From a virus: a stretch of 38,416 bases of DNA. The DNA is taken from the IMG/VR virus record IMGVR_UViG_3300025889_000333, positions 1 to 38,416 of that record; one strand, given 5' to 3'. The translations under genes and the position numbers were made by a program. Position 1 is the stretch's first letter, and every line of letters starts with the position of its first letter. Shown piece after piece: positions 1 through 38,416 of this stretch. Below the pieces are notes generated by a model. It did not search any database and was not told the DNA's origin. It worked only from the letters and a program-made list of their open reading frames with translations.

Positions 1-159
1 TAAAAGAGGATATGCTATTTGTGATTTCAAAGTTATGTCTTGAAGAAACCCTGGATTTACTGTTGTTTTTTTACCTGTTGCACGATCAATAACGTCATAA
101 GGTCCTAATGCGACAGCACCACCACCAGCCTGAAACATTTTACGATTCAAAAAGTTCAT
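1..159 (-). CDS. Hypothetical virion protein, N-terminal fragment (cut by window edge)
   Basis: Only the first 53 codons are visible; the reading frame is still open at base 1. The start ATG overlaps the TAA stop of the upstream 798-aa gene by one base (TAATG), so it is probably translated by re-initiation. The visible N-terminus begins MNFLNRKMFQAGGGAVALGP. I recognise no domain. It follows two large proteins of internal-virion type, so a further tail or ejection protein is a reasonable inference, but the fragment is too short to test it. Confidence 0.7.
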   Translation of the reverse strand, partial: MNFLNRKMFQAGGGAVALGPYDVIDRATGKKTTVNPGFLQDITLKSQIAYPLL

Positions 160-2555
160 TAACTCTGTCCTTGTCTTGGAGCCAAAGCACCATAAGCACT
201 AAATGCAGCACCAAGACCTGCGGCTGTTGGATCTGTTGGTAATCCGTATTGTGAACCAATCTGTGTAGATGTCTGCTGATAACCAGGTAACATAGAGCCT
301 ATTTGTCCTAAGACTCCTAACGGTCTTTGTTGTTGTCCTAGTTGTTGCTGGTAAATTCTAGATAAACCAGTCTCAGCAATACCTCTACCGATACCGCCAT
401 ATCCAGCTAGCTCGCCTCTTTGACCAGCTCTAAGTCCTTCTTGAGTTGAGCCAATACCACCTATTTGACTACCGTATCCAGCTAACTGTTGTCCTAGAGC
501 TGATGCACCTGCACCTCTTTGTTGTCCTATACCAAGCATTCCACTAGCTAAGTTTTGTCTAGCTTGTGAACCAGCAGCACCATAACCCATAAGATTAGAT
601 GCAAGTTGTTGTTGTGCTGCAAACTCATCGCCTGTAAGACCTCTTAAGGTACTTCCTAGTTGTTGTTGAGCACCTAGTCTTGAAGTGGCTAACCCAGAAA
701 GTCCTGAAGCCGCAGCTCTTTCTGCCGCTCTTTGTCTTGCAAACTCACTAAGACCTGTTCTTTGTGCTTCGCTAAATCCTTGTTGTCTTATGCTACCTAA
801 TGCTTTTGCTAAACCTTCTCCTAGAGCTTCTCTACGCTCCTGTGCACCTAATCTTGCTCTACTACCACCAAAGGCACCAGCACTAATTTCACGGGCTCTA
901 GAGGCTATGTCTTGCTTATCTCCAGCTTCCATAACATCTTCTATAGTTCTTTGTACTACAGCATCTTCAAAAGGATTGTAAAACTGTTGTGTTAAACCTT
1001 GATCATAACCACCTACAGTTCCTCTAAATAAATCTTCTGATTCACCTAATCTACCTCCAAATTGAGCAGTGCTACCTATAGCCTGTCTACCCAATCCACC
1101 TAAAGATCTACCAAATCTATCAGTAGCTCCTGTGGTAATACCACGTGCCTGACCAATGCCTCCTAACTCTTCACCTAAACCAGTTTGTAATTGTTGTTCA
1201 GCTATGCCGTAGTAAGGATCTCTTAGTTCTTCAGCACGTCTTGACTGATCAATTGCTTGTTCAACTAATTGTCTGTTTTGTTGTAAGAATGGTTCAAAGC
1301 CACCAAGACCAGCTACTGCTTGTTGTCTTGCTAATAGCTCTAGTGGTGTTAATCCTGCTGTTTGTTGTAGCGGTACGTCTTGACCAATGAGGTTAGCACC
1401 AGCTTGTTGTAGTTGTTGATAGAAGCCAGGTTGGTCTTGTGTACCAAAATATAATGCTCTTACTAATGGATCGTTAAGATTTTCTTGTGCCGTTTGACCT
1501 AGAAGAACAGGATCCAATGCTCCTACAGGTGCAGGCATAGACTGTATGGGATCTGTGCCTTGCTCTTCAGATATACGATTAGATGATATTAAGTCTGGTC
1601 TTATAGTTGTTGCAGACGGAGTAGGAGCAGTGGTAACTGGGTCAACTGTTGGTGTGCTAAATGCTTGAACGGGTGTATCTGGATCAAATCCATCAGCAAT
1701 TAACTCTTCTCTTAATTTTTGTCGTCCTGCTAAGAATTCTGGATTATCACCAAAATATCCTGGTGCACCTGGACCAGAGATAGGCTTATTTTCCATAGTA
1801 GGCGGCGTTACGCCTGCTGAACCAATCATAGTGCCATCTGGCCCAATCATTTCTGTTGGTCTAATTCCTGGACCAAAGCCAAAGTCTTGTGGTGGTATTG
1901 GCCTTGGAGGTTTTGGTGGTGGATTGATGCCTTGATTACCTATAAGGGTTTGTAATCCTTCAATATTTGTTCTTGGATCTGGTATTCCAATTCTGTCAAA
2001 ATAATCTTTGTCAAAAACTTCTTGTCCTGTTGTTGCCACAAAATCATCCAATCTAGAATCTGGTCTTCCACCTCCAGCACCACCGATTGATGGACGTGGA
2101 ATTGGTCTATCATCAATACGAATTTGATCAGATATACGATTAGATGATATTAAGTCTGGTCTTATTTGTATTGGTCCACCAGGAGGTGGTGCTAGTGGCA
2201 CTTGAGGTATCGGTTGTTGGCCGCCAATTGCATCTACTCTAGGCCTTAAAAAAGGATCATCGGTTGGTGGTTGTAGAGGTAGGGGTAGATCATCTCTTCG
2301 TAATATTGGTCTACCAATAGGTCTTTGTGGTGGTTTTATCACCCCTAATTGTGGTGGTGGTGCTAAAGAGCTTGGCTCTTTGATAGCAGATATTCCACCG
2401 CCAACGCCTCCTACAGATATAGGTCGTTCAAGTCTTTTGTCTTTTACTCTTTGAAGTAAACCAGCTAATCCACCTTTTCTTCTTGGTGGCATAGGTGTTT
2501 TTTGATTGATGCTTTTTCTAACAATCGGCTTCATTATTTTAGATAATAGACCCAT
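159..2555 (-). CDS. Large Gln/Gly-rich internal virion or ejection protein
   Basis: 798 aa. The first ~350 residues are Pro/Gly-rich, low in predicted structure, with a basic N-terminus (MGLLSKIMKPIVRKS). They contain a duplicated segment IRPDLISSNRIS at about residues 131 and 316, encoded by a 38-bp perfect DNA repeat. The second half is Ala/Gln/Gly-rich and looks helical. It carries a stretch near residues 530-600 (YNPFEDAVVQRTIEDV, then SAGAFGGSRARLGAQ) that I recall as a recurrent motif of structural proteins in marine phages. No enzymatic motif was seen. Its start overlaps the upstream stop (TAATG). Role as a DNA-ejection or internal virion protein is inferred from size, composition and position behind the tail hub. 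Confidence 0.65.
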   Translation of the reverse strand: MGLLSKIMKPIVRKSINQKTPMPPRRKGGLAGLLQRVKDKRLERPISVGGVGGGISAIKEPSSLAPPPQLGVIKPPQRPIGRPILRRDDLPLPLQPPTDDPFLRPRVDAIGGQQPIPQVPLAPPPGGPIQIRPDLISSNRISDQIRIDDRPIPRPSIGGAGGGRPDSRLDDFVATTGQEVFDKDYFDRIGIPDPRTNIEGLQTLIGNQGINPPPKPPRPIPPQDFGFGPGIRPTEMIGPDGTMIGSAGVTPPTMENKPISGPGAPGYFGDNPEFLAGRQKLREELIADGFDPDTPVQAFSTPTVDPVTTAPTPSATTIRPDLISSNRISEEQGTDPIQSMPAPVGALDPVLLGQTAQENLNDPLVRALYFGTQDQPGFYQQLQQAGANLIGQDVPLQQTAGLTPLELLARQQAVAGLGGFEPFLQQNRQLVEQAIDQSRRAEELRDPYYGIAEQQLQTGLGEELGGIGQARGITTGATDRFGRSLGGLGRQAIGSTAQFGGRLGESEDLFRGTVGGYDQGLTQQFYNPFEDAVVQRTIEDVMEAGDKQDIASRAREISAGAFGGSRARLGAQERREALGEGLAKALGSIRQQGFSEAQRTGLSEFARQRAAERAAASGLSGLATSRLGAQQQLGSTLRGLTGDEFAAQQQLASNLMGYGAAGSQARQNLASGMLGIGQQRGAGASALGQQLAGYGSQIGGIGSTQEGLRAGQRGELAGYGGIGRGIAETGLSRIYQQQLGQQQRPLGVLGQIGSMLPGYQQTSTQIGSQYGLPTDPTAAGLGAAFSAYGALAPRQGQS
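1567..1604. repeat. 38-bp direct repeat, copy 1 (pairs with 2128-2165)
   Basis: A 38-bp sequence is identical at 1567-1604 and 2128-2165, both inside the 798-aa gene and in the same frame, giving the duplicated peptide IRPDLISSNRIS. A diverged version lies at about 2922-2945 in the neighbouring gene (peptide SIRPDLMP). Identity at DNA level suggests recent duplication or gene conversion. Confidence 0.85.
2128..2165. repeat. 38-bp direct repeat, copy 2
   Basis: This is the second copy of the repeat at 1567-1604, identical over 38 bases. It lies 561 bp away, in frame within the same coding region. Confidence 0.85.
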
Positions 2556-3958
2556 TATGCCATTCCTATTTTGTTGAACTGCTCAAAAGTTTTCATAAGC
2601 TTATCCATGTTCTTTGCACCTTTTTGTCTGTCAGGTTTGCCGTTTGGTATTAGCTCTATGCCAGTTTCTGTCTTTGTTACTTTAAATCCACCTAAACCAT
2701 TATTTGCAGCAGAAGTCATTACAAACTCACCATCACTTAACATAGCAGGTATATCATCACTTGTTCCTGTACCTGGACCTATGCTTGGACCACCCATACG
2801 CATATCTAACTCATTAGCCATTGCAGATCTACCCATGGCAAATCTAGGTCGTTCTTGTAATCCACCCATAGCTGCTTGTTTTCTGATGCCTAGGTCAAAG
2901 CCTGTAAACGTAGGAGCTGGCATTAGGTCTGGTCTTATAGATTGTCTAATGTCTTTCATGCCACCTTCTCTTTCTTTGTAAGATTCTTTTACAGCTTTAC
3001 CATAAAGTGCAGCCATAGCGGCCAAACCTGGATTTATACCGCCAAACCCACCACCTTGTATTGGGTTGCCATCTGCATCTACTTGTTGGTTACCCCCAAA
3101 AGCTCTATAAATACCACCGCCTCCAGGATCAAATCCTAGCTGGTCATCCATAAATTCTTGGAATGCATTTTGCTGTCCTGGTGTGCCACTAATGAGTCTG
3201 CTTATAAAAGATTGTTGATTGGGTTGCACTGTTCCAAAATTTGGATCAAAATAATCTTCACTTCCTACGAGCTGGTCATATTCGTCCATCTGTTGTTGAC
3301 CAGGACCCATGAGGTTTTTAAATAAACCTTTACCATCTTCCCCTGGCAATACGTATTCTTTTGCACCACTAAATCCTTTACCAATGTTTCCTAAAAGACC
3401 AACGCCATCATCACCTTTAAATACAAATTCTTTAGCAGATCCTAAACTTTTACCAAGATTACCTAATAGACCAACTCCATCTGAGCCTTTTGTTAAAAAC
3501 TCTTTTGCATTGCCAAAGATATTTCCTGTTTTACCACCTGTATATGATTTTGCGGGTGTAAATGCTGTTATTAAGTCGCCAATACCACCCTCGCCTTTTG
3601 CTATATTAACAATAGCTTTTCCCCTGTTATACATAATTGCAGGTCCCTGCCATGGTCCAGGTATTACTGCTGCAATTGGTGCAATCTTTTTGACTACTTT
3701 TTTTACTGATTTTGCTAGTTTCTTAAAAAAACCAAACTCTGCCATACCTGTTATAGGGTTGATAGACATACCTTGACCAACAGTGTATTCGTTAGGATCT
3801 AGTCCTACTGCCATCATTTCTTTTCTAATAATTTCTTGGGTTGCTGGAGAGATAACTGGTGGTACTACCATTTCTCCTGGTGCTACGTGGGCAAGCATAG
3901 AATCTTCTCCTCTTCCTAATCCTGCTATGCCTGTGCCTGAGTTGTCTATTCTATTCAT
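2555..3958 (-). CDS. Tail or internal virion protein with paired DGEFVM/PGEMVV motifs
   Basis: About 467 aa from the ATG at 3958. An upstream TTG at 3976 would add six residues but lies inside the preceding gene, with an AGG-type ribosome site just downstream of it. Two similar motifs bracket the protein: AHVAPGEMVVPPVIS near the N-terminus and PAMLSDGEFVMTSAANN near the C-terminus. They are a repeated signature in phage tail and internal proteins. Between them lies a Lys-rich amphipathic/hydrophobic stretch (FFKKLAKSVKKVVKKIAP, then AAVIPGPW) that could touch membrane. Four diverged repeats of the type GDDGVGLLGNIGKG follow. Probably a virion protein ejected or placed at the tail; exact role unknown. 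Confidence 0.65.
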   Translation of the reverse strand: MNRIDNSGTGIAGLGRGEDSMLAHVAPGEMVVPPVISPATQEIIRKEMMAVGLDPNEYTVGQGMSINPITGMAEFGFFKKLAKSVKKVVKKIAPIAAVIPGPWQGPAIMYNRGKAIVNIAKGEGGIGDLITAFTPAKSYTGGKTGNIFGNAKEFLTKGSDGVGLLGNLGKSLGSAKEFVFKGDDGVGLLGNIGKGFSGAKEYVLPGEDGKGLFKNLMGPGQQQMDEYDQLVGSEDYFDPNFGTVQPNQQSFISRLISGTPGQQNAFQEFMDDQLGFDPGGGGIYRAFGGNQQVDADGNPIQGGGFGGINPGLAAMAALYGKAVKESYKEREGGMKDIRQSIRPDLMPAPTFTGFDLGIRKQAAMGGLQERPRFAMGRSAMANELDMRMGGPSIGPGTGTSDDIPAMLSDGEFVMTSAANNGLGGFKVTKTETGIELIPNGKPDRQKGAKNMDKLMKTFEQFNKIGMA

Positions 3959-3965
3959 GCTCAAA

Positions 3966-4673
3966 TTATTCCTCAATACATTTTAACCAAAATACCAGTA
4001 AGTATCTATCTCCTGATTCTACTGCAAGTCCCCTGTGCATATGAGTAAAACTCGGAAAAATTAGAGCGTGGCCTGTAGGTAAAGGCTCGACTGTACCACG
4101 TTTCAAAAACTCAGTTCCGCCACCTTTGTACTTTCCAGTGTTCAAAGGAACTACCATACTTATATCAGCACTTGCATCATGATGCCAAGCACCTTGTTTT
4201 TTATCCTTTAAATTATAGTTGGCTATTTGTATTCCACCACCGTTTACGTGTCGATTCCAAATATTCAAAAATATAGGATTACCTATAGTATATATCGTAT
4301 GGAACAAGGAATGGAAGATTTCTGGGCAATTATCTTGAAAAGTTATTTCGGGTATTTGACGCAGTTCATCCTCATCTGGGTTGGGTTGAAACCCATGAAA
4401 TGCCTCTAAATTTTTCATTTCATCAAGCAATATTTCGCAAAACTTTTCTGAAAAGAAAGGCACTGTGTAAACATCTTTAAGGGGTTCTTGTATAATCTTA
4501 TCTAATTCAGTGTCTTTTCGTTGTGTGTCGCCTTCTTGTTTGTAGAACTCCATTATCGGTTCTACTGATTGTGATACAGCATCAAACGTATTTTTATCTA
4601 TATACCAGTCAGCAGGATGCTCTAAAAGTATGTTTTTGGTTTTGTATCTTAGATCCTCTGCTGTGTTGCTCAT
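3966..4673 (-). CDS. 2OG-Fe(II) oxygenase-like protein (fifth in window)
   Basis: 235 aa. The C-terminal half has the double-stranded beta-helix signature of 2-oxoglutarate/Fe(II) dioxygenases. The HxD pair is His164/Asp166 in GAWHHDAS. It is followed by a GGGTEF turn, a distal His in SFTHMHRG (His211 or His213), and a conserved Arg (Arg223) in GDRYLLVFW that would bind 2-oxoglutarate. The N-terminal ~110 residues are unrecognised. Such enzymes hydroxylate proteins, nucleic acids or small molecules; the substrate is not predictable here. Its start overlaps the preceding 108-aa gene by 4 bp. It stands apart from the four other oxygenase-like genes at 14.7-17.0 kb, among tail genes, so a virion or lipopolysaccharide target is possible. 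Confidence 0.8.
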   Translation of the reverse strand: MSNTAEDLRYKTKNILLEHPADWYIDKNTFDAVSQSVEPIMEFYKQEGDTQRKDTELDKIIQEPLKDVYTVPFFSEKFCEILLDEMKNLEAFHGFQPNPDEDELRQIPEITFQDNCPEIFHSLFHTIYTIGNPIFLNIWNRHVNGGGIQIANYNLKDKKQGAWHHDASADISMVVPLNTGKYKGGGTEFLKRGTVEPLPTGHALIFPSFTHMHRGLAVESGDRYLLVFWLKCIEE

Positions 4674-4996
4674 ACGTTAATTGTGGTGCTACCTGCTATA
4701 TTTATAGTAACTTTACCAACACTAGAAGTCATTTCAAAGCCTTGTGGTAGCGTTCTGTCTCCAATATCTAACCACTGATTGCCTGTATATACTTGTAAAA
4801 CACCAACAGTAGTGTTCCAAATAATACTACCATCATTAAATTTGAGTGTGTTTTTTTCAGGATCACTGATTTGTCTAATATTATCTAGATCTACAGCACC
4901 AAGGTTTATTTCTAGTATTCTTACTAATCTGTTGAAAATATCAGATGTGACTTGTTCAGATGCTAGTGGTAGTTGAGTCTGTAGTAGTTTGCTCAT
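4670..4996 (-). CDS. Small tail-associated protein
   Basis: 108 aa. The N-terminus looks helical (residues 1-40). The rest is a beta-rich segment containing TLKFNDGSIIWNTTVGVLQV and GNQWLDIG, resembling short beta modules of phage fibre or tail proteins. It overlaps the tail hub gene upstream by 4 bp and the 2OG oxygenase gene downstream by 4 bp, so the three are translationally linked. I know of no function; a minor tail component is inferred from position. Confidence 0.6.
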   Translation of the reverse strand: MSKLLQTQLPLASEQVTSDIFNRLVRILEINLGAVDLDNIRQISDPEKNTLKFNDGSIIWNTTVGVLQVYTGNQWLDIGDRTLPQGFEMTSSVGKVTINIAGSTTINV

Positions 4997-6861
4997 CTTC
5001 TACCATCAGGTTTTATATCTATTCGTGTTGCTCCTAATCTCCAACCAATACCAAGATTACCATCGTCAGTAGCATCATCGTCTGATTCAAACCTTAAAGC
5101 TATCTGTCTTGACCTGCTACGAACATAAGCTTGTTGTGTATCTGCACTGATGGAACTGGTTGAATTGGTTGTAAGAGGGTCACCTGGGAAGTTTCTAGTC
5201 TTAAGAACTATGTTTACATTACAGTTGTTGTCGTCTTGAATAAACTTGTAATCAGGTATAATTCGTTTGATAAAGCTAAACTGTTCACCATCACCTATAT
5301 CCATGTCAGAGCTTTCTATAAATACGTTAGTCATAGGTGAACCATCGTCATCAAAACCTACTTCTTGTTGGTAAAGATAGCCACCGTTTACAGCTCTCGG
5401 GTAATTAACAATACCAGAGTCTAACCAAGCAGTTCTTGTAAGTTGACCGTAAAACCATATCTGCTCTACATAGTTGTATATTACGTATCTATCTATTTCA
5501 TCTGAACTAGATGAACAATAGAACCAACCTACCTCACTTTTATCTTTAATAGTAAATGCATTTATTTTGAATGACTGTGTAAGGTTTATATCAGTAAAAA
5601 CATAGTTATGTACAGAACAAGGTAGTGTTTGTACGCTACCATTGTATGTGTAAAAGTTGTTGTAACTCATCCAGTAAACACCACTAGGAGTTGTTATTGC
5701 GGCTTTTGGACCTACTAGACCTGTTCCTTCATTTATTAGATTTATACCAAAAGTAAATGGAGGACCTATAAATTGCATACTATAAAGAGCTGTATCAGTC
5801 CAAACTAATATCTCTTGTCTAGCTTTTACACCACCAATAATTGATGATCCTGAAGATAATCTTAGAGACCCTGCTGTATTAGTAGATAATGGTTCAAAAT
5901 CTAAAGCATTTTCTTGATCACTAAATGCAATAAGCATAGGATCTATAGTTCCTGTTCTTGCTGAACCAGATATAGGATCACAACCTAAAACAATAAGATG
6001 TCTGTCTTTTTCTGAAGTTATAACCTGTAAACTTTTTGTTGGTACTAAATTAGCACCAGAGATACCTGATAGTTCTACAGCTCTAGCTGATAATCCATCT
6101 TCTTCAGTCCACTTGTAAATACCACCGTTTCTTTGATTTATAATTAAATCTTCACCAAAGTTATCATGAGTCCATAGTCTTAACTGATTAGTGTTGCTTA
6201 AAGATGATGTACTGCCAAAAGTTCCTAATCCCCAACCATTTATACCCCAGCCAGTTCCAGGTATATATATATCTAAGCCCACACTTACTTGGTAAGCACC
6301 AACAACTGAAGATCCACCATTTCCAGTATCTGATGAATTTGCTGTAACAGTAACACCAGAAGTATTTTTTGCTTCTATAGTATAGCTATTGTCATTGACT
6401 ATAGTCGCTATCTGATACTCTTGATTTAATACATTTGAGTTTATGTTACCACCTAATGATACAGCACCTGAAAATGTTACAAAATCATTCTGAACAGCAC
6501 CATGAGCAGTATCAGTTACCGTAATAGTTGCATCTCCATTGGTTGCAGAAAAAGTTACATCACCAGCAGATGTAGTAGATCGTATAGGCGTAATATCATT
6601 GAAAGCACCACCAGATTCTACATAATATTTCCAAGTTGTACCTAAACCTAAAAATTTAGTACCTTCTAAAGAAATCCATGGATGTAAAGCCCTAGCTGTG
6701 CCTAAATATGTATTAATGGTAAGTTTTTGCCAACCACCAAACTTTTCTGGTCTGCCTTTTCGAAAACGTACTAAATTACAATCAAACCAACCGCCTTCGT
6801 TATCGTAAGCTGTTCCCTCTCTGTTGATACCTGGTCTAAATGTAAGCTTCTGCAACGGCAT
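4993..6861 (-). CDS. Tail hub/tube protein of P22 gp10 or T7 gp12 type
   Basis: 622 aa, mostly predicted beta structure with many Gly/Asn/Ser/Trp. The N-terminus (LTFRPGINREGTAYDNEGGW, then NLVRFRKGRPEKFGGW) is the characteristic opening of the large tail-tube/hub protein in short-tailed marine phages. It is the counterpart of P22 gp10 or T7 gp12, which forms the nozzle below the portal/adaptor. Repeated blade-like segments (LLIVLGCD, EILVWTDTALYSMQF, GVYWMSYNNFYTYNG) suggest a beta-propeller. It sits directly downstream of the endolysin, with 2 bp between stop and start. Assignment to this family is by pattern recognition; which of the two reference proteins is closer cannot be decided here. 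Confidence 0.8.
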   Translation of the reverse strand: MPLQKLTFRPGINREGTAYDNEGGWFDCNLVRFRKGRPEKFGGWQKLTINTYLGTARALHPWISLEGTKFLGLGTTWKYYVESGGAFNDITPIRSTTSAGDVTFSATNGDATITVTDTAHGAVQNDFVTFSGAVSLGGNINSNVLNQEYQIATIVNDNSYTIEAKNTSGVTVTANSSDTGNGGSSVVGAYQVSVGLDIYIPGTGWGINGWGLGTFGSTSSLSNTNQLRLWTHDNFGEDLIINQRNGGIYKWTEEDGLSARAVELSGISGANLVPTKSLQVITSEKDRHLIVLGCDPISGSARTGTIDPMLIAFSDQENALDFEPLSTNTAGSLRLSSGSSIIGGVKARQEILVWTDTALYSMQFIGPPFTFGINLINEGTGLVGPKAAITTPSGVYWMSYNNFYTYNGSVQTLPCSVHNYVFTDINLTQSFKINAFTIKDKSEVGWFYCSSSSDEIDRYVIYNYVEQIWFYGQLTRTAWLDSGIVNYPRAVNGGYLYQQEVGFDDDGSPMTNVFIESSDMDIGDGEQFSFIKRIIPDYKFIQDDNNCNVNIVLKTRNFPGDPLTTNSTSSISADTQQAYVRSRSRQIALRFESDDDATDDGNLGIGWRLGATRIDIKPDGRR

Positions 6862-6863
6862 GG

Positions 6864-7307
6864 TTATACCTCATGCCATTCTTTGCCTTCAAACAACAAA
6901 GATTCTGCTTCTCTTCTTCTTATAAGTCCCTGTAATACTTTGCCACCAGCTTTATTCCAGCGTTTAATTTGTGCTGGTACACCTTCATAATCTTTAGCGT
7001 TTAGAACTTTTAACAAAGTTGAGGCTTTTAAATTTGCAGGTCCTAAATTAAATACCCAAGAAACTAGTGCATCAAACTGATTTTGTTCTAGATCAACTTC
7101 TACAAGATCATTTACATATCCTTCGTATTCTTCCATTTCATGTAACAATAAATTATCAGCATCTTCTTGTTTCATTGTATCGCCTTCTTTTACATTCTTG
7201 GTAGAACCATATCCTATAGTCCATACTCCAGCTGCACATTTGTAAGCTTCAAGCTCACAACCTTCAAACTTCTTAATAAGAGCTAAACCTTCTTGTGAAA
7301 TTTTCAT
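6864..7307 (-). CDS. Endolysin, GH24 (T4/P22-type) lysozyme
   Basis: 147 aa from the ATG at 7307, chosen because AAGGAG lies 7 bases upstream; longer forms run into the holin gene. It cleaves the beta-1,4 bond of peptidoglycan. The GH24 catalytic triad is visible with correct spacing: Glu15 in KKFEG, Cys24, and Thr30 in WTIGYGST. This makes it the E-C-T subtype, with Cys in place of the T4 Asp. The family hallmarks FNLGPANLKASTLL and IKRWNKAGGKVLQGLIRRR follow. No signal peptide or anchor is present, so access to the wall needs the holin encoded immediately upstream. Length matches phage lysozymes. Confidence 0.95.
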   Translation of the reverse strand: MKISQEGLALIKKFEGCELEAYKCAAGVWTIGYGSTKNVKEGDTMKQEDADNLLLHEMEEYEGYVNDLVEVDLEQNQFDALVSWVFNLGPANLKASTLLKVLNAKDYEGVPAQIKRWNKAGGKVLQGLIRRREAESLLFEGKEWHEV

Positions 7308-7308
7308 C

Positions 7309-7788
7309 TTATTCTCCTTTGTTGGATGTGTTAGATGCTCCAAAATAGAACGAAATAATTGCACTAGCTAATCCTCCAAGATAACCCAAAACAAGATTTA
7401 TTAAAGCTTCGGAGTTTTGTTCTGGCGGTTGTAACGTAACCAAAAATATATAACCTAAAAAGCCACCTATAGTTGCTATACCAATTATTCTTGCAGTCCA
7501 ATCTTTGCTAAACATACCTCTAGCATTTTGTTTGTCTTGAGTTTCTAGTTTGAATACATCTACTTCGAGCTCTTTCATTTGAACTTCGAATTGTTGTTCA
7601 GCTTTCTTGAGTTCTAACATTTGTTCTGGTGTAGCGTTTTGTATTGCTCTTTCTATTGATTTCTGATCATTTGGTACACCCAGAACATCTGCAATCATGT
7701 TTGCAGCCATGCCTCCCATAGGTCCACCTATTGCTGTTCCTAATGTAGGGGCTACAGCACCTACTATGTTTTTAAGTAATCCCTTCAT
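7309..7788 (-). CDS. Three-transmembrane holin (gene-transfer-agent type)
   Basis: 159 aa. It has hydrophobic segments at about 7-35 (Gly-rich), 100-119 and 128-149, separated by a charged helical region rich in Glu/Lys/Gln (58-90). This matches the three-TM holin family known from gene-transfer agents and many marine phages. The protein would form the inner-membrane lesion that releases the endolysin. It overlaps the XhlA-like gene by 4 bp (ATGA), and the endolysin start lies only 2 bp beyond its stop. A compact lysis cassette is therefore clear. Confidence 0.85.
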   Translation of the reverse strand: MKGLLKNIVGAVAPTLGTAIGGPMGGMAANMIADVLGVPNDQKSIERAIQNATPEQMLELKKAEQQFEVQMKELEVDVFKLETQDKQNARGMFSKDWTARIIGIATIGGFLGYIFLVTLQPPEQNSEALINLVLGYLGGLASAIISFYFGASNTSNKGE

Positions 7789-8000
7789 ACCATCACCATA
7801 TTTACTACTACTGCTATAAATAAAGCACCTAAAAAACCAAAAACACCAAAGGTAGTAGCTTTGATAGTTGAATTTATATGAGTAATTTCTTCTTTAATAT
7901 CAGAAAATTCATTAAATGCGGTTTTCCAACGCTCGTGCGAAATTGTTTCTAGCTTTGTAAGTCTTGCTACTAAATCGTTTGTAGTTATTTCTTGTTTCAT
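7785..8000 (-). CDS. XhlA-like coiled-coil/membrane lysis accessory protein
   Basis: 71 aa. An N-terminal coiled coil with heptad-like spacing (residues ~5-45, including LVARLTKLETISHERW) precedes one C-terminal transmembrane helix (50-70). This is the architecture of the XhlA/hemolysin family that cooperates with holins. It starts one base after the stop of the cyclase gene (TAATATG) and overlaps the holin by 4 bp, so the sensory/curli genes and the lysis genes are translationally contiguous. The family assignment rests on architecture only. Confidence 0.6.
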   Translation of the reverse strand: MKQEITTNDLVARLTKLETISHERWKTAFNEFSDIKEEITHINSTIKATTFGVFGFLGALFIAVVVNMVMV

Positions 8001-8001
8001 A

Positions 8002-9753
8002 TTATGCAGTAGTAAATATTTTTATTTTATTCTTTTTACCTTTTACAAAAATACCATCAAGTTCTTTTAGCATTATTTGATCACTAAAGGTATCAACTTT
8101 AATGGTATCATAACCTATGACTAAATCTTCGCCAACTTCTTTAGTTGAGCTTTCAAGTCTAGCTGCTAGATTTACAGCATCTCCAATAGCTGTATAATCG
8201 AATCTAGTATCACTACCCATATTACCAACAACAGCATATCCAGTGTTTACACCCACACCTATTTCTACACCAATGTCAGCTTTTTTTATATTTTCTTGTA
8301 TTTCTTTAGCACAAAGCACGGCTGCTGTTTCATGATTTGGTAAATCTATAGGAGCATTAAATATAGCCATCATGGCATCGCCAATATATTTATCTACCAT
8401 TCCTCCATATTCTTTAACTGCGTTTGCTTGAATAGTTAAAGCTTTGTTCATAATCAAAGTTACCTCTTCTGGTTCTAGTCGTTCTGACATAGCAGTAAAC
8501 CCACGGACATCTGTAAAGAGAAAAGTGCAATACCTTCGCTCACCACCCAAAACTAATGACTCTGGATTGTCTTGTAACTTTTTAACTTGTCTTGGATCAA
8601 GATAATGCTCAAACTGTTTTTTAATTTGTTGGCGTAATTTATACTGTTTTCTAAAGTTTAGATAGAAAGCAATAGCACCAGCAATGAATTGAGATACAAA
8701 AGTCCATGAAAAATCTATTAAATAACCTTTTTGAATGCTAAAAGCTCCTGTAAAGCCCGTAGTAAAGAGCAAAATTACAGCAAGGCTTACGCCCTTAGTT
8801 ACACCAAAATAATTAATTACAAGCCACGTCAACGACACAAAAATTGTAAAAATTAAAATTTCCAACGCAAGTGCAAAATCTGGAATAAATGGAGAGTTTT
8901 CTATCAATATTGATTCAGATAGTGCAGCTTGTATTTTATGTGGTTCTAATAATCCAGTCGGTGTTGCAACTTGTGGCATGATTCCTGGAGCAGTAACACC
9001 AACAAATACAAACTTACCTGCAACATCCATTTCTTTTAATGTTGTTTGTGGTGTATCTACCCAACTGATCCATTTACGACCAAGACTATCTGTTTTAACG
9101 GGTGGTATACCTCTTACAGCTATTTCTTGTATACCAACATCATTGGTAGTAATGATGTAAGTTCGAGCTCCTGTAAGTGTTTTTAAGACTTCTGTACCAA
9201 AAGAGCTAACATAACCATCAGGAGTTTTAAGTAACAGTGGTATTCTTCTAACCAAGTTATCTATATCAACTGGTGCACTAGCAATACCTTGATTTGCATT
9301 TTCTTGTAGCACGTCTATGTTTTGTATAACGCCAGGTGTCGACATACCACCAGTATCATCGCCTTTGATAACAGTGCCTGTAGTTTTGGGATAGCTACCA
9401 TTAGCATTTTCAAACATAGCTAACACAGAAGGAGCATATCCAAGGGTAGTGGCAAACACTTTATCTCCACCCATGCGATCGGCTTGTGGAAAACCTATGA
9501 CCCAACCAACACCTATAGCACCTTCATTTATTAAATCTACTTGTATTTGTGCAAGTGTCCTCCTAGGAAATGGCCAACCACCTTGTTTTTCAATATCTTC
9601 TTCTGTAATGTTCAATACAACAAAATTACCAGATGGCTCTGGTGTCGTTACAAAAGCATCAAATATTTTGAGTTTAAATATTTCAGTTGGAGTGCTTTGA
9701 AATATAAGTGGCAGTGATAATACAACCAATATAGGAAAAATAAGTTTATTCAT
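8002..9753 (-). CDS. CHASE2-domain class III adenylyl cyclase
   Basis: 583 aa inner-membrane receptor cyclase. An N-terminal membrane segment (3-18) is followed by a periplasmic CHASE2 sensor (~20-290; VLNITEEDIEKQGGWPFPRR and KFVFVGVTAPG are typical). Three membrane helices follow (~292-315, 320-339, 347-366), then a linker and a cytoplasmic cyclase domain (~405-583). The catalytic residues are all present: metal-binding Asp415 (FTDVRGFT) and Asp459 (KYIGDAMMAIF), substrate-selecting Lys455 and Thr521 (DYTAIGDAVN), and transition-state Asn528 and Arg532. Lys/Thr points to ATP as substrate, hence cAMP. It overlaps the FecR gene by 4 bp (ATGA). In bacteria, CHASE2 cyclases are often encoded beside FecR-domain proteins, and that pair is kept here in a phage. 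The signal sensed is unknown. Confidence 0.93.
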   Translation of the reverse strand: MNKLIFPILVVLSLPLIFQSTPTEIFKLKIFDAFVTTPEPSGNFVVLNITEEDIEKQGGWPFPRRTLAQIQVDLINEGAIGVGWVIGFPQADRMGGDKVFATTLGYAPSVLAMFENANGSYPKTTGTVIKGDDTGGMSTPGVIQNIDVLQENANQGIASAPVDIDNLVRRIPLLLKTPDGYVSSFGTEVLKTLTGARTYIITTNDVGIQEIAVRGIPPVKTDSLGRKWISWVDTPQTTLKEMDVAGKFVFVGVTAPGIMPQVATPTGLLEPHKIQAALSESILIENSPFIPDFALALEILIFTIFVSLTWLVINYFGVTKGVSLAVILLFTTGFTGAFSIQKGYLIDFSWTFVSQFIAGAIAFYLNFRKQYKLRQQIKKQFEHYLDPRQVKKLQDNPESLVLGGERRYCTFLFTDVRGFTAMSERLEPEEVTLIMNKALTIQANAVKEYGGMVDKYIGDAMMAIFNAPIDLPNHETAAVLCAKEIQENIKKADIGVEIGVGVNTGYAVVGNMGSDTRFDYTAIGDAVNLAARLESSTKEVGEDLVIGYDTIKVDTFSDQIMLKELDGIFVKGKKNKIKIFTTA

Positions 9754-10847
9754 TTACTTTGGGTGATTGTAATAACACTATCACTACCTCCGTTGACTTT
9801 AATTGTATTAGAAACACCATCTTGTATCAAAATTACTGTGTAAGCATTACTACCGTTCAAGTCTAATCTAACACTTTCGCTTACATTTCTTCTAAGACTA
9901 ATGACATTACCTGTAATTAAAGTGGTTATTTGTGTGTCAGGATCATTACCTATTAGAGTACCAACTATTTGTGTGCTTGTTGCTAATCTTAATTGGTCTT
10001 CTTCTTTTTCTACAGCAAGTGCATCTATTACATCTAACAAATCTTCAAGAAAGTTTACATCAAGGTAATTTATATCTAGCTCTGTGAATTCGAGTTGATC
10101 TTCGTCTAAGTAGTCTTCTGCTAAGTAATCTATATCTAAATCGTTAAAGTCAAGCAAACTGTTGGTTTGTGTGCTTGTATTTTCTTCTACAATAATTTCT
10201 TCTTCTTTTGGTGGGCTAACAATAAGCATATTATCTATAAGATCTAAAGTAAGATCTAAAATTACAGGTTTTGTAGGAGATGATTCAAACACACTTACGG
10301 TTGTTGCCTGATAAGGTTTATTCAGCAAAACAGAACCAGTGGCTGTAACAACTTCTATCTCACCACTAGATAAACCAAATTTATTTGGTAATAAAATAAT
10401 AAGACTCCGGCCTAGCTCATCTACAGTGGCTGTAAAGTCAGTGCCTCTTATCGCTATATTAGCTGTTGGTGTTTTAAGTTGTATGTTTTGTTTATCTATT
10501 CTGTTTAGATTGCCTGTAATAAACCTAGCTGTGCCTAAACCAAAAGTAAGAGCCATCTTAGACTTTGATGGGTCTGGATCGTAAATATATTCATCAATAA
10601 GTAATTGTGAATGTTCGGTTAGTTTTACAGTAGACTTATCAAGAAAAGTGATAGCCATTCTGCCATCTTTTGTTATAGCCTCATCGTTGCTTTGTATAGC
10701 AAATTCTAAATTAGCTTCGTAAGATTTATCTCTTAATATTTGTGCAGAACCTCTAAGCTCAGATATATCACCTATATCAACAGCTTGTTGAGGTTCCCCC
10801 ATCGTTTTGTGTGATACAAATATTACTATTAGAAGTAGTGCCTTCAA
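9750..10847 (-). CDS. Secreted FecR-domain protein with C-terminal curlin-like repeats
   Basis: 365 aa if it starts at the TTG at 10847, the start that supplies a signal peptide (KALLLIVIFVSHKTMG). An internal ATG at 10802 would remove it. The TTG start makes it overlap the curlin-like gene by 71 bp. A FecR domain spans ~50-140 (SQLLIDEYIYD, then LKTPTANIAIRGTDFTA). Unlike TonB-linked FecR regulators it has no cytoplasmic anti-sigma part, and no sigma factor gene is nearby. Residues 215-285 are an acidic linker with repeats like LDIDYL/LDINYL/LDVNFL. The last ~40 residues (LDLNGSNAYTVILIQDGVSN, then VNGGSDSVITITQ) have the alternating beta pattern and Q-x-G-x-x-N motif of curlin repeats. Probably a periplasmic or exported partner of the amyloid and the cyclase sensor. 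Confidence 0.88.
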   Translation of the reverse strand: MKALLLIVIFVSHKTMGEPQQAVDIGDISELRGSAQILRDKSYEANLEFAIQSNDEAITKDGRMAITFLDKSTVKLTEHSQLLIDEYIYDPDPSKSKMALTFGLGTARFITGNLNRIDKQNIQLKTPTANIAIRGTDFTATVDELGRSLIILLPNKFGLSSGEIEVVTATGSVLLNKPYQATTVSVFESSPTKPVILDLTLDLIDNMLIVSPPKEEEIIVEENTSTQTNSLLDFNDLDIDYLAEDYLDEDQLEFTELDINYLDVNFLEDLLDVIDALAVEKEEDQLRLATSTQIVGTLIGNDPDTQITTLITGNVISLRRNVSESVRLDLNGSNAYTVILIQDGVSNTIKVNGGSDSVITITQSK

Positions 10848-11508
10848 TTTTTAACCAATCCCTTGCTAGTGTTGATGACTGTATAATGTTAAATGTGTTA
10901 CTGCTTCCATCTAAGTCCATATAAAAATATGCTGAATCAGATGATGTATTCCCTGAATAACCACTTCCAGTAAAGTTAAAGACGTTTGAACTACCATTAA
11001 TATCAACAAAATTAATAGCATTAGCATAATCAATATCTATATCAAATTGATTAGAACCACCTAATATAGTGTAGTCTAAATCAAGGTAAGATGAATCTGC
11101 ATTTTCAGCTATTTTTATATCAAATTCGTTACTACTGCCAGTGACATCAATCATTAAATTAACATAATCAGCACTTATAAGTCCTGTGCTGTTAAGCAAT
11201 ATATCCATAACATTGCTATCACCATCAAACTCAAAAAATCCAGTAAAGTTATCGCCATCAATAGCGTCTGATCTAAATAAGTTGCTTGAACCGATTTGAT
11301 TTATATCTAGTGTCATGCTTACACCATCAAGGTCAAGAGCAGTCATGGTGCCAGAAACAGCTTCGGTTCCACCAATAAGGTTAGAACTACCTAACTGTTC
11401 TAGATCTATAGATGCAGTATTTCCGTTTTGATCTATGTAAATTTCATTGTCAGCTGCAACGTGAACAAAAGAAAAAACAAGAAATAAGCACGTTAGTTTA
11501 TTCTTCAT
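10777..11508 (-). CDS. Secreted curlin-like amyloid-repeat protein
   Basis: 243 aa from the ATG at 11508; a GTG immediately before it is the alternative. An N-terminal signal peptide (KNKLTCLFLVFSFVHVAA) precedes DNEIYIDQNGNTASI, which matches the curlin Q-x-G-x-x-x-x pattern. Numbering from the GTG, at least seven units follow. Each has alternating polar/hydrophobic residues ending in GSSN or a variant (residues 41, 74, 97, 125, 151, 173, 202), then a hydrophobic-Asp/Asn-Ile/Phe strand such as FDIDI or FNIIQ. Spacing is 22-33 residues, looser than the 22-23 of E. coli CsgA/CsgB, and many positions carry Asp. The gene overlaps csgG by about 11-14 bp. Curlin family membership is inferred from motif, secretion signal and position after csgF-csgG; it is the likely cargo. 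Confidence 0.8.
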   Translation of the reverse strand: MKNKLTCLFLVFSFVHVAADNEIYIDQNGNTASIDLEQLGSSNLIGGTEAVSGTMTALDLDGVSMTLDINQIGSSNLFRSDAIDGDNFTGFFEFDGDSNVMDILLNSTGLISADYVNLMIDVTGSSNEFDIKIAENADSSYLDLDYTILGGSNQFDIDIDYANAINFVDINGSSNVFNFTGSGYSGNTSSDSAYFYMDLDGSSNTFNIIQSSTLARDWLKIEGTTSNSNICITQNDGGTSTSC

Positions 11509-12355
11509 CACTCGATTCTACTCCTACTTCTTCTGTTTGTAAAACCCAATAACCTTTGTCAAAACCCTGGTTAATTATCTCAAGAACACCACCTTCAATA
11601 GCTTTCATGAGGGCTATGGTAGACGATTCGTTTCTAGCGTTGCCTAACTCTATCTCTACGAGCTCTGTGTCCATTTCAATAAACCTGAATACATCATTGG
11701 TTTTACCATAACTAAATATGGTTTTTTGACTAAGAACTTCTAATAATACTTCTCCTGTTGCTACAGAAATCATGCGTAGACTTACAGTTATATTATCCTC
11801 TCTATACTGAACACTATTACCAATGCCTAGATAACGAGCTCCTGATCCACCAGATTCAAGGTTTGCTTCGTATGATATTACTGCACCTTCTATAAGTATG
11901 CCTGCAAAGAGTAATGGTGCTAATTGTTTCTTTTTTTCTTCTTCAGAAGCAAATTGCTCTCTTGCCGAACGTATAAGCTGTCTTTCTTTGGTTAAATTAT
12001 CTAAACCAACTCTTTCTACAACCCTAAAAAACTGTCCGTTACCAGCGTGTTTTAAGGCTCTTATAAGTAAAGCATTAGGTTGTTGAGTTATAGCCGTACT
12101 GAACAAAGCAAACTCAGAGTTTGATTTACGTTGACCTGTTTGATCTGTGAAAGCCAAAGGATATACAGCAACAACAGGTCTAACCTTTGGTATAGGTGCG
12201 TTTTTTAATTTATCTGATTGAAGTTCCTGGATAGAAACTATGTTGTGTTGTTTAAACCTTTGCTCGTATGTATCTTCAAACTGGTCAAATATAGAGCAAC
12301 TAGAAAGTAAAAGAACCAATAGGCAAAGTAATCTCGGTGACATTTCCATCAGCAT
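11498..12355 (-). CDS. csgG: CsgG, outer-membrane curli secretion channel lipoprotein
   Basis: 285 aa, close to the E. coli length (277). It would form the ring-shaped outer-membrane pore that exports curli subunits. A lipoprotein signal (LLCLLVLLLSSC) gives lipobox Cys20 followed by Ser, which favours the outer membrane. Family landmarks align along the whole length: VAVYPLAFTDQTGQ, FRVVERVGLDNLTKERQLIR, ILIEGAVISYEANLESGG, GARYLGIGNSVQY, SVATGEVLLEV, VFRFIEMD. In the constriction loop the E. coli Phe56 appears kept (Phe85), while Tyr51 and Asn55 are not obviously matched. Start choice among Met codons at 12355, 12349 and 12343 is uncertain; all lie inside csgF, so translation is coupled. 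Confidence 0.95.
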   Translation of the reverse strand: MLMEMSPRLLCLLVLLLSSCSIFDQFEDTYEQRFKQHNIVSIQELQSDKLKNAPIPKVRPVVAVYPLAFTDQTGQRKSNSEFALFSTAITQQPNALLIRALKHAGNGQFFRVVERVGLDNLTKERQLIRSAREQFASEEEKKKQLAPLLFAGILIEGAVISYEANLESGGSGARYLGIGNSVQYREDNITVSLRMISVATGEVLLEVLSQKTIFSYGKTNDVFRFIEMDTELVEIELGNARNESSTIALMKAIEGGVLEIINQGFDKGYWVLQTEEVGVESSDEE

Positions 12356-12812
12356 CGGTTATTCGTAATGTAATAAATTGTCCATCAGATGTATATTCTA
12401 TAGTATTACCTTCGAGTTCTATAGTGCCTTCCGTTTGTGGTGTTTCACCAAATAGATTATCCACTAATTGTCGTGATAGTTGTGCATAGATTCTTGATTC
12501 TAAATTACGCAAAAAACGAGCTAGTGTAGTGTTTTCTTTATCTCTTTCTATTTGTTCTTGTAGTGCTTTGATTTCTTCTTTTATTGTAAGTTTTCTGGTG
12601 TACTGCTGGTTCTCTATTGTTAAATAGTGACTAGACGTGCCAACACCACTAAAGCTAGGTGACTTAAATTTGTGAACGATCTGATCAGCCTTTATGTTTT
12701 GTACAAAAATACCAATTATTAAAATTATGCCAATAAGCACTATTGACCACAGCAATCTATCTTTTTCAAGCTGTTCTTTTTCTAATTGTTTTTTAGTCTT
12801 TTCTTTGGTCAT
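12300..12812 (-). CDS. csgF: CsgF-like curli assembly factor
   Basis: 170 aa from the ATG at 12812, preceded by AAGG at 9 bases; a TTG at 12830 is less likely. In curli systems CsgF caps the CsgG pore on the outside and couples secretion to nucleation. A Lys/Glu-rich N-terminus of about 20 residues precedes a hydrophobic segment (22-38), a signal peptide or anchor. The mature part opens with IVHKFKSPSFSGVGTSSHYL, matching the CsgF pattern FxFRNPNFGG that inserts into CsgG. The helical middle (LARFLRNLESRIYAQLSRQL) and beta C-terminus (DGQFITLRITDADGNVTEIT, then LPIGSF) also follow CsgF. The unusually long charged N-terminus is atypical. It overlaps csgG by up to 56 bp. Confidence 0.88.
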   Translation of the reverse strand: MTKEKTKKQLEKEQLEKDRLLWSIVLIGIILIIGIFVQNIKADQIVHKFKSPSFSGVGTSSHYLTIENQQYTRKLTIKEEIKALQEQIERDKENTTLARFLRNLESRIYAQLSRQLVDNLFGETPQTEGTIELEGNTIEYTSDGQFITLRITDADGNVTEITLPIGSFTF

Positions 12813-13143
12813 CTCTATCAGCCTTAGCAATTTTATTGCTATCTATTAGTTGTGGCACACCTAATATTGTTTTAATTAGTGTGTCCTGGCGTATGATTTC
12901 ATTATCTAAACTACGCACTCTGTCTATTAAGGCTACTAAAATACCATGCTGTGAGTCAAGTTTTGTGCCTAGACGTTCTTCTATAGACGCTATCTGTGAT
13001 TCTACTTTTTCATCAACAGTGTCTAGTTTGGCTTCCATGCCATCAACAATACGTATAACCAGTTTGTATATAAACCAACCAAGACCTATTGCTGCTGCGA
13101 TAGGAAATCCTACCTCTTGAATTATGGTTACTGCTGAATCCAC
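12793..13143 (-). CDS. Membrane-anchored coiled-coil protein, holin-like
   Basis: 116 aa. A single N-terminal transmembrane helix (about 11-31, GFPIAAAIGLGWFIYKLVI) is followed by a long coiled coil with Asp/Glu/Ile/Leu heptads to ~105. The layout resembles BhlA/UviB-type holins and similar small phage membrane proteins. No catalytic motif is present. Its end overlaps csgF by about 20 bp, and it abuts the 264-aa virion protein upstream (shared TAATG-type junction), so it is the first membrane gene leading into the curli module. It could be a lysis factor or an accessory of the secretion system; sequence does not separate the two. Confidence 0.55.
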   Translation of the reverse strand: MDSAVTIIQEVGFPIAAAIGLGWFIYKLVIRIVDGMEAKLDTVDEKVESQIASIEERLGTKLDSQHGILVALIDRVRSLDNEIIRQDTLIKTILGVPQLIDSNKIAKADRDDQRKD

Positions 13144-13937
13144 TATGCAGGGAAAGGTCTTTTTTCTATATAAATAAAATCCATAGAAGCAGACACTGCA
13201 AGATTTGCGTTTGAGCTACTAGCTATGGCTCTTATTTCTAAATCGGTTTTTTCTGAAAACTTTATTGGGTGTTTAAACTCTTGATGAATAATATCTTGTG
13301 ATAAAGCAAACTTATCTTTGACGTTAAAAACTCCGCCCTCTGGTCTTGCTACCAAGGATACTGTACCGTATTTATTAGCTACCTCAGTGTTCATGCTAAT
13401 GTCGACTTCATATAAATAAGCGTTATAACCTCTAGGCACAGTCCAAAAACACATAAGCGTTTGATTATCACCTACAGCTATAGTCCCATATTTATTAGCT
13501 GGTACACCAGAAGTAACTGTACCCGTACCTGCATATATAACTCCAGCGTTTTGACCACCAGATCCTGCTGTATCGACAATCATTCTGAATACTCTTAAAA
13601 AAGATTGTGTAGTATTTACTGCTGTTTGACCATTAAGAGTAACGGATTCACTTATCTCGTCATAATTAGCATCAAGACCACTAATAGTTATGGTTCTTGC
13701 TCCAGTACCTGCTGAGGTGTCGTTTGCTGAAGAGCTAGATATTTTTAAGACTGTAGCAGAAGTTAAATAACTATATAAACCACCTTCAGCCCATACGGTT
13801 TCTAAAGAATCATCTATATCAGGATTAAAACCAAACTTAAATTGTGTTTTATGAAAAGCAACTTGTCCTCTCGATACTTGTAGTTCAAAAGGTTCTGTTG
13901 TGCCAACTCTAGATATTGATGAAACTTCTTGTGCCAT
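13143..13937 (-). CDS. Virion structural protein, conserved in marine phages
   Basis: 264 aa, all-beta in appearance. The patterns LQVSRGQVAFHKTQFKFGFN, SSSSANDTSAGTGARTITI, SESVTLNGQT and LMCFWTVPRGYNAYLYEVD are ones I recall as recurrent in uncharacterised virion proteins of cyanophages and pelagiphages. No signal peptide or enzymatic motif is visible. It sits between a nuclease gene and a membrane protein gene, with one-base overlaps at both ends, so it belongs to the same late transcript. Probably a tail or fibre accessory protein. Confidence 0.6.
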   Translation of the reverse strand: MAQEVSSISRVGTTEPFELQVSRGQVAFHKTQFKFGFNPDIDDSLETVWAEGGLYSYLTSATVLKISSSSANDTSAGTGARTITISGLDANYDEISESVTLNGQTAVNTTQSFLRVFRMIVDTAGSGGQNAGVIYAGTGTVTSGVPANKYGTIAVGDNQTLMCFWTVPRGYNAYLYEVDISMNTEVANKYGTVSLVARPEGGVFNVKDKFALSQDIIHQEFKHPIKFSEKTDLEIRAIASSSNANLAVSASMDFIYIEKRPFPA

Positions 13938-14317
13938 TAATAATCACCCCAAACTTTGGTTTTAGTGCCTCCGTGGTATTCTACTGCATGACCTTCTTTA
14001 ATTAACATCTGGCAAATATCTTTGCCATCTTCAGTATATGGTATACCTAGTATACGACCATACTTGCCTTTGCCAAGAGATTTAATTTTAAATTTACCTG
14101 TGCAAAGTTCTTTGAGTCTTTCTTTTGCGGCCAGTCCTAGCTTCTTTTCTGCTAGATCCTTGGTTCTTGATTCTGGTGTATCTATACCGTGTAGACGAAC
14201 GCGTTGTTTGTGTAGCTTTACATCAAAGCCCAGATCGAGACAGCAATCAAATGTATCACCGTCTACGATCCTTTCTAATGTTGCGTTATAAACAAACGCA
14301 TCAGGAGATTTAGCCAC
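13937..14317 (-). CDS. Staphylococcal-nuclease-like (SNase) nuclease
   Basis: 126 aa starting at GTG 14317, overlapping the 58-aa gene upstream by 8 bp. It has the SNase OB-fold signature: RIVDGDTF (metal ligand Asp21), VRLHGIDTPES (Arg41, Asp46, general base Glu49), GKYGRILG (Arg88) and ICQMLIKEGHAVEYHGG. All residues equivalent to the staphylococcal active site (Arg35, Asp40, Glu43, Arg87) are present, so it should be an active Ca-dependent DNA/RNA phosphodiesterase. No secretion signal is visible, unlike the exported bacterial enzymes. Its role may be breakdown of host nucleic acid or exclusion of other phage DNA; this is inference. Confidence 0.92.
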   Translation of the reverse strand: MAKSPDAFVYNATLERIVDGDTFDCCLDLGFDVKLHKQRVRLHGIDTPESRTKDLAEKKLGLAAKERLKELCTGKFKIKSLGKGKYGRILGIPYTEDGKDICQMLIKEGHAVEYHGGTKTKVWGDY

Positions 14318-14486
14318 TGTTATCAGTAAAGGTTTTCTTTTTCTTTACTCTTTTTATAGTATAGGCTTCATTGACATCTGGAGTAGATTTATCGTCTGCA
14401 ACATAGTGCCCTTTTTTATTCCTGGCTCTTACTTTTACTTTTTCAGTGCCAGTCATTTTGTCCCATAGTTTTGAAAAAATACCCAT
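14310..14486 (-). CDS. Small basic conserved phage protein (58 aa)
   Basis: A short ORF of 58 codons beginning MGIFSKLWDKMTGTEKVKVR, containing HYVADDKSTPDVNEAY and ending in a Lys-rich tail (RVKKKKTFTDNSG). The ADDKSTPDVNEA segment is one I recall from other marine phages, which supports it being real. Its start follows the stop of the 53-aa gene upstream by one base, and its end overlaps the SNase gene by 8 bp. Function unknown. Confidence 0.65.
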   Translation of the reverse strand: MGIFSKLWDKMTGTEKVKVRARNKKGHYVADDKSTPDVNEAYTIKRVKKKKTFTDNSG

Positions 14487-14487
14487 G

Positions 14488-14649
14488 TTACTTATCCTTT
14501 GCTTTCAACACATTTAGTGCACACCAGTCAATTATTTTATATAAATGACTAAACCAGTGATCATCCCGTGGAGTAGGTGTTATTGCTGCTACAACTGAAG
14601 CTATTGAAATTATAGCTGTAACCCAAGCGATTATATTTAAAGTTGTCAT
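14488..14649 (-). CDS. Small single-membrane-span protein, possible holin (53 aa)
   Basis: 53 codons with a strong ribosome site (GGAGAAAGTAT before the ATG). An N-terminal hydrophobic helix (about residues 4-23, LNIIAWVTAIISIASVVAAI) is followed by TPTPRDDHWFSHLYKIIDW and a Lys-rich end. The TPTPRDD-type motif after one TM helix is a pattern I recall from small membrane proteins near phage lysis genes. It would be the first gene read from the candidate promoter region at 14650-14710. Holin activity is only a possibility. Confidence 0.65.
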   Translation of the reverse strand: MTTLNIIAWVTAIISIASVVAAITPTPRDDHWFSHLYKIIDWCALNVLKAKDK

Positions 14650-14710
14650 ATACTTTCTCCTTTATTTTAATCTGTATTTTCAGATTTATTTTATTATAGT
14701 GCAAAAAAGT
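14650..14710 (-). promoter_or_regulatory. Candidate promoter/operator ahead of the nuclease-curli-lysis block
   Basis: This 61-bp AT-rich gap is one of the few non-coding stretches in the late region. Read on the minus strand it holds a perfect TATAAT (14693-14698). Downstream is an inverted repeat AATCTG/CAGATT with a 6-base loop (14669-14686), then the ribosome site of the 53-aa gene. I see no good -35 box at the usual distance, so promoter activity is unproven. The small palindrome could be an operator or an RNA hairpin. Confidence 0.3.
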
Positions 14711-15208
14711 TTAATCGCCTATGGCTACGTCAAAAGCTAATACATATCTATCTATTTTAGGTATTCCTTTTTCAGCTTGATGATATAGCCTTGAATCAAA
14801 TAAATTCCAACAATTAATTACAGGTTTTATTTTATTACTGTCGCTAAATACGGTGCCAAAATTTGTTTCAGTTAAATAAGCTATTGCTGAAATATTAAAG
14901 TTTTGACAAGTATCTGCGTGGTTATGCCTTATTGAATCTATTTTTTCGCCTGCTTTATTTAAAAACACCCAACATTTTTTATGTAAAATATTTGGCTGAT
15001 AACCTAAATATTTAGATACAGTATTATCAATAGATTGATTTAGTTGTTTGTAGTCTTTGTATAGAGTTCCGTTAGATTGTATTCTTGCGTGTTCGCATTT
15101 TGGATAGTCTTTGCAACACGGGTTATTTTTAATAAAATGCCGCAGTTTTTTATGAAATTTATTAGTATTTATTTTTTTTAAAATGTCACAATAATAAGTT
15201 TCGTACAT
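14711..15208 (-). CDS. 2OG-Fe(II) oxygenase-like protein (fourth of the cluster)
   Basis: 165 aa. The order of motifs fits a 2OG-Fe(II) dioxygenase beta-helix: RHNHADTCQN supplies His97/Asp99, AIAYLTETNFGTVF is the next strand pair, and LYHQAEKG (His143) with KIDRYVLAFDV (Arg154) supply the distal His and the 2-oxoglutarate Arg. The N-terminus carries five Cys between about residues 8 and 38. It is more diverged than its three neighbours, and I assign the fold with moderate confidence. It overlaps the preceding oxygenase gene by one base. Codon use is very AT-rich. Confidence 0.6.
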   Translation of the reverse strand: MYETYYCDILKKINTNKFHKKLRHFIKNNPCCKDYPKCEHARIQSNGTLYKDYKQLNQSIDNTVSKYLGYQPNILHKKCWVFLNKAGEKIDSIRHNHADTCQNFNISAIAYLTETNFGTVFSDSNKIKPVINCWNLFDSRLYHQAEKGIPKIDRYVLAFDVAIGD

Positions 15209-15825
15209 TATTGTTTAAAATATGAAGGTAATCCAATCATAGGTCTGCCATCAAATTTATTTTGTTTAGCATTTTCACCATTTGCATCGTTGTAGTGTAA
15301 AAATACTTGCCCGCAGTCTTTACCCAGAAATGGCTCACGCCAATGCTCTAAATCACAACCACGATACATAAGCATATCACCAGGTTTAAGTTTAATCTCT
15401 ACACCATCTTTACCTTTTTTACCTGAAGGTTCTAAAAATATTGACCAATCATCTCCGCCTAAATTCATAGTAGTAGATATTTCGCATGAAGGTCTATCTT
15501 TATGTCGTTTAAGTTCATCACCATTTTTATAAATTCTTGCATAAGAATAAGTTTCTATAAGCTTTACACCTGATTCTTTTTCCATAATTGGTTTAACCTT
15601 TTGTAATAAAGTTTCCATAACTATATCAGCGTAATGTGAATAAGTTTCAGGTATTTGTTGGTCGTTCCAAACACCAAAGTATTCGGTAAACTGAGATATA
15701 TATTTTTCATCAAATAAATGTCTTGCCACCATTCTTTTATTTAAAAAATACTGATAGCAAAAATCTGCTAATTCTTCTGATATAGCATTTTTAATTATTT
15801 GGTATTTATCTTTTTTAAAACTCAT
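15208..15825 (-). CDS. 2OG-Fe(II) oxygenase-like protein (third of the cluster)
   Basis: 205 aa. The iron-binding HxD pair is His108/Asp110 (LKRHKDRPSCEISTTMNLGG), the distal His is His161 (RGCDLEHWREPF), and the final strand is GQVFLHYND. The usual C-terminal Arg for 2-oxoglutarate is not obvious at that place (Gln173 is near), a variation I recall in this marine phage subgroup. LKPGDMLMYRG is a typical strand before the distal His. It overlaps the upstream oxygenase by 4 bp and the next by 1 bp. Substrate unknown. Confidence 0.82.
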   Translation of the reverse strand: MSFKKDKYQIIKNAISEELADFCYQYFLNKRMVARHLFDEKYISQFTEYFGVWNDQQIPETYSHYADIVMETLLQKVKPIMEKESGVKLIETYSYARIYKNGDELKRHKDRPSCEISTTMNLGGDDWSIFLEPSGKKGKDGVEIKLKPGDMLMYRGCDLEHWREPFLGKDCGQVFLHYNDANGENAKQNKFDGRPMIGLPSYFKQ

Positions 15826-16370
15826 AAAAAATTTGCAACTATAACTATTCTTTTTTCATCTATATCTGGACATTCTTGATAATGTTCGAGTTTGCCGTCA
15901 AACATAATGACACTATTTTCTTTTGGATTTGAATAAAATTTTTGATTATCCTCTCCTAATACTATTGTTCTACCTTGTGAAAATTTTGTTAAATAAACTA
16001 TAACGACTTTGTGAGGAAAATTTAGATCTATGTGCGGTATGCTAGATTTAACGGAACTATGTGGCGTCATGTTTATATTCATACGATACATAACTTCTAA
16101 ATCTATGTTGTTAAAATCAAGTATTTCTTTCAATACAGAATAACATTCATCAAAATAGGTAGATACTCTTTCAGGTATAGCAGGAACTTGTTTGCCATAA
16201 CTTTGATGTGTTGGTCTGCCCAATAAACAATGAGCAAAAAAACCCATATCTTCTTCATCTGTATCAGAAACAGTTTTATCAAGGTAATACCAAGGGAAGT
16301 TATTGCTTAATACTACATTTTTTAAATTTTTATAACTTTCTGTAACTGGGTTTTTTAGATTTTTAATCAT
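15822..16370 (-). CDS. 2OG-Fe(II) oxygenase-like protein (second of the cluster)
   Basis: 182 aa. HxD is His113/Asp115 in SIPHIDLNFPHKVVIVYL, the distal His is His163 in MFDGKLEHYQECP, and Arg174 in EKRIVIVANF fits 2-oxoglutarate binding. All elements needed for activity are therefore present. It overlaps both neighbours by 4 bp. Similar proteins occur in T4-like cyanophages and other marine phages, usually without a known substrate. Confidence 0.78.
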   Translation of the reverse strand: MIKNLKNPVTESYKNLKNVVLSNNFPWYYLDKTVSDTDEEDMGFFAHCLLGRPTHQSYGKQVPAIPERVSTYFDECYSVLKEILDFNNIDLEVMYRMNINMTPHSSVKSSIPHIDLNFPHKVVIVYLTKFSQGRTIVLGEDNQKFYSNPKENSVIMFDGKLEHYQECPDIDEKRIVIVANFL

Positions 16371-16987
16371 TTATAAGGGTACCCCAAATTCCAACACACT
16401 AAGGAGTGTCTTGTCCCTTTTGTAACTGGCTTTACTCTATGCCAAACAAAAGAAGGAAAAACAATTATACTACCTTTTTCTCTAATTTCTTTACATATTC
16501 TTGGTTGGGAGCCTTTGTCTGTATTTCTAAAATCAAACTCTAAATCTCCACCTTCGTATTCTTTAGGGTCAGTGAGTGATACAGTCATACTAAGTTTTCT
16601 TTGCTTACCATGAGTATTTATATTATCTGGACTGTTGTAAGGTTCTTCACGCGAATCACAGTGCCAATCATAAAATTGTCCTTTTTTATATTCAGTAAAT
16701 TGGCAAGCCTCTGACCAATCCCATTCAAAATTCCAACCAGCACTTGTATTTGCTTGATATATGTAGGGTTGAATTTCGTTATATATCCATCTGTCTGACA
16801 TCCAAACAACATCAGATTTGCGTTTTTTCTGTATGTTTTTTAGTTCTGTATCAGTAAGATTATCTTTTTGAAAATTACCTGTAAGAGCTATTTCTTGATC
16901 TTGCTCTTTACCATAACGTACTATTTCATCACATATTCTTTCTGGTATAGCTGACTGAAAGTACCAGTAATACCATTTAAGATTCAT
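16367..16987 (-). CDS. 2OG-Fe(II) oxygenase, prolyl-hydroxylase (PKHD) type (first of the cluster)
   Basis: 206 aa and the clearest member of the set. His109/Asp111 lie in GQFYDWHCDSREE, His183 in PSFVWHRVKPVTKGTRHSLV, and Arg193 in the same motif binds 2-oxoglutarate. YEGGDLEFDF between them is the standard PKHD turn. Enzymes of this type hydroxylate prolyl or other side chains. It follows the polyglycine adhesin-like gene directly (11 bp gap), so hydroxylation of tail or fibre proteins, or of host surface molecules, is a reasonable but untested idea. Confidence 0.93.
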   Translation of the reverse strand: MNLKWYYWYFQSAIPERICDEIVRYGKEQDQEIALTGNFQKDNLTDTELKNIQKKRKSDVVWMSDRWIYNEIQPYIYQANTSAGWNFEWDWSEACQFTEYKKGQFYDWHCDSREEPYNSPDNINTHGKQRKLSMTVSLTDPKEYEGGDLEFDFRNTDKGSQPRICKEIREKGSIIVFPSFVWHRVKPVTKGTRHSLVCWNLGYPYK

Positions 16988-16998
16988 TTTTTATTATT

Positions 16999-18012
16999 TT
17001 AATTTGTCCAAGTACCAGCTTTTACAAACTCGTAAACTTCATTTAAACCCCAAACACCAGAAGCTCCAGATACAAAATCTACTTGTGGCTCTTTAATAAT
17101 CACTACGCCAGAACCACCATTGGTGCTTGATCCACTTGGTGCAGGTGTTGCTGCTCCTGCGCCTCCAGCTCCAACAGTAATAGTGTAATTTGTGCCACCG
17201 ACTACAGCTAGTGTAGGTTCAGCCGAGGCACCGCCTCCAGAGCTTTCTCCTGGAACAGAACATCTATAACCACCTGCTCCTCCACCTGCTCCAAAGTTTT
17301 GGAAACCAGTAATACCATCAGACCATCCGCCACCACCACCGCCAGTATTAGCTGTACCGCTAGTGCCTGTGTAACTTTGGTTGCCTCCGTTTCCGCCACC
17401 ACCAGAGCCTCCAGTACCTACTTGAATTGGACTATTTACATAATTACTTGAACCACCGCCACCGCCTGCTCTAGTTACGGGTGAGCCTGTTATTGATGAT
17501 GCGACACCAGCTCCGCCATCTCCATTTTTTGTACCAATAGGAGAATTGAATGGTTGATGGTCTTGTCCTACGGCACCTGCACCACCTCCACCACCAGTAA
17601 GGTCTGTTCCTCCTGCGTTGCCTCTAATACCAGCCCCTCCATTAAAACCTTGACCAGCAGTTCCAGTACCCGCAGGACGTCTACCACCGCCACCGCCAGA
17701 ACCTCCGGGTTGTTCACCGGGGTCAGGTACAAAAAAACCTGTATTACCACCACCGCCTCCAACTGTATCTACAGTTGTAATAGGAACTCCTGCTATAGAA
17801 GAAGCACCACCCCTATCTCCTACAGTACCTGTTGGAGCTACAGGGTGACCTCCACCACCACCGCCACCTGCGATAATAAGATATTGTAGTTCTTGTGTAT
17901 GGGTTGCTGTGGTTAGAGTACCACTAGCATTAAAAGTGGTTATTACTTCACTTTGAGTGCTTGTTGTTGGATCATTATCTGGACCAATTATTCCACCATT
18001 ACCAATTGACAT
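16999..18012 (-). CDS. Polyglycine-rich tail adhesin-like protein
   Basis: About 337 aa from the ATG at 18012. That start has GGAGA 10 bases upstream, whereas the ATG at 18030 contains the ribosome site itself. After a beta-rich head (FNASGTLTTATHTQELQYLI) come many Gly runs of 4-7 residues separated by short loops, ending in SGVVIIKEP and a C-terminal tail VWGLNEVYEFVKAGTWTN. Packed polyglycine helices are known from receptor-binding adhesins such as gp38 of phage S16, where the loops decide the receptor. I infer a similar host-recognition role. The minus strand here is unusually G-rich for this genome. Confidence 0.75.
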   Translation of the reverse strand: MSIGNGGIIGPDNDPTTSTQSEVITTFNASGTLTTATHTQELQYLIIAGGGGGGGHPVAPTGTVGDRGGASSIAGVPITTVDTVGGGGGNTGFFVPDPGEQPGGSGGGGGRRPAGTGTAGQGFNGGAGIRGNAGGTDLTGGGGGAGAVGQDHQPFNSPIGTKNGDGGAGVASSITGSPVTRAGGGGGSSNYVNSPIQVGTGGSGGGGNGGNQSYTGTSGTANTGGGGGGWSDGITGFQNFGAGGGAGGYRCSVPGESSGGGASAEPTLAVVGGTNYTITVGAGGAGAATPAPSGSSTNGGSGVVIIKEPQVDFVSGASGVWGLNEVYEFVKAGTWTN

Positions 18013-18014
18013 AA

Positions 18015-18473
18015 TTAAACTTGTCTCCATTCGAGACTACTTGCATTCCACGCATAGTCTGTTTCTATTTCTAAATCTCTACCTGTATAAGTTTTACCCC
18101 TCCATTCTTGTTTAGGCTCGTACCATAAAATTTCAATAGGATTAGAGTTTACTTCTGTAATATTAGGAAGAGTTACAGGTGCCTGCCAATCATCGTTAGA
18201 ATCTAATGTCCAAGAATTAAAAGGTTGTGGAGCAATAAATTTATTTTTTACTGCATCATAGGTATATCCTATACCTGCATATTGTTTGCGTTGATTGCCG
18301 TTATAAGAAGTTTGTTTCCATGCAACACCATTTTCTGAGTGTGGTAAAAGATTAGCAACAAAGGTTTCAGCTTGTGATGAATAATCACCACCATTAGCAT
18401 CTACATCATCGTTAGATATTACAACTACTTGGATTACTTCGTTATTGCTATCAAGTTCTGCAAAGTGAGCCAT
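18015..18473 (-). CDS. Tail fibre-associated protein conserved in marine phages
   Basis: 152 aa. The pattern MAHFAELDSNNEVIQVVVIS, WKQTSYNGNQRKQYAGIGYT and FIAPQPFNSWTLDSNDDWQA is one I recall from many cyanophage and pelagiphage tail regions. No enzymatic motif is visible. It lies 11 bp after the 119-aa gene, and its stop is 2 bp from the adhesin start. Likely a small virion protein attached to the fibre or adhesin. Confidence 0.65.
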   Translation of the reverse strand: MAHFAELDSNNEVIQVVVISNDDVDANGGDYSSQAETFVANLLPHSENGVAWKQTSYNGNQRKQYAGIGYTYDAVKNKFIAPQPFNSWTLDSNDDWQAPVTLPNITEVNSNPIEILWYEPKQEWRGKTYTGRDLEIETDYAWNASSLEWRQV

Positions 18474-18484
18474 CTTCTAACTCC

Positions 18485-18844
18485 TTAAGCATCATCTAAT
18501 ATTTCGCCAGAAATTGTGTACTGTAAATCAGTAGTAGCAGTACCACGGATTCGCAATAAATCTGTTTCATCCAAATAAAGAGGTGTAGATAAAAAAGATA
18601 GTGTTGAGTCTGCTGGTACTGAAATGGTTGAGGCAATATTATAAAAATTACCACCATTATCGGTTGATATCCACATATCAATATCTGCTGCATTTGTACC
18701 ATCTACGTTTGCAATTAATATTGTGTTTATTTTATAAACTTTATCAGCAGGTACATCTATAATATCTACTAAAGAAGTTGTACACACCCCATTTATTGTG
18801 AATGGTATTATGCTTGTTACATTTACTATATTTGGTGTTGCCAT
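18485..18844 (-). CDS. Small beta-rich virion protein
   Basis: 119 aa. It is predicted as a beta sandwich-like domain (PFTINGVCTTSLVDIIDVPA, YKINTILIANVDG, DIDMWISTDNG, LDETDLLRIRG). It begins 17 bp after the tail fibre gene. Similar short domains accompany fibres in marine phages. Function is not known; a fibre or baseplate accessory is likely from position. Confidence 0.6.
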   Translation of the reverse strand: MATPNIVNVTSIIPFTINGVCTTSLVDIIDVPADKVYKINTILIANVDGTNAADIDMWISTDNGGNFYNIASTISVPADSTLSFLSTPLYLDETDLLRIRGTATTDLQYTISGEILDDA

Positions 18845-18861
18845 AATTGTCTCCTATATTA

Positions 18862-19962
18862 CTAAAATAATAAACTAAAAGCTATAGCCCTGCCATTAGT
18901 TGCTACTCTGTTTGAATCTTCTGTTAATGCACCTGTTACATTTACGCCTGTTGATGCTGTGGCTAGTTTTGCTGAGTTGTTATGATAAAGAGATGTAGCC
19001 CCACCATCTACGAATGAAATAAAATCTTTGTCTCCTGCATTATTTTGTAAGGCAAGAAACCCTCTCATATACCCATTTGACCCATCACTAAATATGGTAG
19101 CATCTGAACCAGCACCAAATATGGCTTGTCCATTATCTCCAAGTTTTACATCGTGATTAAATGTTGCTGTACCTGCATCCGACATATCAAGGGTAAGGGC
19201 AGTTATTGCACCACCACCATCATTACCATTAAATTTTATATCTTTATCTTGCACTGCTGGTCTAATAATTACATCACTTGAAGAATTAGCTATTTCTAAA
19301 ATGTTAGTTCCGCCATCGTGAAATTGAAATTCACCACCGTCTGCATCGAGTATTAAATTACCTGCTACATCTATAGTTAAATTGCCAGAAGATAAATCTA
19401 TTTCAGTTCCGTCTATGGTTATATTATCTATAGACACACCTGCATCTGCTGTTACAGCACCTGTAACTCCTAATGTGCCGCCTATAGTTGCGTTACCACT
19501 ACCAGCTAAAACATCTACTGTTGTAGTTCCTGCTAGGTTTAAATCGGTAAAAGCGTCTACTATTGCTGCTCCAGAACCTGCTCCGTCTGAATAAACAGCT
19601 TTTACATGGCCTGCTGGTATGGTGACATTAGAACCACTGCCTTGAGAAATAATTATATTTTGTGAGCCTGTAGTTGCGTTTTCAATAAACCACATTTTTG
19701 ATACGGTGTTTGGTCCTAACGTAATAGTACAATCTGAATCAAGTGTTCCTGTGTATTTTAAAAATATTGACCTACCCGGGTCAGTAGAACCGTCTGCTAT
19801 TGTGGTTGTATGAGTATCAGCGTTTGTAGTTATAGCTTCTGTACCAAAGCTAAATGCTTCTGCAATTAATTCTAGATTAGTGTTTGTACTTGTTCCCCAA
19901 GTGCCTGATTCATCACCTGTTGTTATTTCTTTTAACCTAAGATCATTTACATAAGTTGCCAT
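18862..19962 (-). CDS. Tail fibre protein
   Basis: 366 aa. The N-terminus (ATYVNDLRLKEITTGDESGT, then WGTSTNTNLELI) is a typical attachment domain of marine phage fibres. It is followed by repeated beta strands with Gly/Asp/Thr (TTVDVLAGSGNATIGGTLGV, LTIDVAGNLILDADGG), characteristic of fibre shafts. The C-terminus ends LTEDSNRVATNGRAIAFSLL. Expected to be a trimer projecting from the tail; the neighbouring polyglycine protein may be the tip. Start supported by GGAGACAAAC before the ATG. Confidence 0.82.
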   Translation of the reverse strand: MATYVNDLRLKEITTGDESGTWGTSTNTNLELIAEAFSFGTEAITTNADTHTTTIADGSTDPGRSIFLKYTGTLDSDCTITLGPNTVSKMWFIENATTGSQNIIISQGSGSNVTIPAGHVKAVYSDGAGSGAAIVDAFTDLNLAGTTTVDVLAGSGNATIGGTLGVTGAVTADAGVSIDNITIDGTEIDLSSGNLTIDVAGNLILDADGGEFQFHDGGTNILEIANSSSDVIIRPAVQDKDIKFNGNDGGGAITALTLDMSDAGTATFNHDVKLGDNGQAIFGAGSDATIFSDGSNGYMRGFLALQNNAGDKDFISFVDGGATSLYHNNSAKLATASTGVNVTGALTEDSNRVATNGRAIAFSLLF

Positions 19963-20007
19963 GTTTGTCTCCGTTCAAATTTATTATAAGTTGTTTTTTC
20001 ATAAAAG

Positions 20008-20646
20008 TTAAGCTACCTTTTCCCAATTTGGTGTTTGTGCATCATCTATGAGTCCCCACACTAACACATCGCTTACAAATCCTGTAGCTGAAAGTCCTGT
20101 AATATTTATATTTGCTTTACAAACTGTAGCAACTGATCCTAGGGCGGAAGTACCTGCTAAACCAGTTATAAAAACATTATTTATTGAAACGACTGTAACA
20201 GCTCCTAGTGCTGATGTTGTACCAAATCCAGAAACTGTTAAATTATTATTTGTAACAAGCGAAGTATCACCTAAAAGTCCCTCAGAAAAATCTGTAATAA
20301 CAGATATATTGTTGTTTGTTGATAGGGTTGTTGTACCTAAAGCTGATGTATTAGCAAAACCATCTACAGAAATATTGTTTACGGATGTTATTGTCGGTGT
20401 TCCTAAATTTGCTGCGGCTAATTGAGTTGCAGGAGTTATATTAGCATCAGCTTGAATAAATACGCTAACAGAACCCAAAGATGCAGTTACACCACCTACT
20501 GAAGCTATAGCCTGAGCATTTACTGCTGCAACTGGAGATCCTGTTGAGCCTGCAGCGGGTGCGGTTATTTCTAAAGGTGCCGAACCTTCTCCAAAACCTA
20601 ACTGGCCCCAGGTACCTCGACCCCAACCGTTTAGGAACTCAGCCAT
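20008..20646 (-). CDS. Repeat-containing tail protein
   Basis: 212 aa. The N-terminus (GWGRGTWGQLGFGEG) is Trp/Gly-rich, and the C-terminus ends VWGLIDDAQTPNWEKVA. Between them are about five or six repeats of ~24 residues with the pattern NN-x-V-x-GF-x-TSALG (for example ISVDGFANTSALGTTT and LTVSGFGTTSALGAVT), likely a stack of beta strands. It is probably a fibre or tail-spike shaft segment. It starts one base after the preceding stop without a clear ribosome site, so translation is coupled. Confidence 0.65.
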   Translation of the reverse strand: MAEFLNGWGRGTWGQLGFGEGSAPLEITAPAAGSTGSPVAAVNAQAIASVGGVTASLGSVSVFIQADANITPATQLAAANLGTPTITSVNNISVDGFANTSALGTTTLSTNNNISVITDFSEGLLGDTSLVTNNNLTVSGFGTTSALGAVTVVSINNVFITGLAGTSALGSVATVCKANINITGLSATGFVSDVLVWGLIDDAQTPNWEKVA

Positions 20647-20647
20647 T

Positions 20648-21076
20648 TTAGGCTATACGTATAATCGCTGTACTTGCCGCTGCTGCTGGAAAAACTATTG
20701 TAAAATCACCTGCTGTCGATGTTTTATCACCACCAAAGTCGATAGTAGCAACAGATGCATTACTATCAGTAGAATTGTAAATCATACACCCTCTAGCAGT
20801 AACTGTAGCAGTTCCAAAAGTTAAATCAGCAAAATCTGTAAACCCAGTAGTACCACTTGAAGTAGGATCTACTCTTGTTAGGTTTGATCCACCAGAAGTG
20901 TAATTTGTACCACTTGCTTGTCCTGTAGTAGTAAAAGCAGTAGTAGTCGCACCTAGGGTAGCAGAGCTTGTGTATAAAGCTAGTTTAAATGTATCTCCGC
21001 CTGAGTTTTTAAAATTATGCACTCCTTCAAGAAGTTCTTTCTTAAAGCTTGTGGTTAATGTTGATGTTATAGCCAT
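20648..21076 (-). CDS. Tail protein conserved in marine phages
   Basis: 142 aa. The motif SFKKELLEGVHNFKNSGGDT followed by FKLALYTSSATLGATTTAF, and the end TIVFPAAAASTAIIRIA, are ones I recall as recurring in marine podo- and siphophage structural clusters. Predicted beta-rich. It sits between the 99-aa protein and the repeat tail protein. Probably a minor tail protein; no enzymatic function expected. Confidence 0.65.
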   Translation of the reverse strand: MAITSTLTTSFKKELLEGVHNFKNSGGDTFKLALYTSSATLGATTTAFTTTGQASGTNYTSGGSNLTRVDPTSSGTTGFTDFADLTFGTATVTARGCMIYNSTDSNASVATIDFGGDKTSTAGDFTIVFPAAAASTAIIRIA

Positions 21077-21077
21077 A

Positions 21078-21377
21078 TTATATCCTTTTAATTATATCAG
21101 CTAACTCAGTATCTCCAGACTTAACTAATTCTTGTATAAGAGTAGCTTTATAGGATTTTAACGCATTTTTTATATAAATCAAACAAACCTTATAAATAAG
21201 TTCTTTATAGGCTCTAGCCTGTTCTTGCACATACGGATCACTAGAATCAGAAGAACTAACTATTTTCTCGGTTAATCTTTCCGCCCAAAACTCAGGTGGA
21301 TGTCCACCAAAATTAGTAGTTTTAGCCTCTATGAGACCTAATCCTGGCATTCCGGCTGGTGTTATTTCATCTACCAT
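21078..21377 (-). CDS. Conserved small protein of the neck/tail cluster
   Basis: 99 aa, with KTTNFGGHPPEFWAERLTEK as the most conserved-looking part and a helical C-terminal half that includes LIYKVCLIYIKNALKSY. Similar proteins with the GGHPPEFWAER motif occur in cyanophage and pelagiphage structural regions as I recall. It overlaps the MptE-like gene by 7 bp. Function unknown. Confidence 0.6.
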   Translation of the reverse strand: MVDEITPAGMPGLGLIEAKTTNFGGHPPEFWAERLTEKIVSSSDSSDPYVQEQARAYKELIYKVCLIYIKNALKSYKATLIQELVKSGDTELADIIKRI

Positions 21378-22102
21378 TTTTTAGGTTCTACTGGTTTTAG
21401 GTGTGAATCGTGCCTATCGATAAGCACAGGTTCTTGTGTTTTTTTAACTATTTCTAGGTTATCTATTCGTTCTAGCTTAATGCCTTCTTCATCTACTAAA
21501 ATGATATATGGGTTTTTGAGCCTGTGATAACCGTATAGTTTTTGTTCTGCTGGTACATCTGTATCTAATAAACCAGAGGTATGTGCCACTTCTACCTGCA
21601 TACCTGCTGATATACATTTAGATAACCAAAACTCTACACAACCTCTACCTGCTTCAGCAAAATGTAAGTTACCTTTGTAAGAAAAATCAATACCAAACAT
21701 TTTGAGATTTGCTACTTCATTCCAATAAGCAAAAGCTACTGCATAAGCAACAGTGTTGTTTAGATAATGACAATTTGAGTAATTAACCACTTCTTCTAGT
21801 GGATATTCAACTAATCCTGGACATCTATCATCTAGTTCACAGGTATAAATAGGACCTTCGTGTTCTAACAGCATTTCTTTCATGCTTTCTGTTTGACCAC
21901 CAGCATCATCAGTATCTAAGAACCTAGATGCAGGATCCATCATAAACACTCTATCGTGATATATAACAGTGCCAACACCATTAATTACCCAGACTTCATC
22001 AAAGTGCACTCCGTGTGATTTTGCAAGATTATAATCAAACCAGCTTTTACCCATGCCAACGATGGCAACTGATTTACCTTTCAGACTTTCAATTTTTTTC
22101 AT
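21371..22102 (-). CDS. Rossmann-fold protein resembling MptE/DUF115
   Basis: 243 aa. An N-terminal beta-alpha-beta nucleotide-binding-like motif (SVAIVGMGKSWFDY, residues 11-24) is followed by VWVINGVGTVIYHDRVFMMD and PASRFL (38-61), then NLKMFGIDFSY and GCVEFWLSKCISAGMQVEV. This order recalls the MptE-like (DUF115) family, which includes 6-hydroxymethylpterin pyrophosphokinases and proteins linked to surface-glycan or flagellin modification. The match is by pattern only. It lies in the connector/tail cluster, 6 bp from its upstream neighbour, so it may modify or bind a surface component. The active site is not assigned. Confidence 0.5.
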   Translation of the reverse strand: MKKIESLKGKSVAIVGMGKSWFDYNLAKSHGVHFDEVWVINGVGTVIYHDRVFMMDPASRFLDTDDAGGQTESMKEMLLEHEGPIYTCELDDRCPGLVEYPLEEVVNYSNCHYLNNTVAYAVAFAYWNEVANLKMFGIDFSYKGNLHFAEAGRGCVEFWLSKCISAGMQVEVAHTSGLLDTDVPAEQKLYGYHRLKNPYIILVDEEGIKLERIDNLEIVKKTQEPVLIDRHDSHLKPVEPKKW

Positions 22103-22108
22103 GTATTT

Positions 22109-22783
22109 TTACGATACCGGTGACCTCAAAGAATCGTACCGATATTCATCCCTCCTTCCGCGAGCTTCTGCAAGATTTTTTAATCTAGTTATTTCCAGTA
22201 AAAAGCGTTGCTCGTATTGCTGTTGCATATCGCTTTCACCCTTTAAAAATATATTAGCTTCCACTAATGAACCATATAATAAAGCATTTCTAGCGTTTTG
22301 TGAAAGCCAGGTTCCTGTAGTGTCTGTAACTAATGAATTTGGTTTATAAAGATAGTGTAATTCTACATTGTAATCTTGATCTGGTACTGGGCTTACAATA
22401 AGCGTAGAGCCATTGTCAGACGCTGTAGAAAGTTCTTTATCAAAATCTGCGTAATACAGTGGTCTACCTCTTTCTGTTGCGTCTGTAGGATCTACAGCGT
22501 ATTCACGCATAAAGGTAGTATGTTTCTTATCTAAATAATGATAATCACCGTTACTATCAATAACAGCTAGTGAAAAAGACATCTTAAAATCTGTTGGTGC
22601 TGTAAGATAAGTATTACCAGTAGTTAGATTACCAGATACATTTTTACGAAAGTAATCAAGCTGTATAAGTTCAAAGATTCTGTCTTCAGCATTTTTGATA
22701 AAATCATCAAGCGTGTTAACAAATGTAGTTTCTGAGTTTTCTACATAATTTTGTATTAATGTTTTTAGCTCTGCTAGTGTCAT
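22109..22783 (-). CDS. Head-tail connector/tail adaptor protein
   Basis: 224 aa. A helical N-terminus with DFIKNAEDRIFELIQLDYFR, a central beta part (NTYLTAPTDFKMSFSLAVID) and WLSQNARNALLYGSLVEANI form the pattern of the small connector/tail-tube A-type proteins of marine phages. It overlaps the zinc-ribbon protein by 4 bp. Expected to form a ring below the portal. Which ring (adaptor or nozzle) is uncertain, because the next-but-one gene upstream (23120-23791) has similar features. Confidence 0.65.
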   Translation of the reverse strand: MTLAELKTLIQNYVENSETTFVNTLDDFIKNAEDRIFELIQLDYFRKNVSGNLTTGNTYLTAPTDFKMSFSLAVIDSNGDYHYLDKKHTTFMREYAVDPTDATERGRPLYYADFDKELSTASDNGSTLIVSPVPDQDYNVELHYLYKPNSLVTDTTGTWLSQNARNALLYGSLVEANIFLKGESDMQQQYEQRFLLEITRLKNLAEARGRRDEYRYDSLRSPVS

Positions 22784-23118
22784 GTAACTATTGTAACCTC
22801 ACCCAATTCACCTGTCATCTTAGCTACTGTGAAGTTAGCAGGTAGTGTCGCTGGATTCATAAAATCAGGTTTAAATATATTAGAGTTGACTACCACTACA
22901 AATCCTTCACCTTCTTCATGGTCGTTATTAGGTCTAGGTTTGTATAATGCTTCAGGATCTGCTTTAGCAGTAAGTGGCTCTAGTTGTGGGTGTTTTGGCT
23001 CGTAACACTCTGAACAAACTTTAGCACCATTCCATTCTTCTCTGAGTTGACTTAACTTATATTCAAAACCACATCTATCGCATAAAGCCCGTGCAAATTT
23101 ACCAAGAGCATATGCCAT
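22780..23118 (-). CDS. Zinc-ribbon protein conserved in marine phages
   Basis: 112 aa. Two CxxC pairs (Cys13/Cys16 in ALCDRCGFEYK and Cys35/Cys38 in VCSECYEPKHPQL) form a clear zinc ribbon. The C-terminal half is unstructured in appearance, then beta (FVVVVNSNIF, MTGELGEVTIV). The same architecture is one I recall beside head-tail connector genes in other marine phages. It might be a minor virion protein; direct function is unknown. Confidence 0.7.
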   Translation of the reverse strand: MAYALGKFARALCDRCGFEYKLSQLREEWNGAKVCSECYEPKHPQLEPLTAKADPEALYKPRPNNDHEEGEGFVVVVNSNIFKPDFMNPATLPANFTVAKMTGELGEVTIVT

Positions 23119-23119
23119 G

Positions 23120-23791
23120 TCATCTCATCCTAATATCTGGTCTGATTCTAAATGAAGCTCTGTCTTCATCCTGATCAGCAGCTCTACGGAACTCTTCTTC
23201 GTATATAGCTTTTAGTTGTGGTGTAAGTTGTGGATTTTTCTTAAGTGATAAGTAATAGGCTAAACCAGCTACAAAACAAGGATAAAATCTAAATGGCATA
23301 TCCATAGTATTTGTTGCTTTATCTGCATCATCCATTCTTACAAGTTTGTTGAAAACTAATATATCAGTGCTGTTTTCAGGTGCAGGCCAGACCTTCAATG
23401 CTGGTGTTGTTAATTTATCAAAGAAGAATTGTGATGGTCTAGCCTTTGTTTCTTTGTTTGGTATGTTGATATATTCTGATCTACTAATACGATTCATGCT
23501 TATATCAGTTTGTGTTTGATTTACGGTTCTTCGTAAGACTACATCTAAAACATCAATAACATTAGAATTTAGAGAATAACTAGAAGTACCTTCAGTAACA
23601 GTCTGTGTTGCTTGTTCTATTGTCCATTGGTTTAAACCACGGTTAGCCCATTCAGCTAACATTAGATTTATAGATCTACGAGCTGTTTTTAAATCGTAAC
23701 CAGTTCTAAGTTCTAGTCCACACCTTTCAAATGCTTCTTCTACAAACTCAGCTACGTTTGGTTCGAAATCTGTGCTACCTGATAATGCCAT
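23120..23791 (-). CDS. Head-tail adaptor protein, P22 gp4-like
   Basis: 223 aa. The N-terminal helices (VAEFVEEAFERCGLELRTGY, then SINLMLAEWANRGLNQW) and the end (EEEFRRAADQDEDRASFRIR) are typical of the P22 gp4-like adaptor that docks under the portal in short-tailed phages. It starts in a TAATG overlap with the 228-aa gene. Family assignment is by pattern and synteny with a P22-like portal. Confidence 0.7.
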   Translation of the reverse strand: MALSGSTDFEPNVAEFVEEAFERCGLELRTGYDLKTARRSINLMLAEWANRGLNQWTIEQATQTVTEGTSSYSLNSNVIDVLDVVLRRTVNQTQTDISMNRISRSEYINIPNKETKARPSQFFFDKLTTPALKVWPAPENSTDILVFNKLVRMDDADKATNTMDMPFRFYPCFVAGLAYYLSLKKNPQLTPQLKAIYEEEFRRAADQDEDRASFRIRPDIRMR

Positions 23792-24477
23792 TATTTATTA
23801 TCCTCTTGATTGTAAAGATTATCAAACGTAATGTTTGGATCTAAATAACTATCATGTTTTTCTGCTGAGTGAACCCACTGACTAGGTGAAAAATCAGGAG
23901 CACCTTGTCCTATTCTCCAAAGAGCAGGATTTGTAGCTCTTACTCTGTTATTTGGTAGAGCAACAAAATTACCAGTATATTCACCAGCATCCGTCAAGTA
24001 TAGCACATGACTTTGTTTGTGTTGTGCAGGATCATCTGCTATTGAGTGATCTGTGTAATCTACAGTAAACATATAGGTTCCTGTGTAAAACTCACCATTA
24101 ATTTTACATATCCAGGGTGAAGAACTTACACGATCTAAACTAACTACGCTGTGATGATGACTGAGACAGTCCCAGGGTTGTGCTAAATGATCTTCCATGG
24201 GCTTAGGCCATTCATCTAGTGGTATATCTGCTACAAGAGCTTGTATTGGCATTCTTGCCCACATAGCACCACCGTGTACGTTTTCATCAGGATAGCCTTC
24301 AAAATCAGTCTCACAGCCTGTAAAAACTACTTGGAATGATAATGATCTGTCGGGAATTGTATTTACAGCCATTACTAATGCGTGCAAATACTCACCGTGA
24401 TAATTTTGGTGATTAGCAGTAAATTCTTTTCTAACCCAGCATTTAAACTGAGGTATGTTTGATATTAAATATGACAA
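23791..24477 (-). CDS. Uncharacterised virion-region protein, TTG start
   Basis: 228 aa. The only reasonable start is TTG at 24477: an in-frame TAA lies 15 bases upstream and the first internal ATG is 35 codons in. AGG lies about 8 bases before it. The N-terminus SYLISNIPQFKCWVRKEF and internal YHGEYLHALVMAVNTIPDRS, GGAMWARMPIQALV and CKINGEFYTGTYMFTVDY suggest a compact mixed fold with many Trp/His. I recall similar proteins in marine phages but no function. It is placed just before the head-tail adaptor. Confidence 0.65.
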   Translation of the reverse strand: MSYLISNIPQFKCWVRKEFTANHQNYHGEYLHALVMAVNTIPDRSLSFQVVFTGCETDFEGYPDENVHGGAMWARMPIQALVADIPLDEWPKPMEDHLAQPWDCLSHHHSVVSLDRVSSSPWICKINGEFYTGTYMFTVDYTDHSIADDPAQHKQSHVLYLTDAGEYTGNFVALPNNRVRATNPALWRIGQGAPDFSPSQWVHSAEKHDSYLDPNITFDNLYNQEDNK

Positions 24478-24489
24478 GAGAAAGCCTAA

Positions 24490-24678
24490 TTATACTTTTC
24501 CGCCTTTTGCCATATATTTAGATTTTTTCATGGGTCCACCTTTAGCCATGTATTTAGATCCTTTCATAGCTCCACCTTTGGCCATATATTTAGAACCTTT
24601 CATAGCACCACCTTTTGCAGCGTACTTACGTCCTTTAACAGCACCACCCATTGCGTAACCTTTTGTTCTTTTAAACAT
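24490..24678 (-). CDS. Small Lys/Gly/Met tandem-repeat protein
   Basis: 62 aa built almost wholly of a 12-residue repeat, GGAMKGSKYMAK, present four times with small changes after the leader MFKRTKGYAMGGAV. It is strongly basic and has no acidic residue. Small repeat proteins with K-Y-M/A-A-K-G-G units occur near structural genes in marine phages as I recall. DNA binding inside the capsid or a membrane-active role are both possible. Ribosome site GGAGAA precedes the ATG. Confidence 0.65.
   Translation of the reverse strand: MFKRTKGYAMGGAVKGRKYAAKGGAMKGSKYMAKGGAMKGSKYMAKGGPMKKSKYMAKGGKV
24505..24648. repeat. Four tandem 36-bp repeats within a coding region
   Basis: Units at 24505-24540, 24541-24576, 24577-24612 and 24613-24648 are adjacent and in frame, each coding one 12-residue repeat. 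The middle two are most alike and the last is most diverged. There are no spacers, so this is not a CRISPR array. The arrangement allows copy number to change by slippage or recombination. Confidence 0.9.
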
Positions 24679-24687
24679 TTAATTCTC

Positions 24688-25125
24688 CTAACTTATTGTA
24701 GTTACTTTTCTACGGTTATTCATAACTTTACCACAACCTTTAGCTATGAAACCACCTCTTTGTTTTTTTACTCTATTTTGCTTTGCCATAGATTTTTCTA
24801 TAGCTCTGCCTCTAGCTTCCTCGTATGAGGATAACTTACCATCTTTATTTAAGTCTGCTTTATTTTTATTCATAGGTCCTCCTCGACTTGCTGTAACTCT
24901 TGCTTTTTTTGTGTTTGCTACCACTGTTTTACCTTTTGCACCTGCACGTTTCTTTTTTCTTGCAGTTGCGGCTCTTTCTGATTTACTTAAACTTTTAGCT
25001 TTAGCTTCTGGTAAACATCTACCTGGGTTTTTTTTGTTTTTGTTTGTTCCACAATCTCCTAGAATAGAACCATCTGTGCCAATAAGTTTCCATTTTTCAT
25101 CTAGCCAACCTTGTAATTGTCCCAC
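24688..25125 (-). CDS. Basic protein with an EF-hand-like loop, GTG start
   Basis: 145 aa, start GTG at 25125 inside TAGTG, with GGAGA upstream. The N-terminus (LQGWLDEKWKLIGTDG, LGDCGTNKNK, RCLPEAKAKSLSKSERAATA) is a conserved pattern I recall from small marine phage proteins. The middle is very Lys/Arg-rich. DLNKDGKLSSYEE matches the 12-residue calcium-binding EF loop (Asp, Asn, Asp, Lys, Ser, Glu positions). The end, RGGFIAKGCGKVMNNRRK, resembles the end of the next protein. Likely a DNA-associated or structural small protein. Confidence 0.65.
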   Translation of the reverse strand: MGQLQGWLDEKWKLIGTDGSILGDCGTNKNKKNPGRCLPEAKAKSLSKSERAATARKKKRAGAKGKTVVANTKKARVTASRGGPMNKNKADLNKDGKLSSYEEARGRAIEKSMAKQNRVKKQRGGFIAKGCGKVMNNRRKVTTIS

Positions 25126-25346
25126 TATCTTCTCCTATTAGCCATAACAGCACCTTGACCTCTTATAGAGACAAATCCACCTGTTGCTTTTTTCTTTCTT
25201 TTTTTACTACCTTTTGCGTAGTTTGGATCTTTACAATATTTTGATGCAGCCATGTTAGCGTATGCACTTGGATATGTATCAAAGGTTCTTTTTGCCCAGG
25301 CTTTGCCTGCTGGACATATTTTGCCACCACTTTTAGCTTTTGCCAT
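25125..25346 (-). CDS. Small basic Cys-containing protein
   Basis: 73 aa: KSGGKICPAGKAWAKRTFDT, then YPSAYANMAASKYCKDPNYA, a Lys/Arg run, and GGFVSIRGQGAVMANRRR. The core with two spaced Cys is a recurrent pattern in marine phage genomes as I recall. The C-terminal GG-F-x(4)-G-x-G-x-VM-x-NRR motif is shared with the downstream 145-aa protein, which suggests duplication or a common sorting/assembly tag. Strongly basic; no known function. Confidence 0.65.
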   Translation of the reverse strand: MAKAKSGGKICPAGKAWAKRTFDTYPSAYANMAASKYCKDPNYAKGSKKRKKKATGGFVSIRGQGAVMANRRR

Positions 25347-25652
25347 TTAACACTTCCATCTTCTTCTTGCTTGTCTAATTCTTGAATTAGGATCGTTTCT
25401 TGTTTTTGCAGAGCTACGTTTCAGTTGCCCTAGTGATCTAGCACAATAAGATTTACGTCTTTTTGCTGCTTTAGATCCTTTTTTAACTGTACCTGTAACA
25501 GCTCCTTGAAGCTTAGAGCCAGGATTTTTTCTTCTATGTTCTTTGATGCCCTTGCGGGTCATTCCCGCCCCTTTTTTAGTGGGGCGGTAATTACCACCTT
25601 TACCTGTTGTTCTGGCTATAGGTTTTTGTTTTCTGCCTCTCGTAGTAGCCAT
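25347..25652 (-). CDS. Arg/Lys-rich small protein (DUF6321-like)
   Basis: 101 aa, about one third Arg/Lys. GAGMTRKGIKEHRRKNPGSK, LQGAVTGTVKKGSKAAKRRK and SYCARSLGQL, with the end DPNSRIRQARRRWKC, match a family I recall as DUF6321; the name should be checked. The high charge suggests nucleic acid binding, perhaps with packaged DNA. It begins 3 bp after the 133-aa gene stop and is followed directly by the next basic protein. Confidence 0.7.
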   Translation of the reverse strand: MATTRGRKQKPIARTTGKGGNYRPTKKGAGMTRKGIKEHRRKNPGSKLQGAVTGTVKKGSKAAKRRKSYCARSLGQLKRSSAKTRNDPNSRIRQARRRWKC

Positions 25653-25655
25653 TCA

Positions 25656-26057
25656 TTAATAGTTTTTATTCAAAACTAAAATAATAGAGTATGTGTCTCC
25701 GCTTGTATGTCCTACAGTTGTAAAGTCAATATCACCAGTAACACCAGATCCAGCATTGTTTGGTATGCCACTAAATAAATCATAATACTCATCACCTGTG
25801 CTATCTGCTGGTAAACCAGTTAATAGTACGTTAGATGTAGCGTCAAATTCAATGTTCACACCCATGCCTCTTGTAGCCCAGTATATTCTAGCAACAGAAA
25901 CAGAAGTACAAGACTCTCCTGCACTATTTGGTGTTAGTGCAGAAACGTCTACCTTTTTTACAGCCGATTCACCTGTACCATCAGATACATTAGTGAACTT
26001 TAGAACAGCAACTCTTTCACCGTCTTGAATTGTTTGTGATGTTACTGCATCTGCCAT
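25656..26057 (-). CDS. Capsid-associated/structural protein
   Basis: 133 aa, beta-rich. VTSQTIQDGERVAVLKFTNV, SDGTGESAVKKVDVSAL and GMGVNIEFDATSNVLL are patterns I recall in structural gene clusters of marine phages, near capsid genes. No enzymatic motif. It lies 10 bp downstream of the 169-aa protein. Possibly decoration or a neck accessory protein. Confidence 0.6.
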   Translation of the reverse strand: MADAVTSQTIQDGERVAVLKFTNVSDGTGESAVKKVDVSALTPNSAGESCTSVSVARIYWATRGMGVNIEFDATSNVLLTGLPADSTGDEYYDLFSGIPNNAGSGVTGDIDFTTVGHTSGDTYSIILVLNKNY

Positions 26058-26067
26058 AATCTACTCC

Positions 26068-26577
26068 TTACGCGTCAGCGAATGGTGTTACTAAAGTTCC
26101 AGAACCAATTAATAATGAGTTATGGACTAGGTATGTTGCTGTATCAATAGCTGTTACTTGAACAACACTACCGACTATACCACCTGTAGTTGTACCGTTT
26201 AATGTAATAACATCGTTAGTAGCTGCTGGTACGAAAGCTTTTTCAACACCATCGTCTACGGCTACAAATACAGAGCCTTTAAACTTGTCAGTTCCATCAG
26301 TTTTAATATCAAGATCAGTAGCTAATGTTTCTATATAGAAATAGAAAGAAGCACCAACATTATTTAACTGATTTGGATCTGTTGGATCGCTTGGAGTTGT
26401 AGTAACAATTGAAGGTAAAGTAAATTTACCATCTGCATCATTACATAACAATATTTTTCCTGCATGAGTATCAACAGTTAATGTTGTGTCTGCTGTCAGA
26501 CTAACAGTGCTGTTAACACCTGCTGTAATAAATCCTGCCAATGACTTGACTGGACCTGAGAATGTCGATTTTGCCAT
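26068..26577 (-). CDS. Capsid decoration-like structural protein
   Basis: 169 aa. The N-terminus STFSGPVKSLAGFITAG and the repeated beta/Thr-rich core (STVSLTADTTLTVDTHAGKI, GASFYFYIETLA) fit small capsid-associated proteins in marine phages. It is the first gene after the major capsid terminator. It has a very strong ribosome site (TAGGAGG), part of which can pair in a short hairpin (26580-26595). That arrangement suggests its own promoter or regulated read-through. Confidence 0.62.
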   Translation of the reverse strand: MAKSTFSGPVKSLAGFITAGVNSTVSLTADTTLTVDTHAGKILLCNDADGKFTLPSIVTTTPSDPTDPNQLNNVGASFYFYIETLATDLDIKTDGTDKFKGSVFVAVDDGVEKAFVPAATNDVITLNGTTTGGIVGSVVQVTAIDTATYLVHNSLLIGSGTLVTPFADA

Positions 26578-26681
26578 AATTTCCTCCTAAGGAAATAAGT
26601 TCTACTGTCTTGGCTTGTCTGCTAGGTCAGTCGGTAGAACAAGTTAATTAATCCTAGAATTAAATCATATACCTTCTTTTA
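26578..26681. promoter_or_regulatory. Non-coding leader between capsid terminator and next gene
   Basis: About 100 bp without a gene. On the minus strand it holds an AT-rich stretch with a weak -10-like TATGAT just after the terminator. Then comes a long inverted repeat, GTTCTAC at 26599-26605 with GTAGAAC at 26634-26640. Last is a 6-bp hairpin, TTTCCT/AGGAAA at 26580-26595, that includes part of the ribosome site of the next gene. A promoter restarting transcription is expected here but no convincing -35/-10 pair is seen. Confidence 0.35.
26599..26640. repeat. Inverted repeat with tRNA D-arm-like sequence
   Basis: Seven-base perfect inverted repeat (GTTCTAC/GTAGAAC) enclosing 28 bases. On the plus strand 26623-26640 reads TAGGTCAGTCGGTAGAAC, matching 16 of 18 bases of the common bacterial tRNA D-arm TAGCTCAGTCGGTAGAGC. 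No acceptor, anticodon or T arms fit around it, so it is not a tRNA gene. It could be a relic or an RNA hairpin. Confidence 0.5.
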
Positions 26682-26710
26682 GAAAAAAGAAAGGGAGCCG
26701 AAGCTCCCTT
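26682..26710 (-). terminator. Rho-independent terminator after the major capsid gene
   Basis: Perfect 8-bp stem AAGGGAGC/GCTCCCTT with a UUCG tetraloop on the transcript, followed by TCTTTTTTCT on the minus strand. It lies about 45 bp beyond the major capsid stop codon. Partial termination here would raise capsid transcript over the downstream tail genes. Confidence 0.92.
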
Positions 26711-26752
26711 AAGAATTGTAGTTGAGTTAGAAACGCTACAATAAATCGTTCC

Positions 26753-27655
26753 TTAAGCCCCTTGAGAACCGTAAACGGCTCTGAAGTTTGAATAACCGAA
26801 GCTATAACGCTCTCTAGCTTTATATCTCATATTACCTGTATCGAAATCACCCTCTAATGATGTTGACATTGGAGATCTTTCAAAATACTTAAATCCATCT
26901 GGACAGTCAGTTTTAATGAAATACGCATCAGTATCTGTTAGATAGTTATTTACAACATATCCTTCAGGTAGCATACCAGTATTGCTTATAGCATTGATGT
27001 CATTGTCAGATGTGCCAACTCTACCTGGAGAGTTAAGTAATCTGTCAGCAACAAACACTAATTGTGGTGGAATAATGAGCTTTGTACCTTTAAGAGCAAT
27101 ATTAAGACCTCTATCATCTGTTAATGTAGAAATATTAATTAATGCGTCTTCAAGTGAAGTTTCATTAAGATCCGCCATAGTGGTAGCTCTGTTTGCTAAA
27201 GTACCGCCTCCCCCTAGAGGGTGAGCAGTGTTAATTAAAGATACGCCATCGCCACCTGCTGTACTAAACGCGTTGTTTAGAACAGCTGCTGCTTTGATCT
27301 GTTTGGTGTTAGCCATAGATCTTGCTAATGCTTTGGTATATCTTGCTCCTAGCCTGTCATACAAATTATCTTCAACTGCTTCTTCAGTTAAAGCGAATGC
27401 TAAAGCCACTGTTTCGTGGGTGTAACGAGATGTATAACCTTCGTTAGCTGTATCAAATCTGACACCGCTACCTTCAGCTTTTACTTCCGCATTACCAAAC
27501 CCTACGATTAGAGTTTCTTCTTCAAACGCTCTATCAGAAGTTTCTGTTTCATAAATTTCTGTATGTTGAGCTTCGTATCTAGCATATTCCATGCCGAACA
27601 AAGCATTCAAACCTGGCTCTAATTCTTTCGCTAATTGCGATCTGTTAATTGCCAT
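26753..27655 (-). CDS. Major capsid protein, HK97-fold type
   Basis: 300 aa. N-terminal helical region (QLAKELEPGLNALFGMEY), then ETSDRAFEEETLIVGFGNAE, TSRYTHETVALAFALTEEAV, a helical backbone segment (YTKALARSMANTKQIKAAAV), and the P-domain-like LIIPPQLVFVADRLL, all in the order of HK97-fold shell proteins of marine phages. The context is decisive: scaffold and capsid-associated genes upstream, strong AGGAG ribosome site, and a strong terminator behind it. No protease gene is visible between portal and capsid, in line with a scaffold-driven assembly. Confidence 0.88.
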   Translation of the reverse strand: MAINRSQLAKELEPGLNALFGMEYARYEAQHTEIYETETSDRAFEEETLIVGFGNAEVKAEGSGVRFDTANEGYTSRYTHETVALAFALTEEAVEDNLYDRLGARYTKALARSMANTKQIKAAAVLNNAFSTAGGDGVSLINTAHPLGGGGTLANRATTMADLNETSLEDALINISTLTDDRGLNIALKGTKLIIPPQLVFVADRLLNSPGRVGTSDNDINAISNTGMLPEGYVVNNYLTDTDAYFIKTDCPDGFKYFERSPMSTSLEGDFDTGNMRYKARERYSFGYSNFRAVYGSQGA

Positions 27656-27658
27656 TAT

Positions 27659-28219
27659 TTATACTCCTGTTGGATCGACATAAAAATGCTCATTAAATTT
27701 AACAATCACATTCACGTTAGCTGAACCTGTTGTACTGTTATCTGGGTCACTCGAAAAGCCCATGATTCTAAACGTAGCAGTTGTAGCTGCTGTTGTTCCA
27801 GATAGCTCCATAGCTGACATACCAGTTTTGGTAGAGCCAGAAGTATAGGAGATATCTGCGTTCAAACCGACATCAGTTTGAGCTGGAGAACCTGCACTTT
27901 GAATTTCAAATACAGCATCAGGGTCATCTATTACGAATGCAACAATATCGGACGATACAGTGCCATCAGGATAGTAAGATTTGAATACAACATCACCGTT
28001 TGAATCAGTGAATTGACATCCTCTAAACACACCTAAAGCTTCATCACCAGCAGCAGCTACTAAAATAGTACCTGTGTTGGTCATTTTTACTAAATCGCCA
28101 GAAAAAATATTCCCTGAAGCACCAGAGGCAATTTTGTATTCTGTTGTACCGCCATTAGCGACACCAGAACCTAATTTACCTACTACTCTTGCTCCAAATG
28201 GGGCATTTTTGTTAGCCAT
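27659..28219 (-). CDS. Capsid-associated (decoration/head) protein
   Basis: 186 aa. The N-terminus NKNAPFGARVVGKLGSGVAN is a hallmark of head-associated proteins that precede the major capsid gene in many marine phages. The rest is beta-rich (IFSGDLVKMTNTG, GVFRGCQFTDSNGDVVF, AFVIDDPDAVFEIQ). Its stop lies 3 bp from the capsid start. A capsid decoration or accessory shell role is inferred. Confidence 0.65.
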   Translation of the reverse strand: MANKNAPFGARVVGKLGSGVANGGTTEYKIASGASGNIFSGDLVKMTNTGTILVAAAGDEALGVFRGCQFTDSNGDVVFKSYYPDGTVSSDIVAFVIDDPDAVFEIQSAGSPAQTDVGLNADISYTSGSTKTGMSAMELSGTTAATTATFRIMGFSSDPDNSTTGSANVNVIVKFNEHFYVDPTGV

Positions 28220-28257
28220 AATAAGTCACCTTATATTTGTTATTAAAATTTTGATGA

Positions 28258-28743
28258 TCAACTACGTTGACCACCTCCAAAAGTTACTTTGCTTGACCTC
28301 TCCGGTTTTAAAATCGGTGAGTTAGGGTCAGACTCTCTAAGAAGATCATTATCCACAGCATCTTGCTGAGTTTGAGCACGTGCAGCATAGTAGGAGTTTC
28401 TCTCTTCACGCGTTTCATTAGGAATCTTTGCCAAAAGCAAACCACCACGGGCTACTACTCCTGAATGTTTGCCTTCTTGTATAGAATCAAATTTGACCTG
28501 GAAATTATCAGGTAACTCTTCTAATCTTACTAGGTCGAAACCTTCGCTTAATCTTGCAGTTACATTTTTCCTGTCTTCTTGACCTACATTTTCGGCTCTA
28601 ATCCACCTGTAGGTATAACCTTCAGGGGCAGGAGGAGCGTCCAACATTGATGGCGGGCTCCATGGTTTGCGAGCTTCTTTAGTAGCTCGAGTGTCGGCAG
28701 AACGTGGTGTTCTGTTTATTTCGTTGTTATCTTTTTCAGTCAT
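28258..28743 (-). CDS. Conserved head-cluster protein
   Basis: 161 aa. Pro-rich N-terminal region, then PEGYTYRWIRAENVGQEDRK and LSEGFDLVRLEELPDNFQVK, a compact domain recurrent in marine phage head clusters as I recall, and a Gln/Ser-rich C-terminus with KVTFGGGQ. It is between scaffold and capsid-associated genes. Likely a capsid assembly or minor head component; no better assignment. Confidence 0.6.
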   Translation of the reverse strand: MTEKDNNEINRTPRSADTRATKEARKPWSPPSMLDAPPAPEGYTYRWIRAENVGQEDRKNVTARLSEGFDLVRLEELPDNFQVKFDSIQEGKHSGVVARGGLLLAKIPNETREERNSYYAARAQTQQDAVDNDLLRESDPNSPILKPERSSKVTFGGGQRS

Positions 28744-28748
28744 AACTA

Positions 28749-29687
28749 TTACCTTTTAACATATTTTGCGTACTCTGTTAAGGGTACGTTTAATCTTTTT
28801 GCCATTTGAACTTCTGCTGGCGACAACTTAACTTGTCTTTTTGAGCCGGTATTACCTGCTACTCTGCCTGCCGAAGCCACCTTTTGTTGAGGCTTCGATT
28901 TAGCAGAAGACTCTTCAAACTTGTGTGGAAACTCTTGTCGCAATCTTTTATCTACTTCAGAGTAATACTCATCCGATTTAGGATCGTATCCTTCTGCAAC
29001 AAGTCTTTGATCTATGGTAAAAGCAGCCAACGTCATAATTTCATCTTCACCAAACCATTTATTATTCTCTACCCACGCTTCTTGTTTTTCATCTAGCTTA
29101 GGTGGAGCCTGGTATTGTGGTGTAGGCTGTTGATAGTTTTGCTGTATGTTTTTTGATTGTTGAACGGGTTGTTGTTCTATCGCTGTTCTTGAAGAAACAA
29201 TCTTATTTTCTTCTACAGCAATCTTAGCTAAAACATCTTGTGCTTTTGCAACCTTGTCATAATCTTGGTTCTCATGAGCAGATTTTAAAGCAGTCATAGC
29301 TTGTTGTTTTTGTGATTTAAGCCTATTTTCAGCTTCCATTAAATAAGATCTATCAAGATTAGAACTTCTTGTTCTAAGCTGTTCATTCTCGGCAGCAGTT
29401 CTCTTAGCATACTCGTATGCAGACTCCTGACCTCTTTCAGCTTCTCTTAATTTTCTAGTAAGCGTATTAATTCTTTTTTGTACGCTTTTAGAATAATCTT
29501 CTAATTCTTCTTCTTTTTTTGCTTCTGGTGTATCAGATATATCTTCTATTTGCTGGTCTGCTTCTTTATCGTCAGACTCCATAGGTATCTTTGTTTGTGC
29601 TTTCGCTTCTTCAACAGTTTCTATTTCAACAATCTCTCCTTCTTCTACTTCTGTTTCTTCTACAACCTTTGCATTTTCTTCAGCCAT
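28749..29687 (-). CDS. Capsid scaffolding protein
   Basis: 312 aa. A very acidic N-terminus (Glu-rich, residues 1-65) is followed by a long coiled coil (about 65-165), a Gln/Pro-rich linker (170-200), a short fold (KWFGEDEIMTLAAFTIDQRL) and a basic C-terminus ending PLTEYAKYVKR. Acidic coiled coil plus basic capsid-binding tail directly upstream of the capsid genes is the standard scaffold layout. Strong ribosome site (AAGGAG). Confidence 0.78.
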   Translation of the reverse strand: MAEENAKVVEETEVEEGEIVEIETVEEAKAQTKIPMESDDKEADQQIEDISDTPEAKKEEELEDYSKSVQKRINTLTRKLREAERGQESAYEYAKRTAAENEQLRTRSSNLDRSYLMEAENRLKSQKQQAMTALKSAHENQDYDKVAKAQDVLAKIAVEENKIVSSRTAIEQQPVQQSKNIQQNYQQPTPQYQAPPKLDEKQEAWVENNKWFGEDEIMTLAAFTIDQRLVAEGYDPKSDEYYSEVDKRLRQEFPHKFEESSAKSKPQQKVASAGRVAGNTGSKRQVKLSPAEVQMAKRLNVPLTEYAKYVKR

Positions 29688-29696
29688 TTTTTCTCC

Positions 29697-30191
29697 TTAT
29701 ACTGCAAGAATATCGTCAGGATCTAGGATGGTAGCTATCACCTCATCATCGTTAATGATTCTGCATTCAGACTCATCACCGAGTTTGAAACGAGCACCAG
29801 CATATCTGCCTATCAATACCCATTGTTTTTCCTGACACCAAGGATGATCAAACTTGCTTGTATCCTTGTAGCAATCAGGACCCATTTTTACTACATAGCC
29901 AACGACTGTAGCTAGAGACTCTCTATCTACGGTTGATTGAACTAAGTGGATTCCTCCTTCAGTAACTGCTTTACCTTTGTAAGGTAATATAAGTATCCGC
30001 CAACCTGTAGGTTGGGGCATACGTTCTAAAAATGATTTTTCTAAAAGTGTTGGATCTAAAACCCGTGCCTCTTCTTTGACGTAGGCAACATTTTCTGCTG
30101 TTTCTTCGGTTTTAGTTTCTTCTTTTTGTTTTGTTTTTTGCTCTGCCTCTATCGACTTTGCAACATGATCAGGGACTTGTATCTTGCTCAT
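29697..30191 (-). CDS. GroES-like co-chaperonin
   Basis: 164 aa. Residues 1-58 are charged and probably flexible. The GroES beta-barrel follows (~59-160): PTGWRILILPYKG, then a mobile-loop-like segment EGGIHLVQ where Ile-His-Leu corresponds to the GroEL-binding Ile-Val-Leu, then VVGYVVKMGPDCYKD, IGRYAGARF and IINDDEVIATILDP. Phage co-chaperonins such as T4 gp31 replace host GroES to fold capsid protein, and this gene stands next to the scaffold. No GroEL gene is visible. It overlaps the 68-aa gene upstream by 23 bp. Confidence 0.85.
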   Translation of the reverse strand: MSKIQVPDHVAKSIEAEQKTKQKEETKTEETAENVAYVKEEARVLDPTLLEKSFLERMPQPTGWRILILPYKGKAVTEGGIHLVQSTVDRESLATVVGYVVKMGPDCYKDTSKFDHPWCQEKQWVLIGRYAGARFKLGDESECRIINDDEVIATILDPDDILAV

Positions 30192-30375
30192 CTTGTTGTA
30201 TTTTTCCTAGCAGTTCTCTAAATATATTTTCTGCATCGGCTAGAGAACTGTAACGCCCACGCAGATATTCATACTGAGAAAAGTCTTTACACCCTGCTAA
30301 CATAGCATCTTTGGTGTCCTCTCTCCTAGCTTCGAGTTCTTTTAGGAACTTGTTAGCCAGCCAAACTGGATCCAT
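30169..30375 (-). CDS. Small helical protein, unknown
   Basis: 68 aa, predicted helical throughout (MDPVWLANKFLKELEARRED, then YEYLRGRYSSLADAENIFRE). It begins in a TAATG overlap with the previous gene and overlaps the GroES-like gene by 23 bp. Short proteins of this pattern sit beside portal genes in marine phages, as I recall. Function unknown. Confidence 0.6.
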   Translation of the reverse strand: MDPVWLANKFLKELEARREDTKDAMLAGCKDFSQYEYLRGRYSSLADAENIFRELLGKIQQDEQDTSP

Positions 30376-30581
30376 TAATAGATTCCAGAAAACTTGCCAC
30401 CGAACTCGGCAGCACCCATGCCTCTAGCTTTACCTTTGCCCATACCAGGCTGAGGTTTAGTATTAGCTGAAAAAGTACCAGCTTTAGTTTTCAAAGATCC
30501 ATTACCTTTGTTGCTGTAGCTGTTTTTGTTTTTCAAAACCTTGGGTGTTTTCTGTTGACTTATCTCTGTTCTTTTAATCAT
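30375..30581 (-). CDS. Small basic Gly/Lys-rich protein
   Basis: 68 aa, strongly basic, low complexity in the first two thirds (QQKTPKVLKNKNSYSNKGNG), ending GKARGMGAAEFGGKFSGIY. The GMGAA-x-x-GGKF-x-GIY ending recurs in marine phages after the portal gene, as I recall. It starts 39 bp after the portal stop across a short AT-rich gap. Possibly a small virion protein. Confidence 0.6.
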   Translation of the reverse strand: MIKRTEISQQKTPKVLKNKNSYSNKGNGSLKTKAGTFSANTKPQPGMGKGKARGMGAAEFGGKFSGIY

Positions 30582-30620
30582 GGGTTTTATTATGTGTATT
30601 TATTTTTTAATTTGCAAGTT

Positions 30621-33095
30621 TTAATTTTTATTTTGCATATCTAACATTTTAAAACGTGCTTGCTGTTCTAACCTAGCTCTAGCAGTTTCATCACGTAGAT
30701 CAGCAATATCTTCCATAGTTTCTATTCTTTCTCTATCAACATCAATACGTCTTTGTGCGTCCATAGCCTTACGTTTTTCTTCTTGTAAGAACTGTTGTTG
30801 TTCCATAGATAACTCTTGACCTTTGAGGGCAAGTTCTTGTTTTCTTATAGCAACTAATGGATCTTCGTCACTAGGATCAGCTACTTGCTGACTGTATTGG
30901 GTAATAAGCTCTGCCATAATCGGTGCAGAGAACTGTGCCAATATATCACCTGCTTGTTGCACCAACTGTTGTGCTTCAGCAGGATTTGCCTGTTGAGCTT
31001 GTTGTTGTAGTTGTTGGAACTGTTGCATAGCTTCAGGTGGCATTTGTTGTTCAGCCAAACTATCAGCTTTCATTTGTAAATGTTGCATGATATGTGAATG
31101 TATTAAAGCTTGTACCTGTGCGTTCATTTGCACCGGTGGTGTTTGTAATAAAGCAATATGCGTTGTTATATGTGCATCATGATTCTGTTGGCCAAAGGCT
31201 TGAGCCTGTTGACCTAGTAATAGTTTGTTATTTTCAAAACCTGCTTCTAGTGGGGTTGGTTCTGTCGGTGGCGGTGGAGTAAGTATCTTTTCAATATTAT
31301 CTACACCTATAGCTGAGTACATTCTTTTGTAAGACTCATAAATACCGTTAGGACCATGAACATCAGGATTAGATTGAACTAATGCCATCATCTCTTGTGC
31401 CATGGCAATGCGTTGAGATTGACTAAATATATCGGGGTTGGATATAGGGAATATATCTATATTATCATCAAAATCGGATAATTTTATCGCAGCATTGCCA
31501 CCAGCTACGGCATAAGGGTACTCTGGGGGAAGGTACTCCTTAAACACTTGTGCAAGTAACTTAAACTCTTTTTTCTGTGAATTGTGCAATCTTTTGTGAA
31601 TAGCACTTAAAACTTTAGTGGATCTTTCTAACAAAGCTAATGTTGTGCCTACAGGTGCATTAGGATTACCTTGACCTGTATTAATTTCTGCAATAGATGC
31701 AAACTTTTTACCACCGTCTACCAATATACCTAATAGGTTTAATAAAGTTCCGCTTGGCTCTTTAAATGGTAAAGGTTGAATAGAATCTCTTAAAGATCCA
31801 CCAGGAGCATCAACATCTCTGAACTCACCTGGTTGAATCGGTGTGTCTTCATCTCTAATTCTTATACCTCTAGTTTTGAAACCAGCAGGTAAATTAGCAA
31901 GGGTACCAGCGTCAATAAGCTGTCTTAGTATTGATGTAGAAGCTTTAGATAAACCACCTATCATGTGCGTTAAACCAAAACCATAAAATCCTAGTCCTGG
32001 TAAAAACTTAAAGTGAACAAAGTATTCAATCTTGTTCTTCATAGGATCTTGCTCTTGGAAGTTTCTACGGATAGATAGTATTTGGTTAGATCCTGAATCA
32101 ATGGTTACGATATATGGCAGTTTTACACCCGTTAGTTCACCGTTTTCATCAGTGTCCTCAAAGCCATCAATATCTAAATTACAGTGTACTTCGTAAAGAA
32201 TAGATACTTCGCCATCATCGTAAGATGGTTCCATACCTGATAATTTGTTGATTTCTTCTTTTGCTTCAGAATACATATCAGGTTCTTCACCTGTATCTAT
32301 ATCTATCTTGCGGTAAAAACCAATGGCTTGAAGTTTTCTTACTTCGTTCTCTGGCATTTTAACCACGTTAGTAATTCTAGGACAAGACTCTAAATCGGTG
32401 GTGTAGTAAGGAACGATTAAATCTTCAGGTGCTACAAACTTAGATACAGCTCTACCTAAGGTTTCATCGTAGTAAACTTTCTTAAATGCAGAACCTGCAA
32501 GTGGTAAGTAAAAGAGCATCTGATCTAACTCTTCATCAAACTCTTCCATCACATGAACGATTTGATAGTTCATGAAGTCTTTGACTCTTTGTGCTTGTTC
32601 TTCTACCGCAGTATCGTAAGCACCAATAACTTGTGTTTTAACGGGTCCACCAGAAGGTAATAATTCTTTGTATGCTTGTGCTTGGAAGGTTGTGACTGCT
32701 TCACCTAATAACGGATGAATAACTCCAGATGCACCTTCAAAAGGCTCAGACCTTTCATCATCAAACTTCATGCCCAAGTATTTCAAACCATCAGTATAAG
32801 TTCTTTCCCAATCCTCACGTGATGATTTGTCTCTATCAATGCCGTCTACTAGCTCGTTAGCTATTCTTCCGAGATCTGAATCGGTCATTATTTCAGCTAA
32901 ATTTTCGTTGAACCCTGTTTCCATAGGTTCTTGCATATCAGCTTCTAATATTGCACTGCCATCATCTTGCAATACAAAGTCTTCCATACCAGCTTCTTCA
33001 ATCGCAGCTAATGCTACTTCCATTCCCTCATCGCCTAAAGGCACTTGATTTTCTTCGTTGAGAACTGTTGGATTAATTTCTTTATCTATCGCCAT
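30621..33095 (-). CDS. Portal protein, P22-like
   Basis: 824 aa, in the size range of large P22-type portals of short-tailed phages. An acidic N-terminal extension (~1-75) precedes DDERSEPFEGASGVIHPLLG, AGSAFKKVYYDETLGRAV, YFVHFKFLPGLGFYGFGLTH and NAPVGTTLALLERSTKVLSA, all typical of the family. The C-terminal ~130 residues are Gln/Met-rich and coiled-coil-like, comparable to the long barrel helix of P22 gp1. It forms the dodecameric DNA gate at one capsid vertex. It overlaps the terminase stop by one base (TAATG). Confidence 0.9.
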   Translation of the reverse strand: MAIDKEINPTVLNEENQVPLGDEGMEVALAAIEEAGMEDFVLQDDGSAILEADMQEPMETGFNENLAEIMTDSDLGRIANELVDGIDRDKSSREDWERTYTDGLKYLGMKFDDERSEPFEGASGVIHPLLGEAVTTFQAQAYKELLPSGGPVKTQVIGAYDTAVEEQAQRVKDFMNYQIVHVMEEFDEELDQMLFYLPLAGSAFKKVYYDETLGRAVSKFVAPEDLIVPYYTTDLESCPRITNVVKMPENEVRKLQAIGFYRKIDIDTGEEPDMYSEAKEEINKLSGMEPSYDDGEVSILYEVHCNLDIDGFEDTDENGELTGVKLPYIVTIDSGSNQILSIRRNFQEQDPMKNKIEYFVHFKFLPGLGFYGFGLTHMIGGLSKASTSILRQLIDAGTLANLPAGFKTRGIRIRDEDTPIQPGEFRDVDAPGGSLRDSIQPLPFKEPSGTLLNLLGILVDGGKKFASIAEINTGQGNPNAPVGTTLALLERSTKVLSAIHKRLHNSQKKEFKLLAQVFKEYLPPEYPYAVAGGNAAIKLSDFDDNIDIFPISNPDIFSQSQRIAMAQEMMALVQSNPDVHGPNGIYESYKRMYSAIGVDNIEKILTPPPPTEPTPLEAGFENNKLLLGQQAQAFGQQNHDAHITTHIALLQTPPVQMNAQVQALIHSHIMQHLQMKADSLAEQQMPPEAMQQFQQLQQQAQQANPAEAQQLVQQAGDILAQFSAPIMAELITQYSQQVADPSDEDPLVAIRKQELALKGQELSMEQQQFLQEEKRKAMDAQRRIDVDRERIETMEDIADLRDETARARLEQQARFKMLDMQNKN

Positions 33096-34555
33096 TAGTA
33101 ATATACCCTTCTAATTGGTGCTTTCTCCTCGTCCATATAATCATCATCCAGAGAAACTAAGCCACCCTCTCTAAATCTCATGAGGGCTTGAGTCATAGTA
33201 TCACATAAATCATCATTTTTACCAAAAGGAAAAGACGCACACTCTTCAATCATTTCCTCAGCAAACTTACGTTCTGGTGCATAAACCAGGTTAGATTCAA
33301 ATATAGGTGCAACTGAGTGCATCCTGGTTGATTTATCGTGTCCTCTTGTCGGTGAGTAATTAACAACAGGTATACCTAGTCTTCTAAGTTCGTGAGTAAG
33401 TGGTGTACCAGAAGCTTTGGCTTCAATCAGTGTCATGTCTGGTTCCCAATATTTATATTCGTTATAGGCTATACGTTTGAGTTCAGGAAAGTCCCATCTG
33501 CCTTTTTGTGCGTCTAACAAAATAATACAATCAGGTGAATCAGGGGTTGGTCTAAAAATACCCCATGTAGATATAGCCGAGTAGTCAGCGTTCTCTTTCT
33601 TAGAAAAAGCAGTATCGTAGCTTTGTATGATATAGCTTACTGGTGGCATAGATTCACTGTCCCAGATGTTCCACCACTCACGTTTGATAATAGAACCTTC
33701 TTCAGAAGTAGGGGTCTGCATCCACTGTGCATTCCATTTCTGTACAGGTAGTGAGGCTTTGACTTTCTCTAATTCAGATAGTTCCCAGAACTCAGGCCAT
33801 AAAGCATTATTGGTTTCAGGAAAGATAGCAGGAAACTCTACAACGTCCCATTGATCAGCGTTATCTTCTTTTTGTGCATCAAGCAGTTTTGCTGTTAGAT
33901 CAATAGAAGACCAGCGTGTCATCACTAGAATAATGGCTCCACCAGGTTGCAAACGCTGTCTAGGTCCAGAGGTGTACCATTCCCAACAAGATTCTAAAGC
34001 ACTAGGACTCATAGCGTCTTGTTCTGAGTGTGGATCATCAATAATCAGTAGATCCGCACCACGACCTGTAATAGCACCACCGACACCAGCAGCGAAATAT
34101 TCGCCTCCTTTGTTTGTTTCCCAACGACCAGCAGATTTAGAATCAGCTTGGAGTTCTACTTCGTTAAAGATACGCTTATATCTGTCGGTATCCATCATGT
34201 TTCTAACCTTACGACCAAACCTTACGGCTAATTCGCCTGTGTGAGTGGTCTGCATAATTTTACGATTCGGTTGTTTACCCATGATCCAAGCAGGAAAATA
34301 GGTCGAACAGAACTCAGATTTGGTGTGTCTAGGAGGCATATTAACGATTAAACGGTTAATTTTGCCGTTTGCTACGTCTTCAAGCTTCTTTGCAAATATC
34401 TTGTGATGTCGACCACAAATGAACTCTGGCCACATATAATTGATGTATTCTAGGAAACTTTTTTGGCATTTTGACTGTTTTTCAAGGGTTTGGAGGCGTT
34501 CTTTGAGAACCAGAGTCTCTTTTATCTCCTGATCCGATAAGTGTGCTAGGTTCAT
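33095..34555 (-). CDS. Terminase large subunit (packaging ATPase/nuclease)
   Basis: 486 aa, full length. ATPase domain: Walker A-like NMPPRHTKS (72-80), Walker B LLIIDDPH (169-176), coupling motif MTRW (212-215). RNase H-like nuclease domain: acidic residues in SYDTAF (Asp314), LIEAKASGT (Glu378) and FGKNDDLCD (Asp448/449/452). All needed residues are present. It cuts concatemeric DNA and drives it into the procapsid through the portal encoded directly downstream. It overlaps the upstream 836-aa gene by 4 bp. No small terminase subunit is recognisable nearby. Confidence 0.96.
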   Translation of the reverse strand: MNLAHLSDQEIKETLVLKERLQTLEKQSKCQKSFLEYINYMWPEFICGRHHKIFAKKLEDVANGKINRLIVNMPPRHTKSEFCSTYFPAWIMGKQPNRKIMQTTHTGELAVRFGRKVRNMMDTDRYKRIFNEVELQADSKSAGRWETNKGGEYFAAGVGGAITGRGADLLIIDDPHSEQDAMSPSALESCWEWYTSGPRQRLQPGGAIILVMTRWSSIDLTAKLLDAQKEDNADQWDVVEFPAIFPETNNALWPEFWELSELEKVKASLPVQKWNAQWMQTPTSEEGSIIKREWWNIWDSESMPPVSYIIQSYDTAFSKKENADYSAISTWGIFRPTPDSPDCIILLDAQKGRWDFPELKRIAYNEYKYWEPDMTLIEAKASGTPLTHELRRLGIPVVNYSPTRGHDKSTRMHSVAPIFESNLVYAPERKFAEEMIEECASFPFGKNDDLCDTMTQALMRFREGGLVSLDDDYMDEEKAPIRRVYY

Positions 34556-37062
34556 AACTCAGCTAACATCCTGTCTATTTCTACAGGTCCACCTAGTTTG
34601 AAAGCATCAATACCTTTATCTTTGATAGCTTCTTTTAATTCATCAGTAAATTTAAGGTAAGTTCCATCGTATTCGGTGTCTGTACCTTCTACTTTAGAAA
34701 TCATACCCTTTTGATTAGCTCTGTTTGGTATAAGTTCGTCTAGTATCTTTTGTATTTCTTTCTCACCGCTAGTGTATTGTTGTACGATTCTCTCTGGACT
34801 ACCCTCAGTTTGTGCTTGTTTATTACCTATATGCACCCCTTGTCTGCCTTTACGATAAGCGTCTAGGACTCTTGCTCTTACAGGTAGCTTCATATACTTA
34901 GAATTACCGCCATCAAAGTATGGATCTATCTTCATACCAAAGTCTTTAGCGTTTACACTGACAGCTTTCTTCAAAGCTTTAACACCGTCAGCTAATTCCA
35001 GCATAGTATCGCCTTGACTTGCTATATCGTCAAAGTAAGCTTTAGCTAAGTCTGCTGGATTATTTGGTACGTCAAAGTATTTTTGTCTTCCGCCTTCCAT
35101 GGTGTAAAAGATTTCTTCTGGAGTTTTGTCTAAAGATTCAGAGAAAGGTCTGCCTGTTATACGCTCTACATCTCTAGGTGTTATATCTAGCTTATCTATA
35201 CCAAAACGCAACACATCTTCATTCAATGACTCTGATATTTTATCTATGTCTACAGGAACGCCATCAGCAAGAGCTTTGTTTACTAAATCTACTTGTTTGT
35301 TGTAGTCCTTGAGCTTTCCAAGAATTACTTTTTGTTGTGCTGGATCTACGAAACCACCTCTTGAAGCAGGTGATTTACCTAGTATTTTGTTCTGTATTTT
35401 GTTTATAGCAATACGTCTGTCAAGTATTTCTTGAAGAACTGCACGTGTTTCTGCGTTGTCAGGATATATTTTATTAAGTTCTGTTCCGGGTGAGTTTAAG
35501 AAATAAAAATTTTCAGGAGTCATCTCTCTATACCCAGCTTTACCTTTACCCTGCAAAGATTTTCTAAAAGCATCATCTGCAAACTCTGTGAATGAAAACG
35601 CTCTACCGTAATCATCACCTAATTTTTGTGACATAGAGTAAAGCTTTTCATCAGGTGTAAAGTACTTACCTGGTATTCTGTTAGCTAAATCGGTGTCAGT
35701 AAATACTTTAAAAAGATCATCACCTAAGAACTTCTTAACTTTGTCCATATCGCCTTTGACAAAAGCATCTACGAAATTAGCGTCAAGGTTTCTTCCAAAA
35801 GCTCCTGCTTGCGTGCTTGAACCACCAAGCAATACTTTCATTTCTTGTGCATAACTATTACGTGCGTTATTGATATTACGTAGCTGTAGTGCATCTATGT
35901 TGCCAATAACATTCTTAGTGTCGTTAAAATCACGCACTTGTTTAGGCAGATAAGTATCAGCGACTTCTCCTTGGAAGTCTGATTGAACTCTGAAGATACT
36001 GTCAAAGTAATCACCGTCTTTAATATCTAGCTCATCAAAAGCTTTTTTTATCTCCTTACCTTTGTCTATGTATTCTGAGGAATCATCAAAACCGTAAGCA
36101 AGTGTATATCTACCTCTTGGATCGGTAGTACCAACACCATCAAATACATAAGCCTTGTTTCCTTCAGCACCGTCAGGATACTTGAGTCCACTGTAATGAT
36201 CACGTTTACTTCTGTATTCTCCTGAGCCTCTAACAAAATAAACAGCTTGATTCTGTGTTTGTTGTAGATCTTCGTTAGCAAATCTAGTATCTGGTGATGC
36301 AAGGTTTTCTTTAGGAACTCCACGCATTTGAATAGCATCTCTTTGGGATCTGTCCATGTAATCGTCTAAAAATTCACGGGATACAGTTTTACGCCCTGCG
36401 GTTTCATTTAAAAACTTAGGATTGATTTCATTTGCTTCGTCTAGGATTCTTAATAATCTAAGCTCTCCTTTGGGTATGCCAGCGTTTAGTAAACGCTTGA
36501 CCCACTCTTCAGGGGCTAGTTCTTGGACTTTTTTGCCTGGAGATTGTGGGTGTAAACCATTGACCCACTTTCTAGCCTTAGATCCAAGTTTTATTTGCAT
36601 TTGACCTATGTTGTAGGATGTTTCATCTATACCTTTTGGTTGGAAGGGTTGCACTTCAGGAAGCTCAGGTTCTACTTTCTTAGGTGGTGCGAGCTGCAAC
36701 GGCTCCTCAGTAAGGGGTTTGTCAGGGGTTGTGGGAGCGTCTACAGTTTTTGACGCAGACTTCGTTACACCTCTAGCACCTCTAAGAAATCTAAATAATG
36801 GTATTAAACTTATGCCAGATAGAGCAGAAAGACCAATATTGCCTGCTCCACCGAGAATATCGCCTTCAGCTATGTTAGTTTTAGCCCTAGCACCAAACTC
36901 TCCTACCTCATAAGCTGCAAGAGCATCACCAACGCCTGGTGATAAGCTAACAGCTATCTGGTCTACAACAGGTAAGTCTTCAAAAGTACGGTAGGCCTCA
37001 CGAATGTTGCCCTCAGCTATCTTGCTGCTTATGTCTGAAAGTATCTCTTTTCTTTCAGCCAT
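34552..37062 (-). CDS. Large protein of unknown function upstream of terminase
   Basis: 836 aa. Near the N-terminus a Gly/Ala-rich hydrophobic region (about 68-95, AGNIGLSALSGISLIPLFRF) could be a membrane-inserting segment. The rest is soluble, Lys/Asp-rich and mixed helical, ending DAFKLGGPVEIDRMLAEL. That ending resembles the C-terminal tag of large polyvalent proteins in phages. I find no catalytic motif I can name. Position before terminase and portal, plus the hydrophobic segment, are compatible with an ejected internal protein. It has 4-bp overlap with terminase. Confidence 0.6.
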   Translation of the reverse strand: MAERKEILSDISSKIAEGNIREAYRTFEDLPVVDQIAVSLSPGVGDALAAYEVGEFGARAKTNIAEGDILGGAGNIGLSALSGISLIPLFRFLRGARGVTKSASKTVDAPTTPDKPLTEEPLQLAPPKKVEPELPEVQPFQPKGIDETSYNIGQMQIKLGSKARKWVNGLHPQSPGKKVQELAPEEWVKRLLNAGIPKGELRLLRILDEANEINPKFLNETAGRKTVSREFLDDYMDRSQRDAIQMRGVPKENLASPDTRFANEDLQQTQNQAVYFVRGSGEYRSKRDHYSGLKYPDGAEGNKAYVFDGVGTTDPRGRYTLAYGFDDSSEYIDKGKEIKKAFDELDIKDGDYFDSIFRVQSDFQGEVADTYLPKQVRDFNDTKNVIGNIDALQLRNINNARNSYAQEMKVLLGGSSTQAGAFGRNLDANFVDAFVKGDMDKVKKFLGDDLFKVFTDTDLANRIPGKYFTPDEKLYSMSQKLGDDYGRAFSFTEFADDAFRKSLQGKGKAGYREMTPENFYFLNSPGTELNKIYPDNAETRAVLQEILDRRIAINKIQNKILGKSPASRGGFVDPAQQKVILGKLKDYNKQVDLVNKALADGVPVDIDKISESLNEDVLRFGIDKLDITPRDVERITGRPFSESLDKTPEEIFYTMEGGRQKYFDVPNNPADLAKAYFDDIASQGDTMLELADGVKALKKAVSVNAKDFGMKIDPYFDGGNSKYMKLPVRARVLDAYRKGRQGVHIGNKQAQTEGSPERIVQQYTSGEKEIQKILDELIPNRANQKGMISKVEGTDTEYDGTYLKFTDELKEAIKDKGIDAFKLGGPVEIDRMLAEL

Positions 37063-37068
37063 GACAGG

Positions 37069-37482
37069 CTATATGGATATAGAGTCTAGTATTCTAGTAA
37101 TTTCGTCTTCTTGTGGTACGTTTTGAGCTTGAATACCAATCTTTTGCTGTTGTAGCTGGTCAATCATGTTAGCAACCTCTTGAGCTCTATCAAACTCTTG
37201 TGCTTCAACCAGCATATTGTAAGACTTCATAAGATTATTAATCTCGTTTTCAATTGAGAACATTTGGTTTTCTGATGATCTAGTCTCGAATCTAGGCTCG
37301 TTGTCGGACATCATTGGTGAGCCCATTCCTGCTGCAATAGTTCTATCCATATTGGATATAGTTCTGCCACTTTCTCCAAGAATGTCTCGTATATTTCTGT
37401 TAGATAGCATTTCTAACATATCTCTATCCATGTTAGACATGGTTCTTCCAGACTCACCTAACATATCTCGCATATTCCTCAT
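37069..37482 (-). CDS. Small protein with an N-terminal duplicated motif
   Basis: 137 aa. The first ~50 residues contain two copies of a 24-residue unit, NMRDMLGESGRTMSNMDRD and NIRDILGESGRTISNMDRT. The second half is helical and Gln/Glu-rich (FSIENEINNLMKSYNMLVEA). It overlaps the 96-aa gene upstream by 4 bp (ATGA). No known function; position just ahead of packaging genes could fit a DNA-binding or assembly helper. Confidence 0.6.
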   Translation of the reverse strand: MRNMRDMLGESGRTMSNMDRDMLEMLSNRNIRDILGESGRTISNMDRTIAAGMGSPMMSDNEPRFETRSSENQMFSIENEINNLMKSYNMLVEAQEFDRAQEVANMIDQLQQQKIGIQAQNVPQEDEITRILDSISI

Positions 37483-37769
37483 ATACCAAACATCTCCCTA
37501 GCCATCTCTAGTTCTTCCATAGTAATACCTACTTGATCTAGAAAAGCTTGTATTTCTTGCTCTGAGGCACCTTGGGATACCATTTGTTGTAAAATTTGTA
37601 TAATTTGCATGAGGGCTTGTTTAGCCTCTTCTTGGTCAGGTTCTGCTATCTGATCCATCTCTTGTTGCAATTCCATTGGTAAACCTTGGGGTGCAGGAGT
37701 CCCTTGCATCATCATCTGTTCTGGTTGCATTACAGGTTGTACCTGCATATTCATCATATCTTCTTCCAT
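37479..37769 (-). CDS. Small Met/Gln-rich acidic protein
   Basis: 96 aa, with Met and Gln making up about a third of the first 40 residues, followed by a helical acidic region (EEAKQALMQIIQILQQMVSQ, then QGASEQEIQAFLDQVGITME). It is the first gene of the long late cluster after a 240-bp non-coding gap. Ribosome site GAGG lies upstream of the ATG. Function unknown; proteins with similar composition accompany marine phage packaging genes as I recall. Confidence 0.6.
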   Translation of the reverse strand: MEEDMMNMQVQPVMQPEQMMMQGTPAPQGLPMELQQEMDQIAEPDQEEAKQALMQIIQILQQMVSQGASEQEIQAFLDQVGITMEELEMAREMFGI

Positions 37770-37966
37770 CTGGTACCTCGTAGATAAAATCTGATATTAA
37801 CATAAAAAAATAGGGAATGACTAGCATTGTGCTACAAATGTGTTTTGTTTGTGTTTGTTATTAACCTTGTGTGTGTATATATACCGTAGGTACCAATTTG
37901 TCCCCCCACCCCCCTTCAGACGCCGTTACCGACCTATTTTTGTGATCCTAAAAGAATCCTAGGCAT
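37770..37966. promoter_or_regulatory. Non-coding region ahead of the packaging/structural cluster
   Basis: This gap, about 240 bp including the terminator beside it, is the longest without a gene in the window. It contains the palindrome GTATATATAC (37875-37884), a TACC-GTA-GGTA inverted repeat, GGTACC twice, and the tract C6AC6 (37902-37914). It lies between a terminator and the first late gene, so the late promoter should be here. I do not see a convincing sigma-70 or T7-like promoter. A packaging or replication signal is an alternative. Confidence 0.4.
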
Positions 37967-37991
37967 AAAAAAAGGGACAATTAAGTCCCTT
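37967..37991 (-). terminator. Rho-independent terminator
   Basis: Stem AAGGGAC/GTCCCTT (7 bp) with a 6-base loop, followed by seven T on the minus strand (A7 at 37967-37973 on the plus strand). It stands 19 bp after the stop of the 62-aa gene and ends the transcript coming from the right. Confidence 0.9.
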
Positions 37992-38009
37992 CTTTTCTCC
38001 GATTAGTTA

Positions 38010-38198
38010 TTATTGTAGTGTGTACTGTTCAGCACTCACTGGTATTTCATCAGCTTCTAGCTGTCTCATCTCAGCATGAACTCCACCACCTTGTATGATG
38101 TGCATACCATTGATGATTAGACTTTGACAATCAGTCTCTATGGCTTTGCCAACGACCCTTTCGCCAGTCTCATCGTATAAGTTTATTTCTATCTTCAT
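38010..38198 (-). CDS. Small hypothetical protein (62 aa)
   Basis: 62 aa, starting MKIEINLYDETGERVVGKAI, with a mixed charged/beta pattern and the end DEIPVSAEQYTLQ. The ribosome site AGGAGG lies 6 bases before the ATG, and a strong terminator follows the stop, which supports a real gene closing the upstream transcript. No family recognised. Confidence 0.6.
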   Translation of the reverse strand: MKIEINLYDETGERVVGKAIETDCQSLIINGMHIIQGGGVHAEMRQLEADEIPVSAEQYTLQ

Positions 38199-38249
38199 AA
38201 TAACCTCCTATTGGTTTTGTTTAAAAGATAATTCATTTTAAGCTATTGG

Positions 38250-38416
38250 TTACATTTTGTCTACTCTTTTATGAAACTTTCTTTCGCTTCCTAATTCATA
38301 GATGAACAACCCTTTCCTGGTCAGGTAGCCGGGCATTCTTTGGATGAAGTCTTGGGCTTGTGCTTCGCACTCTTTTAAAGTGGAACCCCAAACCCGAGCT
38401 GTCCCGAGATGGCAGT
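38250..38416 (-). CDS. Hypothetical protein, C-terminal fragment (cut by window edge)
   Basis: 54 codons and a stop are visible; the frame is open at the window end. The residues read ARVWGSTLKECEAQAQDFIQ, then RMPGYLTRKGLFIYELGSER and a basic end KFHKRVDKM. The amphipathic, charged pattern looks like real coding sequence. No family recognised; the 62-aa gene follows after about 50 bp. Confidence 0.6.
   Translation of the reverse strand, partial: CHLGTARVWGSTLKECEAQAQDFIQRMPGYLTRKGLFIYELGSERKFHKRVDKM

Follow-up and report, generated by a model that had tools for sequence, protein, structure and literature searches.

Why would a phage carry a curli-type secretion module together with an enzyme of cyclic-nucleotide signalling, and when in infection would it use them? 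The question is raised by the window, the whole stretch of 38,416 nucleotides of viral DNA analysed here (IMG/VR record IMGVR_UViG_3300025889_000333), in which an initial annotation had claimed consecutive genes for CsgF, CsgG, a curlin-like cargo, a secreted FecR-domain protein and a CHASE2 cyclase. All five genes were confirmed, in frame and intact, in the order csgF-csgG-curlin-fecR-cyclase from 12830 to 8002 on the minus strand, with Pfam returning CsgG, CsgF, FecR and CHASE2 at significant scores, and the module's identity is almost certain. The five genes thus stood, and their extent was drawn too narrowly, as it missed lysis genes on one side (6864-8000) and a sixth conserved gene on the other (12793-13143). 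The features of the region are as follows.

12793..13143, minus strand: small membrane protein of 116 aa with an N-terminal transmembrane segment and a coiled coil (phrog_18771, 1.5e-16, unknown function)
12300..12830, minus strand: CsgF, curli pore partner (Pfam PF10614, 3.9e-18, 66 bits against a cut-off of 26; phrog_35372, 2.6e-47)
11498..12355, minus strand: CsgG, outer-membrane secretion pore (Pfam PF03783, 3.7e-46, 158 bits; lipoprotein signal)
10777..11511, minus strand: curlin-like secreted cargo of 244 aa with a signal peptide and GxxN/QxG repeats (Curlin_rpt in orthologues; invariant Q/G/N columns; AlphaFold)
9750..10847, minus strand: secreted FecR-domain protein (Pfam PF04773, 5.6e-10; FecR domain in 62/62 orthologues)
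8002..9753, minus strand: CHASE2 class III nucleotidyl cyclase (Pfam CHASE2, 7.2e-26; Guanylate_cyc, 5.8e-17)
7785..8000, minus strand: 71-aa protein with a coiled coil and a C-terminal transmembrane segment, holin-like by position and topology (hydropathy)
7309..7788, minus strand: phrog_1544 protein of 159 aa with two C-terminal transmembrane segments, putative holin (phrog_1544, 3.4e-29)
6864..7364, minus strand: GH24 phage lysozyme (endolysin), last in the cassette (Pfam Phage_lysozyme, 5e-50; phrog_7 endolysin, 1.9e-62)

The run of genes that starts with SNase (14317) and ends with a tail gene (4993) is tightly packed, neighbours touching or overlapping and no spacer exceeding about 10 bases, and GC remains steady through the module. 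For comparison we drew loci from a set of over 560 viral contigs and sorted them into distinct groups. Of 63 groups, 52 have the full csgF-csgG-cur-fecR-AC order and the other 11 have part of it; no group has it permuted. Since the same order recurs in all 63 groups and in the isolates HTVC008M and Melnitz, and since GC does not shift, the chimeric assembly that had been named as a possible refutation is excluded. Median dN/dS across the module genes lies between 0.12 and 0.23, indicative of purifying selection.

The window belongs to an HTVC023P-type pelagiphage. Its TerL is 55.6-59.9% identical to those of HTVC023P, HTVC027P and 023Pt_psg01, and its portal is 47-48% identical to that of the HTVC023P group, with both identities computed over at least 90% of the length. 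The five-gene set, which the initial annotation had supposed might be unreported, has in fact been described in HTVC023P-type pelagiphages (Wittmers et al. 2022, PMC9599517), where it is expressed in published metatranscripts. The T8SS modules of HTVC023P-type phages and pelagimyophages in that study comprise the same small upstream gene, CsgF, CsgG, curlin, FecR and adenylate cyclase in the same order; unlike them, the window has no second curlin that we could find. The csg clusters of Melnitz and HTVC008M (PMC9004378, PMC7029224) also keep the order of the window, with two small upstream genes and with module proteins about 30-48% identical to ours, but they contain a second curlin, which in HTVC008M is a PA14-curlin fusion. 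We note that PMC9004378 states that curlins are absent in Melnitz, while the Melnitz record annotates two.

We then examined the individual proteins. For csgF the gene call holds but the start at 12812 does not: the open frame begins at TTG 12830, and 12812 is an internal ATG that could serve as an alternative start. The N-terminus of CsgF has an unusual charged stretch ahead of its hydrophobic segment, and the pore-binding motif noticed earlier, FKSPSFSG, is present near the N-terminus and is kept in the aligned CsgF of HTVC008M and Melnitz; a search against the PDB gave no sequence match for CsgF. CsgG has the lipobox LSSC, and the CsgG profile matches the solved E. coli protein (PDB 3x2r/6l7a family) at 1.4e-64. 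No CsgE, CsgD or CsgC was found within the module, and Pfam gave no CsgE match among ten module-region proteins of this record, which is a fragment. CsgE is likewise absent from pelagiphage T8SS modules (PMC9599517); this gate raises export in E. coli and is called non-essential in PMC7029224.

The weak member among the five identifications is the curlin-like cargo. In the window it reaches only 0.23 against Curlin_rpt, below the Pfam cut-off, while 37 of 59 viral cargo orthologues match at E<=1, the best at 8.6e-6. The alignment columns display a repeated GxxN/QxG pattern with invariant Q, G and N, and AlphaFold models the cargo as an all-beta repeat (pLDDT 79, pTM 0.77). Foldseek with this model returned nothing significant, the CsgA fibril 8enq coming second with an E of 0.52.

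The FecR protein consists of a signal peptide, the FecR domain (59-144), an acidic linker and a C-terminal beta domain (about 290-365), with no transmembrane segment predicted. In an iron-regulator FecR, a cytoplasmic N-terminus that binds sigma is followed by a single transmembrane helix and then the periplasmic domain, a topology not found here, and we rejected the reading as an iron/ECF-sigma regulator because a signal peptide precedes the FecR domain and no transmembrane segment was found. In the structural model the tail is confident (pLDDT 77-91) and the remainder mostly below 50. The C-terminal motif [IV]x[IV]xQ occurs in 64/64 viral FecRs versus 6/80 bacterial FecRs and 41/2944 background frames, counts that are not independent, as the motif was spotted first in the same data and the viral FecRs share ancestry. 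In shuffle tests the tail's median z was 2.2 with the phage curlin as partner and 2.7 with E. coli CsgB; the two myophages, compared with their own curlin, reached no more than about 0.4-0.7. The hhalign support for a curlin repeat is weak, Curlin_rpt matches no viral FecR, and the confident tail model has no significant structural match, many of the weak ones being alpha-crystallin-like domains. The sequence is therefore only suggestive of a curlin-like terminal motif, and a genuine curlin repeat in the tail is attractive but not proven.

In the cyclase, the metal, substrate and transition-state residues D415, K455, D459, N528 and R532 are intact, as claimed, and 55-57 of the 57 groups share them. 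The suggestion that the phage alters host cAMP found no known target: a cNMP-binding domain is absent in 138 of the 147 SAR11-family genomes searched and in all 25 module-bearing phage records searched. The sampled SAR11 hosts also have no class III cyclase and no CsgG of their own.

The sixth gene is present in one or two copies at the module head, lies directly upstream of csgF in 38/44 groups, and in named phages occurs only beside curli modules. PMC9599517 labels it 'histidine kinase' and calls FecR an iron regulator, and neither label is supported in the window; the 116-aa upstream protein has no HisKA or HATPase_c match at E<=0.1 in Pfam. As a holin, it gave only sub-threshold matches.

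We next asked where such a module could have come from. Bacterial csg operons, in E. coli and in Alphaproteobacteria, have CsgG, CsgF and a curlin-type cargo in common with the phage module, whereas none of the bacterial loci examined has the FecR or the CHASE2 cyclase. In a sample of 385 alphaproteobacterial genomes, the five csgFG loci closest to that of the phage encode curlins, with neither FecR nor CHASE2 cyclase within about 10 kb, so the proposed takeover of one whole bacterial unit by the phage lacks support and a composite origin is likelier. The FecR-CHASE2 neighbourhood itself is real in bacteria, with a CHASE2 protein near FecR in 27/76 bacterial FecR loci, and such pairs are found apart from curli genes, SAR11 included. 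There, a run of CHASE2-SpoIIE, an outer-membrane barrel and FecR resembles the phage arrangement in placing FecR beside a CHASE2 sensor and an outer-membrane protein, but has a SpoIIE phosphatase output instead of a cyclase and no curli genes. Precedents include the Sinorhizobium outer-membrane barrel NsrA, which feeds CHASE2 cyclases (PMC13001267), and a Burkholderia FecR/CHASE2-kinase biofilm operon (PMC5192318).

On its other side the module usually adjoins lysis genes, which is new relative to published descriptions; the main text of PMC9599517 mentions no holin, endolysin or spanin. Lysis genes (spanins or holin-like genes, and endolysin) lie at most 3 kb after the cyclase in 37/45 groups, in varying outfits that include a non-homologous M15 endolysin. 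The 71-aa gene sits between the cyclase and the phrog_1544 protein in 10/45 groups, and the phrog_1544 protein and the spanin pair are mutually exclusive (17 and 19 of the 45, never both). No profile match was found for the phrog_1544 protein as a 3-TM holin. In the reverse test, the module was upstream in 38/41 of the closest relatives of the endolysin whose upstream DNA was long enough, and in 22/22 when anchored on the tail gene. Distances of fecR correlate with those of csgF (0.76), csgG (0.75), AC (0.69) and lysozyme (0.54), against 0.24 for tail622 and 0.00 for Nt798. The module is not beside lysis genes in six podophage groups, nor in the myophages HTVC008M and Melnitz, where it is near tail and replication genes. 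A promoter/terminator scan was uninformative, because promoter-like sites were rarer than in shuffled sequence.

Our preferred reading, held tentatively and at somewhat less than an even chance, is a curli-type (type VIII) export unit that is expressed late and linked to lysis. CsgG and CsgF would form an outer-membrane pore exporting the curlin-like fibre protein, and the secreted FecR-domain protein would contact the CHASE2 cyclase as an envelope-sensing arm, signalling export or envelope state. In podophage lineages the unit heads the lysis cassette and is probably co-transcribed with it, so the module would act late in infection. The infected cell may then display an adhesive fibre shortly before bursting, and the phage may benefit as the fibre keeps debris, progeny and neighbouring cells together. 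Cultures infected with Melnitz were inspected for clumping and none was seen (PMC9004378), which counts against the adhesive fibre, and adjacent genes in a late phage operon may be timed alike yet serve different functions. Also against this reading are the lack of a CsgE match and of a second curlin, the cargo's score under the Pfam cut-off, the phages whose module lies away from lysis genes, and the lack of a known cAMP target in host or phage.

The module could instead be lysis machinery, as proposed for Melnitz (PMC9004378), with the CsgG-CsgF pore breaching or depolarising the outer membrane to time or complete lysis. Synteny lends support to opening of the outer membrane, which the initial annotation had listed, or to action near lysis: the module sits in the lysis cassette and is co-inherited with the endolysin, and the Rz1-like outer-spanin family phrog_812 is unmatched in 13/26 module-bearing records, the window included. 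Yet in 19/45 groups the pore coexists with an adjoining spanin pair, related phages lyse without the module, and lysis leaves cargo, FecR and cyclase unexplained, all under purifying selection; we consider it rather unlikely. Similarly unlikely is a late moron placed by the lysis genes only for timing, whose surface change excludes superinfecting phages or whose ungated pore takes up nutrients. The late operon position, the missing CsgE gate and the proposals of PMC9599517 and PMC7029224 agree with it, but superinfection exclusion that came only as infection ends would presumably bring little gain, and uptake should need neither cargo nor CsgF. Very improbable is a Pycsar-like signalling or nucleotide-based defence unit with the cyclase as main product: PADLOC's PycC models do hit the cyclase domain, at best with 1.2e-27, but they hit class III cyclases generally, the cyclase is membrane-anchored via CHASE2, and the cyclic-nucleotide-binding effector is absent from the 25 phage records, so we rejected defence. 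Passenger bacterial DNA or a chimera without phage function, to which the bacterial relatives of the components might point, is refuted by hundreds of contigs and isolated phages with the module, unchanged GC and purifying selection.

Within the preferred reading of a late export unit, one long shot deserves mention: FecR may be a CsgB-like bridge, its curlin-type C-terminus on the pore or fibre and its FecR domain gating the CHASE2 cyclase, so that the cyclic nucleotide reports export before lysis.

For pelagiphage biology, the corrected labels, with neither a histidine kinase nor an iron-regulator FecR, should prevent wrong inferences on iron. The lack of a known cAMP receptor on either side, host or phage, is a concrete puzzle, with a cyclase that would work where almost no cAMP machinery is known. 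With the lysis-cassette link, loose proposals (sibling capture, a pinholin-like pore, superinfection block) become one specific hypothesis of late infection that can be tested. If the FecR bridge proves true, these phages would have an amyloid exporter that is linked to lysis and monitors itself, and such a checkpoint late in infection would be of a kind new for viruses.

The window, a linear IMG/VR virus record of 38,416 bases, is a fragment of an HTVC023P-type pelagiphage, since its TerL is 55.6-59.9% identical to those of isolates HTVC023P, HTVC027P and 023Pt_psg01 and its portal 47-48%. Its genes are nearly all encoded on one strand, the minus strand. All five claimed by the initial annotation are indeed present and intact, and lysis genes follow them:

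12830-8002, minus strand: module of csgF, csgG, curlin-like gene, fecR and CHASE2 cyclase gene
7309-7788: phrog_1544 protein
6864-7364: GH24 lysozyme

PHROGs families exist for four of the five module proteins, none with an assigned function. Elsewhere, the window carries a run of related 2OG-Fe(II) oxygenase/ferrochelatase-like/'endonuclease V' family genes (14711-16987 and 3966-4673).

The initial annotation had considered the five-gene set possibly unreported. However, csgF and csgG were found in pelagimyophages by Zaragoza-Solas et al. 2020 (PMC7029224), the Melnitz paper (PMC9004378) modelled CsgG/CsgF and put forward a role in lysis, and Wittmers et al. 2022 (PMC9599517) described the full set, with transcripts, in nine HTVC023P-type genomes and myophages, proposing aggregation, superinfection defence or uptake. 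The set is thus not new, the window being one more member of it; our literature search found no further dedicated paper beyond these three. What we add is the link to lysis genes, corrected gene labels and a missing cAMP receptor.

A scan with CsgG returned relatives encoded on 562 viral stretches, and the scans with FecR and curlin gave comparable totals; the best of these stretches were retrieved. Loci with a 150-base word in common were merged, leaving 63 groups that carry fecR or the cyclase gene. Of these, 52 have the full order csgF-csgG-curlin-fecR-cyclase and 11 have part of it; no group shows a permuted order. The module genes are under purifying selection (median dN/dS 0.12-0.23), and the cyclase residues are conserved across groups. 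One phage group carries a DNA cytosine methyltransferase-like gene between fecR and cyclase (locus L166, 6980-8662), and a few others hold short unrelated ORFs there. The myophage HTVC008M has a second curlin (L001:7583-8908), which joins curlin repeats to a PA14 domain and is possibly a carbohydrate-binding fibre subunit. For the myophage Melnitz, the GenBank record (MZ577097; L002:6107-8901) annotates two curlin-associated repeat proteins, contrary to its paper, which reports curlin genes as absent (PMC9004378).

In 45 groups the sequence extends 2.5 kb or more beyond the cyclase gene. Lysis genes lie within 3 kb of it in 37 of them: Rz-like spanins encoded as an overlapping pair (phrog_739 and phrog_812) with GH24 lysozyme in 19, the phrog_1544 protein in 17 (16 with lysozyme), and, in one, a 3-TM holin whose partner endolysin is an unrelated M15 enzyme. 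The spanin pair and the phrog_1544 protein are mutually exclusive (L010, L043, L170 and others; window 7309-7788), as if they filled the same slot of the lysis cassette. No lysis genes were found within 3 kb in the remaining eight groups, both myophages among them. Conversely, among the nearest relatives of the window endolysin that have 3 kb or more of sequence ahead of them, 38/41 carry the module there. Anchored on the downstream tail gene, all 22 relatives with at least 5 kb upstream have both module and endolysin ('noModule' rows at 3 kb are a short-window artefact, the module being present in their gene lists). In the module-free isolates HTVC023P, HTVC027P and 023Pt_psg01 no GH24 gene precedes the tail gene, and an M15 peptidase is encoded elsewhere. 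FecR distances track those of CsgF, CsgG, cyclase and lysozyme more closely than those of tail genes, while the two tail genes track each other (0.64). From these counts and correlations, which come from best-scoring relatives rather than a random draw, module and lysis cassette therefore appear co-inherited, largely independently of the tail backbone.

Two labels needed correction. The gene preceding csgF belongs to a single family, present as one long copy or two short ones, and sits immediately 5' of csgF in 38 of 44 groups. Its small product combines a single transmembrane segment with a coiled coil and has no kinase domain, so the published 'histidine kinase' label fails for this window. 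With a signal peptide but without a transmembrane helix, the FecR-domain protein is unlike the FecR sigma regulator in build; iron-related inferences from the label are unsupported. Its last 75 residues were modelled confidently on their own (pLDDT 77-91), most of the remainder not. All 64 viral FecRs carry [IV]x[IV]xQ in their last residues; the curlin cargo shares the motif slightly further from its C-terminal end, and E. coli CsgB also ends in it. These features suggest an engagement of FecR with the curli pathway, which we keep as a lead because other tests were weak or negative.

When the genome collection was searched with FecR, three contigs with the viral module, binned into unrelated MAGs, ranked first, ahead of bacterial FecRs. 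Labelled Pirellulales and Flavobacteriaceae (L240, L241, L242), these contigs are probably mis-binned phage DNA, given the module on them. In line with the initial annotation, FecR occurs near CHASE2 proteins in bacteria, with a CHASE2-cyclase profile match at 27/76 bacterial FecR loci; no csg genes occur at these 27. Close CsgG relatives were found in five of 385 alphaproteobacterial genomes, with csgF and curlins at those loci and neither FecR nor CHASE2 within about 10 kb. Takeover of one whole bacterial unit, as first proposed, is thus not borne out, and the viral set resembles two bacterial units brought together, although five loci are few and Wittmers et al. inferred an alphaproteobacterial origin (PMC9599517).

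Among 147 SAR11-family genomes, class III cyclases (the only class searched) passed the cut-off in two and CsgG in two, all on viral-module contigs (L359 and L361, genomes G022 and G059), pointing to infected cells or to integrated or co-binned phage. One of these contigs encodes TerL, portal and capsid as well, in support of a SAR11 host. The cNMP_binding domain occurs in 9/147 of these genomes and in 0/25 module-bearing phage records. CHASE2 was found in 15/147, two being the phage contigs. In at least two SAR11 genomes, genes for a CHASE2-SpoIIE phosphatase, an outer-membrane barrel and FecR overlap in a single run (L265:6581-10558; also L298). They would form an envelope-sensing system in an organism whose regulators are few. 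Some hosts therefore own a version of the sensing pair with a different output.

Precedents for coupling an outer-membrane event to a CHASE2 enzyme are the NsrA-CHASE2 pathway (PMC13001267) and a FecR/CHASE2 biofilm operon (PMC5192318). Beyond the module's gene content, order, intactness, selection and linkage, which the data show, we infer that CsgG/CsgF would export the curlin-like cargo, that the module would be expressed late in infection, and that FecR would signal with the CHASE2 cyclase. The main rival to the reading we prefer is a direct role of the module in lysis. Most likely, the unit would instead coat an infected cell with adhesive protein shortly before it lyses.

Follow-up and report, generated by a model that had tools for sequence, protein, structure and literature searches.

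The stretch of DNA analysed here (the window, 38,416 nucleotides, positions 1 to 38,416 of IMG/VR virus record IMGVR_UViG_3300025889_000333) encodes a curli (T8SS) cassette on its minus strand, of which a predicted membrane-bound adenylate cyclase is the last gene, with lysis genes coming directly next (Table 1). In the direction of reading, the order is TM116, CsgF, CsgG, curlin-like protein, FecR-domain protein, cyclase, a 71-aa ORF with a TM segment, phrog_1544 and lysozyme. This order is common to 80 relatives wherever their contigs extend far enough, phrog_1544 or lysozyme being undetected in some of them. The cyclase ORF reads from 9753 to 8002 with an ATG start, and the plus strand there is full of stops; a previous sequence-only reading of the locus had the coordinates exactly right, and only the strand has to be corrected to minus. 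The stop codon of the FecR gene overlaps the start of the cyclase gene (ATGA), and the next ORF begins 1 nt past the cyclase stop. The same reading had placed the gene in a late operon together with an outer-membrane exporter. Its position in a lysis/structural block and its tie to such an exporter both hold; the cassette runs into the lysis genes, and its CsgG and CsgF are recognized by Pfam. Promoter-like sites in the cassette are not above chance (20 versus 30.2 in shuffles), and terminator-like sites number 8 versus 3.0 in shuffles.

Table 1. Features of the curli cassette and of the adjoining lysis region in the window
Feature	Position	Strand	Evidence
TM116, small cassette-associated protein with one TM segment and a coiled coil	12793..13143	-	sequence
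CsgF	12300..12830	-	PF10614, E 3.9e-18
CsgG, outer-membrane curli pore, lipobox-like N-terminus (by eye)	11498..12355	-	PF03783, E 3.7e-46
Curlin-like repeat protein (CsgA/B-like fibre subunit)	10777..11511	-	PF07012 in homologues; all-beta model
FecR-domain protein	9750..10847	-	PF04773 at 59-144; PF04773 in 32/32 homologues; AF2 model
CHASE2 - TM bundle - class III nucleotide cyclase, predicted adenylate cyclase, 583 aa	8002..9753	-	Pfam, residue reading, conservation
71-aa ORF, coiled coil and C-terminal TM, absent from the ORF list	7785..8000	-	translation
phrog_1544 two-TM protein, possible lysis protein	7309..7788	-	phrog_1544, E 3.4e-29; hydropathy
Phage lysozyme (endolysin)	6864..7364	-	PF00959, E 5e-50

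The assignment of the curlin-like protein rests on its homologues, 14 of 31 aligned ones being matched by PF07012, and the window copy has no match at E 0.1. Its model is all-beta (pLDDT 83), with a best E of 0.016 against PDB folds and none at 0.001. The 71-aa ORF downstream of the cyclase may encode a holin-type lysis protein. TM116 is matched among named phages only in HTVC008M. A histidine kinase upstream of CsgF, the name given to the gene at this position in PMC9599517 as excerpted, was considered and rejected, since neither Pfam (E<=1) nor NCBIfam finds a histidine kinase domain in TM116; this is possibly a difference of naming. Elsewhere in the window (14711-16987 and 3966-4673) lie four 2OG-Fe(II) oxygenase-like or related ORFs and a PHROG 'ferrochelatase' ORF; a ferrochelatase and an adjacent oxygenase are a known partner pair of HTVC023P-type phages in the available part of PMC9599517.

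The nearest relatives of the terminase are found in 023Pt_psg01 (60%), HTVC027P (57%), Phage DSL-LC04 (60%, with less of the query covered) and HTVC023P (56%). The source is thus a marine phage akin to the HTVC023P-type pelagiphages and to phages that infect SAR11 bacteria; from this kinship, its host would be of SAR11 type. The accession of 023Pt_psg01 (MW574966) is the one given in the excerpt of PMC9599517. In the accessible text of that 2022 paper, curli T8SS genes, FecR, a 'histidine kinase' and adenylate cyclase are described in nine HTVC023P-type genomes and in Myoviridae, and metatranscript evidence and an alphaproteobacterial origin are given for the module. The window is alike in gene content and in fixed order (small upstream gene, CsgF, CsgG, curlin, FecR, cyclase), the curlin again being identified through homologues, and is thus a further member of a published phage module. 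The similar cassettes of HTVC008M and Melnitz have an additional curlin-type gene that separates FecR from cyclase; it is annotated as such in Melnitz and as hypothetical in HTVC008M. The window lacks this gene, and FecR and cyclase overlap there. CsgFG have also been described in pelagimyophages and Melnitz, with sibling capture or lysis control proposed as their role (PMC7029224, PMC9004378, as excerpted), and the portions of PMC9599517, PMC7029224 and PMC9004378 at hand contain no mention of CHASE2 or T1SS.

Architecture and conservation of the cyclase

Pfam places CHASE2 at residues 14-305 (E 7.2e-26, 91.7 bits against a cut-off of 26.3) and Guanylate_cyc at 409-577 (E 5.8e-17, 62.3 bits against 21.9), and residues 376-581 align by phmmer with solved class III cyclases, including CyaB 3r5g (E 1.5e-29) and 6fht (E 5.6e-32). 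Hydropathy gives a single N-terminal segment (1-23) and, after CHASE2, a hydrophobic block of overlapping segments (287-340), which is the layout of a CHASE2 receptor, with one TM ahead of the domain and a TM bundle on its C-terminal side. Of the CHASE2/3-TM architecture proposed earlier, CHASE2, the N-terminal TM and the hydrophobic block therefore stand, and three TMs would fit the block, but hydropathy alone does not fix their number. The catalytic residues named in the sequence-only reading (Asp415, Asp459, Lys455, Thr521, Asn528 and Arg532) were all recovered by direct reading, together with R517. They comprise the two metal Asp (D415 and D459), the transition-state Asn (N528) and Arg (R532), and K455 and T521 at the purine-specifying positions, where class III cyclases carry Lys and Asp/Thr(/Ser). 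Residues of the Lys455 and Thr/Ser521 class are taken as purine-specifying in this family.

These residues are highly conserved. Among 270 sequences (269 distinct phage sequences and the window copy), D415, K455, D459, N528 and R532 are jointly present in 268, the two exceptions being L352, which runs off its contig, and Melnitz, with Ser at 528. K455 is kept in 270/270, which in this family favours ATP over GTP, and position 521 is Thr or Ser (mostly Ser in relatives) apart from one Asp, in Melnitz, and one cut sequence. The catalytic residues are maintained across four groups with 31-39% identity to the window group. The Melnitz cyclase (L163:8917-10968), with Ser for the catalytic Asn528 and Asp at the equivalent of T521, may be altered or inactive, as far as its sequence tells.

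All 78 uncut cyclase homologues among 80 IMG/VR loci are full length and none is truncated, and an identical cyclase (100%) is encoded on two further IMG/VR contigs (L002 and L003), which together argue against a chance ORF or an assembly accident. Median dN/dS (Nei-Gojobori, over pairs that are not independent) is 0.21 for the whole cyclase gene, with CHASE2 at 0.23 and the cyclase domain at 0.19, compared with 0.13 for FecR, 0.13 for CsgG and 0.25 for lysozyme. The gene product looks like an intact, complete and selected enzyme, with its activity predicted. It had also been supposed that few phages encode membrane receptor cyclases, which turned out otherwise: relatives occur on hundreds of marine phage contigs, with each of four IMG/VR scans for CHASE2-cyclases returning 302-585 confirmed related stretches in overlapping sets, HTVC008M and Melnitz are annotated with such a cyclase, and the module was published in 2022 (PMC9599517).

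The FecR-domain protein and two classes of exporter

The FecR-domain protein of the window has a predicted N-terminal export signal (seen by eye and as the first helix of the model), a disordered acidic linker and a C-terminal beta domain. Pfam finds the periplasmic FecR domain only, no cytoplasmic anti-sigma region was seen, and the cassette proteins scanned include neither a sigma factor nor a TonB receptor; we therefore call it a FecR-domain protein and not a classical FecR. In the AF2 model (pLDDT 70.7), a confident N-terminal beta domain is followed by the disordered linker and a C-terminal beta part, and the N-terminal domain finds its structural matches in PupR, at the periplasmic cell-surface-signalling domain, and in a FecR-like protein (Z 14.7-15.6). 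Strands at 300-363 of the model and a by-eye reading of the tail had suggested a curlin repeat. Comparison of the FecR and curlin profiles (hhalign) found no homology, which argues against FecR itself being a fibre subunit, and PF07012 was found in 0/32 FecR proteins at E 0.1. No clear fold match was reported for the C-terminal part of the model, and the FecR profile had no match among PDB sequences.

Residues 22-115 of the model also match the 'cell surface anchoring domain' of 5ix9 (Z 7.0, rmsd 2.2, 72 aligned, 22% identity), a similarity between model and structure that may be a common arrangement only. 5ix9 belongs to a T1SS ice-binding adhesin. By this match the phage FecR would resemble in outline the LapA-type T1SS adhesins, in which the periplasmic N-terminal domain of the exported adhesin is held at its outer-membrane channel. 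NF033682, the N-terminal retention module of LapA-type T1SS adhesins, matches a bacterial FecR beside a CHASE2-cyclase below cut-off (E 7.4e-7) and has no match in the phage FecR proteins. Lap is controlled by c-di-GMP, not cAMP.

Four cyclase queries led to 318 loci with a cyclase, or 314 distinct contigs after removal of 4 contig repeats. On every one of the 83 contigs that reach 6 kb or more upstream, an exporter (75 T8SS and 8 T1SS) and a FecR gene both lie within 9 kb; the contigs are close relatives of the four queries, so 83/83 does not stand for 83 independent events. When at least 3 kb upstream was accepted (n=124), an exporter was present in 123 (111 T8SS, 11 T1SS, 1 both) and FecR in 121, the misses being L323, a short contig with no exporter seen, and L177, L197 and L204, T1SS contigs with FecR further upstream. 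The 190 other contigs are too short upstream to judge linkage. Near-identical contigs, such as L170, L171 and L208, occur in the survey, and at 78% identity the phage set comes to 60 representatives.

The second exporter is a T1SS, laid out as giant FecR, OEP/TolC, ABC membrane part, HlyD and cyclase. On L085, a contig binned in a MAG, the cyclase lies behind an outer-membrane efflux protein (PF02321), HlyD (PF13437) and a 1317-aa FecR-domain protein, and this type of layout recurs among IMG/VR relatives (the best 80 of 302 confirmed). T1SS-like operons before a CHASE2-cyclase were seen at L085:243-9857 and on L170, L205, L208 and L210. The fourth T1SS gene, in its L208 copy (L208:8197-8946), matches TIGR03375 at positions 140-304 of 696 (E 6.9e-21); the match is confined to the membrane portion of LssB-type T1SS permease/ATPases, and the ATPase (nucleotide-binding) part is therefore missing from that gene. 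The T1SS outer-membrane protein has 0 matches in 50,697 named phage records, and no relative of the L208 structural-region protein was found among named phages. L166 (1926-10533) carries both exporters: a T1SS set with one cyclase and, on the other strand between the cyclases, a curli set with a second cyclase. What is new is that FecR and cyclase go with either of two unrelated exporter classes, the T1SS occurring in marine viral sequences other than the window; this T1SS version was not found in open-licence literature.

A small protein family, TM93/TM116 (window 12793-13143; L085:9866-10144; L162:3845-4123), accompanies the cassette in both exporter versions and, among named phages, occurs only in cyclase carriers. 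It is probably the gene published as 'histidine kinase'.

A cyclase tree of 60 phage and 43 bacterial sequences (quick method, unrooted, with rows L082, L085, L086 and L088 being MAG contigs taken for phage) puts the phage cyclases on one side of one branch, apart from the sampled bacterial ones (SH-aLRT 100). Inside the phage clade, T1SS-type cyclases form one clade of 12 (SH-aLRT 98), of which 6 have T1SS genes visible and 6 are cut too short; the window-type, L166b-type and HTVC008M-type cyclases fall in separate clades. Gene neighbourhoods in bacteria were surveyed in 41 genomes selected solely by cyclase similarity, 36 of them with CHASE2. Of these 36, 11 have FecR no more than 4 kb away from CHASE2, against 0.37 under random placement, and 4 have a CsgG-fold gene at such a distance, against 0.18, in a placement model that ignores contig breaks; G001, the MAG with L084/L085, is not among the 11. 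The FecR-CHASE2 pair is thus wider than curli. In Deferribacterota (L092, L096, L104 and L129) a CsgG-fold protein is encoded just upstream of the CHASE2-cyclase, and L092 also has an FlgT_N protein; the bacterial CsgG-fold genes near CHASE2 are probably not curli, those in L092 having FlgT-like neighbours.

Candidate roles of the cyclase

Our main reading, to which we assign a probability of about one half, is that the enzyme is an intact, selected receptor adenylate cyclase that reports to the cytoplasm on an export apparatus made by the phage, i.e. an exporter-coupled transenvelope cAMP sensor. The outer-membrane exporter, which is CsgG in the window and a TolC-type channel in the T1SS version, would send out a surface fibre or adhesin, and the FecR-domain protein would reside in the periplasm, at the exporter or passing through it. 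CHASE2 of the inner-membrane cyclase would then sense whether the FecR protein or the exporter is engaged, blocked or finished. The TM bundle and the linker would relay this to the class III dimer, which would make cAMP in the infected cell. The observations behind this reading are the architecture, the catalytic residues, the purifying selection, the constant tie to an exporter and FecR, the retention of FecR and cyclase when the exporter class changes, and the FecR-CHASE2 neighbourhood in bacteria. Beyond them we infer cyclase activity, ATP as the substrate, the direction of signalling and a downstream receptor; the CHASE2 ligand would be FecR or the exporter, and cAMP would have a target. 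A shared operon alone does not prove contact between FecR and CHASE2, so this contact is presumed. The observation made in the sequence-only reading is confirmed and its interpretation partly supported. Its 'monitoring of the envelope' is plausible and is sharpened here to a cyclase that would monitor its own exporter.

Two bacterial systems bear comparison. In S. meliloti, the CHASE2 cyclases CyaD1, CyaD2 and CyaK raise cAMP via sensing through the outer-membrane barrel NsrA (PMC13001267, as excerpted). Like the window, this system has a CHASE2 class III cyclase, and its cAMP output reportedly requires an outer-membrane protein; the phage cyclase is genetically linked to an outer-membrane exporter (83/83). 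However, the S. meliloti system is a bacterial plant-signal receptor, NsrA is neither CsgG nor TolC, and the cAMP receptor there (Clr) is known. In the Burkholderia BiofilmReg operon, which is linked to biofilm in the available part of PMC5192318, a periplasmic FecR-domain protein is likewise encoded beside a CHASE2 inner-membrane sensor, but that sensor is a histidine kinase with a response regulator, the FecR carries LysM, and the operon contains no exporter.

The missing receptor is the main weakness of the exporter-coupled cAMP reading. No cNMP-binding protein (PF00027) was found in 33 phage records, including the complete HTVC008M and Melnitz, so any receptor would have to be the host's. 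PF00027 is absent from 15 of 58 alphaproteobacterial genomes, mostly small ones; in one order of small rhodopsin-bearing alphaproteobacteria (rhodopsin in 28/30) it occurs in 21 of 60, mostly in ORFs of ~564 or 871 aa, which is not host evidence. Furthermore, Melnitz has curlin and FecR genes in its cassette, and the loss of the catalytic Asn from its cyclase would be surprising were cyclase output indispensable.

Other explanations have to be weighed against this one. The cAMP could act on host or phage transcription in a CRP-like manner, for example by switching on curli genes, with no sensing of the exporter. A role close to this is discussed in PMC9599517, which draws a comparison with the cAMP made upstream of CsgD in Gammaproteobacteria, and the conserved catalytic residues agree with it. 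The 33 phage records, however, have no cNMP receptor, the accessible text of PMC9599517 gives no CsgD in the phages, purifying selection on CHASE2 (median dN/dS 0.23) would be needless for a pure cAMP source, and the pairing of FecR and cyclase with a T1SS is left unexplained; we regard this explanation as unlikely. Alternatively, the cassette might belong to the lysis programme, with cyclase and pore timing or triggering lysis and cAMP as the timing signal. The gene order in the window, where the cyclase ORF is followed after a 1-nt gap by the small TM ORF, phrog_1544 and lysozyme, is kept in many relatives, and the Melnitz paper proposes the CsgG pore as a gated secretin or pinholin (PMC9004378, as excerpted). 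In HTVC008M and Melnitz, though, the cassette is followed by opposite-strand and hypothetical genes and not by lysis genes, and a lysozyme near the cyclase was found in 61 loci of all searched, only by window-seeded models; the link to lysis therefore looks specific to this phage group, and the explanation is, in our judgement, decidedly unlikely.

It appears improbable that the enzyme makes another cyclic nucleotide or serves in phage-phage or immune conflict, as a Pycsar-like cyclase or decoy. PADLOC PycC models do match the cyclase domain (best E 1.2e-27), but the match is limited to the shared cyclase fold (406-537), Lys455 and Thr/Ser521 fit adenylate cyclase, and no effector was found among 12 other window proteins scanned (FecR, TM116 and ten more, covering part of the window), the ten giving only weak matches to ZorB and nuclease models. 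That the gene is a captured host gene drifting without function is hardly credible: N528S in one relative (Melnitz) would agree with drift, whereas 78/78 uncut homologues are intact, dN/dS is 0.21, and the residues persist across four groups (31-39% identity to the window group). A recent decaying host remnant, the outcome that would have undone the sequence-only reading, is contradicted by the same figures together with the 268/270 sequences that retain the catalytic set.

The exporter-coupled reading can be widened, tentatively, to an interchangeable system, in which a FecR/retention-like periplasmic protein and a CHASE2 adenylate cyclase are paired with whichever outer-membrane exporter the phage encodes (curli T8SS or TolC/HlyD T1SS) and translate the export state of a fibre or adhesin into cAMP; two such circuits could lie side by side in one phage, as on L166. 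This wider version is possible but less likely than not. It would amount to a viral transenvelope second-messenger system, for which we know of no counterpart among phages. The T1SS version and the dual-system contig L166 would allow a clean comparison of exporter-specific signalling. If the main reading is true, the link between FecR, CHASE2 and exporter would suggest what the FecR-CHASE2 pair does in the many bacteria that have it, and the long-open purpose of phage curli would gain a handle, namely whether export changes cAMP and whether cAMP changes infection. If the cyclase does read the exporter, marine phages would impose a second-messenger circuit on streamlined hosts that have little transcriptional regulation.

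Follow-up and report, generated by a model that had tools for sequence, protein, structure and literature searches.

The gene that directly follows csgG in the window (the whole stretch of DNA that was analysed, a virus record of 38,416 bases) is a divergent member of the published phage curli system; curli are amyloid fibres that serve bacteria as a 'glue'. On sequence comparison its product, CurA, is a member of the curlin (CsgA/CsgB) family at the level of family homology, and it probably works as a secreted fibre subunit, the cargo of the phage's own type VIII secretion module. A functional secreted curlin is argued for because the cargo gene is constant among related loci, is under purifying selection and is conserved in its end rungs. 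To the published picture the analysis adds three lineages, an Asn ladder that is invariant in all three, core Gln positions kept mainly in the end repeats, an Asp-rich degenerate middle in the window's lineage and a conserved C-terminal Cys pair. A preliminary description, made from the DNA letters, had proposed a new curlin-like protein. The curlin-like character was borne out by fold prediction and profile comparison; the claim of novelty fell away, since pelagiphage type VIII modules with CsgA/B have been published (PMC9599517) and orthologues are already annotated as 'curlin minor subunit CsgB' in Pelagibacter phage HTVC008M (AGE60350) and as 'curlin associated repeat protein' in phage Melnitz (QZI95051).

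The curlin-like protein and its repeats

The gene lies on the minus strand, with its ATG at 11506-11508 and its stop codon at 10777-10779, and encodes 243 aa. The preliminary description had given this range without a strand; the ORF itself is real, and the forward-strand translation of the same range has stops throughout. An in-frame GTG one codon before the ATG gives the ORF as listed, 10777-11511 with 244 aa. As the description held, it is the first gene after csgG, and its start overlaps the end of that gene by 11 bp.

The protein begins with a Sec-like signal peptide, MKNKLTCLFLVFSFVHVAA followed by DNEIY (judged by eye). At least seven GSSN-type motifs spaced by 22-33 residues had been claimed, and seven G[SDG]SN motifs were found at residues 40, 73, 96, 124, 150, 172 and 201, with exactly that range of spacing: the motif Asn residues are 33, 23, 28, 26, 22 and 29 residues apart, and N21 lies 22 residues before N43. 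Composition-preserving shuffles reached seven motifs in 0 of 20,000 cases (mean 0.12). Q-x-G-x-x-N, described for the first and third units, occurs twice (Q38-N43 and Q71-N76) and closes the first and second units. The statement that a strict Gln/Asn ladder is lacking was too strong, as seven Asn and four Gln are invariant in an alignment of 52 relatives, for which the start codons were chosen by a heuristic. These residues, N21, N43, N76, N99, N127, N153 and N175 with Q27, Q38, Q210 and Q234, are all kept down to about 30% identity.

Nine repeats of 22-33 residues, the last one partial, could be delimited (Table 1). R1 has the full curlin motif, halves a and b; R2, R8 and R9 have the core Gln, which R3-R7 lack while retaining the Asn. 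Across the three lineages both halves of R1 carry the core Gln motif, as do the final two rungs, and the middle rungs have no more than one conserved copy; this division into ends and middle was drawn after the alignment had been seen. Invariant columns are most frequent in R1, with a share of 0.36. The loose spacing, taken earlier as the mark of a divergent curlin, fits the 'degenerate' CsgA class, described with long, irregular repeats, incomplete motifs and lengthening insertions (PMC10192328).

The mature protein is Asp-rich as described (12.1% Asp), with a net charge of about -30, compared with -6 for E. coli CsgA. In the window's lineage, T1, Asp density is 14.3% in the middle, 8.6% in R1 and 5.9% in the last 36 residues, and 20 of the 27 Asp residues are conserved at 95% or more. 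This gradient is specific to T1: the second lineage, T2, has no such enrichment, and the third, lineage M, has its higher Asp content at the ends. All 41 distinct T1 sequences have Cys231 and Cys243, the last residue. In T2, too, each sequence contains two Cys and no more, and these align at the C-terminus.

Against Pfam Curlin_rpt (PF07012) the window copy scored below the cut-off (11.9 bits versus 20.7, E 0.23), and 21 of the 52 relatives matched the model (best E 8.6e-6). The profile comparison proposed in the preliminary description aligned the window family with the canonical curlin repeats of phages at a probability of 98.4% (E 4.8e-15, 169 columns); the hhalign partner consisted of the C-terminal repeats of myophage curlin genes, which themselves match Curlin_rpt (5e-8). 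Direct comparison with E. coli CsgA and CsgB was not significant, and a PDB sequence search with the family profile gave nothing meaningful. Upstream CurA/CurB matches in some loci were set aside as false matches resembling tail fibres.

Structure prediction, the other proposed check, returned a beta-solenoid: the AlphaFold2 model, a monomer built with 50 natural relatives, has repeating beta strands throughout (mean pLDDT 79, pTM 0.80). VIA-align matched it to beta-helix domains at a best Z of 17.0 (210 residues, rmsd 3.4), and 121 of the 183 compared chains reached Z 8 or more. The best solved matches were SufB/SufD (Z 16-17 over about 210 residues), and all Foldseek E-values against the PDB were above 0.001. 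The top named viral models were 'Curlin associated' proteins of uncultured Caudovirales (TM 0.75 and 0.78, with 26% identity for one). Solved curli chains were absent among the matches listed in the fold search, which has no bearing either way.

The secretion module and its relatives

The terminase of the window is 56-60% identical to those of HTVC023P, HTVC027P and related phages, and the carrier of the module is a marine phage related to the HTVC023P-type pelagiphages. No near DNA match to the window was found in the phage collection, the phage records or the E. coli genomes. On the minus strand the module runs from a 116-aa membrane/coiled-coil protein through CsgF, CsgG, the curlin-like gene and a FecR-domain protein to a CHASE2-adenylate cyclase, beyond which lie a 159-aa gene and a lysozyme gene (6864-7364).

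Table 1. Features of the curli module in the window and repeats of CurA
Feature	Position	Strand	Remarks
Small protein, 116 aa	12793..13143	-	one likely membrane helix and a coiled coil (judged by eye)
CsgF, curli assembly factor	12300..12830	-	PF10614 E 3.9e-18; alignment with E. coli CsgF
CsgG, outer-membrane curli secretion pore	11498..12355	-	PF03783 E 3.7e-46; PHROG 20175 E 5.7e-63; lipobox-like LLLSSC
CurA, curlin-family secreted protein, lineage T1	10777..11508	-	243 aa; candidate cargo of the phage CsgG/CsgF pore
FecR-domain protein	9750..10847	-	PF04773 E 5.6e-10; PHROG 37870; start codon uncertain (TTG)
CHASE2 and class III adenylate/guanylate cyclase	8002..9753	-	last gene of the module; PF05226 E 7.2e-26; PF00211 E 5.8e-17
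CurA repeat R1	residues 21-42		
CurA repeat R2	residues 43-75		
CurA repeat R3	residues 76-98		
CurA repeat R4	residues 99-126		
CurA repeat R5	residues 127-152		
CurA repeat R6	residues 153-174		
CurA repeat R7	residues 175-203		
CurA repeat R8	residues 204-228		
CurA repeat R9	residues 229-243		partial

To judge by their sequences, the phage CsgG and CsgF are both intact. CsgG shares 40% identity with its E. coli counterpart. Aligned with E. coli CsgF, the phage CsgF keeps the motif F-x2-P-x-F-x-G, the CsgG-binding segment, which in the mature E. coli protein lies close to the start. No CsgE was seen in the module. The small membrane/coiled-coil protein is a constant upstream partner in many related loci, and one or two copies of its gene precede csgF in podo- and myophage-type loci. 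Searches of Pfam, PHROGs and NCBIfam revealed no kinase domain in it, only weak holin matches (PHROG, E 0.014). In the published pelagiphage module a histidine kinase stands upstream of CsgF (PMC9599517), whereas the window gene in that place is without a kinase domain; it is probably the gene that was named histidine kinase there.

A curlin gene was found directly after csgG in 229/229 viral loci with enough sequence, among the matches listed; 10 other loci end within 204 bp of csgG. These loci come from three viral scans, of which best matches were taken, so that lineage frequencies are not representative, and some contigs that occur in more than one scan were counted twice. The curlin itself served as the seed of one scan, so the link between csgG and curlin is not purely a product of searching with CsgG. 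The preliminary description had called CurA the natural cargo of CsgG, and as candidate cargo it is supported by the invariant synteny, the fold prediction and the profile comparison. A FecR gene was present in 210 of the 229 curlin-bearing loci, and many of the others are short contigs. The scan of bacterial contigs gave mostly contigs with a phage-like module (L164-L169, L174), several of them labelled as bacterial MAGs and possibly phage, together with a few bacterial csg loci in which FecR was undetected.

The relatives sort into three separate types, T1 (to which the window belongs), T2 and M, with no intermediates between them. T1 and T2 curlins are about 49% identical (dN about 0.5), against 85% for CsgG and 81% for FecR. 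The median dN/dS of T2 curlins is about 0.09, like that of CsgG (0.084), FecR (0.083) and CsgF; for T1, one pair gave dN 0.056 and dS 0.68. The curlin types are nearly clean clades, with two type changes on the CsgG tree and one on the FecR tree, which rules out repeated swapping of curlin types between phages and points to one old split rather than frequent exchange. The difference between T1 and T2 curlins reflects either a single replacement or fast divergence.

The C-terminus of the FecR protein (9753-10038, roughly the last 70 residues) is a beta-rich stretch with a pLDDT of about 80, and podo- and myophage FecR proteins share an invariant Tyr and Gln and an I-x-I-x-Q end in it. With its conserved Q-x20-Q and ITITQ ending, this stretch was considered as a fused curlin nucleator and rejected: hhalign against curlin profiles gave a probability of at most 6%, the whole protein was poorly predicted by AlphaFold2 (pLDDT 44), and the better-predicted C-terminal part had no curlin-like match. 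Between FecR and cyclase the window has no gene, unlike two of its relatives, which carry a probable DNA cytosine methyltransferase gene there (L183, 6103-7747; L184, 6796-8491; judged by eye).

Proposed function and alternatives

As proposed, the infected cell would export CurA by Sec, as the leader suggests, and the protein would cross the outer membrane via the phage CsgG pore with the aid of phage CsgF, a route to which homology and synteny point. Outside, its predicted fold is a beta-solenoid of nine rungs that bears an Asn ladder, and the solenoids may then stack by their ends into a curli-like fibre. The sticky ends would be the first rung and the final two, with their canonical core Gln; the degenerate middle, Asp-rich in T1, may delay polymerisation until the protein is outside, much as Asp gatekeepers do in R2-R4 of E. 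coli CsgA. In that protein R1 and R5 mediate intermolecular contacts and drive fibrillation, Asp and Gly gatekeepers in R2-R4 restrain nucleation, and Asp added to R1 or R5 abolishes spontaneous fibrillation (PMC11414021). The fibre would most likely serve to clump infected cells or to give them a coat; 'sibling capture' and defence against superinfection by other phages have been put forward as ideas (PMC9599517). Several points weigh against this reading: the window copy misses the Pfam cut-off and does not compare significantly with the E. coli curlins, neither CsgE nor a second curlin as nucleator was seen in the module, the Asp-rich middle is confined to T1, and no clumping was seen with Melnitz (PMC9004378).

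It seems doubtful that T1 goes further and represents a minimal self-sufficient curlin, one subunit with sticky canonical end rungs and a strongly acidic, degenerate body that ends in the conserved Cys pair. Asp gatekeepers would keep such a subunit in solution until sea-water ionic strength frees it to polymerise, with no nucleator, CsgE or second curlin. If this were true, the phage would equip a curli-less host with an extracellular fibre. As to the possible tuning to sea water, also raised in the preliminary description, the Asp residues are conserved in T1, and in an engineered Citrobacter CsgA variant NaCl up to 600 mM raised the nucleation rate by four logs; the effect depended on Arg/Lys-Asp pairs, and gatekeeping was weakened at about sea-water strength (PMC9900396). 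The parallel is a loose one, because the window protein has almost no Lys or Arg. Nothing was found in favour of the calcium dependence that had been suggested, for which a high Asp content by itself does not count. The layout yields concrete predictions for end-rung Gln mutants, salt-triggered assembly and Cys mutants.

There is some chance, though a small one, that CurA is a curlin-derived beta-solenoid that is still exported by CsgG/CsgF and no longer polymerises, acting at the surface as a monomer or short oligomer, an adhesin or a receptor mask. Its degenerate middle and strong negative charge are in keeping with this, and the Cys231-Cys243 pair, if joined in a disulfide, might close off the end of the solenoid and so prevent stacking. 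Failure to polymerise is indeed common among beta-solenoids (PMC10192328), and the loss of fibrillation on adding Asp to the end repeats of CsgA points the same way. However, the canonical Gln and Asn of CurA are best conserved in R1 and the last rungs, the very places at which stacking would require them, and CsgF has been retained, both of which favour the fibre subunit.

That the CsgG/CsgF pore has been repurposed, for pinholin- or secretin-like lysis timing or for nutrient uptake, with the curlin gene as a passenger, as was put forward for Melnitz (PMC9004378) and considered in PMC7029224, is improbable. The lysozyme gene near the module and the weak holin matches of the small upstream protein would suit such a role, but the curlin gene was never missing after csgG among the matches listed, T2 curlins are under purifying selection as strong as that on CsgG, and the Melnitz module itself has two genes annotated as curlin-associated repeat proteins. 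The idea that CurA is no curlin at all but an unrelated low-complexity beta-repeat protein placed in the module by chance could draw on the sub-threshold Pfam score and the missing E. coli and PDB matches, yet it is already largely refuted, and very improbable, given the profile match to canonical curlin paralogues, the relatives that match Curlin_rpt, the Asn ladder and the viral curlin fold matches.

Comparison with described curli systems

Curli modules encoded by phages occur widely in the ocean, and no fibre was shown in the literature found. The cluster was first reported without identification of its curlins (PMC7029224); CsgF, CsgG, CsgA/B, FecR and adenylate cyclase were later described in HTVC023P-type podoviruses and pelagimyophages (PMC9599517). 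One culture paper, on the OM43 phage Melnitz, argued that the cargo is missing: Melnitz was said to lack csgA/B, and a lysis pore was proposed (PMC9004378). Despite this, the module in its GenBank record includes two genes annotated as curlin associated repeat proteins (L083, 7791-8510 and 9569-10585), and both fall into the phage curlin families of this analysis. In the published pelagiphage systems, HTVC008M and Melnitz among them, and likewise in the related loci, the curlin occupies the same slot of the order CsgF-CsgG-curlin-FecR-cyclase as in the window, and the HTVC008M protein is of the same family, with about 30% identity to CurA.

With E. coli CsgA and CsgB the window protein shares a signal peptide, Asn/Gln repeats, a predicted solenoid and, by inference for the phage, export through a CsgG/CsgF pore. 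The arrangement of restrained middle repeats between sticky end repeats may be likened to the gatekeeper layout of E. coli CsgA. That protein has five repeats of about 23 residues, whereas CurA has nine uneven ones of 22-33 aa, with Gln confined to the ends except for one in the middle, and two conserved Cys; the window module also differs from that of E. coli in having no CsgE and no separate nucleator that could be seen. The degenerate-class CsgA of marine bacteria such as Sediminicola and Roseovarius (PMC10192328), likened here by description, shares the incomplete motifs and the insertions; CurA differs from it in being phage-encoded.

The published order allows a second CsgA/B after FecR (PMC9599517), whereas the window has no second curlin gene, and none that could be a nucleator was found in the 139 T1/T2 loci that cover the stretch from FecR to cyclase. 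Many myophage-type loci do carry a second curlin with canonical repeats between FecR and cyclase (L082, 6639-7961; L134, 3840-5114; L116, 10447-11913); the NCBIfam CsgB model matched the myophage second curlin gene at 1e-7, below the model's cut-off. The N-terminal heads of these second curlins are exchangeable. In some, a PA14 domain (PF07691, E 2e-8 to 3e-6) is fused to canonical curlin repeats, a fusion for which a literature search on PA14 with curlin found no description; others have a different domain with a weak ThuA match, and elsewhere short forms of 117-127 aa occur. Outside the module, the window encodes several 2OG-Fe(II) oxygenase-like proteins (3966-4673 and 15208-16987), of which the one at 3966-4673 matches PHROG 61 and the others were judged by eye.
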